Source: Neoscytalidium dimidiatum
Taxonomy: Eukaryota; Ascomycota; Dothideomycetes; Botryosphaeriales; Botryosphaeriaceae
Direction: 5' to 3'
NCBI GenBank assembly: GCA_037367355.1
Contig: CM074701.1
Span: 496,001-560,000 of the forward strand
Length of the DNA: 64,000 nucleotides
Below the pieces are notes generated by a model. It saw nothing but the letters and a program-made list of their open reading frames with translations. It ran no database searches and was not told the DNA's origin. The translations under genes were made by a program, and so were the position numbers. How positions within the stretch are numbered: the first letter of the stretch is position 1; every line of letters begins with the position of its first letter. Shown piece by piece: positions 1 through 64,000 of this stretch.

Positions 1-774
1 AGCACTCGGAGTTTTTTGGATGATGTTATGGTTCATACTAATTTTCGAATTGTTTTCCTGGCCGGGCGTTTGGTGTTTGCGCGTACGAGAGGAAAAGGAC
101 GTGTATATACGTTGATCACTTCTGGGGTTTGAGAGAAGTGACGCGGTTACCGTGATACCTGGTTGTGGGTGTGGGTGCGGAATTGATGGGATCATTATTC
201 ACGACGTGGCATGTGATGATCGTGCTTGTATATTTCTCTATATGCTTCAGTGCCGCGTACTGTTTCGAAATAGTGATATTCATGATTGTTGACAGAATGC
301 GTTTAATGTTCTATCAATATACGACATTTGTCTATCAGAGATGATTGCTAAATCAAGAAGAGTAATCACCAGAGTCACCATCGAGGGAATGAAAGGTTAC
401 ACGAGGCAGCTGAGAACATGTCATTGGCCAAGGGACGAGCGGTGGCTATTACGGGGCAAAATACGGTAGAAGTTACTTATCATCTTATCGTCTTCCATTC
501 ATAGTCTGAAGGCCACTCCATCTTCTTGCGAACGAGACTCATGCTAAGCCTTTACTCTATGAACATCTTCCCCAGGCATGCTGTTGATCAAACAACTACA
601 TGTGTCTCCGTATTCCAAGTACTTTCTATACGGACACCTCGCCGTGTCCGAGTCTTTGAGCTCTGGGCCAGGTGTTGCGCGTCTGGGGATGTAACAGCAC
701 GGTCTGCTCTATCTCATGCTATTGTGAATTGGGCAAGGCGATATCGATTCGGACAATCCAGAGTCCGGCGCAGC
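1..774. other. intergenic, no gene seen
   Basis: This is the left edge of the window up to the 3' end of the MIM2 gene. Short open frames here are not conserved-looking and contain no motif I recognise. A gene lying off the left edge may have its flank here. Confidence 0.5.
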
Positions 775-1158
775 CTATAAAGAGGCAGCAGCCTCGACGG
801 CTCCGGCCGCCTTGAAGAGAGGAGCATTCGTGATTTGAACTTCGACAGGATATTTCCACTCCATAAACTTGGCCCATCCTATATCACCTGCGGTTAGAGT
901 GACTCCGCAGAGCTTGTTTCATCCGAGCAACGTACCCCAATATGCACATTTCCGGCCGAAGTACTTGCCAAGGTAAGGGACGACGACCATTGTCAGCAGC
1001 AGCTCGAGCTGTTGCAAGCTCTCGCGCCACTCACGCTCGGCCTCATTCTCGTCATAGTCAAGGCTTTCCGTGGTTGCTTCTGAGGGGAGCGAGTCAACAT
1101 CGTCGTCGGACGAGTTCGAGGGCGGGACGACGAAGGACGTAGAGTCGGTGATGGACAT
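775..1158 (-). CDS. MIM2: mitochondrial outer-membrane import protein Mim2-like
   Basis: Two exons, 1158-936 and 878-775, are joined across a 57-nt GT-AG intron (879-935) and give 108 aa. The N-terminal half is acidic and Ser-rich. It is followed by one hydrophobic helix (LELLLTMVVVPYLGKYFGRK) and then CAYWGWAKFMEW, where the WGW lies across the splice junction. Length, acidic head, single helix with GKYxGRKCAYWGW and the short tail fit fungal Mim2. Mim2 works with Mim1 in the MIM complex, which inserts alpha-helical proteins and Tom subunits into the mitochondrial outer membrane. Without the intron the frame would end at once in the intron, so the splice is well supported. It is divergent from the eIF2-beta gene across 435 bp. 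The assignment is from memory of the family, not a search. Confidence 0.8.
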
Positions 1159-1593
1159 GGCGGGCGGGAGGTCGAGGCTAGCTAGCGTACACTGGTCGGC
1201 CCATTAAGAAGGCCACGTCGAGGATGCGGCGGAGGTGGAGGTGCAGCGAGTGGGACTGGAGGGCAGGCTGTTGGCGGAGAATGGCGGAGAGTGGAGTAGT
1301 AACTGCGACGCGCTGGGGCAGGCACGCACGGCAGCAGCACGGCGGTTTCGTTGACGTAGCGGGGAGAGGCTGCGACGGCAGGCCCGGGTGATTCGCGGCC
1401 AAACCTGGGCTTGGCGAGCGCGCAGCGTCGGTTCCAGTTTTTGTTCGAACAGTCATTGTCTGAGCGCCGCAGTGGGTGACTGGCACGACAAAAGCACTGC
1501 TAGCTCCGAACCTCACTCCCTCCCCGCCACACCTGAACTCCACCGCCCGCAGGCCCGTAAACAATCCTAGCAGCCCCTGCGACTCTAGCAATC
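1159..1593. promoter_or_regulatory. shared divergent promoter of MIM2 and eIF2-beta
   Basis: The 435 bp between two divergent start codons must hold both promoters. It is GC-rich and I see no clear TATA box. A 137-aa antisense open frame lies across it but has no recognisable features and is treated as chance. Confidence 0.55.
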
Positions 1594-2705
1594 ATGGCGG
1601 ATACCGAAGTACGTGCCTCCCCCCATCATACCTTGTGTCTTCCCAACTGTTTTTAGAGCCTGCGTGCCCCTCTGCCCGATGACGTCCGCGTCTCTAACGG
1701 TGTGTGGTGTGCGCGCAGGTTCAACGTCAACCCCCGCCCGCCGACGAGCGCAAGCCGCGCAAGTCCGTGGCCTTTGCTGATGGCGCCCAGATTGTCGACA
1801 GCGATGGCAACGTCAAGGACATCAACGGCACCGGCGAGAACAACACGGCCGAGAGCCATGCCAACGACGCTGACAAGGCCGTTGATGAGGTGACGGACAT
1901 GTTCAGCAACCTGGCCAAGAAGAAGAAGAAGAAGTCGTCCAAGACTAAGGAGGGCGGCGACGACGAGGCCCCCGCCGCCGACGGCGAATTCGATCCCTCG
2001 GCCCTGAAGAAAAAGAAGAAGAAGAAGAAGCCCGCCGACGCCGACGACTTCGAGGCCAAGCTGGCCGAGGCTGGCGCTGGCGCCGACAAGGAGGAGGAGT
2101 CGAAGGAGGACGAGGTCCAGGAGGGCGACATGGAGAAGGGTACCGGCATCTTCGCCCACGATAATACGACCCCCATCAACTACAATCTGCTGCTTAACCG
2201 CTTCTTCACCATGCTCCACTCGCATCACCCCGATCTGGCCTCGTCCGGCTCCAAGAGCTACAAGATCCCGCCGCCGCAATGTCTCCGTGAAGGCAACAAG
2301 AAGACCATCTTCGCCAACATCTCCGAGATTTGTAAGCGTATGAATCGTAGCGATGAGCACGTCACGCAGTTCTTGTTTGCCGAATTGGGTACCAGCGGTA
2401 GTGTCGACGGCAGCAGGCGACTTGTCATTAAGGGTCGCTTCCAGCAGAAGCAGATCGAGAACGTGCTCAGACGGTACATTGGTAGGTTTTCCAAAGCTTG
2501 TCGTCAAGAAGCTTGGACACTAATACGGTATATAGTCGAATACGTGACGTGCAAGACTTGCAGATCACCCGATACCGAGCTCAACAAAGGAGAGAACCGT
2601 CTCTACTTCGTCACCTGCAACTCGTGCGGATCCCGGCGCAGTGTCACGGCTATCAAGACTGGTTTCTCTGCCCAAGTCGGCAAGAGAAGGAGGCAGCAGG
2701 GTTAG
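1594..2705 (+). CDS. SUI3: translation initiation factor eIF2 subunit beta
   Basis: Three exons (1594-1608, 1719-2481, 2536-2705) encode 315 aa. The first exon has only five codons; introns are 110 and 54 nt. The protein has two lysine tracts (about residues 72-77 and 102-109), the K-boxes that contact eIF5 and eIF2B-epsilon. The conserved C-terminal eIF2B_5 domain follows, and ends in a zinc ribbon with C265/C268 and C287/C290. Splicing of intron 2 restores the family sequence RRYIVEYVTCKTC. eIF2-beta is part of the eIF2 heterotrimer that brings initiator tRNA to the 40S subunit in the cytosol. Yeast has three K-boxes; only two long uninterrupted ones are obvious here. Confidence 0.95.
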
Positions 2706-3405
2706 AGCGGTGCGCATGTACTTATTTTGGGCGGTTCTCGGAAGGTTACGACTGCGTGCATATCAGCTCCATGGCGACGACTTCATGGAATCTGGTTTAC
2801 GCATATGTGGCGATCAAAAAGCATGGCGGTCTACGGATAATTCTCGCACAGGAAGGGACGGTGTACTGTAGCAGATACAAAATGAGAATGCACATGATAC
2901 ACACAGCAGTTGCTGGAGCCGGGCATCCGGGCGAGATCTGGCATGTCGATAGGCGCCGAGACCCACTGGGAGCATGGTGAGCGCTAAGCGGCGAAGGTGA
3001 TGTACGTAGGCGCCGGCACTGGCCAATGGCAGCACGGGCTCCACGCCCCCAGGCCGCGACGCGTCGAGGGCCGAGAGAGGATCAGCTTACCCGGTCAGAA
3101 ACGAAATGCGCGTACGGTCTGGCGGCGCGAAACTTATGGCCGTTGTAGTGGGAGAATTGCTGACTTATAGCAATTCGTTTCCTCATTCGGTATGCTACTG
3201 AATTGTAAATTATAAGGCGCCGCGGTGGAGGAGCTTTATATAGAGGTCGCCCAACCGCCAACACGCGCCAACAATCTTCTCCGCCATTCCTCCTAGCCAA
3301 GCTCTCCAGCGCCGGTAGCACGAGGCAGACGCACTGCGGGGTATTGTACATTATTGCGCATCCGTCCCGAGCTCGAGGCGGCATCACTCAACGCTTTACT
3401 CCACC
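2706..3405. other. intergenic between eIF2-beta and AIM24-like gene
   Basis: This 700-bp stretch holds the 3' flank of eIF2-beta and the promoter of the next gene. A possible TATA-like TTTATATA lies near 3235. No gene is supported. Confidence 0.5.
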
Positions 3406-4889
3406 ATGTCAGGATACCCGCCAGCAACCAGCCCTCAGGCGCAATACTTTCCCCGTAAGCCTTGACCCAGCCGGCGTCACGGTGTCTTGGAAACTAACAA
3501 ACTTACTGCAGCTCCGCCGCAAGGTATGACGAGCTCTAGCACCGCGCGCCGAAAGCTCCGCGGCCACCCGCCCAACTAACATACGACCCGCGACACAGAC
3601 GGCCAGCAGCCGCAATATGCCCCGCCACCGCAGCAGCAGCAACAATACTACCCCCCTCCACCCGCTCAGAGCCCGCCCGCGAACCAGCAACACTTCCCGC
3701 CGCCCCCGCCGCCACAGCAGCAGCAGCAGCAGCAGCAACACCAATATGACCACCAGCGCGCCCCCTCGTACCACGGCAGCCCGCCGCCGCAGCAACAATA
3801 CGCCCAGCCGTCCACGCCGGGCTACCCACCGCCGCACAGCGGCAGCCCGTACCCGGTAGAGAAGGCGACGCCGCCGCCGGCGGTCCAGCAGCCGCAGCCG
3901 CAGCCGGGCCAGCTGCAGCACTCGCACACCTTCAACTCGAACACGATCGCGCAGATGCCGGGCGGGGCGCCCGCCGCGGGGCACTTCATCGGCGCCGGCG
4001 CGACGCAGGACGATGTCGGCACCTTCAATGGCGGCAGCTACCGCATCAGCCACCGGGACACGAACACCATCTTGACGGTTCAGTTGGCCATGGGCTGTCC
4101 GCTGACCGCGAAGCCAGGTAGGAATGCATGGAAATCTCGACAATGCGTGTGCGTGTGTGGTTACAATTGGGCTGACAGGGTGTCTGTTGTTTAGGTGCTA
4201 TGTTCGCCATGTCTCCGACCGTTACGCTTAAGGGAAACGTCAAGTTCTCCCTCAAGAAGTTCGTCGCTGGTGGTGAGCTGTCCACGTCGACTTATACCGG
4301 CCCCGGCGAGCTCCTGCTCGCGCCGCCGTCGATGGGTGATATCACGAACATCCGACTGAGCGGCAACGAGTTGTGGAGCGTGAGTAAGGATGGCTTCCTT
4401 GCCTGCACGCAGGGTATTGTCAAGGAATATAAGAGCCAGAGCCTGTCGAAGGCCATGTTCTCCGGTGAGGGCCTGTTTGTGTACAAGATTTCTGGATCAG
4501 GAATCTTGTGGGTCACCAGCTTAGGCGCTATCTTGAGGAAGGATGTGAGTATCTGCTTGAGTGAGAGTATTGTGACTTTGTGCTGACGGCGATGAATAGC
4601 TGCAAGAGAACGAGAAATACATTGTCGACAATGGCCATCTCGTTGCGTGGAACTGCAAGTACGTGCTTGAGCGCGTAGCAAGTGGTGGCGTTATCTCAAA
4701 TCTATCTTCTGGTGAAGGCTTGGTGTGTAAATTTACAGGTAGGTTTATCCTCCGCGGCCATCCAGGCGTCAGAATGTAACAATGCGTGCTGACAAGTGCT
4801 TTCTGACAGGTCCCGGCACCATATTTATCCAAACAAGGAACCCTACAGCCTTCGCCCAATGGATTGGGGCGCACAACGGCACAGTCTAG
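3406..4889 (+). CDS. AIM24 family protein (TRAP-like fold)
   Basis: Six exons are inferred: 3406-3454, 3512-3523, 3599-4117, 4195-4544, 4600-4738 and 4810-4889, giving 382 aa. The second exon is only 12 nt. The first ~150 residues are a Pro/Gln-rich disordered region with long PP and QQQ tracts. From about residue 160 the AIM24 (formerly DUF124) domain starts, rich in short beta strands and Gly ([34 protein letters not shown]). Yeast Aim24 is mitochondrial and affects MICOS integrity, but this protein lacks an evident targeting sequence and belongs to a longer Pezizomycotina type of unknown role. All six exon joins keep frame. Intron 2 is 75 nt with an in-frame TAA and a CTAAC branch site, so the micro-exon looks genuine. 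Confidence 0.85.
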
Positions 4890-5635
4890 TCATGTCCATT
4901 TACGATTCCTATTTTGCAATTATCTCCACTGCTTTGTATGCCTGGATCATTGCGAGCGAAGAAATTGAGATTCCCCACATCACTTCTACGACAAATCAAA
5001 GTCTTCTACCGTTCTTGAAATTGACAAATGTTCCCGCAATTATGCGGACTCTGATAGCATGGGAAAATCGCAACATACTCACTATATCCACAGCTCATCA
5101 ATTGAGGTATAAGCTTTCAGCGAAACTTTGTTCCTCGTCAAGAGTTCGATTTTACCAGTTGATCTTGGAGGCGAAGGACTGAAAGTAATATGTAGGTGCT
5201 CCTCAGACCGAAATGTTCGCGGATATCCCTTCCAACATCACAAAGGTGGTCTGTGGGAAATACACTAACTTCACCCCCGGCTCTGATGAAAGACTAGGCT
5301 AGACGCTATGTTTTGCCCTGTGAAGCAACAGTAACGCCGTCGCTATGATCCGTATCTAACGATTTGTCGGATCGGGCCGGCCCCGAAGGAACCATGGTTC
5401 ATGGTGTCAACTCCGCGTACTCCTGTATCGCGGAACTCAATCAAGCAAAGTGTTGAATTTGAGGCCGAGATCCCTTGGTTCATCTTATTGTAGGCCGAAA
5501 TCACTCCTTGTTTCCCTTTACCAAAGGTCGATACTATGGTTGATTACCCCGCCTGGATCTGAATAATAGCATCTCATTTGCTCCACAAGCTCTCCTTCCC
5601 ACTTCTCCAGAGTCACTCCAAAATCCAACGAAAAG
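4890..5635. other. intergenic, no gene seen
   Basis: Holds the 3' flank of the AIM24-like gene and the promoter of the permease. Small open frames (for example 4796-5182 in another frame) are shadows or chance. Confidence 0.5.
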
Positions 5636-7685
5636 ATGTCTCACTCTCAAAGAACATTCAGTCTTACTTCAAGCTGGTGTAAGAGACCGGATTCTAGTGG
5701 CTCAAATATTAATACTAGTTATCTCGAACGCGGATGTACTCAAAGCACTTGCGAAGATGATTATGCCATACCAGATCGAACAGCAGCCGACCCCGAGCTC
5801 AAGCGGGAAATGCTTCCTCGGCATCTTCAAATGATCTCGGTGGCCGGCGCCTTCGGAACAGGCCTGATCATTTCCTCCGGCACGGCTCTCTTACGCGGCG
5901 GACCGGCATCACTCTTGATTGCTTACGTGCTAATGGGTGCCAATGTCTATTTCGTGATGACAGCGTTGGCGGAGATGGCGACATACGCTAAGATGGACCA
6001 AGGATTTCCAGGATATGCCACGAGATTCGTGGATCCTGCGCTTGGGTGAGACCTCCTCTATTCATATTTCTGCTTAGGTATCTTCGCAGTGATCACCCAC
6101 GTTCTATTTTCTGATTTTGTACTAAATTGGATGCAATATTAGCTTCGCAACCGGCTATAACTACTTCTGCAAATACGTTGTCGTCCTAGCCAACAATCTC
6201 ACTGCTGCCGGCATCATCATTCAGTATTGGCGACCAGAGCTCAACCCTGGAATCTTCATCACCATCTTCGCCATCCCAATCATCCTTGTCAATCTCTTCC
6301 ATGTCAAAGTTTTTGGGGAGACACAATATATTGCTGGTGTGATCAAGCTGGTAGCCATGATGATGCTCATCATCTCATGCCTTGTCGCTTCGCTCAAATC
6401 TATCAAAGGCCGTGGAGTTATAGGCTTCCGGTATTGGAAAGACCCTGGTGCTTTTGGCGAGTACCTCGAACACGGTACTCTGGGACGCTTCTTGGGCTTT
6501 GGGGCAGCTTTAGTCCAAGCTTCGTTTGCCTACCTTGGTACAGAAGTCGTTGGCATGGCATTCGGCGAGACACCAAATGTAAAGAAGGAGGTACCGAGGG
6601 CTATATTCTGGACATTCTGGAGGATTTTGTTCTTCTACGTTGGTGGAGTTTTGGTCCTGGGAATGTCATGCCCGTATCAGAACGAAAAGCTCGTAGGAAC
6701 TGTTCACTCAAAGGAGACTGCATGTACGTGAATCCCCGGACTATTGTCTTAGCTTCGCTGATATGCTCGCCACCAGCTGCCTCACCTTTTGTCATCGCTG
6801 TCAAATTAGCCGGATTCGAAGTACTTCCAGACGTCATCAACGGAGCCTTACTCGTTTTCGTACTCAGCGCTGCATGCTCTGGTAAGCCTGTCATTCAGAG
6901 ATGTACCTGTCTTTCCACTTAAAAACTGTCTACTAATGAGAACACTTTCTAACAAGACATCTATGTCGCCTCCCGTACTCTGTATGCGCTTTCGAAAGAT
7001 CAACAAGCCCCTGAAATTTTCAAGCACACTGTCAAACCGTGCTACCCTACTCTGCGCAACCCTCTAGCCCAACGCAACCGTCTGTCCAACATGGCCGTCG
7101 GCGTGCCGCTGGCTTCCGTGCTCCTCTCCTCCGCATTCTCTTTACTTGCCTACCTCAATGTATCCACGTCCACTTCTGCAATATTTGGATACCTTGTCTC
7201 CCTCGTAACGGTGTTTGGTGCTTTAAATTGGGTTAGCATTCTCATCTCATACATCTGCTTCAGTCGGGGTCTTCGCGCCCAGGGTATCTGCCGTGAGCAT
7301 TTGCCGTATCGCGGAATTCTACAGCCATATGCCGCTTATGTCTCACTATTCATGACAATAACTGTCATCATCTTTAATGGCAAGGACCCCAAAGGAACAT
7401 ACTCCAGACAAATTCCAAATGTAGCTGACACAACACGATGCAGGTTTTGATGCCTTCGTTCATGAGTTCGACGCTCCCAAATTCGTGACTTCATATCTCG
7501 GCGTCGTGATATACCTAGGAAACTATCTCGGATGGAAGGGTTTTGCGAAGACAAGACGGATCAAGCCATGTGAAATGGATCTAGCCACAGGGTGCAATAT
7601 TGATTCAGCGAACGAAGGCATGTTTGCTCGGCAAGCATCTTTGCTGAAGTACCGATCTGGGCTTATGACCCGCCATTCGAAGTAA
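5636..7685 (+). CDS. amino-acid permease (APC superfamily, fungal YAT type)
   Basis: Five exons (5636-6045, 6143-6723, 6777-6881, 6957-7379, 7444-7685) encode 586 aa. After a ~55-residue cytosolic head comes the permease signature LPRHLQMISVAGAFGTGLII, then about twelve hydrophobic segments, including VVVLANNLTAAGIIIQYW and the helix VQASFAYLGTEVVGMAFGET. This family carries amino acids with protons across the plasma membrane; the substrate cannot be read from sequence. Introns 1-3 are GT-AG. The last intron (7380-7443) fits only as GC-AG: it restores IIFNGFDAFVHEFDAP, whereas the unspliced frame meets a stop at 7448. The nearest GT upstream of the acceptor would leave an intron of about 20 nt. 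The short inferred residues at the third junction are the least certain. Confidence 0.92.
7380..7443 (+). other. GC-AG intron of the permease gene
   Basis: The 64-nt intron begins ATG|GCAAGG and ends GCAG. Exon phase (one base before, two after) and family continuity at both sides support it. GC donors are a small minority class in fungi and usually have an otherwise strong donor consensus, as here. Confidence 0.75.
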
Positions 7686-8112
7686 TCAGCTCTGAGCAAG
7701 GATGTAACTGGAAGTTCCTGTCCGCGGGAAATCAGCTCTGGTGTTAGCCATCACGTCGATGGATATCCCCCAAGGCGTCTAAGGACAAGTTCCTTTGGAG
7801 TTGTCATATAAGCCCAATCGAAAATCTCAGTATCCTACAGAGGCCTCAAATTTTGAATAAGACATGAGAAAATGTTGTGTTGCAGTGGGGCCGCGGGCAG
7901 GATATTTGGCCGACGGTCCGTGTTTTCCCATCGCTACGGCACACAACCGTCAAACTTCAAAATGCTCTCCGGATTTTATCATTGATTTCCCTTTTTTTTT
8001 TTTTTTTGAATTCACAGCGAGAAATTTGCGTTGCAGTCTCCGCAGAGTGAATCTTCGATCGGTATACAAAGGCTACGGCCGGACCCGGCCCCCAACAACC
8101 TCCTCACACAAC
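7686..8112. other. intergenic with T16 tract, upstream of tRNA
   Basis: Spacer of 427 bp between the permease stop and the tRNA gene. It holds a run of 16 T at 7992-8007. No protein gene is supported. It contains the 5' flank of the tRNA gene. Confidence 0.5.
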
Positions 8113-8129
8113 GGTCTTGTGGTCTAGTG

Positions 8130-8184
8130 GTAAGTTCCACTTCTACGACAAGTTCCAGCGTAACAGTAGCGCTAACAAGCCCAG
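8130..8184 (+). other. mRNA-type intron in the tRNA D-loop
   Basis: The 55-nt insert starts GTAAGTTCC and ends GCCCAG, with CTAAC at 8172-8176, eight bases before the intron end. Removing it exactly restores TAGTGGTATGATT, the usual D-loop of this tRNA. The signals match introns of the neighbouring protein genes in length and motifs. Confidence 0.85.
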
Positions 8185-8203
8185 GTATGATTCTCGCTTA
8201 GGG

Positions 8204-8219
8204 CACACGCTGAGTTGCT
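8204..8219 (+). other. canonical tRNA intron (after position 37)
   Basis: The 16-nt insert lies one base 3' of the AGG anticodon, the standard place cut by the tRNA splicing endonuclease. It has no GT-AG ends, unlike the other two inserts. The exact border can slide by one T. Confidence 0.8.
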
Positions 8220-8239
8220 TGCGAGAGGCCCCGCGTTCG

Positions 8240-8297
8240 GTAAGTCGTCAATTCGATTCTTGATCGGGGAGTACAAGTCAACTAACAATCTTGAAAG
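8240..8297 (+). other. mRNA-type intron in the tRNA T-loop, with internal B-box-like motif
   Basis: The 58-nt insert starts GTAAGTCG and ends TTGAAAG, with CTAAC at 8282-8286, eleven bases before its end. Removal restores T-loop TTCGATC between perfectly paired T-stem strands. The insert itself holds TTCGATTC at 8252-8259, flanked by TCAA and TTGA, which resembles a second small T-arm and the core of a Pol III B box. Confidence 0.85.
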
Positions 8298-8324
8298 ATC
8301 CGCGGCAAGACCCGTTCACATATC

Positions 8325-8329
8325 TTTTT
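8325..8329 (+). terminator. Pol III T5 terminator
   Basis: A run of five T lies 12 bases after the tRNA 3' end, as expected for RNA polymerase III termination. It suggests the whole 201-bp unit is one Pol III transcript. Confidence 0.65.
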
Positions 8330-8789
8330 GAGTGGACTGTGATAGTCGAATACTGAGAAGTTTTGAAAGAAGGGCAATGGCCAATTCGTATGCGCGCAAT
8401 ACTATCAAAAATTTTTGCTCAATGGTGTTCATCTGCCGCGAAGCAGGCCCGGTAAGCGACCTTTGCTAGCCGGATGTAGGAATTCGAAACGCAATTGAAG
8501 TGGGTCGCGCTGGTATGAGTATTCTTGAATCGAATGAAGCCTCATTATTGGAATATTGTATCGGCTCGATGGTGGCTATGATACGTGGAATGACTTACCT
8601 TCGAAATGCATTAGAAAAATCCGTGTAGTGAGTTGGAGCAATTGTTATAACATCAAGCTTACAGTTTAAGTTGAACATTTGCATCCATATACCCATGAAC
8701 AAGATCTACTGAACTACTATTCGACAATATCAAACATGCAGAATGACTCTCGCCCGGCATACGTCCTTATTTCGCCTCTCCAGCGTCTC
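8330..8789. other. intergenic, no gene seen
   Basis: Spacer between the tRNA and the 3' end of the NmrA-like gene. No further tRNA or coding signal is visible. Confidence 0.5.
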
Positions 8790-9969
8790 TTATGTCACAA
8801 CAGAAAGCTCCTGTAAACCCCGCTGTAAAGCCTTGAATCCTTCATGGTCCCGGTATGCTGGTTCCGCTTTACCTGAGAGCACTTCCTCCAAAAACTCCCT
8901 AAAGGGTATGGGCTTAAAGTCCGGGTAGAGTTCACGTGCATCCAAGTAGCCTAGATACTTCGCGTATTCCGGGTTGTTGTCTCCACGGACGGCCTTCGTG
9001 TAACTATACTGCGCGGGAACGAGAGCAAGCTTCTTATACACGTTGGACTCGTCCTCCTTGATGGCAGCCTTGATGCGCTCGACTTGCCCCTCGATCTCCT
9101 CAGAGGAGATGTAAGTCCGCGTAATCTTCTCTCCGCTCATCTTCTCTACTAGGTCGAAGATCTGGTTTTCGGACAGGACGTCGGACCACGTGAAAACAGC
9201 CTTGTTGAGAGTACGCTCATCGTCGATGATGCGTGCGACGAAGCGGCCAACGTCGCGGAGGTCGGTGAGAAGGTTCGGCGCGTCGCCGCCTGCGTGGATG
9301 ACGGTATTCGGTTTGTATACGGACGCATAGTCGACGCGGCCTGAGGGCAGGGCCGGGAAGGATACTTGGTGCCAGAATCCTACGTCGATGTAGGTGTATG
9401 GAAGGAAGAGCTTCCGTACGTGATTGTTGATTGTCTCTTTCTGCAACGCCAACTCCAATGTCAGTGATTTACACCTTCAATTTGCTTGACTTATCCATAC
9501 CAGAGCGCATCTGCACTGATACGATGGTATTCGGGATGAGAATTACCTCGTCTCTCAAGGCCATGACATCTCCAGGCGGTGCCACGGGCATGAACCCACA
9601 CGGTACGAATCTCTTTACGCCGGCTTGCTTAGCTGCAGTAGCTAAATTAATTTGCGACATTTGGTGAACAGCATCGATGCAGCTGATCACTGTATCAAAA
9701 CCATGGAGCAATTGGGCCAGTTGCTGGATTGGCTCAGTGATGTCCGCAATTACGACTCTGACACCACGATCGGAAATGGACTTGACCTTTGGGCTATCTG
9801 CCGAAGACGGGCGTGTCTGGATCTCGACATTCTACAATATCACTGTTAGTCTCGGTCAACCTGTATACAGAGTATCACTTACAAATTTGCCATATTCGAG
9901 CAATCCGTTCAACACTGAATTCCCGGTCTGACCAGTTGCACCAACAATGAGAACTCTCTTGCGGGTCAT
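8790..9969 (-). CDS. NmrA-like / isoflavone-reductase-like NAD(P)-binding protein
   Basis: Three exons (9969-9883, 9831-9547, 9440-8790) encode 340 aa. The N-terminus is a Rossmann dinucleotide-binding fold with V-G-A-T-G-Q-T-G at residues 9-16. It continues with VISCIDAVHQMSQINLATAAKQAGVKRFVPCGF, a typical NmrA/PCBER pattern. The C-terminal half (FTWSDVLSENQIFDLVEKMSGEKI) matches the substrate-side region of the family. Members are either NADPH-dependent reductases of phenylpropanoid-like compounds or redox-sensing regulators; the sequence does not decide. Introns are 51 and 105 nt. The start at 9969 is the only ATG before the glycine motif. Confidence 0.9.
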
Positions 9970-10466
9970 TCTGAACGTCTGTTCTATGAGTTACAAGAAA
10001 TCGAGCTAGCAGTTGAGTGCTAAAGCTGTATTCGTTCATGCATACAAGCACATTTATACAAGCACTCACTATGTACTGTACTTTCTAGAGCGGTTCCTGA
10101 AAGCGGACTGCCCAAAGTCTATTTCTAAGCCTCAATTCCGTCTCTCGTCCGGTGCACTGGAACACGCAGATCATTTGTGGAGATGAGTGTATTTTGTAGA
10201 CCAAAAATCGACGTTGGTGCCATAGACCTACCTCAGCATTTACCGTGACTGCGAAAGAATAGGAAAAAGCCCCCGCTGCTACTAGCGCCAAGCATCCCGC
10301 ATGACAGGAGCAGCTTTATAGTGGAATAACTAATACGAGACGTCTGGACATGCTTTGTAACACATTTTCTTAATTCGTGACTAATATTTCTAAATTAGTA
10401 TGGCAGAGATATTTAGAACAATCTGACCGGACCACTGCCGGAGATATCAACCCACAAGATACAACT
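9970..10466. other. intergenic between NmrA-like promoter and MDR enzyme 3' end
   Basis: Carries the promoter of the NmrA-like gene (leftward). No gene recognised. Confidence 0.45.
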
Positions 10467-11501
10467 TCAAACATTCAGAATAAGCTTCGTTCCACTTACA
10501 CCTGCCTTCAGCTCATGCAGGGCTGCTTGCGCAGATGCCAATCCTCCCTCAACAACCTTGATGTGTGGGCTCGGACTGAACTCTTTGGCCTCCAGTTTCG
10601 ACCTCAGCCAAATTCGTAAAACAAAATGGAAGAACTCCGTCAACCTCGCTGGGTCCATCGGTGCAGCTACGAACTTCACCTCCACGCCCTCGACCGTCGG
10701 CGATCCGGGCGCCAGGGGAATGGCTGAGGCAATCTTGGCACCTCCGTTCGGGTTCAATTGCTTCAAAATGTCCAGGCAAGCCTCTAGCGCGCCCGCTCCG
10801 TCAAAAGCCAACTTCAACGTCTCACCGTTCTCCCTAGCCGCCTTAACGACGTCGCCAATGACGTTCTCGTCCCGGTAGTCGAACAGCCTCTTGGCTCCCA
10901 GCGTCTTGAGATACTCATGGTGCTTCGGGCTGGCGGTCGCGTAGACGGAGAACCCCATCGAGTTCGCGAGCTGCACGGCCGCGGTGCCGATGCTGGTGGC
11001 GCCGCCCCAGACGAGGATGGCCTGCTTGTCGGCCGGGGTGTAGGCCGTCTCGCGCGGGATGCCCATCGTGTACCAGCCGCTCCACGCCGTCGCGACGGCC
11101 ATCGGCAGGAGAGCGCCCTCGTCGAAGCTCACGTGGTCGGGCAAGGGCACGGCGTTGGCCGCAGGGACAAGGACGCGGGTCTGCAGGGCGCCGTAGTCCG
11201 GGTTGCCTTCCGTGAAGAAGCATGGTGCGAAGGCGGCGATGCGGGTGCCCGGTTTGGGCGCATCCGGCGGGACGGCGGAACCGGCTGAGAGGACGACGCC
11301 GGCGATGTCGGAGCCGATGACGGTGGGGAACTGTTTGAGGTGGAAGCCGGAGGCTTGCTGCTTCCAGTCGATAGGGTTGAGGGCGATGGATTTGACTTCG
11401 ACGAGTAAGTCTTCCGGGCCGGGTGTGGGAGTTGGGCGATGTTGGATGCTCAGGCTGGAGCCGACGCCGGGGAGGATGGCCGCGAGGTGCTGCTTAGACA
11501 T
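10467..11501 (-). CDS. zinc-independent MDR oxidoreductase (enoyl/quinone reductase-like)
   Basis: A single exon encodes 344 aa, the usual length of the family. The N-terminal GroES-like domain shows NPIDWKQQASG and GSDIAGVV. The cofactor domain has WGGATSIGTAAVQLA at about 165-179, the NADPH-binding stretch. The structural and catalytic zinc cysteines of alcohol dehydrogenases are missing, which points to the enoyl reductase/quinone reductase branch. Similar proteins are annotated in fungi as ToxD-like oxidoreductases or trans-acting enoyl reductases of polyketide clusters, but no polyketide synthase is in this window. It runs in the same direction as the NmrA-like gene, 497 bp upstream of it, so shared use is possible but unproved. 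Confidence 0.9.
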   Translation of the reverse strand: MSKQHLAAILPGVGSSLSIQHRPTPTPGPEDLLVEVKSIALNPIDWKQQASGFHLKQFPTVIGSDIAGVVLSAGSAVPPDAPKPGTRIAAFAPCFFTEGNPDYGALQTRVLVPAANAVPLPDHVSFDEGALLPMAVATAWSGWYTMGIPRETAYTPADKQAILVWGGATSIGTAAVQLANSMGFSVYATASPKHHEYLKTLGAKRLFDYRDENVIGDVVKAARENGETLKLAFDGAGALEACLDILKQLNPNGGAKIASAIPLAPGSPTVEGVEVKFVAAPMDPARLTEFFHFVLRIWLRSKLEAKEFSPSPHIKVVEGGLASAQAALHELKAGVSGTKLILNV

Positions 11502-12967
11502 GGTAGATGGCTCTGGGCTTGGATTCTAGCTTCTTTCGTGGACTTACCGATGCCGTGGAAGCATCTCATACCACTGATATTATATAGATGTGTCGTGCAC
11601 GATGCAAGGAGTTTAGCCTCCACTAAAGTCCGATATCCGAGTGTGTATGTAAAAATAAACACAATCATATAAGAATGGTGAGAGTATTCCGCAAATCCTG
11701 CCAGCTTATCTTCTGAATACTTGATGATGCATCTGCTCCTAAAGAGTGTGGGCAGGCACCATGTACCCGTATCTCCGTGCTCCGTGTCTTTAATTCCACA
11801 CCGCCTACACAAAGCTTAGCTGGGATCTTTAAGTCCGCGCTCTGCCACATTCCTTCGCGGACTGATAAGATGTGAGAGCCAATGTTGTGTAATAGCGTAA
11901 TCGCGCACGGGCTCTCTAAAGCCGAATGCTTACAGGATCCGCCCTGTCCTTGGCTTGCACCAGGCTTTGTAGGTTGAACAAGGCTACAAAAGAAATCATT
12001 GGGCCGGTAAAGCCATCATATGGATCCTTCAAAGAGTAATTCAGACCTAGAGGTCCAAAGTTAGTGGAGAGATTGCTCGCAATATGACCGCTTTAAGTCC
12101 GTATACACACCATTTTTGCTGCTGCAACGTCCTTGGTCATGGCCTCATCCATGAAAGGAAATCTTCCTGTTTAGTTCCTGGATATTAAGTCAATTCGGCG
12201 ACCTAATTCCACGCGTCACTGCTTTGTTGCTAGTTTGCTACAACGACTCCTTGCGTGGAATTTCTGAATTTCTCAGCTAATTTTTTTTTTTTTTCAATAA
12301 GGTGGATTGAAATCGTGCGGAAACGTCGATGATGGGAGAAGTTGATCTGCCTTATCGCCCAAGGCCTTCAATGAAGCTTTCTGGCTCAACATCGCTCAAC
12401 ATATCTCTCGGCACGATGTCTGCAGACTTCTGAGTTACTCCGCAGTAAAAAGAAAATAAGAGAATTTGTGGGGTTGGGCTCGTGAATCTTAAGTGTGGCT
12501 TCGGCATGCGCAGATCATCCGACATCTTAGAGCTGACTGACCAGGTTGCATGCAGATGCTTGCCAACACTATGCTTTGAGCGTGGTGGGATTGGCCCGTC
12601 CGACAGCCTTGTTGAACTTAATTTGAATGTGCCACTGTCGACACTTGCACAAGTTTTCCCCATCCGGTTCGGGTCTAAGTTTTCACCGTTGCCGCACAAT
12701 CCGAAACATTACAACTGGCCTTCTTCTTTCCATACACTTTGCTCGGCAGCACACGCGACACTCGGTACGGCCGGGAGTTGGCGGAGCACGAGCTTGTTTC
12801 CCAATTTGGCTCAAACTTAATCCTGCCCTCTTGGCTGCCTCACCCAGCGCTCGAGAAGTGATGAGCCCGACAAAAAAGCCGAATACATATGTGGCTGTTG
12901 CTCTGATTCTCTTCTGTACGGTACAGGCAGACAGACCACCAGATTGACCCCACACAAAGCCTCAAAG
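11502..12967. other. intergenic with T14 tract
   Basis: This 1.47-kb spacer lies between the divergent MDR enzyme and MFS transporter genes and includes both promoters. It has a run of 14 T at 12281-12294. Open frames of up to 120 aa occur but none resembles a known family. Confidence 0.5.
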
Positions 12968-14668
12968 ATGCAAGACAAACCCCCCGCCGTAGAGATCACC
13001 CACTGCAACTCGGACGACGCATCGCCTCCACCATCTACACGCGAAGCTCCCCTTCGATTGAAGGTGATCTCGACGGTTTTCGTATGCCTTATGGGCTTCG
13101 GAACGTATTACAACCAAGGGTTGCTCGGAGCAGTGAAGACGCCATTGAAGAAGGTAATGCAAGGCGCCGGCGTCCAAGTGTCCTCTGACTGTTAGGAACG
13201 ATTTAGACACTGCATATCGACAACACGCAATTCTCTCTGATCACGTCAACGTCAGACCTCTGCCTCATGCTGGTAATGCCCTTCAGCGGTCTCCTCACCG
13301 ACTACCTCGGAGGCGCCGGTACGCCCGCTCCGCACTCTCCCCAACAAGCCCCCGGACCACTAACAGCCCCTCAGCCGGCGTGATAGTCGGTAGCTCCGTC
13401 GGTGTCATCGGCTCCATCATCGTCGCCTCCGCCGTCCAAGTCCGCTCCTGGCAACTGATGATGTTCGGCACGGGGCTCCTCTCCCTGGGCAACATCACCA
13501 ACGCCAACGCGCGGTACCGCCTCTTCAGCGCCTGGTTCCCGCCCAACCACGGCTTCGCGCTGACGCTCAGCCTCGAGCTGGCGGCCGCGAAGATGGGGCT
13601 GCTCGTCTCCAAAGCGCTGGCCAACGTCATCGCGGACGGCACCGGCGAGCTGGCCTGGGCCTTCTGGGTCGCCATGTTCGCGGACCTCGGCGTGCTCTTC
13701 CTGGCCGTGGCGTGCCTCTTCTTCGTGCGCGCCTGCCGGGCCCGGTACGGCGGCGGCGGCGGCGGCGGCGGCTTCGTCGACCCGGCCACGGGCGAGCGCC
13801 TCGTCGAGCGCACCGAGCGCTTCGACCCGGCCCGCATCGCCGACCTGCCCTACCCCTTCTGGTGCATCGTCCTCTACCACGTCTTCCAGACCACCGCCCT
13901 CCTCACCTTCGTGCAGAACCTCACCGAGATCGTCCAGGCCCGCTTCGCCGTCCCGCCCAAGACCGCCGGCTGGATCTCCGGCGTCGTCAGCGGCGGCAAC
14001 TTCGTCATCCTGCCGCCCGTCGGCGCCCTCATCGACCGCGCCGGCCACCGCCTCTCCGTCATGTGCGCCATGGGGCTCGGCATGACCCTGGGCATGGCGC
14101 TGCTGCGCTGGGCGACCGCCGAGGCCGGCACCGCGGTCGCGCTGGCCGTCATCAGCGTCGCGCTTGCGCCGACCTTCTTGGTCGCGTACGACGGCGTGCG
14201 GTCGAGCTTGTGGCATCAGGACGTGTATGGGACCGCCAACGCGGTGAGTGATGCATCTTCCCTATCCGTGCGGATCGCGCTGAGGTGGCTGTCTGCGCTT
14301 TGCAGGTCAAGGTCTCCACCGGCTATGCAGTGAGTCTTAGCGTCAGGGTCGGTATCGGTGCTCTTCAGGACAGGGACCATGGCGAGTATGACAACGTCAT
14401 TCTCGTTTATTTGGCTTTGGGGATTGCGGCCGCTACGGTGGCTGGGCTCATGATCCTGGGCTCTCGGGCGAATGTAGACATGGGACGCTTCCAGTGGTCC
14501 AGAAAGCAGAGAGCGGCTCTTGGTGAGATGATCGCAGCGCGTACGAAGGTCGTGGACGAGGAGCTTGAAGCTGGAAAGAGCCGGCTAAGCGTTTTCGCTT
14601 GTTCGGCGGTCCTCGTCGCCTTCTTTGCGGCAATCGGAGCTTACATATATGCCTGTCGTCAGCAGTGA
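12968..14668 (+). CDS. MFS transporter
   Basis: Four exons (12968-13153, 13207-13318, 13375-14243, 14306-14668) encode 509 aa. A ~35-residue polar head is followed by about twelve hydrophobic helices in two blocks of six. YRLFSAWFPPNHGFALTL and WAFWVAMFADLGVLF in the first half recall the MFSD1-like group of the major facilitator superfamily. The central loop has a run of eight glycines from a GGC repeat (13748-13772), followed by a charged loop. It probably sits in a cellular membrane as a solute carrier; the substrate is unknown. The third exon is very rich in G+C, mostly at third codon positions. An upstream in-frame TTG at 12944 is not used as start because ATG 12968 is available. Confidence 0.88.
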
Positions 14669-15080
14669 GTTCCAAGAAGAAAATGATCGAAAATGGAAGG
14701 CAACATGAAAGGTATGGCAAGGAAGGGGGAGGTTAGACATCGGGTTTTCCATTCAGTAACTTGGAGCATGTCTTGGTTCATGTATATTTTAAATTTGTGG
14801 ACTCCCTGCTGTTAGTGAAAAGGTCTTCATGAGCATGTTCCTTGTTTGTTCCTTTCTTTGGTAGTCAGTCCCGGGGGGGTTTGGGCATTTGATGACTTTT
14901 ACTTCTCATTAGGCTCCATTGCTGGAAGCAAGAAAGATATGCCGAAAAGGCACTTAAATTGCTAGCACTGTTTGAGCAAGGCTTATTGGCGATGTATCGA
15001 TCCTGGTCTCTCCCTGCAGCTGGACTAAAAAGATGTCTCTGGTCGCTTGATCGCCGAGAAATAAGGATTGGAACCTACTT
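14669..15080. other. convergent 3' flanks
   Basis: Region of 412 bp between the ends of the MFS gene and the ankyrin/CorA-like gene. A G8 run occurs near 14873. No gene seen. Confidence 0.5.
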
Positions 15081-18000
15081 TTAGCCCTTCATCCAAGTCA
15101 ATAAATCACTCTGTCTCCTGTGCTGGCGCATAGTCAATTGCCATTCCTCATCATCCGACCCTTCTTCTCCCGAGCTCGAATCAGAGTAGTAGTAGACACT
15201 TTCTCGCTTCGGCACGTCCGTTTCCACCTTCTCCCCTTCCAATTCTTCCCTCAGTCTTTTTTTCATTTCCCCAGCTGGCTTGAAAGGTAGATCGTGCTCA
15301 GCAATGAAGCTAACCCATTCTCTGTACCACTTGCTTCCAGTGCTGCGGATTCGTTGGCTCCGAATTCTGCGACTTTCGCGAAGAGGCTTGAGGAAAAGGA
15401 AGGCAGTGTGCTTGTTGGTTGTGTGTTTCAGCCGTGTCCACGCGATGGAAAACTTTTCGATGTTGAAGGCCATCAGAATGAAAGGGATGGAAACAGCGAA
15501 GGAGATGCCAACTGGTTGGACATGAGTGAACGAATGTTGGAGAGTGGAGTTCACTTACAAAGCAGTGCAGAAACCCAGCCGATAGGGAAATTGTTTTGCC
15601 CTTCAGATTTCGGAAATATGGAGATGCCAAGAGCAAAGAAGGAAGCCATAAAGGATAGAGGGAGGAAGATGATTGTAACAACGGTGAACACTAGGACAGT
15701 CTGACCTTGCCGGGCTGCTTGCTCTGCACCTTCGCGAGACGAACGAGCTTCCCACAGATTTGCCTGCTTCTGTTTGAGATCCAGTAGATGTTCAAGCTAC
15801 CAGAGTTAGCTGTCCTGTCCGAACGAGCCAAAGAGGCCACTTACGCCCTTTTCAACCTCTTTCGCATGAGACTCCATGAGGTCAAAGCTACCAGCTGTAT
15901 CCTCTAGTAGGGTTAAGACCTCAGAGAACTTCTTCTCGGAATCCGGGAGCCATGGGAGACTTGCCCGCATGGAAACGCCAGTTATGATCTTCTGGAGAGC
16001 TGTGACAACCTTCGTCTGGTCTTTGATAACAGACTTGATCATTTTGATCTCGTCCAAGATGTCCTTAACCTCTTTGAGCAGCTTTGACTCTTTCAGAATA
16101 TCCAGAAGCTTTTTAAGTAACATGCTCCTGTGCTTAGAGTAAGTTCGGTGCGTCTCATGAAGAGCGTGCAACATTTTTGCTCGTCGGCGGAAGCGCCTAA
16201 AAAGCCTTGTTTCCTCCTCTTCCTAGTATTGATTAGTGTAATCTCAAAATGTGGGAGATTGATTAATAGGCTTACCGCTCGTCCGATGGTACTTTCGAAG
16301 AATTGCAAAAAGTTGATAGGATCAAGATGCTGATGGCGGTCAAAGGCGTTGCAGCAGACTGAAAGGATTCGAGATACTAGATCCGTGCTTTCCGAAATGG
16401 ATGCTCTGTCATCATCATTCAGGATCGTACCCTCAAGGTCATCTATTTCCCGTGTAGATTGAGGGAAGACAGCTCCTTTGCGGGATGGAAAACTGGTAAT
16501 GATTGTATCCGGCTGCCCATCTTGGCCCTTCACGAACCATAGCCACAACTGGTCAACCATGAGGATATTGTGATCGTCCTGATCTGGCCACATCAATTTG
16601 GCCCAGCGCGAGACAACCTGAGTTTTGTCGCGGTACGAGGTATCCTCCAGCATGTAGTAATAAGATTGGTCAAGAGTCCTACAAACGTTAGCGCGTATCG
16701 TCAAATAATGCATGGTCTCGAAACGTACCTTCTTGTGTGTAGAGTAAGATGCTGTGTCTCGTTGTGATTCTGGTCTTTCAAATAGCCCTTTATCGCTAAT
16801 GCTTCAGGGTCCTCTTCTGGAATCAAGTAGGCCCGGAATTCATTTGTACTGCGTCTGGATGGTTTCAAACGCGGACGATCGAACGGAAGGTTCGGTAACA
16901 AAAACATCTTGGGCGGCGACGAGCCAGTACCCCGCACGATGTCGGAAAGTTTCTGTTGTCGAATGAAGCTCTCGTAGCTAACGTACGGCATCTATACGAT
17001 CAGCTCACGCAAGTGCTACCTCCACATAATGTAGACTTACAAAGAGAACCCAATTGTCATTGCCACCAGGCCCTGATGATCTATGGAGTCCAGGTAGCTT
17101 GGTCGTTTCCGGACTCATGTAACGCTACGTAGCCAAGCTAGTCAATACGTGTATTATGGTTCCAATATGTCGGAATTGATGACGGATAGAGTTTTACTAA
17201 CACCGTGGGAATTTTTGCTGCGCTTGTAAGATTTAGGCCAAGGCCAATGAGGCAGTTCGAGTTTTGCGAAGAGATCCTGAATTATTAGCTAGTATAAGAT
17301 GGTGGAATTACAGAAAAGTGTTACATGAATCCATGTCATCTGGAGAGAGTTTTAGCGCAATCAGTATATCATTTAGAGCGTGACATACGTTATTCAGAGG
17401 AACGTGGTACCATCGGCATAGTGCCTTAAATGCCTTCTTGTCGCGAGCGGATTGGAACCAATCGTTGATTTTGTCATCTGAGTATATTAACTCTTCCACC
17501 GTTTTGTACACGGGTAAATGGGTATCTGGGTTGTCGCGGTCAGCGGGGAAAATCTCGCGAACACTCATCCCGGTATGGTGGCACGCAGCCCGAGCCTTTT
17601 CGTTGGCGGGTTGTCCTCTCGTCAGTCGACGTGGTGCTGAGGGTCCTTCGACTAGTGGAGGACTTGAAATGAGTTCTTTGATCCTTGGGAAGACACCTGC
17701 TTCCTCATTGGTAATGTCTTGTGCCGATTTGCCGCGCTTGTTCTTTACGGCCAACTTCGCTCCTGCTCTTAAGAGACTGTACACTATGTCCGGGTCGTTG
17801 GGGTATTTCGGGTCCACAGCGATGTGCAGTGCTGTGTTCCCTGATTTGTCTTGACGATCAAGGTCAACTTTCCCGCTGTTGACCAACTGCTGGATGAGCC
17901 TGGTGTATCCTCGTTCAGCAGCAATGTGTAAGACTGTTTGATGCCTTCCGTTCTCAAAGTTTAAGTCATCAGACGCTTTGATCAAATCCTCCATACCCTT

Positions 18001-19552
18001 TTCGTCAAGAGCATGACCGGCAGACAGCAGTTGTTGAATCCCGAGTGATTCGGAGATGGCCTTCGAGATATCCCTGAAACGATTGTCTTGAGGGTGTGAG
18101 AACGATGCCAAATCTTCAATTCCTACGTCACACAACCAGCTTCGATCAAGGCGATCAAGTAATTTTTGGAACGATTGTTCCGCAATGTCCGCTTGGCGGC
18201 GTTCCTGGCTTTTGTCAATGTACGCTAGCGTGAAAATATTGTGCTTTTCAGTGCCATCGAAGAACTTCTGCCAGATAACCTCTGGTATGTGATTATTTCC
18301 TTTCCTGGCTTCAAAAAGCTTAGTCGACTTTCTAGGGACGTCAAAGGTGCGACCGGTCCAGTCTATCAAGCCTTCGAAGCTCCTCAGTGGTGGGGCAAAC
18401 ATGGCCACTGCCGCAGTCGCTTCCAGCACATGGACCCTCGAGTTCTTTTCGATGGTCTCGAATAGCTCTTCGAACAGCATTTGCTCGATAACGACGGTGC
18501 CGTAGCCGTGACCGATGAAAACGATGGGACTTTTCCGTCGTTGGTCGCGTTCATTTGCGAGTATCTCGAAGACTTTGGACGCCGCATGTTTAAGATGGAT
18601 AGGCGCGTTGACATTTCTAGCGCTTTGATTGATATCTAGGCCGAAGCCGAGAACACGCGCGGTGGGAAGGACTTTCGGAAGCATGTCCGGACTCTCCAGC
18701 CAGCTCAGCATAGCGGGAGCATAAGATTTCGAGCGCCTTTTCATGAGATGTCAGATCGGTGCTAGTTTGAGATGGAAGATGCATACTTGATTGGAGGTCG
18801 TCCTGTAGAACCTTTTGAATTCTCATCTTTGGGGATGTTCAGCAAGCCTGTATCTTTCGAGCGCTGTGGAGTCTCTCCGCCAACGCTTCTGTCTTTCTTT
18901 TCTCCCCTCTCAGAAAAAGCTGCGAGCTCCCAGTTGTCGTCTTTCATCTGATTACCACACATGTAAATGACAACCACGTCGATTGGGCATCGATTGCCTT
19001 TGGTGTTCGGTTCATGAAGCTTGCGAACTTTGATCTCTGGGATAACATGCTGGAGTCCAGCGAGTTGAGGTGCTGTTGTTGGTTGGACGCTCCTACCCAG
19101 TCAATTGAAATGTTCATGGATTTAATTAAAAGTCTTACTCTATCTGGCCTTTGCTTTTCCGTCTCTCGCTCTGTCGTCTCGCGTTGCTGGTAGCTGTCCT
19201 GATGTCCGGCAGGAGGACTGACAGGCGTTTTCGCTCTGGGACCTCATCGGCTTTTGGCGAAGTTGTTATCTCATCTTGCACGGATCCGTTCATAGAAGCC
19301 AGGCTTCTGCTACGGGTAAGCCGGCGGTGTGCCTGCGGCGGTGAGGCGGGCGCCGCGGAATCTAAGGGGTCGGGCTCATCAGGGAATGAAAATGATATGT
19401 CTGGAGCAACGCGAGACGGGCCCCCATCACCCGTTGAGCGCCTGGCCGCTGATCCATTGCCTGGGAACTGTTAAGATGTGTTCTGAGGGCATTTGAACAC
19501 ATGGGAAAATCCAATGGCTTCTGTACTCACTTAACGCAGGCGATGAATCCAT
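15081..19552 (-). CDS. alpha/beta-hydrolase-like, ankyrin and CorA-like membrane protein
   Basis: Twelve exons are inferred: 19552-19531, 19460-19139, 19092-18787, 18736-17389, 17339-17325, 17276-17202, 17124-17041, 16991-16729, 16678-16276, 16222-15845, 15796-15559 and 15511-15081, giving 1294 aa. All phases agree. Residues 1-120 are Ser/Arg-rich and disordered. About 135-480 is an alpha/beta-hydrolase-like region (DUF676/PGAP1-like), with GHGYG at 292-296 where the nucleophile Ser should be Gly. Two to three ankyrin repeats follow (480-560; TVLHIAAERG, NTALHIAV). Then comes a long helical region with coiled-coil character and a C-terminal CorA-like module with helices near 1105-1128 and 1145-1167. 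The GMN motif of true CorA channels is not visible. Exon 5 has only 15 nt. Such fungal proteins have no settled role; transport is doubtful. Confidence 0.85.
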
Positions 19553-20431
19553 GCAGACTGACTGGACTGCAAGACATGAAGTAGAGCCAAGAGAACGGAG
19601 AAGTGGAGCGGGTAGTGGGTCGCATGCGGCTTCGACGCGTAGTTATCCCAGGGCTGCGGCTGAGGTGCATATCGGCCCCCAAATCGATGCGGACTGGTGG
19701 TCAGATGAGGTGTGGATTGGCCGTGGCGTTATCCTGTTCGGGGCCACAAAAGGAGGAGACAGCAATCAGCCGCGGCTGATGGCTTATTAGATTTCAAGCC
19801 ATATCAGCATGTACTCAGTACGGGGTTTGACTGGCTGGCGCAGGCAAAGTAAGGGATCGATTGTTAAATATGTGTGAACTTTCGTGAGCATCAGATATGC
19901 GGTTCCGCGGAGACAGCCGCAAGGTGTCCTCAAGTATGACATGCTGATAGAAATTCTCAGGGTAAGTGGGCCGGAAAGCGTGTATGCGAGTGGTGAGAGT
20001 CAGTGTAAGGACGCGGGGAGAGTTTGCGTATCCAAGGCTCCGGGCAGGCACAGCGCGTTACACAACGGCCCGATCGGCGGTCAGCCTGGCGGAGCAGTGC
20101 GGGCTTCAAAGGGGCGCTCGGGCCACACAAGCTCGACTTCCGTCGCCGTCGCAATTACAGCTCCGTCATTTTTGCTCCAACATCATTCAATTCAGCTTCA
20201 CACCACCTCACCCCGGACAGAGTCCGCAGCGATCCGCGTCATCATCTCTCTGCTCCTTTCTCGAACCACCATCCACCTCCCGTTAGCTAAAACTGCTTTG
20301 CCCGACGACACCGACACACCTCGCCCACAATCGCATCACCAACCGCCCGCTACTGCAATCTACTCGCACTCCACTCACCTCCTTCAACGCTGAACCCTCA
20401 CGCACAGGCCTAGCGCCAGCAACGACCCACC
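19553..20431. promoter_or_regulatory. divergent promoter region of ankyrin/CorA-like gene and SNU23
   Basis: Region of 879 bp between two divergent starts. The SNU23-proximal half is pyrimidine-rich on the + strand, typical of fungal 5' leaders. No TATA box stands out. Confidence 0.5.
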
Positions 20432-21076
20432 ATGTCGAATCAAAAATCCGGCGCCTACGGTGCCAACAGCGCATCCGACACCTCCTTCCGCAAGACCTGG
20501 GACCGCGCCGAGTACGCCGCCAAGGCGCGCGAACACGAGACCAAGCTCAAGGAAGAGGGCAAGGCGCGCTACGAAGCCGCGCTGCAGGGCAAGAAGTACG
20601 TGCGCCGCGCCTCCACGCCGCCCGACGCCAAGGAGACCGAGGCCCGCAAGTCGAGACTCGATGTCGGGGCCATGGTCGGCAAGACGATGCTGGTGCCGGC
20701 GGGTTCGGCGGTCGGCAAGAGGGGCAAGGGCGCGGGGTTCTACTGCGAGGCGTGCGACTTGACGTTCAAGGATAATCTGCAGTTCGTGGAGCATTTGAAC
20801 AGTAAGCAGCATTTGGTAGCGACCGGCCAGAGTGGGGAGGTGCGGAGGGCGACGGTGGAGGAGGTGAGGGAGCGGTTGGCTTGGTTGAAGAGGAGGAGAG
20901 AGGAGGAGAAGAGGGATGAGGTGGTGGATTTGGGCGCCCGATTGGAGCAGGCGAAGGAGAAGGAGGAGCGGGAGAGGGAGGAGAAGCGGAGGAAGAGGAA
21001 TGAGAAAAGACGCAAGACGGCTGGTGGTGTTGGCGTGAAGGAGGAGTATGATCCGAATGATGGCATTATTGCCTGA
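20432..21076 (+). CDS. SNU23: U4/U6.U5 tri-snRNP zinc-finger protein Snu23 (ZMAT2)
   Basis: A single exon encodes 214 aa. The N-terminus FRKTWDRAEYAAKAREHE is the conserved Snu23 start. A U1-type (matrin-like) zinc finger has C105, C108, H121 and H127 in FYCEACDLTFKDNLQFVEHL. The C-terminal third is a highly charged helix rich in Glu, Arg and Lys. Snu23 is a component of the tri-snRNP and of the spliceosomal B complex, where it helps position the U6-5' splice site helix in the nucleus. Length matches human ZMAT2 (about 200 aa). No intron is needed. The final motif YDPNDGIIA is short and hydrophobic. Confidence 0.93.
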   Translation: MSNQKSGAYGANSASDTSFRKTWDRAEYAAKAREHETKLKEEGKARYEAALQGKKYVRRASTPPDAKETEARKSRLDVGAMVGKTMLVPAGSAVGKRGKGAGFYCEACDLTFKDNLQFVEHLNSKQHLVATGQSGEVRRATVEEVRERLAWLKRRREEEKRDEVVDLGARLEQAKEKEEREREEKRRKRNEKRRKTAGGVGVKEEYDPNDGIIA

Positions 21077-22819
21077 GTCTTTGTGGATCAGCGACTATTG
21101 TGCATGGTTTGGCGTTGGTTTGGAACTGGGCATTTCAAGGGCGTTCCATGGGGATTGTTCAATCACGATAAAAGGGTCGTTGAGAACGAGTTATGCAACA
21201 CTCCAAGTTGTGAGGTTGTTAGCCATGATTTTTCCTCGTAATCTCTATCAAACCTATATTGCGTTGCCTGCTCATCTTGGCTCCAAGCCACTAACCTTCA
21301 TCTATATGAATCTACTTATTTGGAGTCCGATTTTACACAATCTGCCTAAATACATGACTGTTCTTCTCAAATACGTAGTCTCGGTTTCCAGGATGTTGAT
21401 TGGCTATTCCATCTCTTGTCGTCCAGCAAAAGGCTTTATGGTCTTGGCATAATTTGATAGTATGATGCTAGGCTGGATAACGCAACAAAATCGAACAATG
21501 TGTATTGAATTAAGTTCTTGACACTTTCACTGTGACACATCCTTTCCGATCAGATCACTGGAATCAAAAACCTTAGGCACGTCCTTGGAGCAGTCAAGGG
21601 CCTGGAATATTTGTTGAAAGCTAATTAATCATGTTTGATCTTCAATTATGGAAAAGGTCATTGATGGCTAACATCACTGAGGCTAGAGAGCGGGGATGCG
21701 TTGTTTGGAAGAAACTGTTGGTGGCCTAAAACGAACCGTGACACGGCTTGTCCTATGACTGCCCCTTTCTCTGCAACGCTCTAGTGACCAAAGATCTCAC
21801 AAGATATGCCCAGGATCTCTGCATATTCCGCCAAGATTGTACAGGAAATGTGTTCTTTTGTGGGCAGCTCTCAATATCGCTCTCTGCAGAGTCCAGAGCT
21901 ACTGGATGTCTGCATAAAGAGTAATGATGATTATCCTTAGTAAAAGTGTGTGTAGGGCGCGTTTCGGTGGGTACAGTGAGTGCGTGTTGACAAGAGCTAG
22001 GAAGCGCGTCCTTAAGTGGACTCTGTTATGCAGAAATACTGATCCTCTTGCCATGGACGAGGAGCTGGTTACGCAACACGGCATCGAAGTCCTCAGCGCA
22101 TTAGATAATCCTGGAAAAGAGTTTCTTGAATAGTCAACAGTGACACTTAAGTCAAAATAGTTCTTCGTGCGCACGTTGGCGTAGTGAAAATTTCTCCATT
22201 GATTGCCCAAGACTAACTGGACCATGTGTGCGGATTACAGCGCACCTCGACGGGAGGCATGAGAACGATAAGAGACTGGAGGTGATCGAAGCAGTCTTGA
22301 AAGTCGTCATTGGCTTTTGCACGATACAATCAGAAAGGAACAGGTAGCATCGACTAGTCTCCTAGCCTGCCCGGAGTGAAAGATGACGGAGCAGCCGGCC
22401 AGGCTGATAGGGTTGAGGAAAATAAACCCACTTTGCCAATAGCATGAGATGGTGAGCTTCTTCACTCCAAGAGTAGATGAGCTACGATCGATGCTGCACT
22501 ATGCCTCTGGGCGTCCATGATCTCGGCGTCCAGAATCGGTTAGCCACCGCGGAAGGCAAATATCGGTAGAATCGGGATGCTGGGTTGCAAGTGATTCCAA
22601 GTAACATCGGTTTGTAGCTGTGTCGACGAGTATCTTCTTACAAGCACCTGAAGTTGGCCTTTGCATCCTCAACTGAATGCATGATAAAGCAATATTCCTA
22701 AACGACTCTCGCGTCCCGCTGCTCTGCTAGGCCACTTGGCGTATGCTTGGTAACGATTGTTCCAGTTCTCCACGCATATGCCGAGAATGAATTGACCAGC
22801 CATCGAAGTAATTGACTGG
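21077..22819. other. intergenic, no gene seen
   Basis: This 1.74-kb stretch between SNU23 and the DUF3253 gene has open frames of up to about 130 aa on both strands, with no motif or family likeness. The 3' UTR of SNU23 must end here. Confidence 0.45.
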
Positions 22820-23140
22820 TCAAGTGCTTGACTCCTGAGTCCGCCGCACCCGAAAGGGGCCCCGGATGTGGTCGGGCGGCACATGCTGAGGGATGACTGC
22901 GCCGCGCTGCAGGATCTCGACCTCGCCTGCGGCTCTCGCTTCGAAAACGAGGGCGCGGATGGCCGGCATCAAATCTCGCCACTCCCGCGCCCCCAAATCC
23001 TGCAGTTCATGATTAGACAGAGACCGAGCAATCTCTGAGGGGCAAATGGTCTTTGGATGGTGGCGTTGGTCCAGCAAGGCATGCAGGCGAGAGTGCAGCA
23101 GTGCGCCGGTGGGATGCATTATGATGTTGAGTGGGGCCAA
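22820..23140 (-). CDS. DUF3253 family protein
   Basis: A single-exon frame of 106 aa; a second possible start is the Met at residue 8 (HPTGALLHSRL follows). The core matches my recollection of DUF3253: KTICPSEIARSL, then WRDLMPAIRALVFEARAAGE, EILQRGAV and a final RGPFRVRR. The family is small, mostly bacterial, and looks like a winged-helix DNA-binding fold (helix, helix, wing with QRG). Its function is unknown. It is isolated, with no neighbour closer than 1.1 kb. The sporadic occurrence of this family in fungi would fit ancient transfer from bacteria, but that is inference. Direction and frame are supported by the motif order. Confidence 0.72.
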   Translation of the reverse strand: MAPLNIIMHPTGALLHSRLHALLDQRHHPKTICPSEIARSLSNHELQDLGAREWRDLMPAIRALVFEARAAGEVEILQRGAVIPQHVPPDHIRGPFRVRRTQESST

Positions 23141-24291
23141 GGTAAAAATGTGTTGGCGGCGGGCAGTCGTCTAATTAGGACGGAGGAGCCTCGAGATATG
23201 GTTTAGATTAAGTTTAAACGAGTGACGTCTTCCACTATCCAGACGCGGGTAGGCAGACTGAGTAACGTTCACGGGGCGGGAATAACCTTGGGCGGCGCCG
23301 ATGGCCCAGGCCTCATGTTGTTGGCCGCATGGCCCCGACTGTGCCCGAAGGAGTCTCCCCAAACACCATCACGAGACGCATCACCACGACATTGCCACGT
23401 TTGGCGCTGAGATGGACGCTGTCAGTTTCGTTTCTGTCCGACGCCGTTTCATCGCCGGCTTGGCGTCTCGGACCGCGGCCCCTTGCCGGCACAGCTGTCC
23501 TTGTTTCCTCACTACCGATGGCCGACGCAGGATACGAGCTGGCACTCCCATCATCATCACCACCATCGCAGCAAGCGCCCGGTTACACGGCGGCTCCCGA
23601 GCAAGCGGTGCCGTTTCCGGACATGGAAGAGCCAGGAAGGAGTCTGGAAATGTCGGTCACGCCAGGGGAAATTTGCGGCTCAATGAAGCGAGCAGTCCAG
23701 CGCTCCCTGCGGCTCACCGCCGATGGCGTAGCGCCCGCCATTCCTCCCTACATGCTGGGACTCTGGGGCTCTGGGGCGCTGGAGGCGTGGTGTAGCGCGT
23801 GCAGGAGCATTCCGCATCATTTCGTTTCGCGGGACGGAAAAATGGCTGAACAGGATGCGCCGCATGCGCGGTGGCCTGGCCTGTTTCATGTCCAAGCGAT
23901 TGGCGTTCCTGACGCCGCCCGAGCCACGCCCTTCCGCTTTGAGCAGTCCTGCCGCCTGCCTGGTGGAGCATCACAGCCGACTGCAGCGTGTAGATGAAAC
24001 TCTCTTCTTGGCATCGTCCTTTCCGCTGCACAGCTCACGGGGCGCACGCGGGCAAGCGAGAGAAGTGACTTCTTGGCAATGCTTCAGCCTTCTGGAACAG
24101 CCCGGTCCTCTGCCGCCAGAGGGCGGAGCAGCCCCCCAGTGCTGCTGTATAAGAGCTGCCTGCCCATCCCAATCCATGTGTTTTCTCTCATCAAGCCTGG
24201 ATAGCTTAGCATTCCCTCTCGCCTTCTTCTGCTTTTTAGCAAACTTTCGTTCTTTTCGTCACTCTTTGACAACCCACACTCTTTCGCAACC
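23141..24291. promoter_or_regulatory. LPMO upstream region
   Basis: The 1.15 kb before the LPMO contains CTGGGG-type sequences (two near 23764-23776) that resemble CreA carbon-repressor sites. A clear TATA box lies at 24148-24153. A 222-aa open frame (23329-23997) overlaps it but is unlike any family I know, so I treat it as non-coding. Confidence 0.45.
24148..24153 (+). promoter_or_regulatory. TATA box of LPMO gene
   Basis: TATAAG lies 139 bp before the start codon and is followed by a pyrimidine-rich leader, a usual layout for strongly expressed fungal secreted enzymes. Confidence 0.55.
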
Positions 24292-25473
24292 ATGAAGACT
24301 CAGACTTACACTATGCTCGCTCTGGCAGCGGCAGCCAAGTTGGCCAACGCCCACGCTACTGTCTTCGCCGCCTGGATCAACGATGAGGACCAGGGCCTTG
24401 GAAACTCTGCGGATGGCTACATCCGCTCCCCTCCTTCCAACTCCCCCATCACTGATGTCACCTCCACCGACATGACCTGCAACGTCAACGGCGCCACCGC
24501 CGCCGCTAAGACCCTCTCCGTCAAGTCTGGTGACAAGTTCACTTTCGAGTGGCACCACAACAACCGCGATGCCTCGGACGATATCATTGCCTCCTCCCAC
24601 AAGGGCCCCGTCATGGTCTACATGGCCCCTACCGAGAAGGGCTCCTCTGGCAGCGGCTGGGTCAAGATCGCTGAGGAGGGCTACTCTGGTGGCACCTGGG
24701 CTGTCGACAACCTGATCACCAACAAGGGCAAGCACTCCGTCACCATCCCCGACGTCCCGGCCGGCAAGTACCTGCTCCGCCCCGAGATCATCGCTCTCCA
24801 CGAAGGCAACCGCCAGGGCGGTGCTCAGTTCTACATGGAGTGTGTCCAGATCGAGGTCACCTCGGACGGCGCCAGCACTCTCCCCGAGGGTGTCTCCATC
24901 CCCGGTGCCTACACCGCCACCGACAAGGGTGTCCTCTTCGACATCTACAACAGCTTCGACAGCTACCCCATCCCCGGCCCGGCCGTCTGGGACGGCGCTG
25001 CCTCGTCCGGCTCTGCCTCGAGCTCTGCCTCGACCGCCCCCTCTTCCACCGCGGCCGTCGTCGCTGAGACCACTCCCGCCGCTGAGACCACCGCCGCGGC
25101 TACTTCCGCCGCCGCCCCTGTCGAGACCCCTGTTGCTGAAAGCTCTTCGTCCGCCGCTGCCCCTGCCGCCACCACCCCGGCCACCTCCGCCGCTCCCGTC
25201 GTCACTTCTGCCCCTGTCGCTACCAGCACTGCCTATGAGACCGAGAACGTCGTCGAGACCACCTACGCTACCGTCACTGCCGGCTCCCCGGCCGCTGAGA
25301 CCCCTGCCGCTGCCGCTCCTTCCACCCCCTCGACTGGTGGTGCTGTTGGTGGCGCCGTCGCTAAGTACGGCCGCTGCGGTGGCCAGGGCTACTCGGGCGC
25401 CTCTTCCTGCGCTGACGGCTGGGTCTGCAAGGAGTGGAATGCGTATTATTCGCAGTGTGTGGAGAGCGCTTAA
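24292..25473 (+). CDS. AA9 lytic polysaccharide monooxygenase with CBM1
   Basis: A single exon encodes 393 aa. A signal peptide (1-20) ends ...LANA so that the mature protein begins with His21, the N-terminal copper ligand. The second copper ligand is H103 (ASSHKGP). H170 is the second-sphere His, and Y181 in QFYMEC is the axial Tyr. C63 and C184 can form the conserved disulfide. A long Ser/Thr/Ala/Pro linker (about 236-355) leads to a family 1 cellulose-binding module ([11 protein letters not shown]...YSQC). AA9 enzymes oxidatively cleave cellulose or hemicellulose outside the cell. Codons end in C almost throughout, a mark of high expression. No intron is seen. Confidence 0.96.
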
Positions 25474-28107
25474 ATGGCTTTGACGAAGGAGTAAATGTCC
25501 AGAATTATAGAGGTGGTGGTGGAGTTTACGATGTTGATGGAGATTTTCCAAAAACCCGGTCACTTGACACCTTCTAAGCAGCCAGATCCATTTGGAGAAG
25601 CGTTCTCCGTTGCACGGTAGCGTCCGCTTTGGCTTAATCGTCTTCACTGTAGATATATACAAAATATGGAATGCTACCTGGATGTCATCCGCAAGGGTGG
25701 CATTCGGGGATCTCGTAAACAAATCTCCGCCGCCCCTTGTTCTACGTGAATTTTTCCTATTTCATCTGCCCTCATATAAGAACAGCAGAGCGAATCACAC
25801 GCAACTTGTTTATCATGAGTGTGGGTCCGCGCATCGGAGTGAGTAGCCCTACAGTGGGCCTTTTGGTAGGGGTTTCCCGACGTGCAGTTTAAGCATCTGG
25901 TTCGTGCACTAAGTCTTGGCGCCTGTTTGAACCTCCTTTAGGTGAAACATGAGACGGCCACTGCGCTGCCACCCTTTTCGCCTGCTTCCGCTAACTTTTC
26001 GCGAGCCTGGCTTGCCTGAACACGTCACTCGCGTGGTTAGGTTCGCCGTTTGGTTTAACTGCCGTGATCACAACGGTGAGCTACGCGTCGTGCACACGGT
26101 GAGCAGGGATGTCTGACGAAGTCTTGCGAGCAAGGATGGCGAGAAAGGGGAAATAAGTGGATTGCATCGTTGCTTGGCTGGTATGTGGGATTGGGCGGGG
26201 CTAAGTGTGCGAAGGTAGAATATTGGGTGAGGGACGAGGTCGATCAGGCACCTATTTCGATACTCATCCCATATAGAATCGAATCAGTCGTCCGGGCGCA
26301 CATGTCATCGGTACCGTCAAATATATACATCCGGACGACTGCTTAAACTGCCCATGAAGTGTGATGTAAATTCTCTTTGCCACCATAATACTTACGGAAC
26401 CATCCTCATAGCGCTTCCGAACGCTCCGCCGCCTCTCCCGAATTTGTAGCACCTTGGCCCTGGCTCTCTTCTTGCCAATGAGATCAGCAAAGCTGACAGC
26501 GCAGCCGCAGTGCACGGATGGATGTTGAAACTGTATCTTCGCACTTTCCCAATCAATAAGTCAGGCATCCTCAGGCGGAAAGCCTTCGTATACAGCACAC
26601 AAAAGCTGGGTTCCTTATCCGGAGAAATCCGTCTTACTTACTTACTTTCTTCACGTTTGGTAGCTGCTTAGTGCTTCACTTCTTCTGTGATTCACGATCA
26701 TGATGCTGTTCCATCACACGATGAAGGCGCCCCAACGCTACTCGGTGACAGGACCCTTTCATTTCCGCGCCTCACTCCAGCACTTCAGCCAGTTTTGACA
26801 CCCCACTGTTAGAGGTGCCGCATGTCATTTCCACTGTTCAGAGGTAGACACCGGTGGTTCAAATTTGCGACTAGCATATTCTTGGAGCTCTCACACCCCT
26901 CTTGGACGCCCCTTTGTCTGCATTCTATTGCTGCAGTTCTCGTTTCTTCTCCGCACTATTACAAGGTGCATTTATTCTCTCAATATTTGTTAGTTTCGTG
27001 TCACTCAATGAACTCTTCGGTCAAGCGGCGTTCTCTAACTCAGGACTCTTATTATCTTCACTTGTTTTTTCGCGGTCGCTTCCAGTCGCATCTATTGACT
27101 TTCTCTACATAAAGCGGGGACTTTGCTACATCTACCGATAACACAACTTTTTGTTCCGAGTCGATAGTTGTAAAATACGGTATTTTATCCTTCTAGACCA
27201 TCTGATCTATAGTTTTCCAATCTCGTGAAGTCGCGAATTATCTCTACGATCAACGATTTTTTTTTATACTATTCTATGATGCCCGCAGCACTTCAGGACT
27301 CGTGCCCGGGCTGTCTTTCCGGGCAGAACTGCCGACAAGCTTCAGCGCACTGAGCAGGTGGCAATCAACTGCGGAAAATATGATGTATGTAGTTTCTCCC
27401 CAACATCTTGACCACTCGGATGCCGAGTAAGGTGTGGCACAGGGATTCTTGATGAACGCTGCTCGAGCTCTCTGCACCAGAGCAAGGCACAGCATCTTCC
27501 AAATTTAGGTTCGACGAATAGAATGTCAGCCACCACGATCATTCTATCTCGACGATACATATCGTGTCTCTCCACTTCGGTGGCTAAAACATATCAGGAG
27601 CAACGACACCCAAACACACTTAAGGAGGTAAGGAGAAACCCAGGTGACTTCATCAAGCCTCCATGACCCACTCCCGGTGGTTTTGTCCGGCAGACACCGG
27701 GCCAGCAGCCGTTCGATATCTCATCCCGACATGACTGAGTATGTATATTTTCCGCCCACGCCTTCAGTCACCAGCCCATCGACGACTAAAGAGGGATGCT
27801 ATAGCTATGGGGCTTAAAGAGAATGATAGCGTCCGTCATCTATGAACGTACACTATTTTTTAACCTTTCCGAATCTTCTCAATATACAAGGCTTCTTTCA
27901 TCTTAGACCAAGGTTGCTGCGGAATCCAAATTCTCTCAGTGGATGTGCAAAATTCAAGATCCGTGAACAAATGCTCAAGAACCAGTACGAGGTCCAACCC
28001 ATAAGTCTTGATATCAATCATTCATTAATACAATCGCCATAAGCGAAGCAAGAATAGGGCGTTCAAGAATAACAACCACCCGGCCTCCGACCCTCGTCAC
28101 TCACCTC
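25474..28107. other. long intergenic stretch, no gene seen
   Basis: 2.6 kb between the LPMO stop and the end of DPP4 (convergent). The part from about 26,800 to 27,300 is visibly A+T-rich. Open frames of up to 96 aa occur without family likeness. No tRNA, repeat or transposon end was recognised. Confidence 0.45.
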
Positions 28108-30432
28108 TTACACTACGATCTCCCTCCTACTCCACTGATGCACCTCTTCCTCCTCCCCAGGAACCCTTATCTTCTCCTCGTAGATGCGCTTCGTCAGCAG
28201 CTTGTACAAGAACGCGCTATCTCCGTTATACCTGATATTATGATCCGAGTCCGTGAACCACTGCGAATCGAACTTATCGGGACCGACGCCCTCGCCCATC
28301 AGCACGTCGGCCAGGACGGCCGAATGCTGGAAATGCACGTTGTCATCGCCCACGCCATGCGTGACCAGAAACCCGCCCGCGATGTTCTTGAAGCCGGCCG
28401 TCTTCCTGACCGCGGTGGCGTTGTACCCGGCGGGATTCTGGGCGTACGTCTTCATGTAGCGCTCGGTGTACATGCTGTCGTAGAAGCGCCAGTCGCTGAC
28501 GGGCGCCGTGATGAGGCCGAGGGTGAAGACGCCGCTGTCCAGCTCGACGACCTTGCTGCTGAGGTACCCGCCGAACGACCAGCCCCAGATGGCCACGTGC
28601 TCCGGGTCGGCCCACTCGTTCCGGAGGATCTGCTGCGCCGCCCACACCTGGTCCTCGGCCTCCAGCGTGCCCAGCTGCCTGGCCACGAGCGCGCGGAAGG
28701 CGCGCCCCTTGTAGCCCGTTCCGCGGTTGTCCACGACCCACTGTACGTACTCGAGCTCCGGGTCCGACGACACGTACGCGTTCCAGTTGAGCGCCTTCCA
28801 GGTTTTCGGGACCTGCTGCGCGCCAGGCCCGCCGTAGGGGTTGAAGAGGACGGGGTATTTCTTCGACGGGTCGAAGTTGGCGGGCAGGCGCTGCATGACG
28901 TTGAGCTTCTCACCGGAGGGGTGGTCGAGCTCGAGCCAGGAGATGGCAGGCAACTTGTACTCGTTGATCCGAGCGTAGAAAGCAGCGTTATCGACGAGGG
29001 TGCGGAGCGGAGTGGTCGTGCTGTTGATGGAGTAGAGCTCCTGGTAGGGAACGTCGGGACCCTGGTAGGAGAGGGCGTAGTAGGCACCGCCAGAAGAGAA
29101 GGAGGCGGACCAGTAGGCAGCGACGGTGTCGTCTACGAGAGCCGTCTTCTTGAAGGTCGCATAGGAGACGGAGTAGAGGTGCGACTCTGTGCTGTGGTGC
29201 TCGGTCGAGGTGTAGTAGACAAGGCTCCGCTCGTTGTCGACTTTCAGGATAGAACGGACTTCCCATTCGCCAGAGGTGAGTGGAATGGCAGCGCCGCCAC
29301 TGACGGGATACAAATAGATATGGGTCCAACCAGAGACGTCCGAGAGGTCGAGGTAGTAGGTTCCATTCGTGCCGTTACCAGCTGCGGCACCCACGTAGGT
29401 GATGGCAAGGTTGTTGTCAAGCCATCCCTCCTTTTCTGAGCGCTCGCGCACAACGCTGGTCGAACCGGAGACGACGTCGACATTGACAATCTTCTCGGAA
29501 TCTTGAACTCTGTTGTAGGCGCGGAAAAGGACATTCGAGTGGTCATCCGTGACCCATGCAACTTCGCCGACAATCAAGTCATCAGCGGGGAAAGCGTCAA
29601 TCGGAATATTAGTGATCTCCGCAGACGCAACATCCAGAAGATTAAAGGCCACCGTCGGATTTGTGGCATCGACCTTAGGATATCTAAGCTCCAACTCGCG
29701 CGGGTAGGAATTGCCGTACTTTGTGTTGTCCATGTAATACGGCACGCGGAAAGTTGGCACACCGGTCTCATTGAAGCTGAGATAGGCAATCTTCTCACCA
29801 TCAGGACTCCACCAAAGCGCATAACGATCACCCAGAATTTCTTCTTCCATAACCCAGTCGGGCACGGCGTTGAACGTGTCAGGATCGCCGTCTGAGGTAA
29901 TGCGCGTGATTTCGCCGTCTCTCCAGATGTAGAGGTCGTTTCCGCGAACAAAAGCGATTGCTTCACCGTTGGGGTCCCATTCGGCGTACTGAATGTCCCC
30001 AACCTGGTCGGCAACCAGGGGATCCAGGCTTCCAGAAGCGATGTCCAGGATGAAGTAATCAGCGAAATAAGAATGGCGATACTGCTTGGTGTAGTTTGTC
30101 GCCCACAGCACGCGGCTCAAGTCAGAGCTAATCCAGTAGTCCCAGTAGTCGGCCGGCACTTGATCAGCGGCGACAAAGGTCTCGTTCTCGCCGGTGACGG
30201 CATTTGCAAGGATTAGTGCGCCATCGTCCCCTGCATAGATGTATTGACCGTCGACGTCGCTTGCTACCCAGGCCAAAGAAATGGAAGAGGGAGAGAGCCT
30301 GGCAGGGACGGTCTCGTTGAAGGTCAGGAGTCTAGTGCCATTTCCAGTGGGCGGCGTGGTGCCACGAGGCGGGTAGATGGCGTCCGCGCCGATAGCTGCG
30401 GCAAGAGCAGCAAGCAACAGAGATGGCTGCAT
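28108..30432 (-). CDS. DPP4: secreted dipeptidyl peptidase IV (S9B)
   Basis: A single exon encodes 774 aa, the normal length of fungal secreted DPP IV. A signal peptide covers about residues 1-18. The eight-bladed propeller follows, with [10 protein letters not shown] carrying the Glu pair that holds the substrate amino terminus. The C-terminal hydrolase has catalytic Ser619 in GWSFGGY, Asp697 in [10 protein letters not shown] and His731 in SDHNI. Several N-glycosylation sites (NGT, NET, NST) fit secretion. The enzyme removes X-Pro or X-Ala dipeptides from peptides in the medium. The similar vacuolar DapB is excluded because there is no membrane anchor. TATAAA lies on the same strand about 100 bp upstream (30531-30536). 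Confidence 0.95.
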
Positions 30433-30530
30433 GGCGTTGAGCCGGGTACGAGGTACTGCCGAACGGGCCAGCAGGAGGTCCTCAAAAGAGCGGGAGGATG
30501 GTGGGTACGCAGAAGTGCAGCAGTGCTCAA

Positions 30531-30536
30531 TTTATA
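30531..30536 (-). promoter_or_regulatory. TATA box of DPP4
   Basis: TATAAA on the minus strand, about 100 bp upstream of the start codon at 30432. Confidence 0.5.
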
Positions 30537-31429
30537 GGCACTGCACACTGGACGCACCACGGAGATCTCGCCATCATCTGCAGTGACGCGCAGCGATAGA
30601 TTTGCGGTCATCTTGGCAGCAGCATCGTACACCATATGTGCATATCCCAAAGAGGAAGCTGGCAACCCGCGCAATGTCAGGCCGCTCTGCTTGGCAGCTT
30701 GGCCGGCGGGACACGGACGGCCGCGCGAGGAAGCGACATATGAGCAACCGGGGATACAGTCGGTTTAGAGAAGCTGGAGGATTGCCCGGCTACGAGCGGC
30801 ACCGGAAGCGAAGCGCTGAGGGTCCCGTAGCAGACGATGCGCGGGTGGTGTGGCGAGACGAGGAAACAATGCTGGCAATGGCGGGGCTAAAAGACGCCAT
30901 GGAAGCTTCATGCAGGAACGATACAGGCTTGAGAACTCGCTGCCACTTTAGGAGAGGCAACCCTCGCTCTAACAGCCGATATCGCTTATCAGTAACCCTG
31001 TCACTCCTTCAAATCCCTGCTCATCACCAAGTCCCTCAAGAGCTTCGTAAAAGAAAGGGCTCTGCCTCCGCAAAGTTTCGTTGAGTGGTTTGATGTCTTA
31101 CATTTGCAGACATAGCAGCACTCGTTGCGTATGCAAGGAAGAATGCGGGTTTATCCCCGAGGACCAGAAAGATCATGGAAAACCACGCAGACTGCTCACA
31201 TATTTCACGACACAACGAGGACCATCATTGCTGCAAGACACTCAACGATCAGCATCTTCGGGATTGCACGACGTGCATCTCTGCGGTGTGATGATGCATT
31301 CAACATCTCTGACAAAGAATAATGTGTCATCATGCAATACTGTCCAACCTGGATCTGCAAAATCTTCGAATAAGAGCTAGCGACATGTTAGCAGCTAATG
31401 TGTAGCACGCAAACAGACCGCTGATGCCT

Positions 31430-31448
31430 AAAAAAAAAAAAAAAAAAA
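31430..31448. repeat. A19 homopolymer
   Basis: Nineteen consecutive A. No flanking duplication or coding sequence marks it as the tail of a retroelement. Confidence 0.7.
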
Positions 31449-31724
31449 GGCTGCTCAACTAGCCGGTGAAACCAATGACAGGCCAACTTCAAATAACTCT
31501 CAATATCTGTCATTCCCAAACTAGCGAAAAGGGGAAAATGAGGTATCATATTTTCCAAATCGACATGAGGCCCAAAAACGCCAGGGATATATCGCAAAAC
31601 ATCATGCAAAAAGCCCGTAACCTGCAATGAGACTAGAAGAACAACCGCATACGTCCCCCATCGCCCACAAACATGGGCTGGACCGTGCATCGCTCCATCA
31701 TATCATATCAATCTCCACAAGCCT

Positions 31725-32703
31725 TTATTTCATGGGCGGTGGCAGCACGTATGGGCCCTGTCCCGTACTCGGGTGGCTAGGCGGCAGCGGACTGGAAGGG
31801 TGAGGGCTGACTGAAGGGTGAGGGGGCGGCATCACATAGCCCCCCGCACCACCACCATACACCGGGCTTTGGGGACTGCGCACCTCGCTGGGCGAGAAGT
31901 ACTCGGTCGGTTGGTATTGTTGCTGCGGTGGCGGAGACATCGTCTTCAACTCCTGGGCGCGCGGCGCGTACGACTCGCTGTAGTAGGGCGCGGGCTGAGG
32001 GACCGAAGGAACGGGGTTGTACGGCGGCGCTTGGCCATAGCCGGTGTGGTAGGCGGTCTGACCGTATTCTTGGGCGGAGAGCGGGTTCGTGGTGGGAGCG
32101 TAGGAGCCGCCGTTGCTGCGGGCACGGCGGTCGCGGTGGTAAATGGTTGCGGCGTAAATGAGGAGCCCGAGGTAGAGGAGGCTGGTTGGGAGAGGAAAGA
32201 TTAGCTTGGATTCGAGACCGGGAAGTTGGTCTGAAGGAGGAGGAACTGACAAGCAAGCGATTGCGAATACACTAACGAAAGCACGGCCGTACGAGGCGTT
32301 GCCGATGAACTGAAGAATGAGAAGGACGGTCCACCACGTTGTTTGGAGGACGTTGATGATCAGGAAGGTGCGCGGTCTCAAGCTATGTTGAACGGCTCTA
32401 ATCATGCAGTACAAGTCAAGGAGGAGCGAGATGGCGAAAAGGCTCATGTAAACGGCAACAACACTGCGACCAAGTAAGCGGATGAGAATTGAGTAGAGTA
32501 AATGTACGCGCTTACATTTTTGCAGTTTTGATCTCGCTGTCAGTAAAGTCATAATCGCGCAGTTCGTCGCTATAATCAACAATAGCGGAGAGAATAATTG
32601 CGTAGCTGCCAATAAGGAGGATGGTCAAGAGCCCACGAAGGATCCAAAAAGGAAGCAGAACGCGCTTCTTCCAAGGCGAATTCTCTCGCGAGTAGCGCGC
32701 CAT
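31725..32703 (-). CDS. four-helix membrane protein (MARVEL-like)
   Basis: Three exons (32703-32516, 32463-32251, 32181-31725) give 285 aa. Four hydrophobic helices are visible: FWILRGLLTILLIGSYAIIL, VYMSLFAISLLLDLYCMI, IINVLQTTWWTVLLILQFIG and AFVSVFAIACFLLYLGLLIY. A long Pro/Tyr/Gln-rich cytosolic tail follows, with repeated PP and YxxxP motifs. The layout resembles fungal MARVEL-like proteins, some of which sit in eisosomes, but the tail and lengths are not decisive. The second intron (32182-32250, 69 nt) is a multiple of three without stop codons. It has GTCAGT, CTAATC and CCAG, and its removal makes the fourth helix continuous, so I prefer the spliced form. Confidence 0.75.
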
Positions 32704-33671
32704 ATTTACCCTACTGGTTGGAGGAAAATGCGACGTGCAGTAGCGATATAGAATGTTGCTGCACAATTGGTGTTGTAGGTGAGTTGAGTAGTGGCTGTGG
32801 TTCTGCGCAAACTTGAGTTCTGCGGAGGGTGAAGACGCACAGGGTTTAAAAAAACGCTGGGAGAGACACAGTTCATATAAGCAAGCCACAGGGCAGCAAG
32901 TCACCTTAGACCACCATGTGCAACACCCATTGTGGCTGCGGCTGAGTTGTCTGGATCAATCTTCCTGCGTTGCTCAGCCTCTCATGCGCCAGGCTGCCAG
33001 GCACCAGCGCGTCTTGGCGCTGGAAAAATGCGCCGCTCCCGTACTCTAATCTTGAAAGGCGCCGGAAATAGCATTCGGACTGCCCCATTGCGGTAAGGTA
33101 GGCGCTACGCGAACTCAATAGCAAGCGGGGACCTGCCATAACGCTGCAGCGTTACTGGTGGACAGGCGCGTAGGATTTGGGGGCCGGCTTTTTGCTTCGC
33201 TTCTTCGCTGTCACGCGTCTTGGCAGAACGGGTGATCCCATACACAGCCTTTCAGAATGCCGACTTTTCTTGTGCCATGATAGAATCGTCTTCCTGTAAG
33301 GCTAGATTAGTCTTGTCCGACATTAATCTAACTTAGGGTTAGAACTGCTGCTGCTTAGCCTTCGAGTAAGTGGCGTCGCGAGGCAGCTAAATCAGAAAAA
33401 CAAGAGAGTACCAGTTTATTACTCGAAGCAACACAGCCTAAAAGACATCGCTAGGGCAGGAATAGCAATAGTTTCCAGAATTAGGGTATCAGTGCTCCGC
33501 GAAACAGAGTATAATGACAGGCTTCTCCCGCAATCCATTTCCATAGGTCGACAAACAGCTCCCTTCAACGCCATGGGTTCCAACACAACGGTGTGGTTCG
33601 GTACCGCCTGATACGGAGATATAGGAAGTATCGATGGCAGTTCCAGGATTGCCGTAAGCAGTGCTAACGGA
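32704..33671. other. intergenic, no gene seen
   Basis: Contains the promoter of the four-helix protein gene and the 3' flank of the next minus-strand gene. No recognisable feature. Confidence 0.45.
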
Positions 33672-34514
33672 TCAAAATGTTGGCCTGTCTTTAGCCGCTT
33701 CTCTGGCTGCTGCTTTGGCTGCCCTTTTAGCCTTCATTTCCATTATCTTGGCTATGAGTCGCCGCCACATTGCTCTAACACGTGCTCGCTTCGATTGTTT
33801 GCTCATGATGGACTCATCTGTCTTATTTTTCAGAATGGGATGGAGGGGCGCCGCCAGGTGGTTGTCTGGCGGTGTAACCAGGACAGGTTTCTCAGGAAGC
33901 ACCGTAATCAATGGAGGCGATGTTTTGCGGACAGGTGCTGAGTGCTCCTCCGAAGACTGCCCAGGTTCGATAACAACTTTGATTGTAGTTGACCGCCGCC
34001 TGGTAAGTGAGACTTCCGGGTCGGAATGTGACTTCGCAGGAACTTTGATCACATATGTCGTACTCTTACGACTCAATGTCTGTTCACCCTGTGCAAAGGT
34101 CACAGAGCTCTTGCGTGAGATGTCGGCGGCTGGTGCGGGATCAACTGGTCGCGTGGTCGAAACCGAAGAACTGGATTCTGACGAGCTTGCATTTGCACAC
34201 TCGCCTTCACTGATCACAGGCGTTTCTTCCACAACACCAATGCCCACAGGAACTTGCTCGACGATGGGAATAGCTTCAGGAACTTCAGTAGAGCCGGGAT
34301 CTTGCACAGCCTCGGCCACAACATATTGTCTAGGCCCTGTACTTTCCACCCTCTCCACAGTGGGTTCTTCAGGGCCCGCAAAGGTATCAACACTGACATC
34401 GCCGTCATAACCGTACGGAGCTTGGAACAGAGTCAAGGGAGGCTGTTTCTCGATGTCCGGAAGTGTAGGTGTAGAGTCCGACCAATAAGCTGAGTTTTCG
34501 CTGAATGCGGACAT
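33672..34514 (-). CDS. hypothetical disordered protein
   Basis: A single open frame of 280 aa that I do not recognise. It is rich in Ser, Pro, Glu and Val and probably largely disordered. Two similar basic/Ser motifs occur, SRKSSVTF and SRKSTTYVIKV, and a third RRRSTTIKVVIE follows. The C-terminus is a strongly basic, Ala-rich helix (AKRAAKAAAREAAK). It has no signal peptide or membrane segment. The repeated R-x-S motifs could be sites of basophilic kinases and the tail could bind nucleic acid or membranes, but this is a guess. The frame is long and has normal codon composition, so it is likely real. Confidence 0.6.
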   Translation of the reverse strand: MSAFSENSAYWSDSTPTLPDIEKQPPLTLFQAPYGYDGDVSVDTFAGPEEPTVERVESTGPRQYVVAEAVQDPGSTEVPEAIPIVEQVPVGIGVVEETPVISEGECANASSSESSSSVSTTRPVDPAPAADISRKSSVTFAQGEQTLSRKSTTYVIKVPAKSHSDPEVSLTRRRSTTIKVVIEPGQSSEEHSAPVRKTSPPLITVLPEKPVLVTPPDNHLAAPLHPILKNKTDESIMSKQSKRARVRAMWRRLIAKIMEMKAKRAAKAAAREAAKDRPTF

Positions 34515-35803
34515 CGGAACGGCTGCTCTTGAATATGCTGGGAAAAGGTTGATAGAAGTCGAAGATACTACCCTGTTGGAGACTCTGGTCCAGAACCGAC
34601 GCTCGGGGGGTGGGAGTATCGGTGGGATGGAGATCTCTTGGCCTGGTCAGTCAGGTTCAGACGAGGCAGGCATCGACATACTGCCGCCCACGTCGTACCT
34701 GATACCGAAGAAGAATGAGCTCCCTGGAAGGGTGTATCGACGGCAAGCTGACGGTAGGATGATCACGGAATAACAAATGCGCTGGACGGGGATGGAGAGA
34801 GAAGACGAAGAAGGGGGGGGGGGGCGAAGAATTGGCAACTTCTAAACTCGGCATAACTGCTTCACGGGAAGTATCATACGATGGCCGTGTTGTTCCTACC
34901 TTGGGAAGGGTAATTGGGGAGAACTGGTCGCATCCTCGACACCACGGCCCTTCCCGAACCATCAACCTTCGACCCCAGCCGGATACGAGGCGGCCCCAGA
35001 ACTCGTGACCTCGGACGCTATGTCGGCGTGAGTAGAAAGTTGAAGCCGTTACAGCGGACATGGGTTTCCATCGGTGAGCGGGGATCGGACGAGTCTTATT
35101 CGACGCATGCGCCTCACTCCGTGCTGCATGGTGGCCTTTGCTGCAAGTAAATGGCGTTTGCACCGACATGCCTCACGCATTGCAGCAAACATGAATCATT
35201 TTGTAGAAGCGATGTGTGCGCGTGCAATGTTGCACGGAGCGCGTCTGATGGCGCACGACGACGGGACAATCATATCAATGTTACTCCAAGACTGCGGCTG
35301 TGCAGCAATGAAGACGACGGCAGAAATCAGATGAAAGATCGCGGTGGTGATGGAATGGACGAAAAGAAAGACACGGATTCGCGTAGAGATGACGCCCCGT
35401 CGGCATTCATTCCTGGCTTTGGCTCTTCCGACGCCGGAAAGGCGGGGCGGTCTCAGCAGGGCGGGCCCGCTGGCCGTGCCGTCGCCTGAAATGCAGGTGC
35501 CCGCATCCCCGGCGCATACTTTCACCTTCACGCCCACTTGCCTCCACACCCTCCAGCCTGCTTTCCAAGACTCCTCACGCGGCACACCCTCTCTCTTCTC
35601 CACCTTGTGTGACTGTGGCCCATCGACGCCCAGAGAAGCGAGCACCAGTCCGGCGCAAGACCTCTGCTCCCCCGCCGCCCTCCACCCCGCCAACCAGCTT
35701 AGTTCAGCTCAGCGCATCACACAAGCCGCCATCGCCACTTCACGCTTGCCGCGTGCGAGATCCCCCCAGCATCTGAGACACAAGTCGCTAGCTCTACACC
35801 GAC
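34515..35803. other. intergenic, divergent promoters, G12 tract
   Basis: 1.29 kb between the disordered-protein gene (leftward) and UBC7 (rightward). A run of 12 G lies at 34813-34824. The last 350 bp is pyrimidine-rich on the + strand and is probably the UBC7 leader. Confidence 0.5.
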
Positions 35804-36583
35804 ATGGCATCGACATCTGCCGCCGCCGGTCTGTTAGGCCGCCAACTGAAGCAGATGCAGACGGATAAGGACATCCCGGGCATCAGTGTTGGGCTTGTTG
35901 ATAACAACGTCTTTGAGTGGGAGGTTATGCTTATGATCAACGATGACTGCAAATTCTATGGAGGTGCGCCACTAAAAAGGACGCTCATCGCAGTGTGCGC
36001 CTAGTCACGACCCTCCCAGGGTCTTGTACAGCAGCCGTTCAACTGCGTGCCCAAAAGAATCAACATCTTGAAAGAGTAATACTATACTAATCAAGTTTTA
36101 GGTGGCTTCTTTAGAGCACGCCTCTCTTTCCCACCCGAGTATCCACTGCTTCCTCCCAAAATGAAGTTCGAGACTCCGATTTTCCACCCAAACAGTACGT
36201 CGCATCCACCAATCGTCATTAATTGAGTGCAAGGCGCACGATTCACGTCCAATCTTCCGTGGTCCTAAACTCATACATATGTGCGATCAAGGCGCCCGAC
36301 CGAAGCTAACTAATATTTCGTAGTCTACCCCACCGGCGAAGTCTGCATCTCGATCCTTCACCCGCCTGGTGATGACAAATACGGCTACGAGTCTGCTTCA
36401 GAGCGTTGGTCACCCGTCCAGACCCCCGAAACTATCCTTCTTTCCGTCATCTCCATGCTATCCTCGCCGAACGACGAAAGCCCAGCTAATGTGGAGGCCG
36501 GCCGGATGTGGCGCGAGGATCCGAAAGAATTCAAGAAAAGAGTCAGAAAGTGTGTTAGAGATAGTCTGGAGGAAGGTATGTAA
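35804..36583 (+). CDS. UBC7: ubiquitin-conjugating enzyme E2 (Ubc7/UBE2G2 type)
   Basis: Three exons (35804-35963, 36102-36194, 36324-36583) encode 170 aa. The UBC fold is complete: LLGRQLKQMQ at the start, FFRARLSFPPEYPLLPPKM, the HPN motif (split by intron 2) and the active-site Cys92 in GEVCISIL. The insert HPPGDDKYGYESASERW after the Cys is the acidic loop that marks Ubc7/Ube2G2 and Cdc34-type enzymes. Ubc7 works with Cue1 and Hrd1 or Doa10 at the ER membrane in ER-associated degradation. There is no membrane anchor, in line with a soluble enzyme recruited by Cue1. Introns are 138 and 129 nt. The third exon ends naturally at TAA after LEEGM. Confidence 0.93.
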
Positions 36584-37825
36584 TGTGGAGATACATGGCT
36601 CGGTAGAATATACTATGCCATCTAGCATTAGGTCTGTGGGATCAATATCGTACAAATGTACATAGGTGGGTGGGGATGGGATGGGCTGGCGTGGGAGATG
36701 CATGCATGGTGAGGCGTTCACAGGGTTCGTTTGGTCATTCAATAACTGCATCATTAATCCTTGGGACTTCACGTTTGATGTCTGGAAAGTTGATGCCGTG
36801 GGAAACTGGTGCATCTTGTTACATCCTATGCTTCGCCACCTGAGAACAACCAGCTCTTCGTCAAGCAAGCTACTCTATATAATATCATATTTTTGCTGTG
36901 CTACATGTCATGTACATCTTCAGTCTCCTAGCTCTTAAGTTGTGAAGAATAAACGTGATACCTACGTAGAGACTTACACCTGTCTTCTTCAGTACTATTC
37001 GCTGTAATGTTAGATGTATGCTTGATTGGAGAATTCTTGGAACATGATGCTGTAGCATGGCCCAGAATACTGACTTTCAGCTTAATATTTCAGGGTAACC
37101 TGCTGTAAGTGTCATCAGGGAAGACGGCGAGAGTAAGCAAATCTGACTGCCGACCCATGGCAAATCCTGGTTTTATACGTTTTACAAATATTATCTCGCC
37201 ACGACCCTTGGCACCAGAGATACTTTCCGCTGCTGTTCTAGATTCTTCTAGAGTTCACAAAAGCAACATCATCAACCCTTTCGGCCAGTCGCACGCGGAT
37301 AGATGGCAAGACAGAGAAAATGGGTTTCGGATGGAAGATGGTCTAAAAAGGGAAAATTGAATGACGTCAGACCAGCCTGTTTTGGCAAGTCTTGAAAATG
37401 TTGCAGCAACTGTGCGAAGAGCATAGGGACGGCATGGTGGACATCATTCGCTCTCTTGCAAAAACGCACAGTCATGTTGGAGGAGAAGCGAGCTTGGAGA
37501 TGGGGGGGCAAGCAGGTCCAAATGCGTGCGGGGCGGTGAGGTATCACTGGCGCTGATTGGAGGCAGAATTTCCAACGCGTCACGGGAAGATCGGCGAGCC
37601 TGAATAAGAGAACGCGGGTTTTGACCCTAGTCGCGAACACAGCAATCCTCTGCTCACCTCCGCCGACGCACCCTCTCCTTCTGCGACACCACAGTCTCTG
37701 CGCGCCCGACGCGTCGATCCCAACAACCATCCCCCCATCGCCCGGGCCTTGCATCGCGGAGCGCATTCGACGCGTACGCCTCTCCGAATATTTAAATTCA
37801 TAGTCCGAGTGCCCAAACGGGCAAT
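36584..37825. other. intergenic, no gene seen
   Basis: 1.24 kb between UBC7 and the ISWI gene. A 202-aa minus-strand open frame (37272-37880) crosses into the ISWI start and lacks family likeness. The final ~200 bp is CT-rich leader sequence. Confidence 0.45.
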
Positions 37826-40800
37826 ATGGCGCCCTCGCGCAGTCGCAACTCTGAGGCCGCCTCGGCCACCGACGTGTCAATGGTTGACGCTCCTGACGCG
37901 ACCGACGACTACACTCCCGACCCGCAAGATACCCCAGACTACACGGTACGCGTTCATTGCTTTTGTTGCGACGCGCTATATATACTGACGTCGCGCCAGG
38001 ACTCGGATTCGAATCTCAACACCGCCACACCTAGCGAGGCCGGCGACGCAGCTCCCACTGACGGTCGCAGGCGACGCTCCGAGGCTTTGCAGCTTCGCAA
38101 AAGTGTGCTCGGCAAGAAGCACGACCGTCTAGGCGAATCCAAGGTGCGTCGGCCGCGTCCTCCTCCATCTGGCAAAAATGATACCTCTTGTTTGAAGGTC
38201 TAACCCTGACGCAGGAAGATGACTCCATCCGTCGATTCCGCTATCTTCTGGGTCTCACGGACCTGTTTCGCCATTTCATCGATTCGAATCCGAATCCCCG
38301 CATCAAGGAGATCATGGCTGAGATCGACCGACAGAACGAAGAGGAGGCCAAAAAGGCGGCTAAAGGACACGCGCGCAAGGGTGGCGCTGGTGGCGACCGC
38401 CGCAGGAGGACCGAGAAGGAGGAAGATGCGGAGCTACTGCGTGAGGAGAAGCACGGCGGTGCTGGCGACTTGACCATCTTCCGGGAATCGCCCCCCTTCA
38501 TCCAGGGCCAGATGCGGGATTACCAGATTGCTGGTCTCAATTGGTTGATCTCGCTCCACGAGAACGGTATCTCTGGTATCTTGGCCGACGAGATGGGTCT
38601 TGGTAAGACGCTACAGACCATCTCATTCATTGGCTACCTTCGCTTCATCCGTGGCATCACTGGACCTCACCTGGTCGCCGTTCCCAAGTCTACTCTTGAT
38701 AACTGGAAGAGAGAATTTGCAAAATGGATCCCCGAGATCAACGTGCTCGTGTTGCAAGGTGCTAAGGAGGAGCGCCAGCAACTTATTAACGAGCGCCTCG
38801 TTGACGAAGGCTTCGACGTCTGCATTACCAGTTATGAGATGATTCTGCGGGAGAAGTCACACCTCAAGAAATTTGCCTGGGAGTACATCATCATCGATGA
38901 AGCTCATCGTATCAAGAACGAGGAGTCTTCTCTTGCCCAGATCATTCGCGTCTTCAATTCCCGCAACCGGCTACTGATCACCGGAACTCCGCTCCAGAAC
39001 AACCTGCATGAACTTTGGGCTCTTCTCAACTTTTTACTCCCGGACGTATTTGGAGATTCTGAGGCCTTCGATCAATGGTTCTCCGGTCAGCAGGAAGACC
39101 AGGACACTGTCGTTCAGCAGCTTCACAAGGTTCTTCGTCCTTTCCTACTTCGCCGTGTCAAGAGCGATGTGGAGAAGAGCTTGCTGCCAAAGAAAGAGGT
39201 CAACCTGTACATCGGTATGTCGGACATGCAGGTCCAGTGGTACAAGAAGATTCTCGAGAAAGATATCGATGCCGTCAACGGTGCTGGTGGCAAGAAGGAG
39301 TCGAAGACCCGTTTGCTGAACATTGTCATGCAGCTGAGGAAATGTTGTAACCATCCATACCTGTTTGATGGAGCCGAACCCGGACCGCCTTACACTACGG
39401 ATGAGCATTTGGTCAACAATGCAGCCAAGATGGTCATGCTCGACAAGCTCTTGAAGCGCCTCAAGGCCCAAGGTAGCCGAGTTCTCATCTTCTCTCAGAT
39501 GAGTCGTCTTTTGGATATCCTCGAGGATTATTCAGTCATGAGGGGATACCAGTACTGCCGTATCGATGGCTCCACTGCACACGAAGATCGTATCGCTGCC
39601 ATTGATGAGTACAACAAGCCGGGTTCCGAGAAGTTCTTGTTCCTGCTTACAACTCGGGCCGGTGGTCTTGGTATCAACCTTACGACTGCAGATATTGTCG
39701 TTCTCTTCGACAGCGACTGGAATCCTCAGGCCGATCTTCAGGCCATGGACCGTGCTCACCGTATTGGCCAGACCAAGCAAGTCGTCGTTTTCAGATTCGT
39801 CACGGAGAACGCAATCGAGGAGAAGGTTCTTGAGCGTGCTGCGCAGAAGCTCCGTTTGGATCAGTTAGTTATTCAACAAGGCCGTGCTCAACAACCCGCC
39901 AAGAATACTCAGTCCAAGGAGGAATTGCTGAACATGATTCAGCATGGTGCCGAAAAGGTGTTCCAAAGCAATGGCGGCACCGGAACCTTTGGCGAAGGCA
40001 CGACTGATGATGATATCGATGCCATTCTCAAACGTGGCGAAGAGCGCACAGCAGAGCTAAATGCGAAGTATGAGAAGCTTGGTATCGATGATTTGCAAAA
40101 CTTTACTACGGACTCTGCATACGAGTGGAACGGAGAGAACTTCGTCAACAAGAGGAAGGAGATAGGTATCAATTGGATCAACCCGTCCAAGCGTGAAAGA
40201 AAGGAGCAGTCGTATTCCATGGACAAGTATTACCGCCAGGCCCTGATGACTGGAGGTCGCACTGCCGACACGAAGCCGAAGATCCCTAGGGCACCCAAGC
40301 AAATCCAGATTCACGATTACCAGTTCTTCAACCCTCGCCTTCAGGAACTGCAGGACAAGGAAACGGCATGGTATCGCAAGGAGAATAACATCAAGGCGCC
40401 TCTGCCGGAGGGCGACGACGCGGAGATGGAAGCTCGTGTGGCAGAGCAGGAACTTGATCAGAAGGAGATCGATGATGCCGAGCCCTTGACCGAAGCTGAG
40501 AAGGAAGAAAAGGAGCGTCTTGCTGCTGAAGGTTTCGCCGACTGGAACAGGCGCGACTTCCAGCAATTCATCAACGGCTCAGCCAAGTATGGCCGGAAGA
40601 ATTACAAGATGATCGAGGATGAGGTGGATGGCAAGACTGCGGAAGAGATTGAAGAGTATGCTAAAGTTTTCTGGAAGAAGTACAAGGAGATTGCCAACTG
40701 GGAGAAATACATCACTTCCATCGAGGAGGGTGAGGAGCGTCTCAAGAAGATCGAACGCCAGCGTCAGCTTCTCCGCAAGAAGTTGAGCATGTATAGGGCA

Positions 40801-41507
40801 CCCCTACAACAGCTCAAGCTCAACTACTCGGTATCGACCACGAATAAGAAGGTCTATACTGAGGAGGAAGATAGGTTCCTCCTGGTCATGCTTGACAAAT
40901 ACGGCGTGGATACAGAGGGCATCTACGAGCGTATCCGCGATGAAATTCGCGAATCTCCGCTCTTCCGCTTCGATTGGTTTTTCCTTAGCCGCACCCCCGT
41001 TGAGATCAGTCGTCGTTGCAACACGCTACTTACGACGGTGGTTAGGGAGTTCGATGGAGATGGTGCGAAGGCCACGAACGGCACTGGCAAGGGAGGGAAG
41101 AGAGGAGCTGAAGAGGACGATGACGAGGAGAGTGACGAGGAGACTCCAGCCAAGAAGAAGGCAAAGAACGGTGTAAAGGTGAGATCCCACATCAGGCTTA
41201 GACAATTGCAAGGGTGCAGAGCATGAGGAGCTGAGGCAATTGGTCGGATGTGCATGTCTGCAAAGGAATGGGACAACACATTTGGACGGTTTCTTCACTT
41301 CGCATGCAGGTAACTCCGCTCTTGCAATTCGTTCCATTCCATGAGTTTCTTTGGCTATTTGCTAACTGTACACAGAACAAGGCCCTCGACAACGTTCGCG
41401 GTGGCAGCAAGTCAGCTTCTGCATCAGTCTCGCGTGCCAGTAGTGTGGTATCGAACGGATCGGCCACGGCACCTAAGGGTGCTAAGGCCAAGGGCAAGAA
41501 GAAATGA
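37826..41507 (+). CDS. ISW1: ISWI-type chromatin-remodelling ATPase
   Basis: Four exons (37826-37945, 38000-38143, 38215-41178, 41376-41507) encode 1119 aa. The acidic, disordered head is followed by an AutoN-like region. The SNF2 ATPase comes next, with DEMGLGKT at 212-219, DEAH in [11 protein letters not shown], and helicase C motifs TRAGGLGIN and [29 protein letters not shown] ([20 protein letters not shown]) and SLIDE ([17 protein letters not shown]) domains close the protein, which is diagnostic for ISWI rather than CHD or Snf2. It slides nucleosomes in the nucleus. Whether it is the Isw1 or Isw2 orthologue is not settled. The first intron is 54 nt, a multiple of three without stops. The last (197 nt) might hide one more small exon. 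Confidence 0.95.
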
Positions 41508-42250
41508 GCATACAAACGGATACACTTTTCTGTTTTCTATTCTTTTCGTTCTATGAACAGGTAACTGGTGTGGGCGTTAGGCGTCACGGGAACAGGCTCT
41601 GCCATCACGGATGGACAAGCAACTCGGTTGCCTTTCATGACGACACTCGGGCGGTTATCACTGGGGATATGCCGTAGAATTGCATCTTTGCTCTGTACGC
41701 TATAGACAAGACGGTTGATTTACCCTATGAATTCGATACGATGGATCAACCACAGAAGTTTGCACTGCGGGGGGAGTGTCAATATACCCTAACAATATGG
41801 TACTTGACAAATTTCTTCCATACTATTTTTTGCCTTAATTGTGCTTTCCAGCTATACAATCTCTGTGGCCAAGCACGAATGCTCCTGCGTGTAGTCGAGG
41901 CTACGCAGGCCGAGGAGCCGCGCTGCACGATGACGCGCTACGGTAGGCGAGAGAGATTCCCTGGCCGAACACGTTGGAAAGTTGCAGACTCCCCGCGCTT
42001 CTCGACCTAGTCACCAACCACTGGCCCTCAGCCGCGCCCTCTCAGTCACAACTGCAACCTGTCCTTGCGCACGTCACTTTCACCTGCCCGCCTCGAACTC
42101 GACCCTCGCCACGAAGAGCAGACATAAGACCATTCAACCGCAACCGCTGCACTAAAAGCTCGTGTCACACCCACACCCCGCCAACTGCGCGCCCCAGCAC
42201 TACAGAACGAGCAAGAAACAACGCCGACGGATACACCTCAAGAGCGGAAA
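41508..42250. other. intergenic between ISWI and GET3
   Basis: The GET3-proximal 250 bp is C-rich leader. No gene recognised. Confidence 0.5.
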
Positions 42251-43427
42251 ATGGCGTCAGCAGCGGTCGTATCGGCGGACGACGCGATGGAGCCGACGCT
42301 GCAGTCGATTCTGGACCAGAAGACGCTGCGGTGGATCTTCGTGGGCGGCAAGGGCGGCGTGGGCAAGACGACGACGTCGTGCTCGCTGGCCATCCAGCTG
42401 GCCCGGCACCGCAAGTCGGTCCTGCTCATCTCGACGGACCCGGCGCACAACCTGAGCGACGCGTTCAACCAGAAGTTCGGCAAGGATGCGCGGCTGGTGA
42501 ACGGGTTCGACAACCTGAGCGCCATGGAGATCGATCCGAACGGCAGCATCCAGGACCTCCTGGCGGCGGGCGGCGAGGGCGCGGAGGAGGCGATGCAGGG
42601 CTTGGGGGGCATGGGGAACATGATGCAGGATTTGGCGTTTAGTGTGAGTGATCTGGGTTGATGTGGGAGGCGATGAGCGTTGGCGCATGTGCGGGACGGT
42701 TCTAGGGCTAACAAGTCTGCGCGTCAACTAGATCCCCGGTGTCGACGAGGCCATGTCGTTCGCGGAGGTGCTCAAGCAGGTCAAGAGCCTGTCGTACGAG
42801 GTCATCATCTTCGACACGGCGCCGACGGGCCACACGCTGCGCTTCCTGCAGTTCCCGACGGTCATGGAGAAGGCGCTGGCCAAGCTGAGCCAGCTGTCCT
42901 CGCAGTTCGGCCCCATGTTGAACAGCGTCCTTGGCGCGCGCGGTGGGCTTCCCGGCGGACAGAGTTTGGACGATATGCTGGCCAAGATGGAGAGCCTCCG
43001 CGAGACCATTTCCGAGGTGAACACACAGTTCAAAAATGCGGATATGACCACGTTCGTGTGCGTGTGCATCCCGGAGTTCCTGAGCTTGTACGAGACGGAG
43101 CGCATGATCCAGGAGCTCACGAGCTATGAGATCGATACGCATACGATTGTGGTTAATCAGCTACTTTTCCCCAAGAAGGATAACCCATGCGAGCAATGCA
43201 ATGCTAGGAGGAAGATGCAGAAAAAGTACTTGGATCAGATTGAGGAGCTGTATGAGGAATTCAATGTGGTCAAGATGCCGCTGCTGGTGGAGGAGGTAAG
43301 AGGGAAGGAGAAGTTGGAGAAGTGAGTGCACCGCTTATTGATTTCTGCTTGCCGATGGATTTGCTAACATGTCATTTCCAATAGGTTTAGCGAGATGCTC
43401 GTCAAGCCGTACGTTCCTCCGGAGTAA
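42251..43427 (+). CDS. GET3: tail-anchored protein targeting ATPase Get3
   Basis: Three exons (42251-42643, 42732-43321, 43385-43427) encode 341 aa, equal to known Get3 sizes. The deviant P-loop GGKGGVGKT is at 32-40, followed by the switch [13 protein letters not shown] and switch [19 protein letters not shown]. The Met- and Gly-rich client-binding part lies between ([19 protein letters not shown]). The zinc-binding C284-x2-C287 of the homodimer is in [10 protein letters not shown]. Get3 takes tail-anchored membrane proteins from Sgt2/Get4/Get5 and delivers them to Get1/Get2 at the ER. The last exon encodes only [13 protein letters not shown]. Bacterial ArsA is excluded by single-domain length and the CxxC. 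Confidence 0.97.
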
Positions 43428-45530
43428 AACAAATATATTAGGACAGTATTGCTGGCCGTCATACCTATTTGACGCCTCTAAAGACTATACATAAGTGTAT
43501 CTGGTATTGGATTGGCCATAGAGCGATGCAACAACAGAATATATGCAGGTTCCCGGAGACGGGATGGAATGACGTCATATCTGACTGTCTCCAAGATGAC
43601 AACGGTATAAACTCTCGTCAGGAAGATGGATTCCGCGCATTTGAGAAGGTTCTGCAGGCATTGAGAAGCGAGCTGCATGGAGAGAATATTCCCTTCGGCG
43701 ATAGACGGAGCATAAACAATGATGCCAATGAGAAAGGTATAGCAGCAGACACGAGTCCAAAGTCAAGGTTCAGTTTTTAAAACATCGAGTTGGTCGCATG
43801 CTTCTGACAAGACTTTGGCGCGTTCAAACGGTCGATAATAGCGGTATATTGACCTTCCGATTATAGCATGATGCTCCGTGAGGTGGGACGGCTTGTTCCT
43901 GAGACGCATGTGCGAGCCCTCAACAGATGGGACCTGAGAAGAAGCTGGAGGACTCAGCTTGCTCGCTCTCGCTCGAATTTTAACATTATAGTGAAAGGTT
44001 ATACGCATGCTTTCTGCGCATCGGCTGCAACACGTCGAAGAACCGGGCTTTTGACGCATTTTCTGGCCGAGATTCCAAGCGATGTACCTGAACATCACTT
44101 CGTCCTGTCAATCCCAACCGCACTGGGAAGTTCCGATTCAAATCATGTGTGTCCGCCCAACAATTTGGACGGAAAAAGGTCTTGTTACCTCTGACGAGCG
44201 GTCACGGAGCCGGACGAGCGCGGGCAGGCGGCTGAATGCAGGCACCCTGGCTTGCCGCCGAGCAGATCTGCGCGCGATAGCCGAGCGAAAGCCATGACAG
44301 CCCAACGCGAAGAAGGTCGCAGCATTCCGGGTCTCCGACAATGCTGCAGGGGCTCACCGCAGAGGTGGCAGTCGTCGGCCCCAAATCACAGAGGGCAGTG
44401 CAAGATGAGGCAAGCCGGCGGAGGTACTTCCCTCGCTTCACTGCGTTTACAATGCTGCGCAAATAATGGCGGAGAGAGCGACAGAAGCATCGGTTTTGCC
44501 GAACTGCACGTCAGCTGGAGAACCGTTGCGACTCCACGTCCCCACGACTCAGTGTGCCACGAATGCCGCCGAACGAGGCGCCGTGGGCCGCCAGCATGCA
44601 TCCGAATTCGCTGTCGTTCCTTGCCGAGACGTACTGCAAGTAGCGTGGGCGCGTAGGCAGTCGGTCTTTTCGTGTCTGCAGGCTGCCAGACACATAGCAC
44701 ACAGCCTCGCCTCCACGTACTGTACGTTCATGCAGGCTGCAGGTGGCGGGAGCTAAGCGCACGCTTAACCAGCCCGTCTACACGAATCCAGGAATTTTGG
44801 GCATTCTGGCCCGGACCTGTGAGCACCGTTAAATGCGCTTCGAAACGCTGAGTGGCGGACAGCATCGCCGAATCAGCGCGGCAGGACCGGGAACAGCTCA
44901 GCAGCGCGCTTTCAATCACTACCGCTTTCGGCCCGCTCTCCATCCACCACAACGACCCTTTCCCCCAATCCGGTGCGCTGAACAGTGATTAACGAAGCCA
45001 AGCAAATGAGCAAGCATAACGCCAAAGGATGCACTGGCCATTCGGTCGTCCTCGAGCCTCGTGGCCCGACCCTTTTAGACCCGGAGACGACGGCAGGACG
45101 ATGCCCCAACCCGCGCAGCGTGTGCACAGCCCGTGCGTGGAGACGATCATACATGGGTAGTCACCTTCGCCTCTTTTTACCCTGTGCTCTCTCTCATTGA
45201 GTCGATGTGGCTTGGATGGATACAATACTATCCGCTATAAAGAGTCTGGTACCTCCACGTGGTAACGGCGAGCCTTCCTCTTGCGGACACCCAGCGTGAA
45301 TGAGCCAGTCGCTTCCGCTGCGAGTCGTGTGTGGAAACAATCCGTTGTTATAGCGGCCTGTTCCTGCAGTAGCTGCCGCTTCCCTCCCGCCACTTCTCTC
45401 CCACTTCTCTTCTGTCATCGTTGGCCCGTCCGGCCCTTAGTCGTCTGCTCTTTGCTTGAAGACTCACCAACCATAGGTTGGTTGTCGCTTGCCTGTTCCT
45501 CCCAGTTCTTCCTCTACGCCATCTCTCAAG
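43428..45530. other. intergenic, 2.1 kb, lipase promoter at its right end
   Basis: No gene recognised in 2.1 kb between GET3 and the lipase. TATAAAGAG lies at 45236-45244, about 290 bp before the lipase start, and may be its TATA box with a long leader. Open frames of up to 134 aa appear on both strands near 44.2-44.8 kb, which is G+C-rich, without motifs. Confidence 0.45.
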
Positions 45531-47001
45531 ATGCTTTCTTTCTTCTCGCGTCTCGCCGTCAGCCTGGGTGCTGCGGCGCTGGTGAGCGCAGCACCTGCCT
45601 CAATGGGCTCCCGTATTGAACGCAGAGGTATGTCGTCACCAGTCCCACCTTGAAACAACACTTCAAACCTTGGAGCAGGGATGCTGATGTCGGAGCCGCT
45701 ACAGCCATCTCGCAGGACTTGTTCGATACCTTCTCTCTAATGGAGCAGTACGCCGCTGCCGCGTACTGCCCTGACAACAACGACTCGCCTGACACCAAGC
45801 TGACCTGCGCCACGGAGAATTGCCCATTGGTCGAGTCCGCCAACACCACCACCGTTAGTGAATTCGAGAAGTGAGTTCAATCTCCCCCTTTCTTTTCACG
45901 TCTACTCGCTTGTGTGCTTTCATTGTTTCATTGTTTGGCACTGCGCTCTGCCGCTGTTTCGTCTCCTATCTTTCTCGCGTGCCTTTGCCTCTTTTAACTG
46001 TCTCTACATATATTCGGCCATACTTGTAGTGCTTTAGATACCAACGATCGGCTCTTGCCGAGCATACTGAATCGTGGTTGTCAAAGCTCTCTGCTTCACT
46101 TCATGATCACCCACTCCCCTGTGTCATAGCTCTCGCGTTTCCAATTCACGTCAATTAGACGAAAGCTTGAGACCGTTGATCGACGCCATCTCAAGACACT
46201 CTATGTTTGCTCGTCCCGAAATCTGACACGATCATATTCGCACACTCCTCATATCGAAGAATCACGGACGCATCTTCCGCGACTAACATTAGACATAGCT
46301 CCCTCCTCACCGATGTCACCGGTTTCGTCGCAACGGACAGCACGAACAACCTAATTGTCGTCTCCTTCCGTGGCTCGGGCTCCGTTCGCAATTACCTGAC
46401 CGACATCTCATTCCCGGTGGTCGACGCGTCGGACGTGTGCGACGGCTGCAAGGCCTTCGGCGGCTTCTGGACCGCCTGGACCGAGGCGCGTGACGGCGTG
46501 CTCGCCGCCGTCAAGGAGGCCGCCGACGCGAACCCGGCCTACAAGATCGTCTCCGTCGGCCACAGCCTCGGCGGCGCCGTCGCCGTCTTCGCGGCTGCCC
46601 AGCTGCGCAACAAGGGCTACGCCGTCGAGCTGTACACGTTCGGCCAGCCGCGCATCGGGACGAGCAAGATTAGCAGTTACATCACGAATCAGGGGAGCAA
46701 CTTCCGCATCACGCATAAGAAGGATCCCGTGCCGAAGCTGCCACCGGTCTTGCTGGGATTCGTGCACGTTAGCCCTGAGTACTATATCGATGTCGATACG
46801 AACAAGGAGGTGACGACGGATAGTATCGAAGGGCCATTGGAAGGCAGTGTGAACTGGAAGGGAAATACGGGGGATCTGTCGGTGGATTTCGATGCGCATG
46901 GATGGTATTTCAACAATGTGAGTAGCTGCAGGCCGGATGTGTTTGAGTTCAGAAAGAGAGAGGTATACAGGGGGACCATCATGCTGGACACGAAGGCATA
47001 A
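45531..47001 (+). CDS. secreted class 3 lipase (alpha/beta hydrolase)
   Basis: Three exons (45531-45627, 45705-45870, 46299-47001) encode 321 aa. A signal peptide (LAVSLGAAALVSAAPAS) is followed by a short basic pro-like stretch and the lipase_3 domain. The catalytic triad is visible: Ser177 in SVGHSLGGAV, Asp230 in HKKDPVPKLPP and His288 in DAHGWYF. The first strands read LTDVTGFVATDSTNNLIVVSFRGS. Four or more cysteines can form disulfides. The family includes Rhizomucor-type lipases and feruloyl esterases; the substrate cannot be told. The second intron is 428 nt, unusually long here, and its border (AA|C) restores the family sequence EFENSLLTDVTGF. It lies head-to-tail with the secreted protease next to it. 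Confidence 0.9.
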
Positions 47002-47816
47002 AGGGAAGATTGTGATGGAAGAGGAGCCCCAGGATTAATAATTGACATCATGTGGCCAACAAACCACGGAGCAATATGAAGAAAGTAAAAGGAAAACCTA
47101 GGAAAATAAAATAATTTCTGATTAGGTGGTGAGAGAGTTGAGAAGTGAGAAATTGCCGGCTTATCTACAGAGGACATTGGACAACTGGAAGAAGGCATTC
47201 ATTAGCTGAAGTAACGCAACTCGTAAGTATTGACTATTGAGTTATCTGAAGCATTACCAGCTGATCAGTTCCTCGCAGCAGGTAATACTGATAAACGGCG
47301 GTAATGTGAATGTTCCGAGAACCGGATCGCCAATCGCACCCTTGCCTATTCGCCATTACCCCTGCAGCCCAGCTCGTACCTTGCATCACTTTCAACTCGT
47401 CCAATACTCTTCGCATATTTATTCCAACGATTTCCCGGGTCTAATGGCGAGCATAGCCTCATTTCCACTCTTTTGGGGTGCAGTTTCCCGCCCTCGTGTA
47501 CTCTGGCGGGTCATCACGCTATACATGCCTTTGCCGCCTTCCTATTTAAGCACTCTTGGTCCGCCCGGCAACATGCTTGGCTCCTGTCTACACTTCGTAT
47601 ACTTATCAACCACCTAAACCTCTTCCGCGCTTTCGCACTGCTCAACCCCTGGCAACACCGCCTGACATCCTAGGTCAACACTCAATAGCGCAATAGCGGT
47701 GTATCCATCCATTCCCCCACAATGCCTCCGCATATAAGCCTCCCTTCGCCCCCGACGGAGGTGCAGCATTGGTCCTTGCAATCAGCACCTTATTCACCTT
47801 CAGCACACGCTGCACG
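47002..47816. promoter_or_regulatory. spacer with subtilase promoter
   Basis: 815 bp between the lipase and the subtilase. TATTTAAG at 47543-47550 is the most TATA-like site, 267 bp before the subtilase start. A 126-aa open frame has no family likeness. Confidence 0.45.
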
Positions 47817-49434
47817 ATGAGAGCCACCCTCGCCTTCCTCCTCGCAGTGACCGTCGCCGCGGCGCCCTCACCCCTCCTTCGCCGTCAGAACACAAAGGAG
47901 TACGACATCCTCACAGCCCCGGATGCCGACGTCGCCGCGCTGTTGGAGAAGCTCGGGCTCTCTGCTGCTAACGACGGTGTCTTTGCGACTTTCGACAACA
48001 CTCGTTTCCGCGGCTTCTCCGGCGCCATCACCGAGGAGGAGGTGGAGACGCTGAGGGCCGCCGAAGGTGTGTTGAGCGTGAACGAAGCAGCAGAAATCTT
48101 GCCAGCGGCGAGCAGGAACGATGCAACGTGGGGTCTACAGAGGATCAGTCAAGAGGGGAGGGTTGATGTGGTGGGATCGGTGAAGGGGAGAAGGTGAGTG
48201 CTCCTTGCGTCTTTATTTATTTTCCATCTTGTTCCCCTGGTATTTGATGAGTACTTGGAAGAGTCAGTAGAGTCCTCTACGGGAAACATCTTCTGCGAGT
48301 GGGGGGAAAATGAAAGTATTCGATTGTTACCGTTGAACTTGCTACTGACTATTCCTTCCAGCTATACCTACTCGTGGAACGACACCTCAACGTTGGGTGC
48401 AGGAGTTGACATCTATGTAATGGACTCTGGAATCTATCTAGAACACAACGAATTTGCCGGGCGCGCTGTTCTAGGCTACACGTACTATCCAGACTTCCCG
48501 GGTGACGTCTTTGGCCATGGTCTGACACCCTAGCAAAACCATTAGCGCTTTGACGGTGATATTGACTCTCATTTTAGGAAGCCACTGCGCTGGTAGCGCC
48601 GCCGGAGAGACTGTCGGTGTAGCCACCAACGCAAACCTCATCGACGTGAAAGTCATCTCCGACGAAGGCACCGGCTCGTCCTCAGGAGTGCGTTCTGGCC
48701 CTTTCCCTTGATATCCCCCGAAAGACCATCAGATTCGAAGCTGACATGCATAACCAACAGTTTTTCGCTGGCATCGACTGGGTTCTCTCCCGACACGCCA
48801 ACCGTTCAACCGAGCCCGACTTCGTCGCCTCCATCGTCTCCATGTCCATCTCCTTCAGCGGTGTCTTCGCAAACGTCGACGCAGCCGTTCAGGAGCTGCC
48901 CGCCGCTGGGATCCACGTCTCCGTAAGCCCCCTTTCCCCTCGACCCTTATCCAATTCTCCAACCCCCTGCAACCCTCCGTTTGCATCATGATGCGAAAGC
49001 GCAACGCTCGTCACTAACACCCCGACCAGATCGCCGCCGGCAACACTTACGACGACGCGTGCACGCACTCGCCGGCCAGCCTGGGCGGGCCCGGCTCCGA
49101 CGTGCTCGTCGTCGGCGCCAGCAACATCAACGACACCCTGCTGTGGTTCAGCTCGAGCGGGCCCTGCGTCGACGTCTACGCGCCGGGCACGGACGTCGTG
49201 TCTGCGGCCGTCTCGGCGCCCGACGCGTACGTCGCCGACAGCGGGACAAGCATGGCGGCGCCGCACGTGTCGGGCTTGCTGGCGTATTTCATCGGCGATG
49301 ATGGGTCGTTGGCGACGGATCCGGTGGCGGCGAAGGCGAAGGTCGTCGGAACGTCGAGGAGCGGGGTGCTTGGGCCCAATGCGAATTTTGTGGAGGGTGG
49401 GGAGGTGCTTTTGGTGGGGAATGCGGTTGTGTAG
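47817..49434 (+). CDS. secreted subtilisin-like serine protease (S8A, proteinase K type)
   Basis: Five exons (47817-48193, 48362-48519, 48578-48687, 48761-48922, 49030-49434) encode 403 aa. A signal peptide (ATLAFLLAVTVAAAPS) precedes an I9 propeptide inhibitor domain (about 25-105). The catalytic Asp147 is in YVMDSGIY, His178 in FGHGSHCAG (crossing an exon join), Ser343 in GTSMAAPHVSG, and the oxyanion Asn274 in AAGNTYDDAC. The Cys residues next to the His and the Asn fit proteinase K-like enzymes. It breaks down proteins outside the cell; relatives in insect or plant pathogens degrade cuticle or host proteins. All introns are GT-AG with matched phases. Confidence 0.93.
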
Positions 49435-51416
49435 GGGCTCCGGGGGAGAGGGAAGGTGGGGATAGGTGGGGTTTCGTGGGATACTGACGGGCATTGAAGT
49501 CTGGTTGTGTGGATATAATGGCTATGAGGAACAAACATTTGATTTTTAGTTGACGACGATGAACTGTGTCTCCATTCTTTCACATGCTATCCTTGCCAAT
49601 GCAAGTATCCGATTAACGAGTTTTTGGATTGTGTCTACATATGATAGAGAATTTTTACCTCCACCACCCAAGGATACTAGATTCCCAGCACGTAAATAGC
49701 TGTTTCTCTTCAGAGGTACTCACCTGATTCAGCAGCGGCGGGAGAAACGCCCTCGATCTCGCCGTGGCGGTGGCAGGGTCCTATCACGATGGTTGCGCTC
49801 ATTGAACGGCGTCTCTCGTGCTCCTGGTCGCCCTCCGAGACCGCATCATCTATAATTTCATCGAAAACACGTGAGATCCAGCTACCGTAGGAGGACTGCT
49901 GCTTAGGCAGCCACTTATCAATTCGAGACATTCTGCAATAAGGTCCGTGAGCGGTATTTACAACCTGGCCGACAGACTGAAAAGGCTAGTTAAGATGCGG
50001 ATATAGAGGGTCCATGGTTGTTGGTTTGCGGTTTGTTCTTCTGACGTAAAGAATCTGTTACCAAGTAGTATCACCAACACTCACACATGTCTATAGATCT
50101 CCAAGATCGTTTTGCTTTTGTGATCAGCCTACAATCCCTCGACATCATCAGCTGGGCAGACGCGCCCACCGATGGCTTTCCATTCTTGCCTTTGCTTTTT
50201 CCCTATCCATGTTCCCATTTGCTTGGCCACCATCTCCAAAGCTGCTTCTCATGCCAACAGCGGGGCAGCCGCGTTGAATGATTACTACACAGGATATTTA
50301 TCAGCTCAGCATCAGTCAGACATTTGACTACCCGCTGTCTTCCTCCGAATCATCCTGTCATCAACTCACAGATTTTCATCCTCACGCATTGGATATTCAT
50401 GTATCTGGCTTCTGCCTAGCGTCACATATAACGCGTACAGCTACAACCTCGATTTGCCTCCGTAGCATGATACCTCCATTTGTATTTTGTTCTCCAAGGG
50501 CCTCCGTCTCTAGTGGGATTCCTGAGCTAATGCACTTGAGCCACGCATGAAAGAAATCCAGTTTTGTAGGGGCTGCAGCGCGCTACAACATCAGTAGAAG
50601 AACATGTACTGCTTTACTCTGGGCACTAGTATATCGCGGAATTCACACTGAAGGTATGAGAAGCTCACAAATAGCAATGTCAATACAAAGTCGGTCGGGT
50701 CCCTTTCTAGAAGCCTGCCGCCTGGAGGCGATCAGCCAGTGCCAATTTTCGGCATCCCAGCTTAGGGTCTGTATGAGGTCAGCTGGCCTGTGTTCATCGC
50801 TTGATGACTACCAAATAACATTAAAAGGTAAATTTTCTACAAAACAGCGCATCCATCATCAGACAGGCCAATTGTGGAATGGCTGTAGATCGGGATTGCA
50901 TTTTACGTAGTAATCCGACGTGAACGAGGCTAAGCGAATCGGATAAAGAAGCGGTACGATGGGATCCGAATCGGCAGCCGACTCCGTCTCGCAAAGTATT
51001 GTGGATAGCTTAAACGGGAATCTAGTACTTTCTAGCTTGATAGCTGTCAGTATTCTTATATCCTAGACTCTATGTCTATCGGATGAAAGTGTTACGAACA
51101 TCCAGCCGGGCAGACTCAGTGGCAATATTGTTACTTCACCGAGAGAAACCGGGACAAGAAATATCTACCGCTCAACAAGTCGTCTTTCAGGAGCATAGTC
51201 ACATTCATAGCGAGAGCGAGCGAGAAGTGCCGGTCCATTTTAGAAGCGGGGCCATGCTCTCATGCTAATGGACTATTCCGCCGGTCAAGGTGGCGCATGG
51301 TGTTTCCATACCCTCCGGCGGCTTAGCGGCTGCAAGCGGCGCCAGCGTCGTAAACTCCCGCTCGGTCTCGTCCACGGCTCGTAAAAACAACAAACCTTAT
51401 CCCACGTACGCAACTT
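49435..51416. other. intergenic, possible small gene at 49710-49931
   Basis: Nearly 2 kb without a clear gene. A minus-strand frame of 73 aa (49931-49710; MSRIDKWLPKQQSSYGSWI) begins well and ends with GTGAGTACC, a good intron donor, so it may be the first exon of a short gene. I could not find a convincing second exon or a family. The rest shows nothing. Confidence 0.4.
49710..49931 (-). CDS. possible small hypothetical protein
   Basis: Open frame of 73 aa with a polar composition (acidic IIDDAVSEGDQEHE, then ATIVIGPCHRHGEIEGVSP). No family recognised. A donor-like GTGAGT lies just before the stop, so the true product may be longer. Codon use and length do not prove that it is a gene. Confidence 0.25.
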   Translation of the reverse strand: MSRIDKWLPKQQSSYGSWISRVFDEIIDDAVSEGDQEHERRRSMSATIVIGPCHRHGEIEGVSPAAAESGEYL

Positions 51417-52699
51417 ATGGACCAGCCGGGTAGAATTAGGAGGTACCACCGCAAAACAACGACTGGATGCTTGACCTGCAAGCAGCGTAGGGTCAAGGTA
51501 CGCCTATGGAAACCGGACTAGCGAATGTGGCTTGTCCAAGTTGACGCGGGCAGTGCGATGAGACGCGGCCAGCTTGCCTGAAGTGTAGCAGATTACTTCT
51601 GCCATGTCGATACGCCAACGCCCCGTTCTCCAACGCAGCGGAGCGGAGCGTGCCTGTCAGTCTTAGTGTAAGGCAGCATGCATTCCAACGGCCGATGTTC
51701 ACCATCTGCTGACCCCTGTACGAACAGGACTTTAGCACGATTCAGCCCGAGAACTTGGAGTTGCTGTTTCACTTCATCACCGTAACGTCTGCCACCGTGA
51801 CTGGTGGAGACAAGCGGAATGCAAAGGTCGTGGAAGCTGAGGTTCCTCGGCTCGCCGTCTGCGAAGACTTTCTGATGCATGCAGTCCTGGCCACGTCCGC
51901 CCTGCACATGGCTTCGTGCCAGCAGGAGATGCACGCCCACTCCCTCGTCTTGCGCGCTGTCAAGCATCACAACATCGGCATCCGCAGGTCTGCCAGCATG
52001 ATGCCATTGCTTAACGAGAGCAACTGCACCACTCTGTACTGCTTTGCCTTCCTGACCGCCGTCCTCTCCCTCGCTCTGGTGCGCTACACGCCCCGCGAGC
52101 CCAGCTCGAGCCCAAGCCAGTGCCCGCGGTGGTGCCTGTTCGACTGGCTGAACCACGTTCGCGGTGTTGGCACAATCATTATTCATGCTCGCCCATGGCT
52201 GGCCAACTCAGCCTTAGCACTCATGATCAGCTACAACCCTAACGCTATCGTCTCTGTCCCCGCTCCCCCGCCAAGCTCCACCGACCTTCCCTTATTAGAG
52301 CTATCATACTCCGGAGAGCAGCAGCTAAGGTCCCTGCGGCATTTCTTTGTGTATGAGCTTAGCGGTGCGGCGCCGGTTAAGCTCAATATCCTATTAGACG
52401 CGCTAGAAGAGTTGACCAAGAGCTATGTCGCCGCGCACAACCTCGGCTCCACGAGTAGGACCGCCGTGCGAGCCGTCTTCTGCTTCGCTGGGCTGGTGTC
52501 AAGGGACTTTACGGCTCTGCTGCATGGGCGCGACCCCTGCGCGCTGCTCGTGTTCGCCCACTTCGCCGTGCTACTGCAGCGGCTGCGGGGCGTTTGGTGG
52601 CTGAATGGATTGGGAAGGATACTGGTGGAAGAGATTCATGAAAGTCTGGCGCCAGCGTACCAGGAGTACATGAGGTGGCCGGTGGCGGAGGTCCAATAA
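51417..52699 (+). CDS. Zn2Cys6 transcription regulator (sterol-regulator-like)
   Basis: Three exons (51417-51497, 51554-51667, 51728-52699) encode 388 aa. The zinc cluster is complete after splicing: C18, C21, C28, C35, C38 and C45 with spacing C-x2-C-x6-C-x6-C-x2-C-x6-C. The first intron cuts the cluster after VK. A run RRYHRK just before it could be a nuclear signal. After a short linker comes FSTIQPENLELLFHFIT and a helical regulatory domain of the Fungal_trans_2/Upc2-like type (DFLMHAVLATSALHMAS). Such proteins bind DNA in the nucleus and often control a neighbouring pathway. The SDR gene starts 355 bp downstream on the same strand, so control of that block is possible. Confidence 0.88.
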
Positions 52700-53053
52700 A
52701 ACCCATTTGCTACCTATGGTCGTGTGCTTCTCTCCGTCGGGTATGCCCTACCCCAGGCAAATGAGGCCATTGTTGGTGTGCTGCTCGTACCGCCAAAGCT
52801 TCGACCCGAAAACGCCGTCGTACCGCCCACCCGCTATACGAGACTATAGTGTAGGAGACAACGAGCTCTGGGGAAGAACTACATCGAGAAGGCATATTTT
52901 TGTCGCTATATAAGTCAGAGCTGCTTCGTCGTGAGATGATGCGCCTACTGGAATAGTCACGAATCTACTTCCGTTCTCTGCCAAAGTTCTGTCTTCCGTT
53001 CACCTCCTTCCTCTAAGGTCCTCGAAGGTATCTTCAGAGTCCATCACAATAGA
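52700..53053. promoter_or_regulatory. SDR promoter with TATA box
   Basis: 354 bp between the regulator and the SDR gene. TATATAAG at 52907-52914 is about 140 bp before the SDR start codon, a good TATA position. Confidence 0.55.
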
Positions 53054-53984
53054 ATGATGTCCGCTGTCAATGTTGCTGGAAAGGTCATTGCCATCACCGG
53101 CGCTTCGATCGGTGGTATCGGCTTCGCTACCGCAGAGCTCCTGGCCCAGCGAGGTGCAAATCTGTCGCTCGCGGACATCCAAGCGGAGGCGCTAGCCGCC
53201 GCCGTAGATGCAATTCGCACGCGCACCCCAGCTGTCACGGTCATCTCAGCCGTCGTTGACGTCCGCGACCGGGCGCAGGTCGAGGCGTGGATCGCGCGGA
53301 CTAAGGAAGAACTCGGCAGGCCTGATGGCGCTGTTAATGCTGCTGGCACGACTGGCGCATATGGCCTGGTTAAGGATGTCACAGATGAGGCCTGGGACTT
53401 CGCCATGGATGTCAACTGTCGCGGAACGTGAGTAGTTACTCATACCCGACCCTCGTCACTCTCGCCCCTTGCCTCTCTTTGTTGACAAATGCCCTCATCG
53501 ACAGGCTAAACTGCATGAGAGCTCAGCTCTCCATCATGAAAGACGGCGGTGGGGCCCTGGTCAACATCGCAAGCGTCGCCGGCATGATAGGCGCGGCGAC
53601 CGCATCACCGTACGGCACAAGCAAGGCGGCCGTTATCAGCTTGACAAAGTCCGCAGCGAGAGAAAGTGGCGCTCAGAACGTTCGAATCAACGCCATCTGC
53701 CCGTATGTATGTACATACCGCCAAAGTTTTTTTTTTTTTTTTTTTTTTGGCGAGAAACATGCACTGACAAGTGTTCCTCTCTTCTTTCCAGCGGCGTTAT
53801 TGACACCCCGTTGTCTCGCGAGTCCGAAAAGGCCCTAGGGCACCCGCTTCCAACCAAACACCAGTGTCTGGATCGGACGGGAGAGCCGAGGGAAGTTGCG
53901 GCGCTGATTGCATTCCTCCTTAGCGACGATGCTAGCTTTATCACCGGCACGATTATTCCTGTCGATGGAGGCTTTTTAACTTGA
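53054..53984 (+). CDS. short-chain dehydrogenase/reductase (SDR)
   Basis: Three exons (53054-53427, 53505-53702, 53792-53984) encode 254 aa, the classical SDR length. The NAD(P) motif [12 protein letters not shown] is at the N-terminus (TGxxxGxG). NAAGTTG is the NAG-like motif, Ser in VNIASVAGM and Tyr/Lys in [10 protein letters not shown] are catalytic, and INAICPGVIDTP follows the nucleotide pocket. An Asp at the end of beta-2 (LSLADIQ) suggests NAD rather than NADP. The substrate is unknown. A second Met follows the first directly, so the start may be 53057. The second intron (53703-53791) contains 22 T in a row between donor and acceptor. Confidence 0.92.
53727..53748. repeat. T22 homopolymer inside an SDR intron
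   Basis: Twenty-two consecutive T in the second intron of the SDR gene, far longer than a usual polypyrimidine tract. It lies upstream of the real acceptor CTTTCCAG. Confidence 0.8.
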
Positions 53985-54539
53985 ATATAGCTACAAAAGC
54001 TTTGTGATGATACATTTTGAAAGCCGGAGCTTATAGAGGGGTAAATGAAGCAGGCGTGGAGCGCCTTGCTCTAAAAGTATACAGAGCAAATCGTAGTTCT
54101 TCTTTCCATTCCCACCAACAAAAGAGTTTCTGATCCTTACCACTTCCATATAGGTGTTCATAATGTCGTGTCGCGGAGGCCAACCTTCGCAATTATCGCA
54201 GAAGCTCATTTACATATGATTTTGGTCGCTTCTCTGATAGAAGGCTTCTGGAGAGGGATAGTTGGATGGATATGCGGCGTCCACACACTGCTCGAAGAGA
54301 GCCTTCCTCCCTGCCTAACCCTGCCTAACCTATATATGCTCCTTTTAGTACTGCCTCAATCATTCTAGCTGTATACTGGGGAAAGGCTAATTGCAGCGCG
54401 ATAGAAAGAGAGGTCTTATCGGTTCAGTCGTAAGGCTCGTTAAGCCTACCAGCCAATAGGAAAAACCCCACATGGCAAAGCGTTAAAGCAGCCGCCCCGC
54501 ACGCCACCTTGTTCTCCATCTTCCATTCACGAATACGAC
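53985..54539. other. intergenic, no gene seen
   Basis: Holds the 3' flank of the SDR gene and the promoter of the next regulator. Confidence 0.5.
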
Positions 54540-56604
54540 ATGTCAGCTCTTCCAGGCAACACTTTCCGTTCTTTGGAAGCGTCATATGCATGTTCCCAAT
54601 GCGGCAAGGCGTATACACGAAGCAGTCACCTCCGTCGCCATCAACTCACTCGTATGTACAGCCACTGTTTGCTGCGCCGCACAGCCATGGGCTCACAATT
54701 ATCCAGATACAAAGGACCCGCAGCATGCATGCAGCTTCTGCGGCAAAGCCTTCGTCAAAGCGTACGCTACATTTTGCCCCAATCGCAGATTGCCGAGCAT
54801 ACTGAGTTCATCAGAGATGTCGCCCGCCGCCATTCCTTAAAATGCGCAGCCAGAGAAGGTCAGCCACCTCCCCCAATGCGAAAAAGAGGAAGGAAGCGTC
54901 ATTCTTGTGAACGATGTGTTCGAAGAAGATTCTCCTGCGACGCGAATACACCATGCTCCAATTGCGCATTTGGTGGCCATCAATGCCTTTATCCTGGCAA
55001 TCATCCCTTCCCGCCTACTGAAAGTTCGGCTTCACCAAGTCGACAAGACAGGATCGATGATCCTATAGATGCAGGGTTTCTTAGAAGCTTCACAGACCTC
55101 AGCCTATCCGGTCCGATAGGGACCATCACTGTTGAATCAGCTGAGCTGTATAGTAGACCCCATACTACCTCAAGCGCAACGATGCCGCAAGGTTTGGGCG
55201 ATGGAATAAGTGCAGCTATTGCGCCATCCTCCGAGCCCAGCGACTTCTTCTGCAGCCTCTTTCCCCGGACTGAATGACGACGGCCTTTCCGATCATAATA
55301 TTCTTTCGCCCCATTACGAGACGCTTTCCATTTTCCATGCACGTATGAACGATATCATACATCTCTTGGCCTTCACCCACGAAAGAGCACAGCTACCAGG
55401 AGATTTTGCCATGGACTTGGCGCGTACAGTCTTCACTGTTTCCAACCTCGAAGGCTTTTCCTGGGCATTTTTCTACCACATCTACCCCACCTGTCCTATG
55501 ATACATCGACCGACCTTTCACCTGGAGAACGCTTCTTCACCGCTTCTACTTGCAATTTTTTTTTGGCTGGTGCATTGGCATCTGCTCCATGTGACGACGC
55601 TCTATCTACAAAGCGGTTTTTCGCGGTTGCTGAAGAGTACATCTTCAGCCATAAGATCTTTGAGAAACGCGAGGTTGACCCCGGAAACGATGGTGTCGAG
55701 GCCCTAATGGCTGCGTTTCTCATGACCCAAATCGGGGCCAATACGGGTGATACGGAGATGCGACTGAGGGTGTTTACGCAGCGCCATCCGAAGTTCGTAG
55801 AGGCCGCGAAAACATCTGGCTTGCTTTCTATTAAGCACAACATATCGTTGCATCTTGCAAGAAAACCGGATTGGGAAAACTTTATATCAAACGAAGTCCG
55901 AATCAGGTGAGACTCTGCAAAACGATTCATGCACTCATGCCCTCCAGTTTTCACTAAGGCATAAGGATAAGGCTCGCAACTTTCGTCTACCTCGCCGACT
56001 GCCATCTAAACATTTGCTTCAACTATCCGCCGTCATTAACAGCCTCGGACATGACTGGAGATCTTCCGTGCAACAAGGATGTTTTCGACACCGAGACATC
56101 TGCGGATTTCGAAGTGCTTGCCCCCCTGAATCATGAAGGCCAGCGGCCACCTTGTCTGCGTGATCTCCTAATCTGTTTGAGGCAGGAATCTCTGTGGGAT
56201 TCGCGATGTATACCATATGAGGCAGTCTCTATCCTTCATCTACTGATGGCGGTTTCCGGTTGGTGGTAAGATATTTTAGTCTTTGCATCTTGCTAACATC
56301 ATCCAAGCTTTATGTACGGACAGCTTTCAAACTCGTGTACGCTCGACTGGACGTAAAACACCTCAACGTAATATTCGATATGTCACATCGGTGGAAAACC
56401 CTCTGGGACAGGGCAACTCAGGGAGACAAAGACGAGAAGCGCAGCTATAATTGCTTTATTGGCCATGCTGACGAACTTTGGTGGCTGTTAAGAGCAGTTA
56501 TCAAGCAGTTTCGGGGAGGCATCTCTAATGACCCTTATGTGAAAGGCACTGCTACAGATTCTTTCGACAACTTCAATAGCTTCCTTAATCGGTTCCAGAA
56601 GTAA
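54540..56604 (+). pseudogene. C2H2 plus Zn2Cys6 transcription factor with a frameshift
   Basis: Exons are inferred at 54540-54651, 54707-54761, 54815-55191, 55241-55907, about 55982-56258 and about 56324-56604. The head has one C2H2 finger (C18, C21, H34, H38), a C2HC finger (C46, C49, H62, C66) and a Zn2Cys6 cluster (C87, C90, C97, C103, C106, C113). The rest resembles the Fungal_trans regulatory domain (FYHIYPTCPMIHRPTFH; AEEYIFSHKIFEKREV). Inside exon 4, the T9 run at 55556-55564 leaves the reading frame one base out: upstream is in one frame, and the family-like LAGALASAP onward is in another. So the gene is broken, or the run holds a sequencing error, or it slips. The 55.2 kb intron (49 nt) and the last intron have alternative borders. 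Confidence 0.7.
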
Positions 56605-57021
56605 ATACTCAATGGTCTGAAGTGCCTTTTCCAACTTTCAGGTGAAGCGGGAATTCATCAAGCAACAGAGGATAGAAAGACAACCCCCTCAGTTCATCGA
56701 GCCCCTCAAACTGACGTCACCGCACATGTAGTCTCCCGACTCCACCTTTAGGTTCTCCGCACAAACCAAAGTATCTTTGGCATAAACACGACGAAAAGCT
56801 GCGAATAAAATTTCAAATGATACTGGAAAATTAGTTCAGTTACCCGAATACTGCAAGGAGAAAGAACAAGGGCCTAATTGCGTCTCTGCGCAACGTTGTT
56901 TGGTTATCTATTAAAGCTTAATGCCACCCTCAAGGCATACCTCCGATCACCAGAGCTACACCTCCCAGTTGTCATTAAGTTGAATAGCCATCTCTAACAA
57001 AACTGGTCTCAAACCATAGTT
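56605..57021. other. intergenic, no gene seen
   Basis: Spacer between the C2H2/Zn2Cys6 regulator and the lyase gene; includes the lyase promoter. Confidence 0.5.
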
Positions 57022-58517
57022 ATGACTTCCGTTCAGGACTCCGTCATCTTCCGCAACATACTCAGCACGCCTGAGAGCGCCGCAATCTGGTCTGCTACTC
57101 CTCTCCACTTCCACCTCCCAACGCAAGAACGAAGAGCCAATGAAATAGCGTTCCCAATCCGCTTACCAGCCTTCACACCACATACAGGTCCGACCAGCGC
57201 CGCACCTCCTACTACCTTCTCTTCGAATCCCACCTCGCCGCCGTGCAATCCCGCCTCTCCATCATCCCCGCCGCCGCGGCGACGCTGATCCAGCAGCACT
57301 GCACGCTCGACACGCTCTCCTTCCCGCAGCTCGAACGCGACACGCAGCTGATCGGCTACCCGGTCCTGCCGGTGGTCAAGCAGCTCGTCGCCGCGACCAA
57401 CGCCGCCTCGCCGGCGGGCCTCAGCCACGGCGAATACGCGCACTGGGGCGCGACGACGCAGGACGTGACGGACACGGCGACGGCGCTGCAGCTGCGCGAC
57501 ACGCTCGACCTGCACGCCGCGACCGTCGGGCGCATCGCGGCCGCGCTGGGCGCGCTCGCCGCCCGGCACAGGGCCGCGCCCATGCCCGCGCGCTCCAACC
57601 TCCAGCACGCCGTGCCCATCACCTTCGGCTTCAAGCTCGCGCGCCTGCTCGCCGCCTTCCGGCGCCACCTCGCCCGCCTCGCGGAGCTCCGGCCGCGCGT
57701 CCAGGTGCTCCAGTTCTCCGGCGCCGCCGGCACGCTCGCGACGCTGTGCCCGGATCCCCCGTCCTCGTCCCCGTCCGGCGAGGCTTCCGCCGAGCGCGCG
57801 CTGCGGTGCCAGGCCGACCTCGCCGCCGCGCTCGGCCTGCGCGTGCCGGCGATCGCGTGGCACGCGGAGCGCGACGGGATCGCGGAGGCCGGGTCGTGGA
57901 TGGCGCTGGTGGCGGCGACGTGCGCCAAGTGCGCGCTGGACGTCAAGCTGCTGATGCAGACCGAGGTCGGCGAGTGCGCGGAGCCGTTCGCGGCGGGCCG
58001 GGGCAGCAGCTCGACCATGCCGCAGAAGCGGAACCCGATCGGGTGCGCGTACGTGACGGCGTGCGCGGAGAGCGCGCGGGGCCTGAGCGCGAGCCTGGTG
58101 GCGGCCGTGGTGGCCGACCACGAGCGGAGCACGGGCCCGTGGGAGGTCGAGTGGGTGGTGCTGCCGCAGCTGGCCACGCTGACGCATGCGGCGTTGAGGC
58201 ATACGGCGGTGATGCTGGAGGGGCTGGAGGTCGACGAGGCGGCGATGAGGCGGAACTTGGAGATTACGAAGGGGGGTATCGTGTCGGAGGCGGTGATGAT
58301 GAGGGTGGGGGAGCGATTGGGGAGGCAGTACGCGCATGATTTAGTGTACGAGTTGTGTCGGAAGGCGAGGGAGAAGGGGACGGGTCTGGTGGAGGAGCTG
58401 GTGGAGTGTGAGGAGTTAGGATTGAGTAGGGAGGAATGCGAAGAGTTGTGCGATCCGGCGCGGTATTTGGGGTTGAGCGTTGAGATGACGGAGAAGGTGC
58501 TGAACGGCGAAGAGTAG
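57022..58517 (+). CDS. fumarate lyase superfamily, carboxymuconate cycloisomerase-like
   Basis: Two exons (57022-57089, 57188-58517) encode 465 aa. The superfamily signature SSTMPQKRNP is at about 297-306, and the earlier conserved regions HWGATTQDVTDTA and RSNLQHAVPITFGFKLA are present. ADHERSTGPWEVEWVVLPQ after the signature is closer to bacterial 3-carboxy-cis,cis-muconate cycloisomerase (PcaB) than to adenylosuccinate lyase. PcaB acts in the protocatechuate branch of the beta-ketoadipate pathway; fungi normally use an unrelated seven-bladed enzyme there, so the true substrate may differ. The intron (98 nt) has a weak donor GTCTGC but its removal restores AIWSDQRRTSYYLLFE. Exon 2 is extremely G+C-rich. 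Confidence 0.87.
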
Positions 58518-58692
58518 CTGGCAAGCTGTATTTGGTGGCACGCGGCGTTGCGACCAGCTCGATCTCTCGAAGGCAATTGCACATGATGAATGCGGCATAT
58601 TGCGGACGTGCGCCGGAAAGGGGTCTTGAATTATCTACCTCATCCTACAGAACGATATTCCACAGTATCATGTTGTCCAGGTCGCAAGTCCT
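58518..58692. other. convergent 3' flanks
   Basis: 175 bp between the stops of the lyase (+) and EthD (-) genes. Confidence 0.5.
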
Positions 58693-59084
58693 TCACGACG
58701 TTCCAACAATCTCGCCGACCAAGAAGGTGGGTTCCTTGTTCGAGAAGTTGGGCACGTCGGCCAAAACAGGGCCGGCTGCGGCCTTGAGTGAAGCATCGAA
58801 TTGGTCCTTGGTGTCGTACTCGAGCGTGCACTGAATGCTGAAGGGGGCAGCTTCACCAGTTGCCGTACCGAGGATGCTGTAGTTTGAGAACGAGTCAGCG
58901 TTGATAGGACGTTAGATGGGATGGAGAGCGCATGCGAAAAGACCTACCGAGCGACCCTCCAGCCCTTCAAACCATGAGGGCCGAAGTGATTCTGCACCAG
59001 CGGCATGTGGGTCTTGAGGTAGTAGTCGAGGTTGAAGGTAGCATCGGAGACATTGGGATACAGGACGGTGACGTGGACAGGCAT
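58693..59084 (-). CDS. EthD domain protein
   Basis: Two exons (59084-58948 and 58876-58693) with a 71-nt GT-AG intron encode 106 aa, the usual size of single-domain EthD proteins. The first exon reads MPVHVTVLYPNVSDATFNLD with YYLKTHMPLV, the core EthD pattern (tyrosine pair, H-x-P-L). The second exon starts in ILGTATGEAAPF and ends NKEPTFLVGEIVGTS. EthD proteins are small ferredoxin-like dimers; some help in the breakdown of ethers or aromatic compounds or act as cyclases in polyketide pathways. It was found only by joining two exons. It ends tail-to-tail 175 bp from the lyase gene. Confidence 0.88.
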
Positions 59085-62000
59085 GATGGCGGTTGTGGTG
59101 GGATGGATTCGGTTGATGAGGGCGAGACGCGGGCGGATTGCAGCAGTAAATGATGTGAAGCGGGGCAGCGGTGGATTTTGAGGTAAGAGCTATGACGCGA
59201 GATCTCTGATGAGGGTGGGACGAGGTCAGTCCAGATAAGCGATATGTCAAGGGTCTGAGCAATCTCAAGCAGGTTATAAAGCGGCAGTGGGTACGCGGTG
59301 AAAAGGCGGCAGCAATGGAAGCAAAGCGGGGCTGGTGGCTTGATTGGCGGTTGGTGAAGAAGAGCTGCGGGGTAGCTACGGCTGTCGAGGCTGCGGACTG
59401 GCCACGTTCCGAGGAACTCTCCTGGCTGAGCCTCTGTCGGCGGAGCGGATGAGTATAGTCATTGAGGGGGCGGAGATGGGCACGCCCGTCGACTTGATTG
59501 CAGATCGTGACGGCAGCAAGCCTAGGATGGTGGAGCGACGATAAGGGGCTTTTTAGGAGGCGTGACGATGTGCGAAGCCGGAGGTGCTCGGAAGTTCAGC
59601 GGTCATGGGCCGCTGCGGCCGCCGTACTGGACCCTCTTTGTCCCCGCCGGGTGGCCCCCTTGTGAATTGTTCAGTGGATAGCTCTTGGCTTGGAAAGAGC
59701 TACAGTACAACATCAACTGAGGGCCGCGTGTGATGATTACTTACGTGGATATCGAGAGCGTATCGCCTAGGTACAACATTTCCGTACTACTTTCCCTTAG
59801 CCTCTTCGCGCCGCGGTGTTGATTTCTATTCGTGATCAGCGAACGTCCAAGAGAACCATCATTTCCGTAACGCTCTAGTCGTTGGGACCATGCCGGAATG
59901 ACAGGGATAGATTGTTGGCGTGCTTGACTTGCTCAGATGGAGGTATAAAGAGGAGCGTACTTACTTGAATGCCTCGGTAAATTCACCGTTATGTCCTATA
60001 GTCTATCGAATGTCTGGAGTCTCGTGATCAATCTCCGTCATTTCAGCTACATTGAAGGCGGCATATGGTATACTATTTCAAATTGCAGTTACCAGTAACT
60101 TCTGTACATCGATGGGCGCGGCTGGGTCTGTGAATATTAGCTTCGTGCGATTTACGTCGAGCACCCTGATGAAGCTGTACCGCATAGCCAATACTTTGAT
60201 ATCCATTTTCTTTTTCATGGAATCGGGTCCTTACCTCGTTAGCAATGCCACAGGAGTGCTGGCAGGGAATGGCTGTAAGGCCGGCGTCAAAAAAAAAAAA
60301 CACTTGCATCTATATCCAAGATATATCGTGTTAGTTTTTTTTTAAAAAAAAAAAGAAAAAATAAACGTACAAACCACGAGGGTTAATATTCTATAGATGC
60401 AGAGGTTATAAAGACCCTACACTAGCAATTAGACATTGCCATTTCCCGTATTAAATTCGCAGCTCTTGTGGAAGCCTTATCAAAACACCGTATTCTTGAT
60501 TCTTCTCTTGCCATCTGCCTCCGGTTGCCCGAGGTGCAAAATAATCTGCTTTTCACATGTTTCCGCTCCCACTTATTCCAGGCTATGGATTCGAGAGCAC
60601 AAGAACTGCGATAGAAATTTGGGCTACATTTGTGAGTGGTGTCAGGCCGGACGGCGTCTGAGGATGTTTCAAATCCTTTCCCTTCTGTAGCGAAGTGCGT
60701 TAGAGAATTTCCGATCTAGGACAGCGAGTTGACAGATCAAGCCTTGCAAGGGATTCGGGATGTGGGGGATACTTCTCTGAAGAGCTTATTAGCACGACTT
60801 CTGAAGCGAAGGATGTTTGCACTTTTAGCTGTGCGCAGCAAGCAGGAGTTGAGGCAGCATGCCTGTCGGGATCTGACCCGAGGGGCTGTTCCTGATAACT
60901 TTGAGCAACATTCACCTCTGCCGATACTTGCTTCATTTTTTTTTTTTTTTGGCCTTTGCTGTTGTATCATGATAGTGTTGTTGCAAATTCACAATGTTGA
61001 GACCCTCTCGAAAGACTTTGTAGTGCGTCTCATAGCGATCGCATGCTCTGCTGCAATCGCCTTTACCCTCACAAGACTCCGAGCTTTGGCTTTCTGCAGC
61101 AACATGTATACGTCAATGTGAAGCAGTTGATTCAAACCCCTGGATGAAAATGACTAACCTTGTCAGTACCTTGATTGCTCTCCTTCTTAAAGAAATGATG
61201 GGGGGTTGCCATTCCGTTGCAAAGCATCTCCGAAAACTGTGTGTATCTTGCATTCTGTGTGAAATGCTTAGAGGTTGGGTGGGAATCGCACAATTGGTCT
61301 GCTCAATCGACTCAAGAGCGGACTGCCAATGTGAGGCTATCAGTTGTCGTACGTCACCCCAAGATTCGCCAGCAATCAAAGCAGTTATTCCGATGGAATA
61401 TTGCCCATAACTCTGGATTCGATGTCCAGACGACTGCTTCAGCTACGTATATAATTTTGCCTGCTCTTGCAATGCTTCCCTTCCTCGCAGTCAAGCTGCA
61501 CATTATGCTTCTGCTGTAAGAGGAGGACAAAGATGTGCACATTACTGCCGCATTGTCAGGGTTCGGATCATGGTGCTTGATTTTATCTTGTTTATGGGTC
61601 CAAGCATATGGGCTCTGAGACAATGCCGTCTCTTCTTTGCCTCATCCATGAGGCAGCTTACGTGTCTCGCTGTGGGCCGGTACCACACTACACCATGTAT
61701 ACGGGACAGGATGAGCAAACAGCGTCGCCGTTGGCTGTTGACGGCGCGATGATCGTAGTCGCGAATGTGCCCCGCCTTTTCCAGGAAAGCGGCAGAGCTA
61801 AAGTGGGTTACTGTTGGAGTTGCACAATTCAACCCCTCGTCCGGTAGGCAACAGTGCTACACAGCCATCTAAAGCCGACATGAGGTGCAGCTGTATCATC
61901 CCTTCTTGAATCCAAGGTCAGTCCATCGCCTCGGAATAGTTATTTGATTGTGACACCAACAAATTGTGCCTCGCCACGAATAACCTCGTGTGTCTTCTGC

Positions 62001-64000
62001 CTGCTGTCGGTTCGCGAAAGTATGGGCCGTAAGGCTGGTGCGGTGCGAGAACGTTCAGCCTAGCACGCTGGTCAGAAGCAGACGCTCCGACCGGACCAGA
62101 TCGTTACCATTCTGATATCGGGAAACAGGCAGGCGCAACAGCCATAGTCTTTAGAAATCTGGGGAGTGAAGCATCAGTTGTCGTCGACTTTAGCGCGAAC
62201 CAACCTTATTACGCCAGCGGGCCCACCCCCGATCTTCTCAGGCCTCCAGGCTTCCAGGCCCGTCATAGGCGCCCGCGGGCAACCGGCCCAGCGAACCCGC
62301 CACACCACCTACACGCCTCCGCATTTTAGCAATGACGCCCGTACGCCTGCCATCTCCACCAAAGTGCCGCGGCGCCAGTTGCAGCAGTCGGTCACGGGCT
62401 CCACGCAGCAGCCAGCCATTCCCGCCGATCCGTCGCGTGCCAGCAAACGGGACCACCTGCGCCACGCCCAGTAGTCCACGCTGTCCGCTGCTTTCCCTTG
62501 CCTGTGTTGAGCTCGGCTCCCCTCATCAGTCAATCAGCGTCCAGCACCGCAGACTTTACTCAAGAACGCAAATCACGTCCCAGGGACCACGACACCGCCT
62601 GCATCATGCTCATCGCCCCGTTACATCTGACCTGCCCGCAATGCCGTCCGTCCCGAGGGGCCGTCTTATCCGCGCAGATCCAGCTGAGAAGAATGCTGCT
62701 GCCGCTGAGCTGCGTTGTGCTGCGCTGCACCATGCAGCCACCATGCTGTGCATCCCGTTCAGCAGCCAGCCGCCCGTCCCTGCCTGCTGTATTCAGAGGA
62801 GGAAACCCGTGTAAAAATAGGCAAACACCTACCCCGTGCCCTGCCAGATTTGTGTCGCCAGGCACGCGCCTCCCTGTGCTGGCCAGGAATTCCTCTCAGG
62901 CCCCTTGCCAGCCCACGCTCAGCTTCACCCCTCGCAACGCGCCTAACCGCCCTTTCAGACCCGCGAGCTCTGAAGTCAGCCTTCTCTCTGACCTGCATGC
63001 AGCTAAGCTCCTAGAACTTGTAGAGCACTTACATGCGCCTCGCCTCCCACGTATTCGCCATCGTGCCGCTTTCGTAACGTGCCGTACTCAGCTCCATCGT
63101 CATTCAATCAATCCAACACCCGACCTGTCTCACAGCGCTTCCGCCTAACGCAACCCAGCGCTCACAGCCACTCCATTTCCTCTTAAGTCCGACCAATACA
63201 AGGTAAAATTTAGTCTTTCGGTCTCGGAGTAAAGGCATCAACGGGCTCCCGTTACATACCGACACTACCCGTTCGCGTTCACCCCCCCTCCCCCCCTCCC
63301 CGCATAACGCCCTTCCGACTAACGCTCCTCCCCCCAAAAAGAAAATGAAAACCCCGAGAAACTCGCACAATGCCTTCCGGGCTCACTCGTGAGACACGCA
63401 CACGCATTCAAGTTGCATGATAGCCTTACACCCCTCGAGGCCCGGTCCAGAATGTTCCCCCTCCCAAGCTCTCTCCCTTCCCCCTCCTCTACCGACAAAC
63501 CCCTACCAAGCCCAACACAAGGTGAAAAGCACGCAAGCATTTCCCTGCACACCTGAAGCCAAGCATCTTTCAGGGACGACCGGAAGACCAGCAGGGGGGG
63601 GGGCGGGAAATGAGCGGGAAAAAGCAGGCCCAATCCCTCCACACAGCCTCCAAACCCGTCTCACCACCGCCCCAAAAGGCAAAGGACCCCACCACCCCAA
63701 AAAAAAAAAAAACCCCCCACCCAACCAACCCCCTTCCGAATCCCATCCGCCTTACAGCTTTCATGCACAAAACAATCCCCGCCCACCTAGCACGGCAGTT
63801 AGCGCGACTTGCCGCGCCTTACGGGGACACCGAGGGAACAAAAAAAGAGCGTAGCCCAGAGTCGTGATTGGTTGTGTGGATCAATGAATTATCTACGATG
63901 TGGGAACGCATGAGCGTTGTCCTTTTTGTCTCCTTACAAGTACAGTTTAAGTGATAAACGTTGATATCGACCTCTAGAGATCGTCACTTTCTCCTCTTCT
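59085..64000. other. long gene-free right end with homopolymers
   Basis: I see no gene I can support in 4.9 kb. Homopolymers are frequent: A12 at 60289-60300, T9 directly followed by A11 at 60335-60354, T15 at 60936-60950, and C-rich and A-rich runs near 63280-63300 and 63700. Several open frames of up to 216 aa (for example 62498-63148, rich in Ser, Arg and Pro) lack family likeness and reflect base composition. No tRNA, transposon or LTR was recognised. A promoter for a gene beyond the right edge may be included. Confidence 0.45.

Follow-up and report, generated by a model that had tools for sequence, protein, structure and literature searches.

Nine tRNA genes in the 43.8-Mb genome assembly of Neoscytalidium dimidiatum (40 contigs) carry ten GT-AG inserts at ectopic positions. 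Judging from sequence, it is highly probable that these inserts are U2-type spliceosomal introns in working RNA polymerase III (Pol III) tRNA genes, and that those in the T loop supply their own B box. Nuclear tRNA introns are generally regarded as substrates of the tRNA splicing endonuclease and a ligase; with the exception of a few algae, their site in eukaryotes is taken to be between positions 37 and 38 (37/38).

A tRNA-Pro(AGG) gene with three introns

The window analyzed here is a 64,000-nt stretch (C7:496001-560000), and its interrupted tRNA gene lies on a 3.1-Mb contig, apart from the mitochondrial-looking contig C40. The tRNA genes of C40 (307,956 bases) are listed twice at an offset of ~176,850 bases, so this contig looks like one ~177-kb mitogenome assembled 1.7 times over.

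An earlier note on the locus had claimed that removing two ectopic inserts and an ordinary tRNA intron leaves a tRNA-Pro(AGG) with perfect acceptor, anticodon, and T stems. Both coordinates and letters were confirmed (Table 1): the arithmetic is 201 - 55 - 58 - 16 = 72 nt, and the acceptor (GGTCTTG/CAAGACC, 7/7), anticodon (CTCGC/GCGAG, 5/5), and T stems (CCGCG/CGCGG, 5/5) are fully paired. The GTAAGT starts, CTAAC motifs, and CAG or AAG ends described there are likewise in place. The D-arm insert can be placed in five equivalent ways and the T-loop insert in two, GT-AG being one among them. The full signature, defined as a GTRAGT start, an AG end, and CTRAY close to the end, arose 0 and 1 times in 300,000 letter shuffles of each window insert.

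Table 1. Features of the interrupted tRNA-Pro(AGG) locus (window positions)
Feature	Position	Strand	Remarks
Possible upstream TATA element, TATACAAAGG	8063-8072	+	
Whole tRNA-Pro(AGG) gene, containing two spliceosomal-type introns and an ordinary one at 37/38	8113-8313	+	72 nt once introns are removed
Exon 1: 5' acceptor strand and D arm through G18	8113-8129	+	
A box, TGGTCTAGTGG	8120-8130	+	Intact
D-arm spliceosomal-type intron, GTAAGT...CTAAC...CAG	8130-8184	+	55 nt; at 18/19
CTAAC branch-site motif of D-arm intron	8172-8176	+	8 nt short of intron end
Exon 2: remaining D arm, 5' anticodon-stem strand, anticodon AGG	8185-8203	+	
Ordinary tRNA intron	8204-8219	+	16 nt; at 37/38
Exon 3: 3' anticodon-stem strand, variable loop, 5' T-stem strand, TTCG	8220-8239	+	
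Own B box, 5' part (GTTCG)	8235-8239	+	Interrupted by T-loop intron; remainder ATCC at 8298-8301
T-loop spliceosomal-type intron, GTAAGT...CTAAC...AAG	8240-8297	+	58 nt; between G57 and A58
B-box-like motif within T-loop intron, ATTCGATTC	8251-8259	+	8/9 to GWTCRANNC (manual count)
CTAAC branch-site motif of T-loop intron	8282-8286	+	11 nt short of intron end
Exon 4: T-loop end, 3' T-stem strand, 3' acceptor strand, discriminator	8298-8313	+	
TTTTT, likely Pol III terminator	8325-8329	+	First run of at least four T's past the gene

In the raw window, neither ARAGORN (run window-wide) nor Rfam gave a tRNA call, and ARAGORN made none on the raw locus with introns allowed. After both ectopic inserts were excised, ARAGORN called tRNA-Pro(agg). 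The A box is unbroken, as the D-arm intron begins with the very base that follows in the exon (the GTA of the intron repeats an exon GTA), and neither ectopic intron contains a run of four or more T's. The lengths of the inserts had also been likened to those of introns in nearby protein genes; the likeness holds for the two that were measured, both in an ISW1-like gene (54 and 71 nt), which start differently, with GTACGC and GTGCGT. The ISW1-like protein shares 90% identity with its counterpart in Phyllosticta citricarpa (Botryosphaeriales) and 89% with the one in Aplosporella prunicola; for a dipeptidyl peptidase, the nearest among the named relatives listed is Elsinoe (72%).

The window copy is the weakest case. 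Against the B box consensus, which we take to be GWTCRANNC, its intron motif ATTCGATTC has one mismatch and is equalled by GTACAAGTC, 31 nt into the same intron, which also scores 8/9; the offset of ATTCGATTC is about that of the exact B boxes in four sister introns. The 37/38 intron is altered as well: at one base it deviates from CCCTGAG, the sequence present in its three Pro(AGG) sisters.

Ten inserts in nine tRNA genes

When the window locus was searched against the genome at the DNA level, three further Pro(AGG) genes emerged, each with a D-arm insert at 23/24 (GTGGTATG/GTRAGT...YAG/ATTC, slashes marking the insert ends); a D-arm insert is thus present in every one of the four Pro(AGG) genes found. 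The window D-arm intron, at 18/19, lies five bases upstream of the sister position, as would an independently gained intron or one that has slid. An A-box pattern, TGGTCTAGTGGTA with at most one mismatch, gave 43 matches, all of which were read; 23 of these are tRNA genes by reading, and ectopic GT-AG inserts occur in 8 of the 23, namely 4/4 Pro(AGG), 2/2 Pro(CGG), one Ala(CGC), and 1/5 Asp(GTC). The Asp count includes two genes on which ARAGORN was ambiguous and a third that it called Leu, all set as Asp by their likeness to C5:3361451. A motif search added Gly(TCC) as the ninth interrupted gene. T-loop inserts, all at 57/58, are thus present in six genes: the window Pro(AGG), both Pro(CGG) found, Ala(CGC), Gly(TCC), and one of the five Asp genes. 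These positions (18/19, 23/24, and 57/58, numbered by us) depart from the eukaryotic 37/38 rule. Nine of the ten inserts were first seen at the window or through searches that used no splice signal, the Gly insert through a splice-signal search. A search with RF00005 scored 63 of 1,020 candidates, and the numbers of tRNA genes and of interrupted genes are lower bounds. Four tRNA-Pro genes lie together within ~31 kb (C3:2859584-2890257): one TGG gene without an ectopic intron, two CGG genes with T-loop introns, and an AGG gene with a D-arm intron.

The splice signals are nearly uniform. The inserts, 51 to 64 nt long, begin with GTAAGT in nine cases and GTGAGT in one (GTRAGT in 10/10), carry CTAAC (9/10) or CTAAT (1/10) 8 to 13 nt before the 3' end, and end in AG in every case. 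Once they were excised, ARAGORN recognized all nine genes: four as Pro(agg), two as Pro(cgg), and one each as Ala(cgc), Asp(gtc), and Gly(tcc). Unspliced, none of the six T-loop genes was called, and the three genes with only a D-arm insert were called with an oversized D loop, one of them being misidentified. The earlier note had read the two window inserts as spliceosomal-type introns in a nuclear tRNA gene; this remains the best reading, and the eight further genes strengthen it. The note had overlooked that the T-loop insert splits the B box, that sister inserts hold a putative substitute for it, and that inserts of this class occur in further isoacceptors as well.

A genome-wide pattern for such insertions that does not require a B box within the insert (GTTCR/GTRNGT...AG/ANNC) has 30 matches, consisting of the six tRNA genes and 24 non-tRNA controls. 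Excision restores a T stem of 5 bp in 6/6 tRNA genes and in 0/24 controls, which reach at most 4 pairs, and ARAGORN called none of the 24 controls a tRNA after excision.

Other candidates were rejected. D-arm introns in other tRNAs were sought with TAGTGGT-N0-6-GTRAGT (12 matches); three are the known Pro(AGG) genes, and the other nine are no tRNA by reading. A search for T-loop introns that combine an exact B box with a different 5' end gave 13 matches, of which four are known genes; of the other nine, C1:4127582 was inspected, and neither reading nor ARAGORN identified a tRNA there. The anticodon arm of Pro(TGG)/Pro(CGG), used as a pattern, had two matches, neither of them a tRNA by reading. 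The T-loop look-alike at C3:685851-685910 (TTCG/GTAGGT...CTAAC...CAG/ATCC) shares its flanks with the T-loop introns but lacks a B box and reads as a protein-gene intron. The sequence at C6:3632910, ~16 kb from the end of C6, recurs on the 20-kb contig C17 and is perhaps a subtelomeric repeat.

Promoter elements and signs of function

An insert at 57/58 breaks the B box, since this element spans T-loop bases; A58 and C61 are displaced. In every T-loop insert, TTCGA begins 12 to 16 nt from the 5' end. The B box is exact in four of the six inserts and matches at 8/9 in the other two (window and Gly, the latter without the final C). D-arm inserts never exceed 7/9 (0/4), and the three genes that have only these keep an uninterrupted B box. 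Among the 24 controls, none has an exact B box and one has an 8/9 match. A Fisher test of exact B boxes (4/6 versus 0/28) gives 3.2e-4 with the introns taken as independent, an assumption that fails at least for the two Pro(CGG) copies, there being some kinship among the introns. All nine genes have an intact A box, and a run of four or more T's begins within 15 nt of the gene end in 9/9. A run of five T's is absent from all inserts; TTTT occurs in the Gly insert and in an Ala(CGC) exon. The positions of A and B boxes in tRNA genes are described in the available part of PMC3978253.

The U6 gene (C5:1524025-1524126) is uninterrupted here. A B-box-like GTTCGAATCC lies directly behind its T-run terminator, a position resembling that of the downstream B box of budding yeast U6.

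These features bear on whether the genes are merely dead or decaying copies, invaded by introns or intron-like elements, with working copies elsewhere or absent from the assembly. The weaker intron B box and changed 37/38 intron of the window copy would suit decay, as would the incomplete tRNA inventory (63 of 1,020 candidates scored with RF00005) and the four of five Asp genes that read without an insert. The mature sequence, however, is identical across the four Pro(AGG) genes, while 4/6 pairs of their D-arm inserts show no more likeness than shuffled sequences do; A boxes and terminators are unbroken throughout. As a refutation of its reading, the earlier note had named intact Pro(AGG) genes elsewhere together with a silent, decaying window locus; neither the 43 A-box matches nor a search with the spliced sequence turned up an uninterrupted Pro(AGG) or Pro(CGG) in this assembly. 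Nor is there a second Gly(TCC) among the four matches within two mismatches of the Gly 17-nt A box. Provided that the assembly and these searches are complete, interrupted genes must be the source of the Pro(AGG), Pro(CGG), and Gly(TCC) isoacceptors. We consider decay very unlikely.

Two Asp(GTC) genes, C5:3361451 and C6:3301915, are twins within the gene, though not in their flanks: one base of the ordinary intron sets them apart, as does a clean insert of 51 nt (GTAAGT...CTAACGGCTGAACAG) at 57/58. The insert-free gene is an empty site. The difference may represent a gain or a loss; an exact loss would hint at a spliced intermediate.

Removal and origin of the inserts, and comparison with known systems

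The inserts could instead be ectopic bulge-helix-bulge introns cut by the tRNA splicing endonuclease, their GT-AG ends being incidental. Among tRNA genes, precedents for ectopic introns exist, according to the available part of PMC3978253: Cyanidioschyzon merolae has them in the D loop and the T loop, and the nucleomorph of Guillardia theta has others, many of which lack a defined motif. For the N. dimidiatum inserts we consider endonuclease cleavage highly improbable, even below decay. GTRAGT, CTAAY, and AG, signals that the endonuclease mechanism does not need, are found in 10/10 inserts, and the 4-bp central helix is found in 0/10 at any equivalent placement within 3 nt, the best pairing being 3/4 pairs in two inserts. 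The bulge-helix-bulge layout used here is the one we presume to be standard. Group I and group II self-splicing introns were rejected; their cores need some hundreds of nucleotides, and the 51- to 64-nt inserts have no Rfam match in the window. Least probable of all is expression by Pol II, with each gene transcribed alone or within a longer RNA and spliced, and the mature tRNA excised afterwards: spliceosomal splicing does normally act on Pol II transcripts, but the intact A box, the B-box-like motifs in the T-loop introns, and the T runs just past the genes are features of Pol III.

If the inserts are spliceosomal introns, Pol III would transcribe each gene from its intact A box plus a B box, the T-loop introns offsetting the broken B box with one of their own 11 to 15 nt past the 5' splice site; an intron would then house part of the promoter. 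The ordinary spliceosome would recognize GTAAGT, CTAAC, and AG on the pre-tRNA and remove the D-arm and T-loop introns, and the endonuclease and ligase would take out the 37/38 intron to give a normal tRNA. Two machineries would thus act on one precursor. The tRNA splicing endonuclease measures from the folded tRNA body, and the spliceosomal step therefore probably precedes its own. From sequence features we infer the mode of transcription, the splicing machinery, the order of steps, and the function of the intron B box.

Relatedness of the inserts was assessed by pairwise scores against 1,000 shuffles with the motifs held fixed (15 T-loop and 6 D-arm pairs). Among T-loop pairs, the observed score was reached by 0 shuffles for the window intron and ProCGG1, 0 for ProCGG1 and ProCGG2, and 7 for the window intron and ProCGG2; weaker likenesses link window to Gly (17) and Asp to Gly (23), and the other ten pairs (50 to 789) show nothing clear. 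For the D-arm inserts, the numbers are 11 (window and C11a), 15 (C11a and C11b), and 107 to 811 in the remaining four pairs. These scores indicate that the window T-loop intron is related to the Pro(CGG) T-loop introns. The scores fit the spread of a B-box-bearing intron among tRNA genes followed by divergence, but also selection for similar motifs. One DNA search of the genome with the window locus gave no match to the window inserts elsewhere.

Reverse splicing, already suggested in the earlier note, is a possible origin. It is tempting, though rather doubtful, to assume that the 57/58 introns form one lineage of promoter-carrying spliceosomal introns that spread among isotypes via reverse splicing, reverse transcription, and recombination. 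Because its B box lies at a near-fixed distance from the 5' splice site, such an intron could land within the B box of a tRNA gene and leave the gene active. A single lineage would make the spliceosome indispensable for several tRNAs.

Should the inserts be spliced as proposed, up to three isoacceptors of N. dimidiatum would depend on the spliceosome, and Pol III transcripts beyond U6 would be regular spliceosome substrates. Gene finders would miss such tRNA genes, as ARAGORN and Rfam missed the one in the window. Together with the empty and filled Asp twins, the B-box introns open spliceosomal intron gain to direct testing, because a promoter disrupted by an insertion has to be supplied by the insert or restored later.

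Titles and abstract openings in the open-access literature yielded no description of nuclear tRNA genes with spliceosomal introns. Such a case is likewise absent from the available text of a tRNA-intron review (PMC4090602), in which the word element "spliceosom" does not occur, and of a review of permuted tRNAs (PMC3978253). The tRNAscan-SE 2.0 paper, as far as its text was available, describes eukaryotic tRNA genes as limited to one intron (PMC8450103).

Several known systems resemble the one described here in part. Ordinary 37/38 introns co-occur in these genes (e.g., the one in the window gene), but their position and removal signals differ. The introner-like elements of Dothideomycetes, in the same class of fungi, are a case of recurrent spliceosomal intron gain (PMC4457414, available part). 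Introner-like elements are characterized by numerous, nearly identical copies spread over many loci; the one DNA search made with the window locus gave no genomic copies of its inserts, and kinship is seen only among some tRNA inserts. The mRNA-type intron of fission yeast U6 snRNA, thought to stem from reverse splicing, is likewise of the spliceosomal kind and lies in a small, structured transcript of Pol III, and by analogy offers a precedent for the spliceosome acting on a Pol III transcript (PMC10484740, available part). There, however, the host is a component of the spliceosome and the intron lies near catalytic bases, and the part of that paper available mentions no promoter element in the intron; in N. 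dimidiatum, the interrupted genes encode tRNAs of five isoacceptors, and U6 has no intron. The closest likeness in position is to C. merolae and the G. theta nucleomorph, where nuclear-type tRNA genes have ectopic introns. According to the same partly available review (PMC3978253), C. merolae tRNA genes contain up to three introns, including ones in the D loop and T loop that often interrupt the A and B boxes, yet these introns are tied to the bulge-helix-bulge motif, and the TFIIIC components for A and B boxes have not been identified in that alga. The introns of N. dimidiatum differ in having GT-AG ends and branch sites in place of a central helix, and a B box inside the intron.
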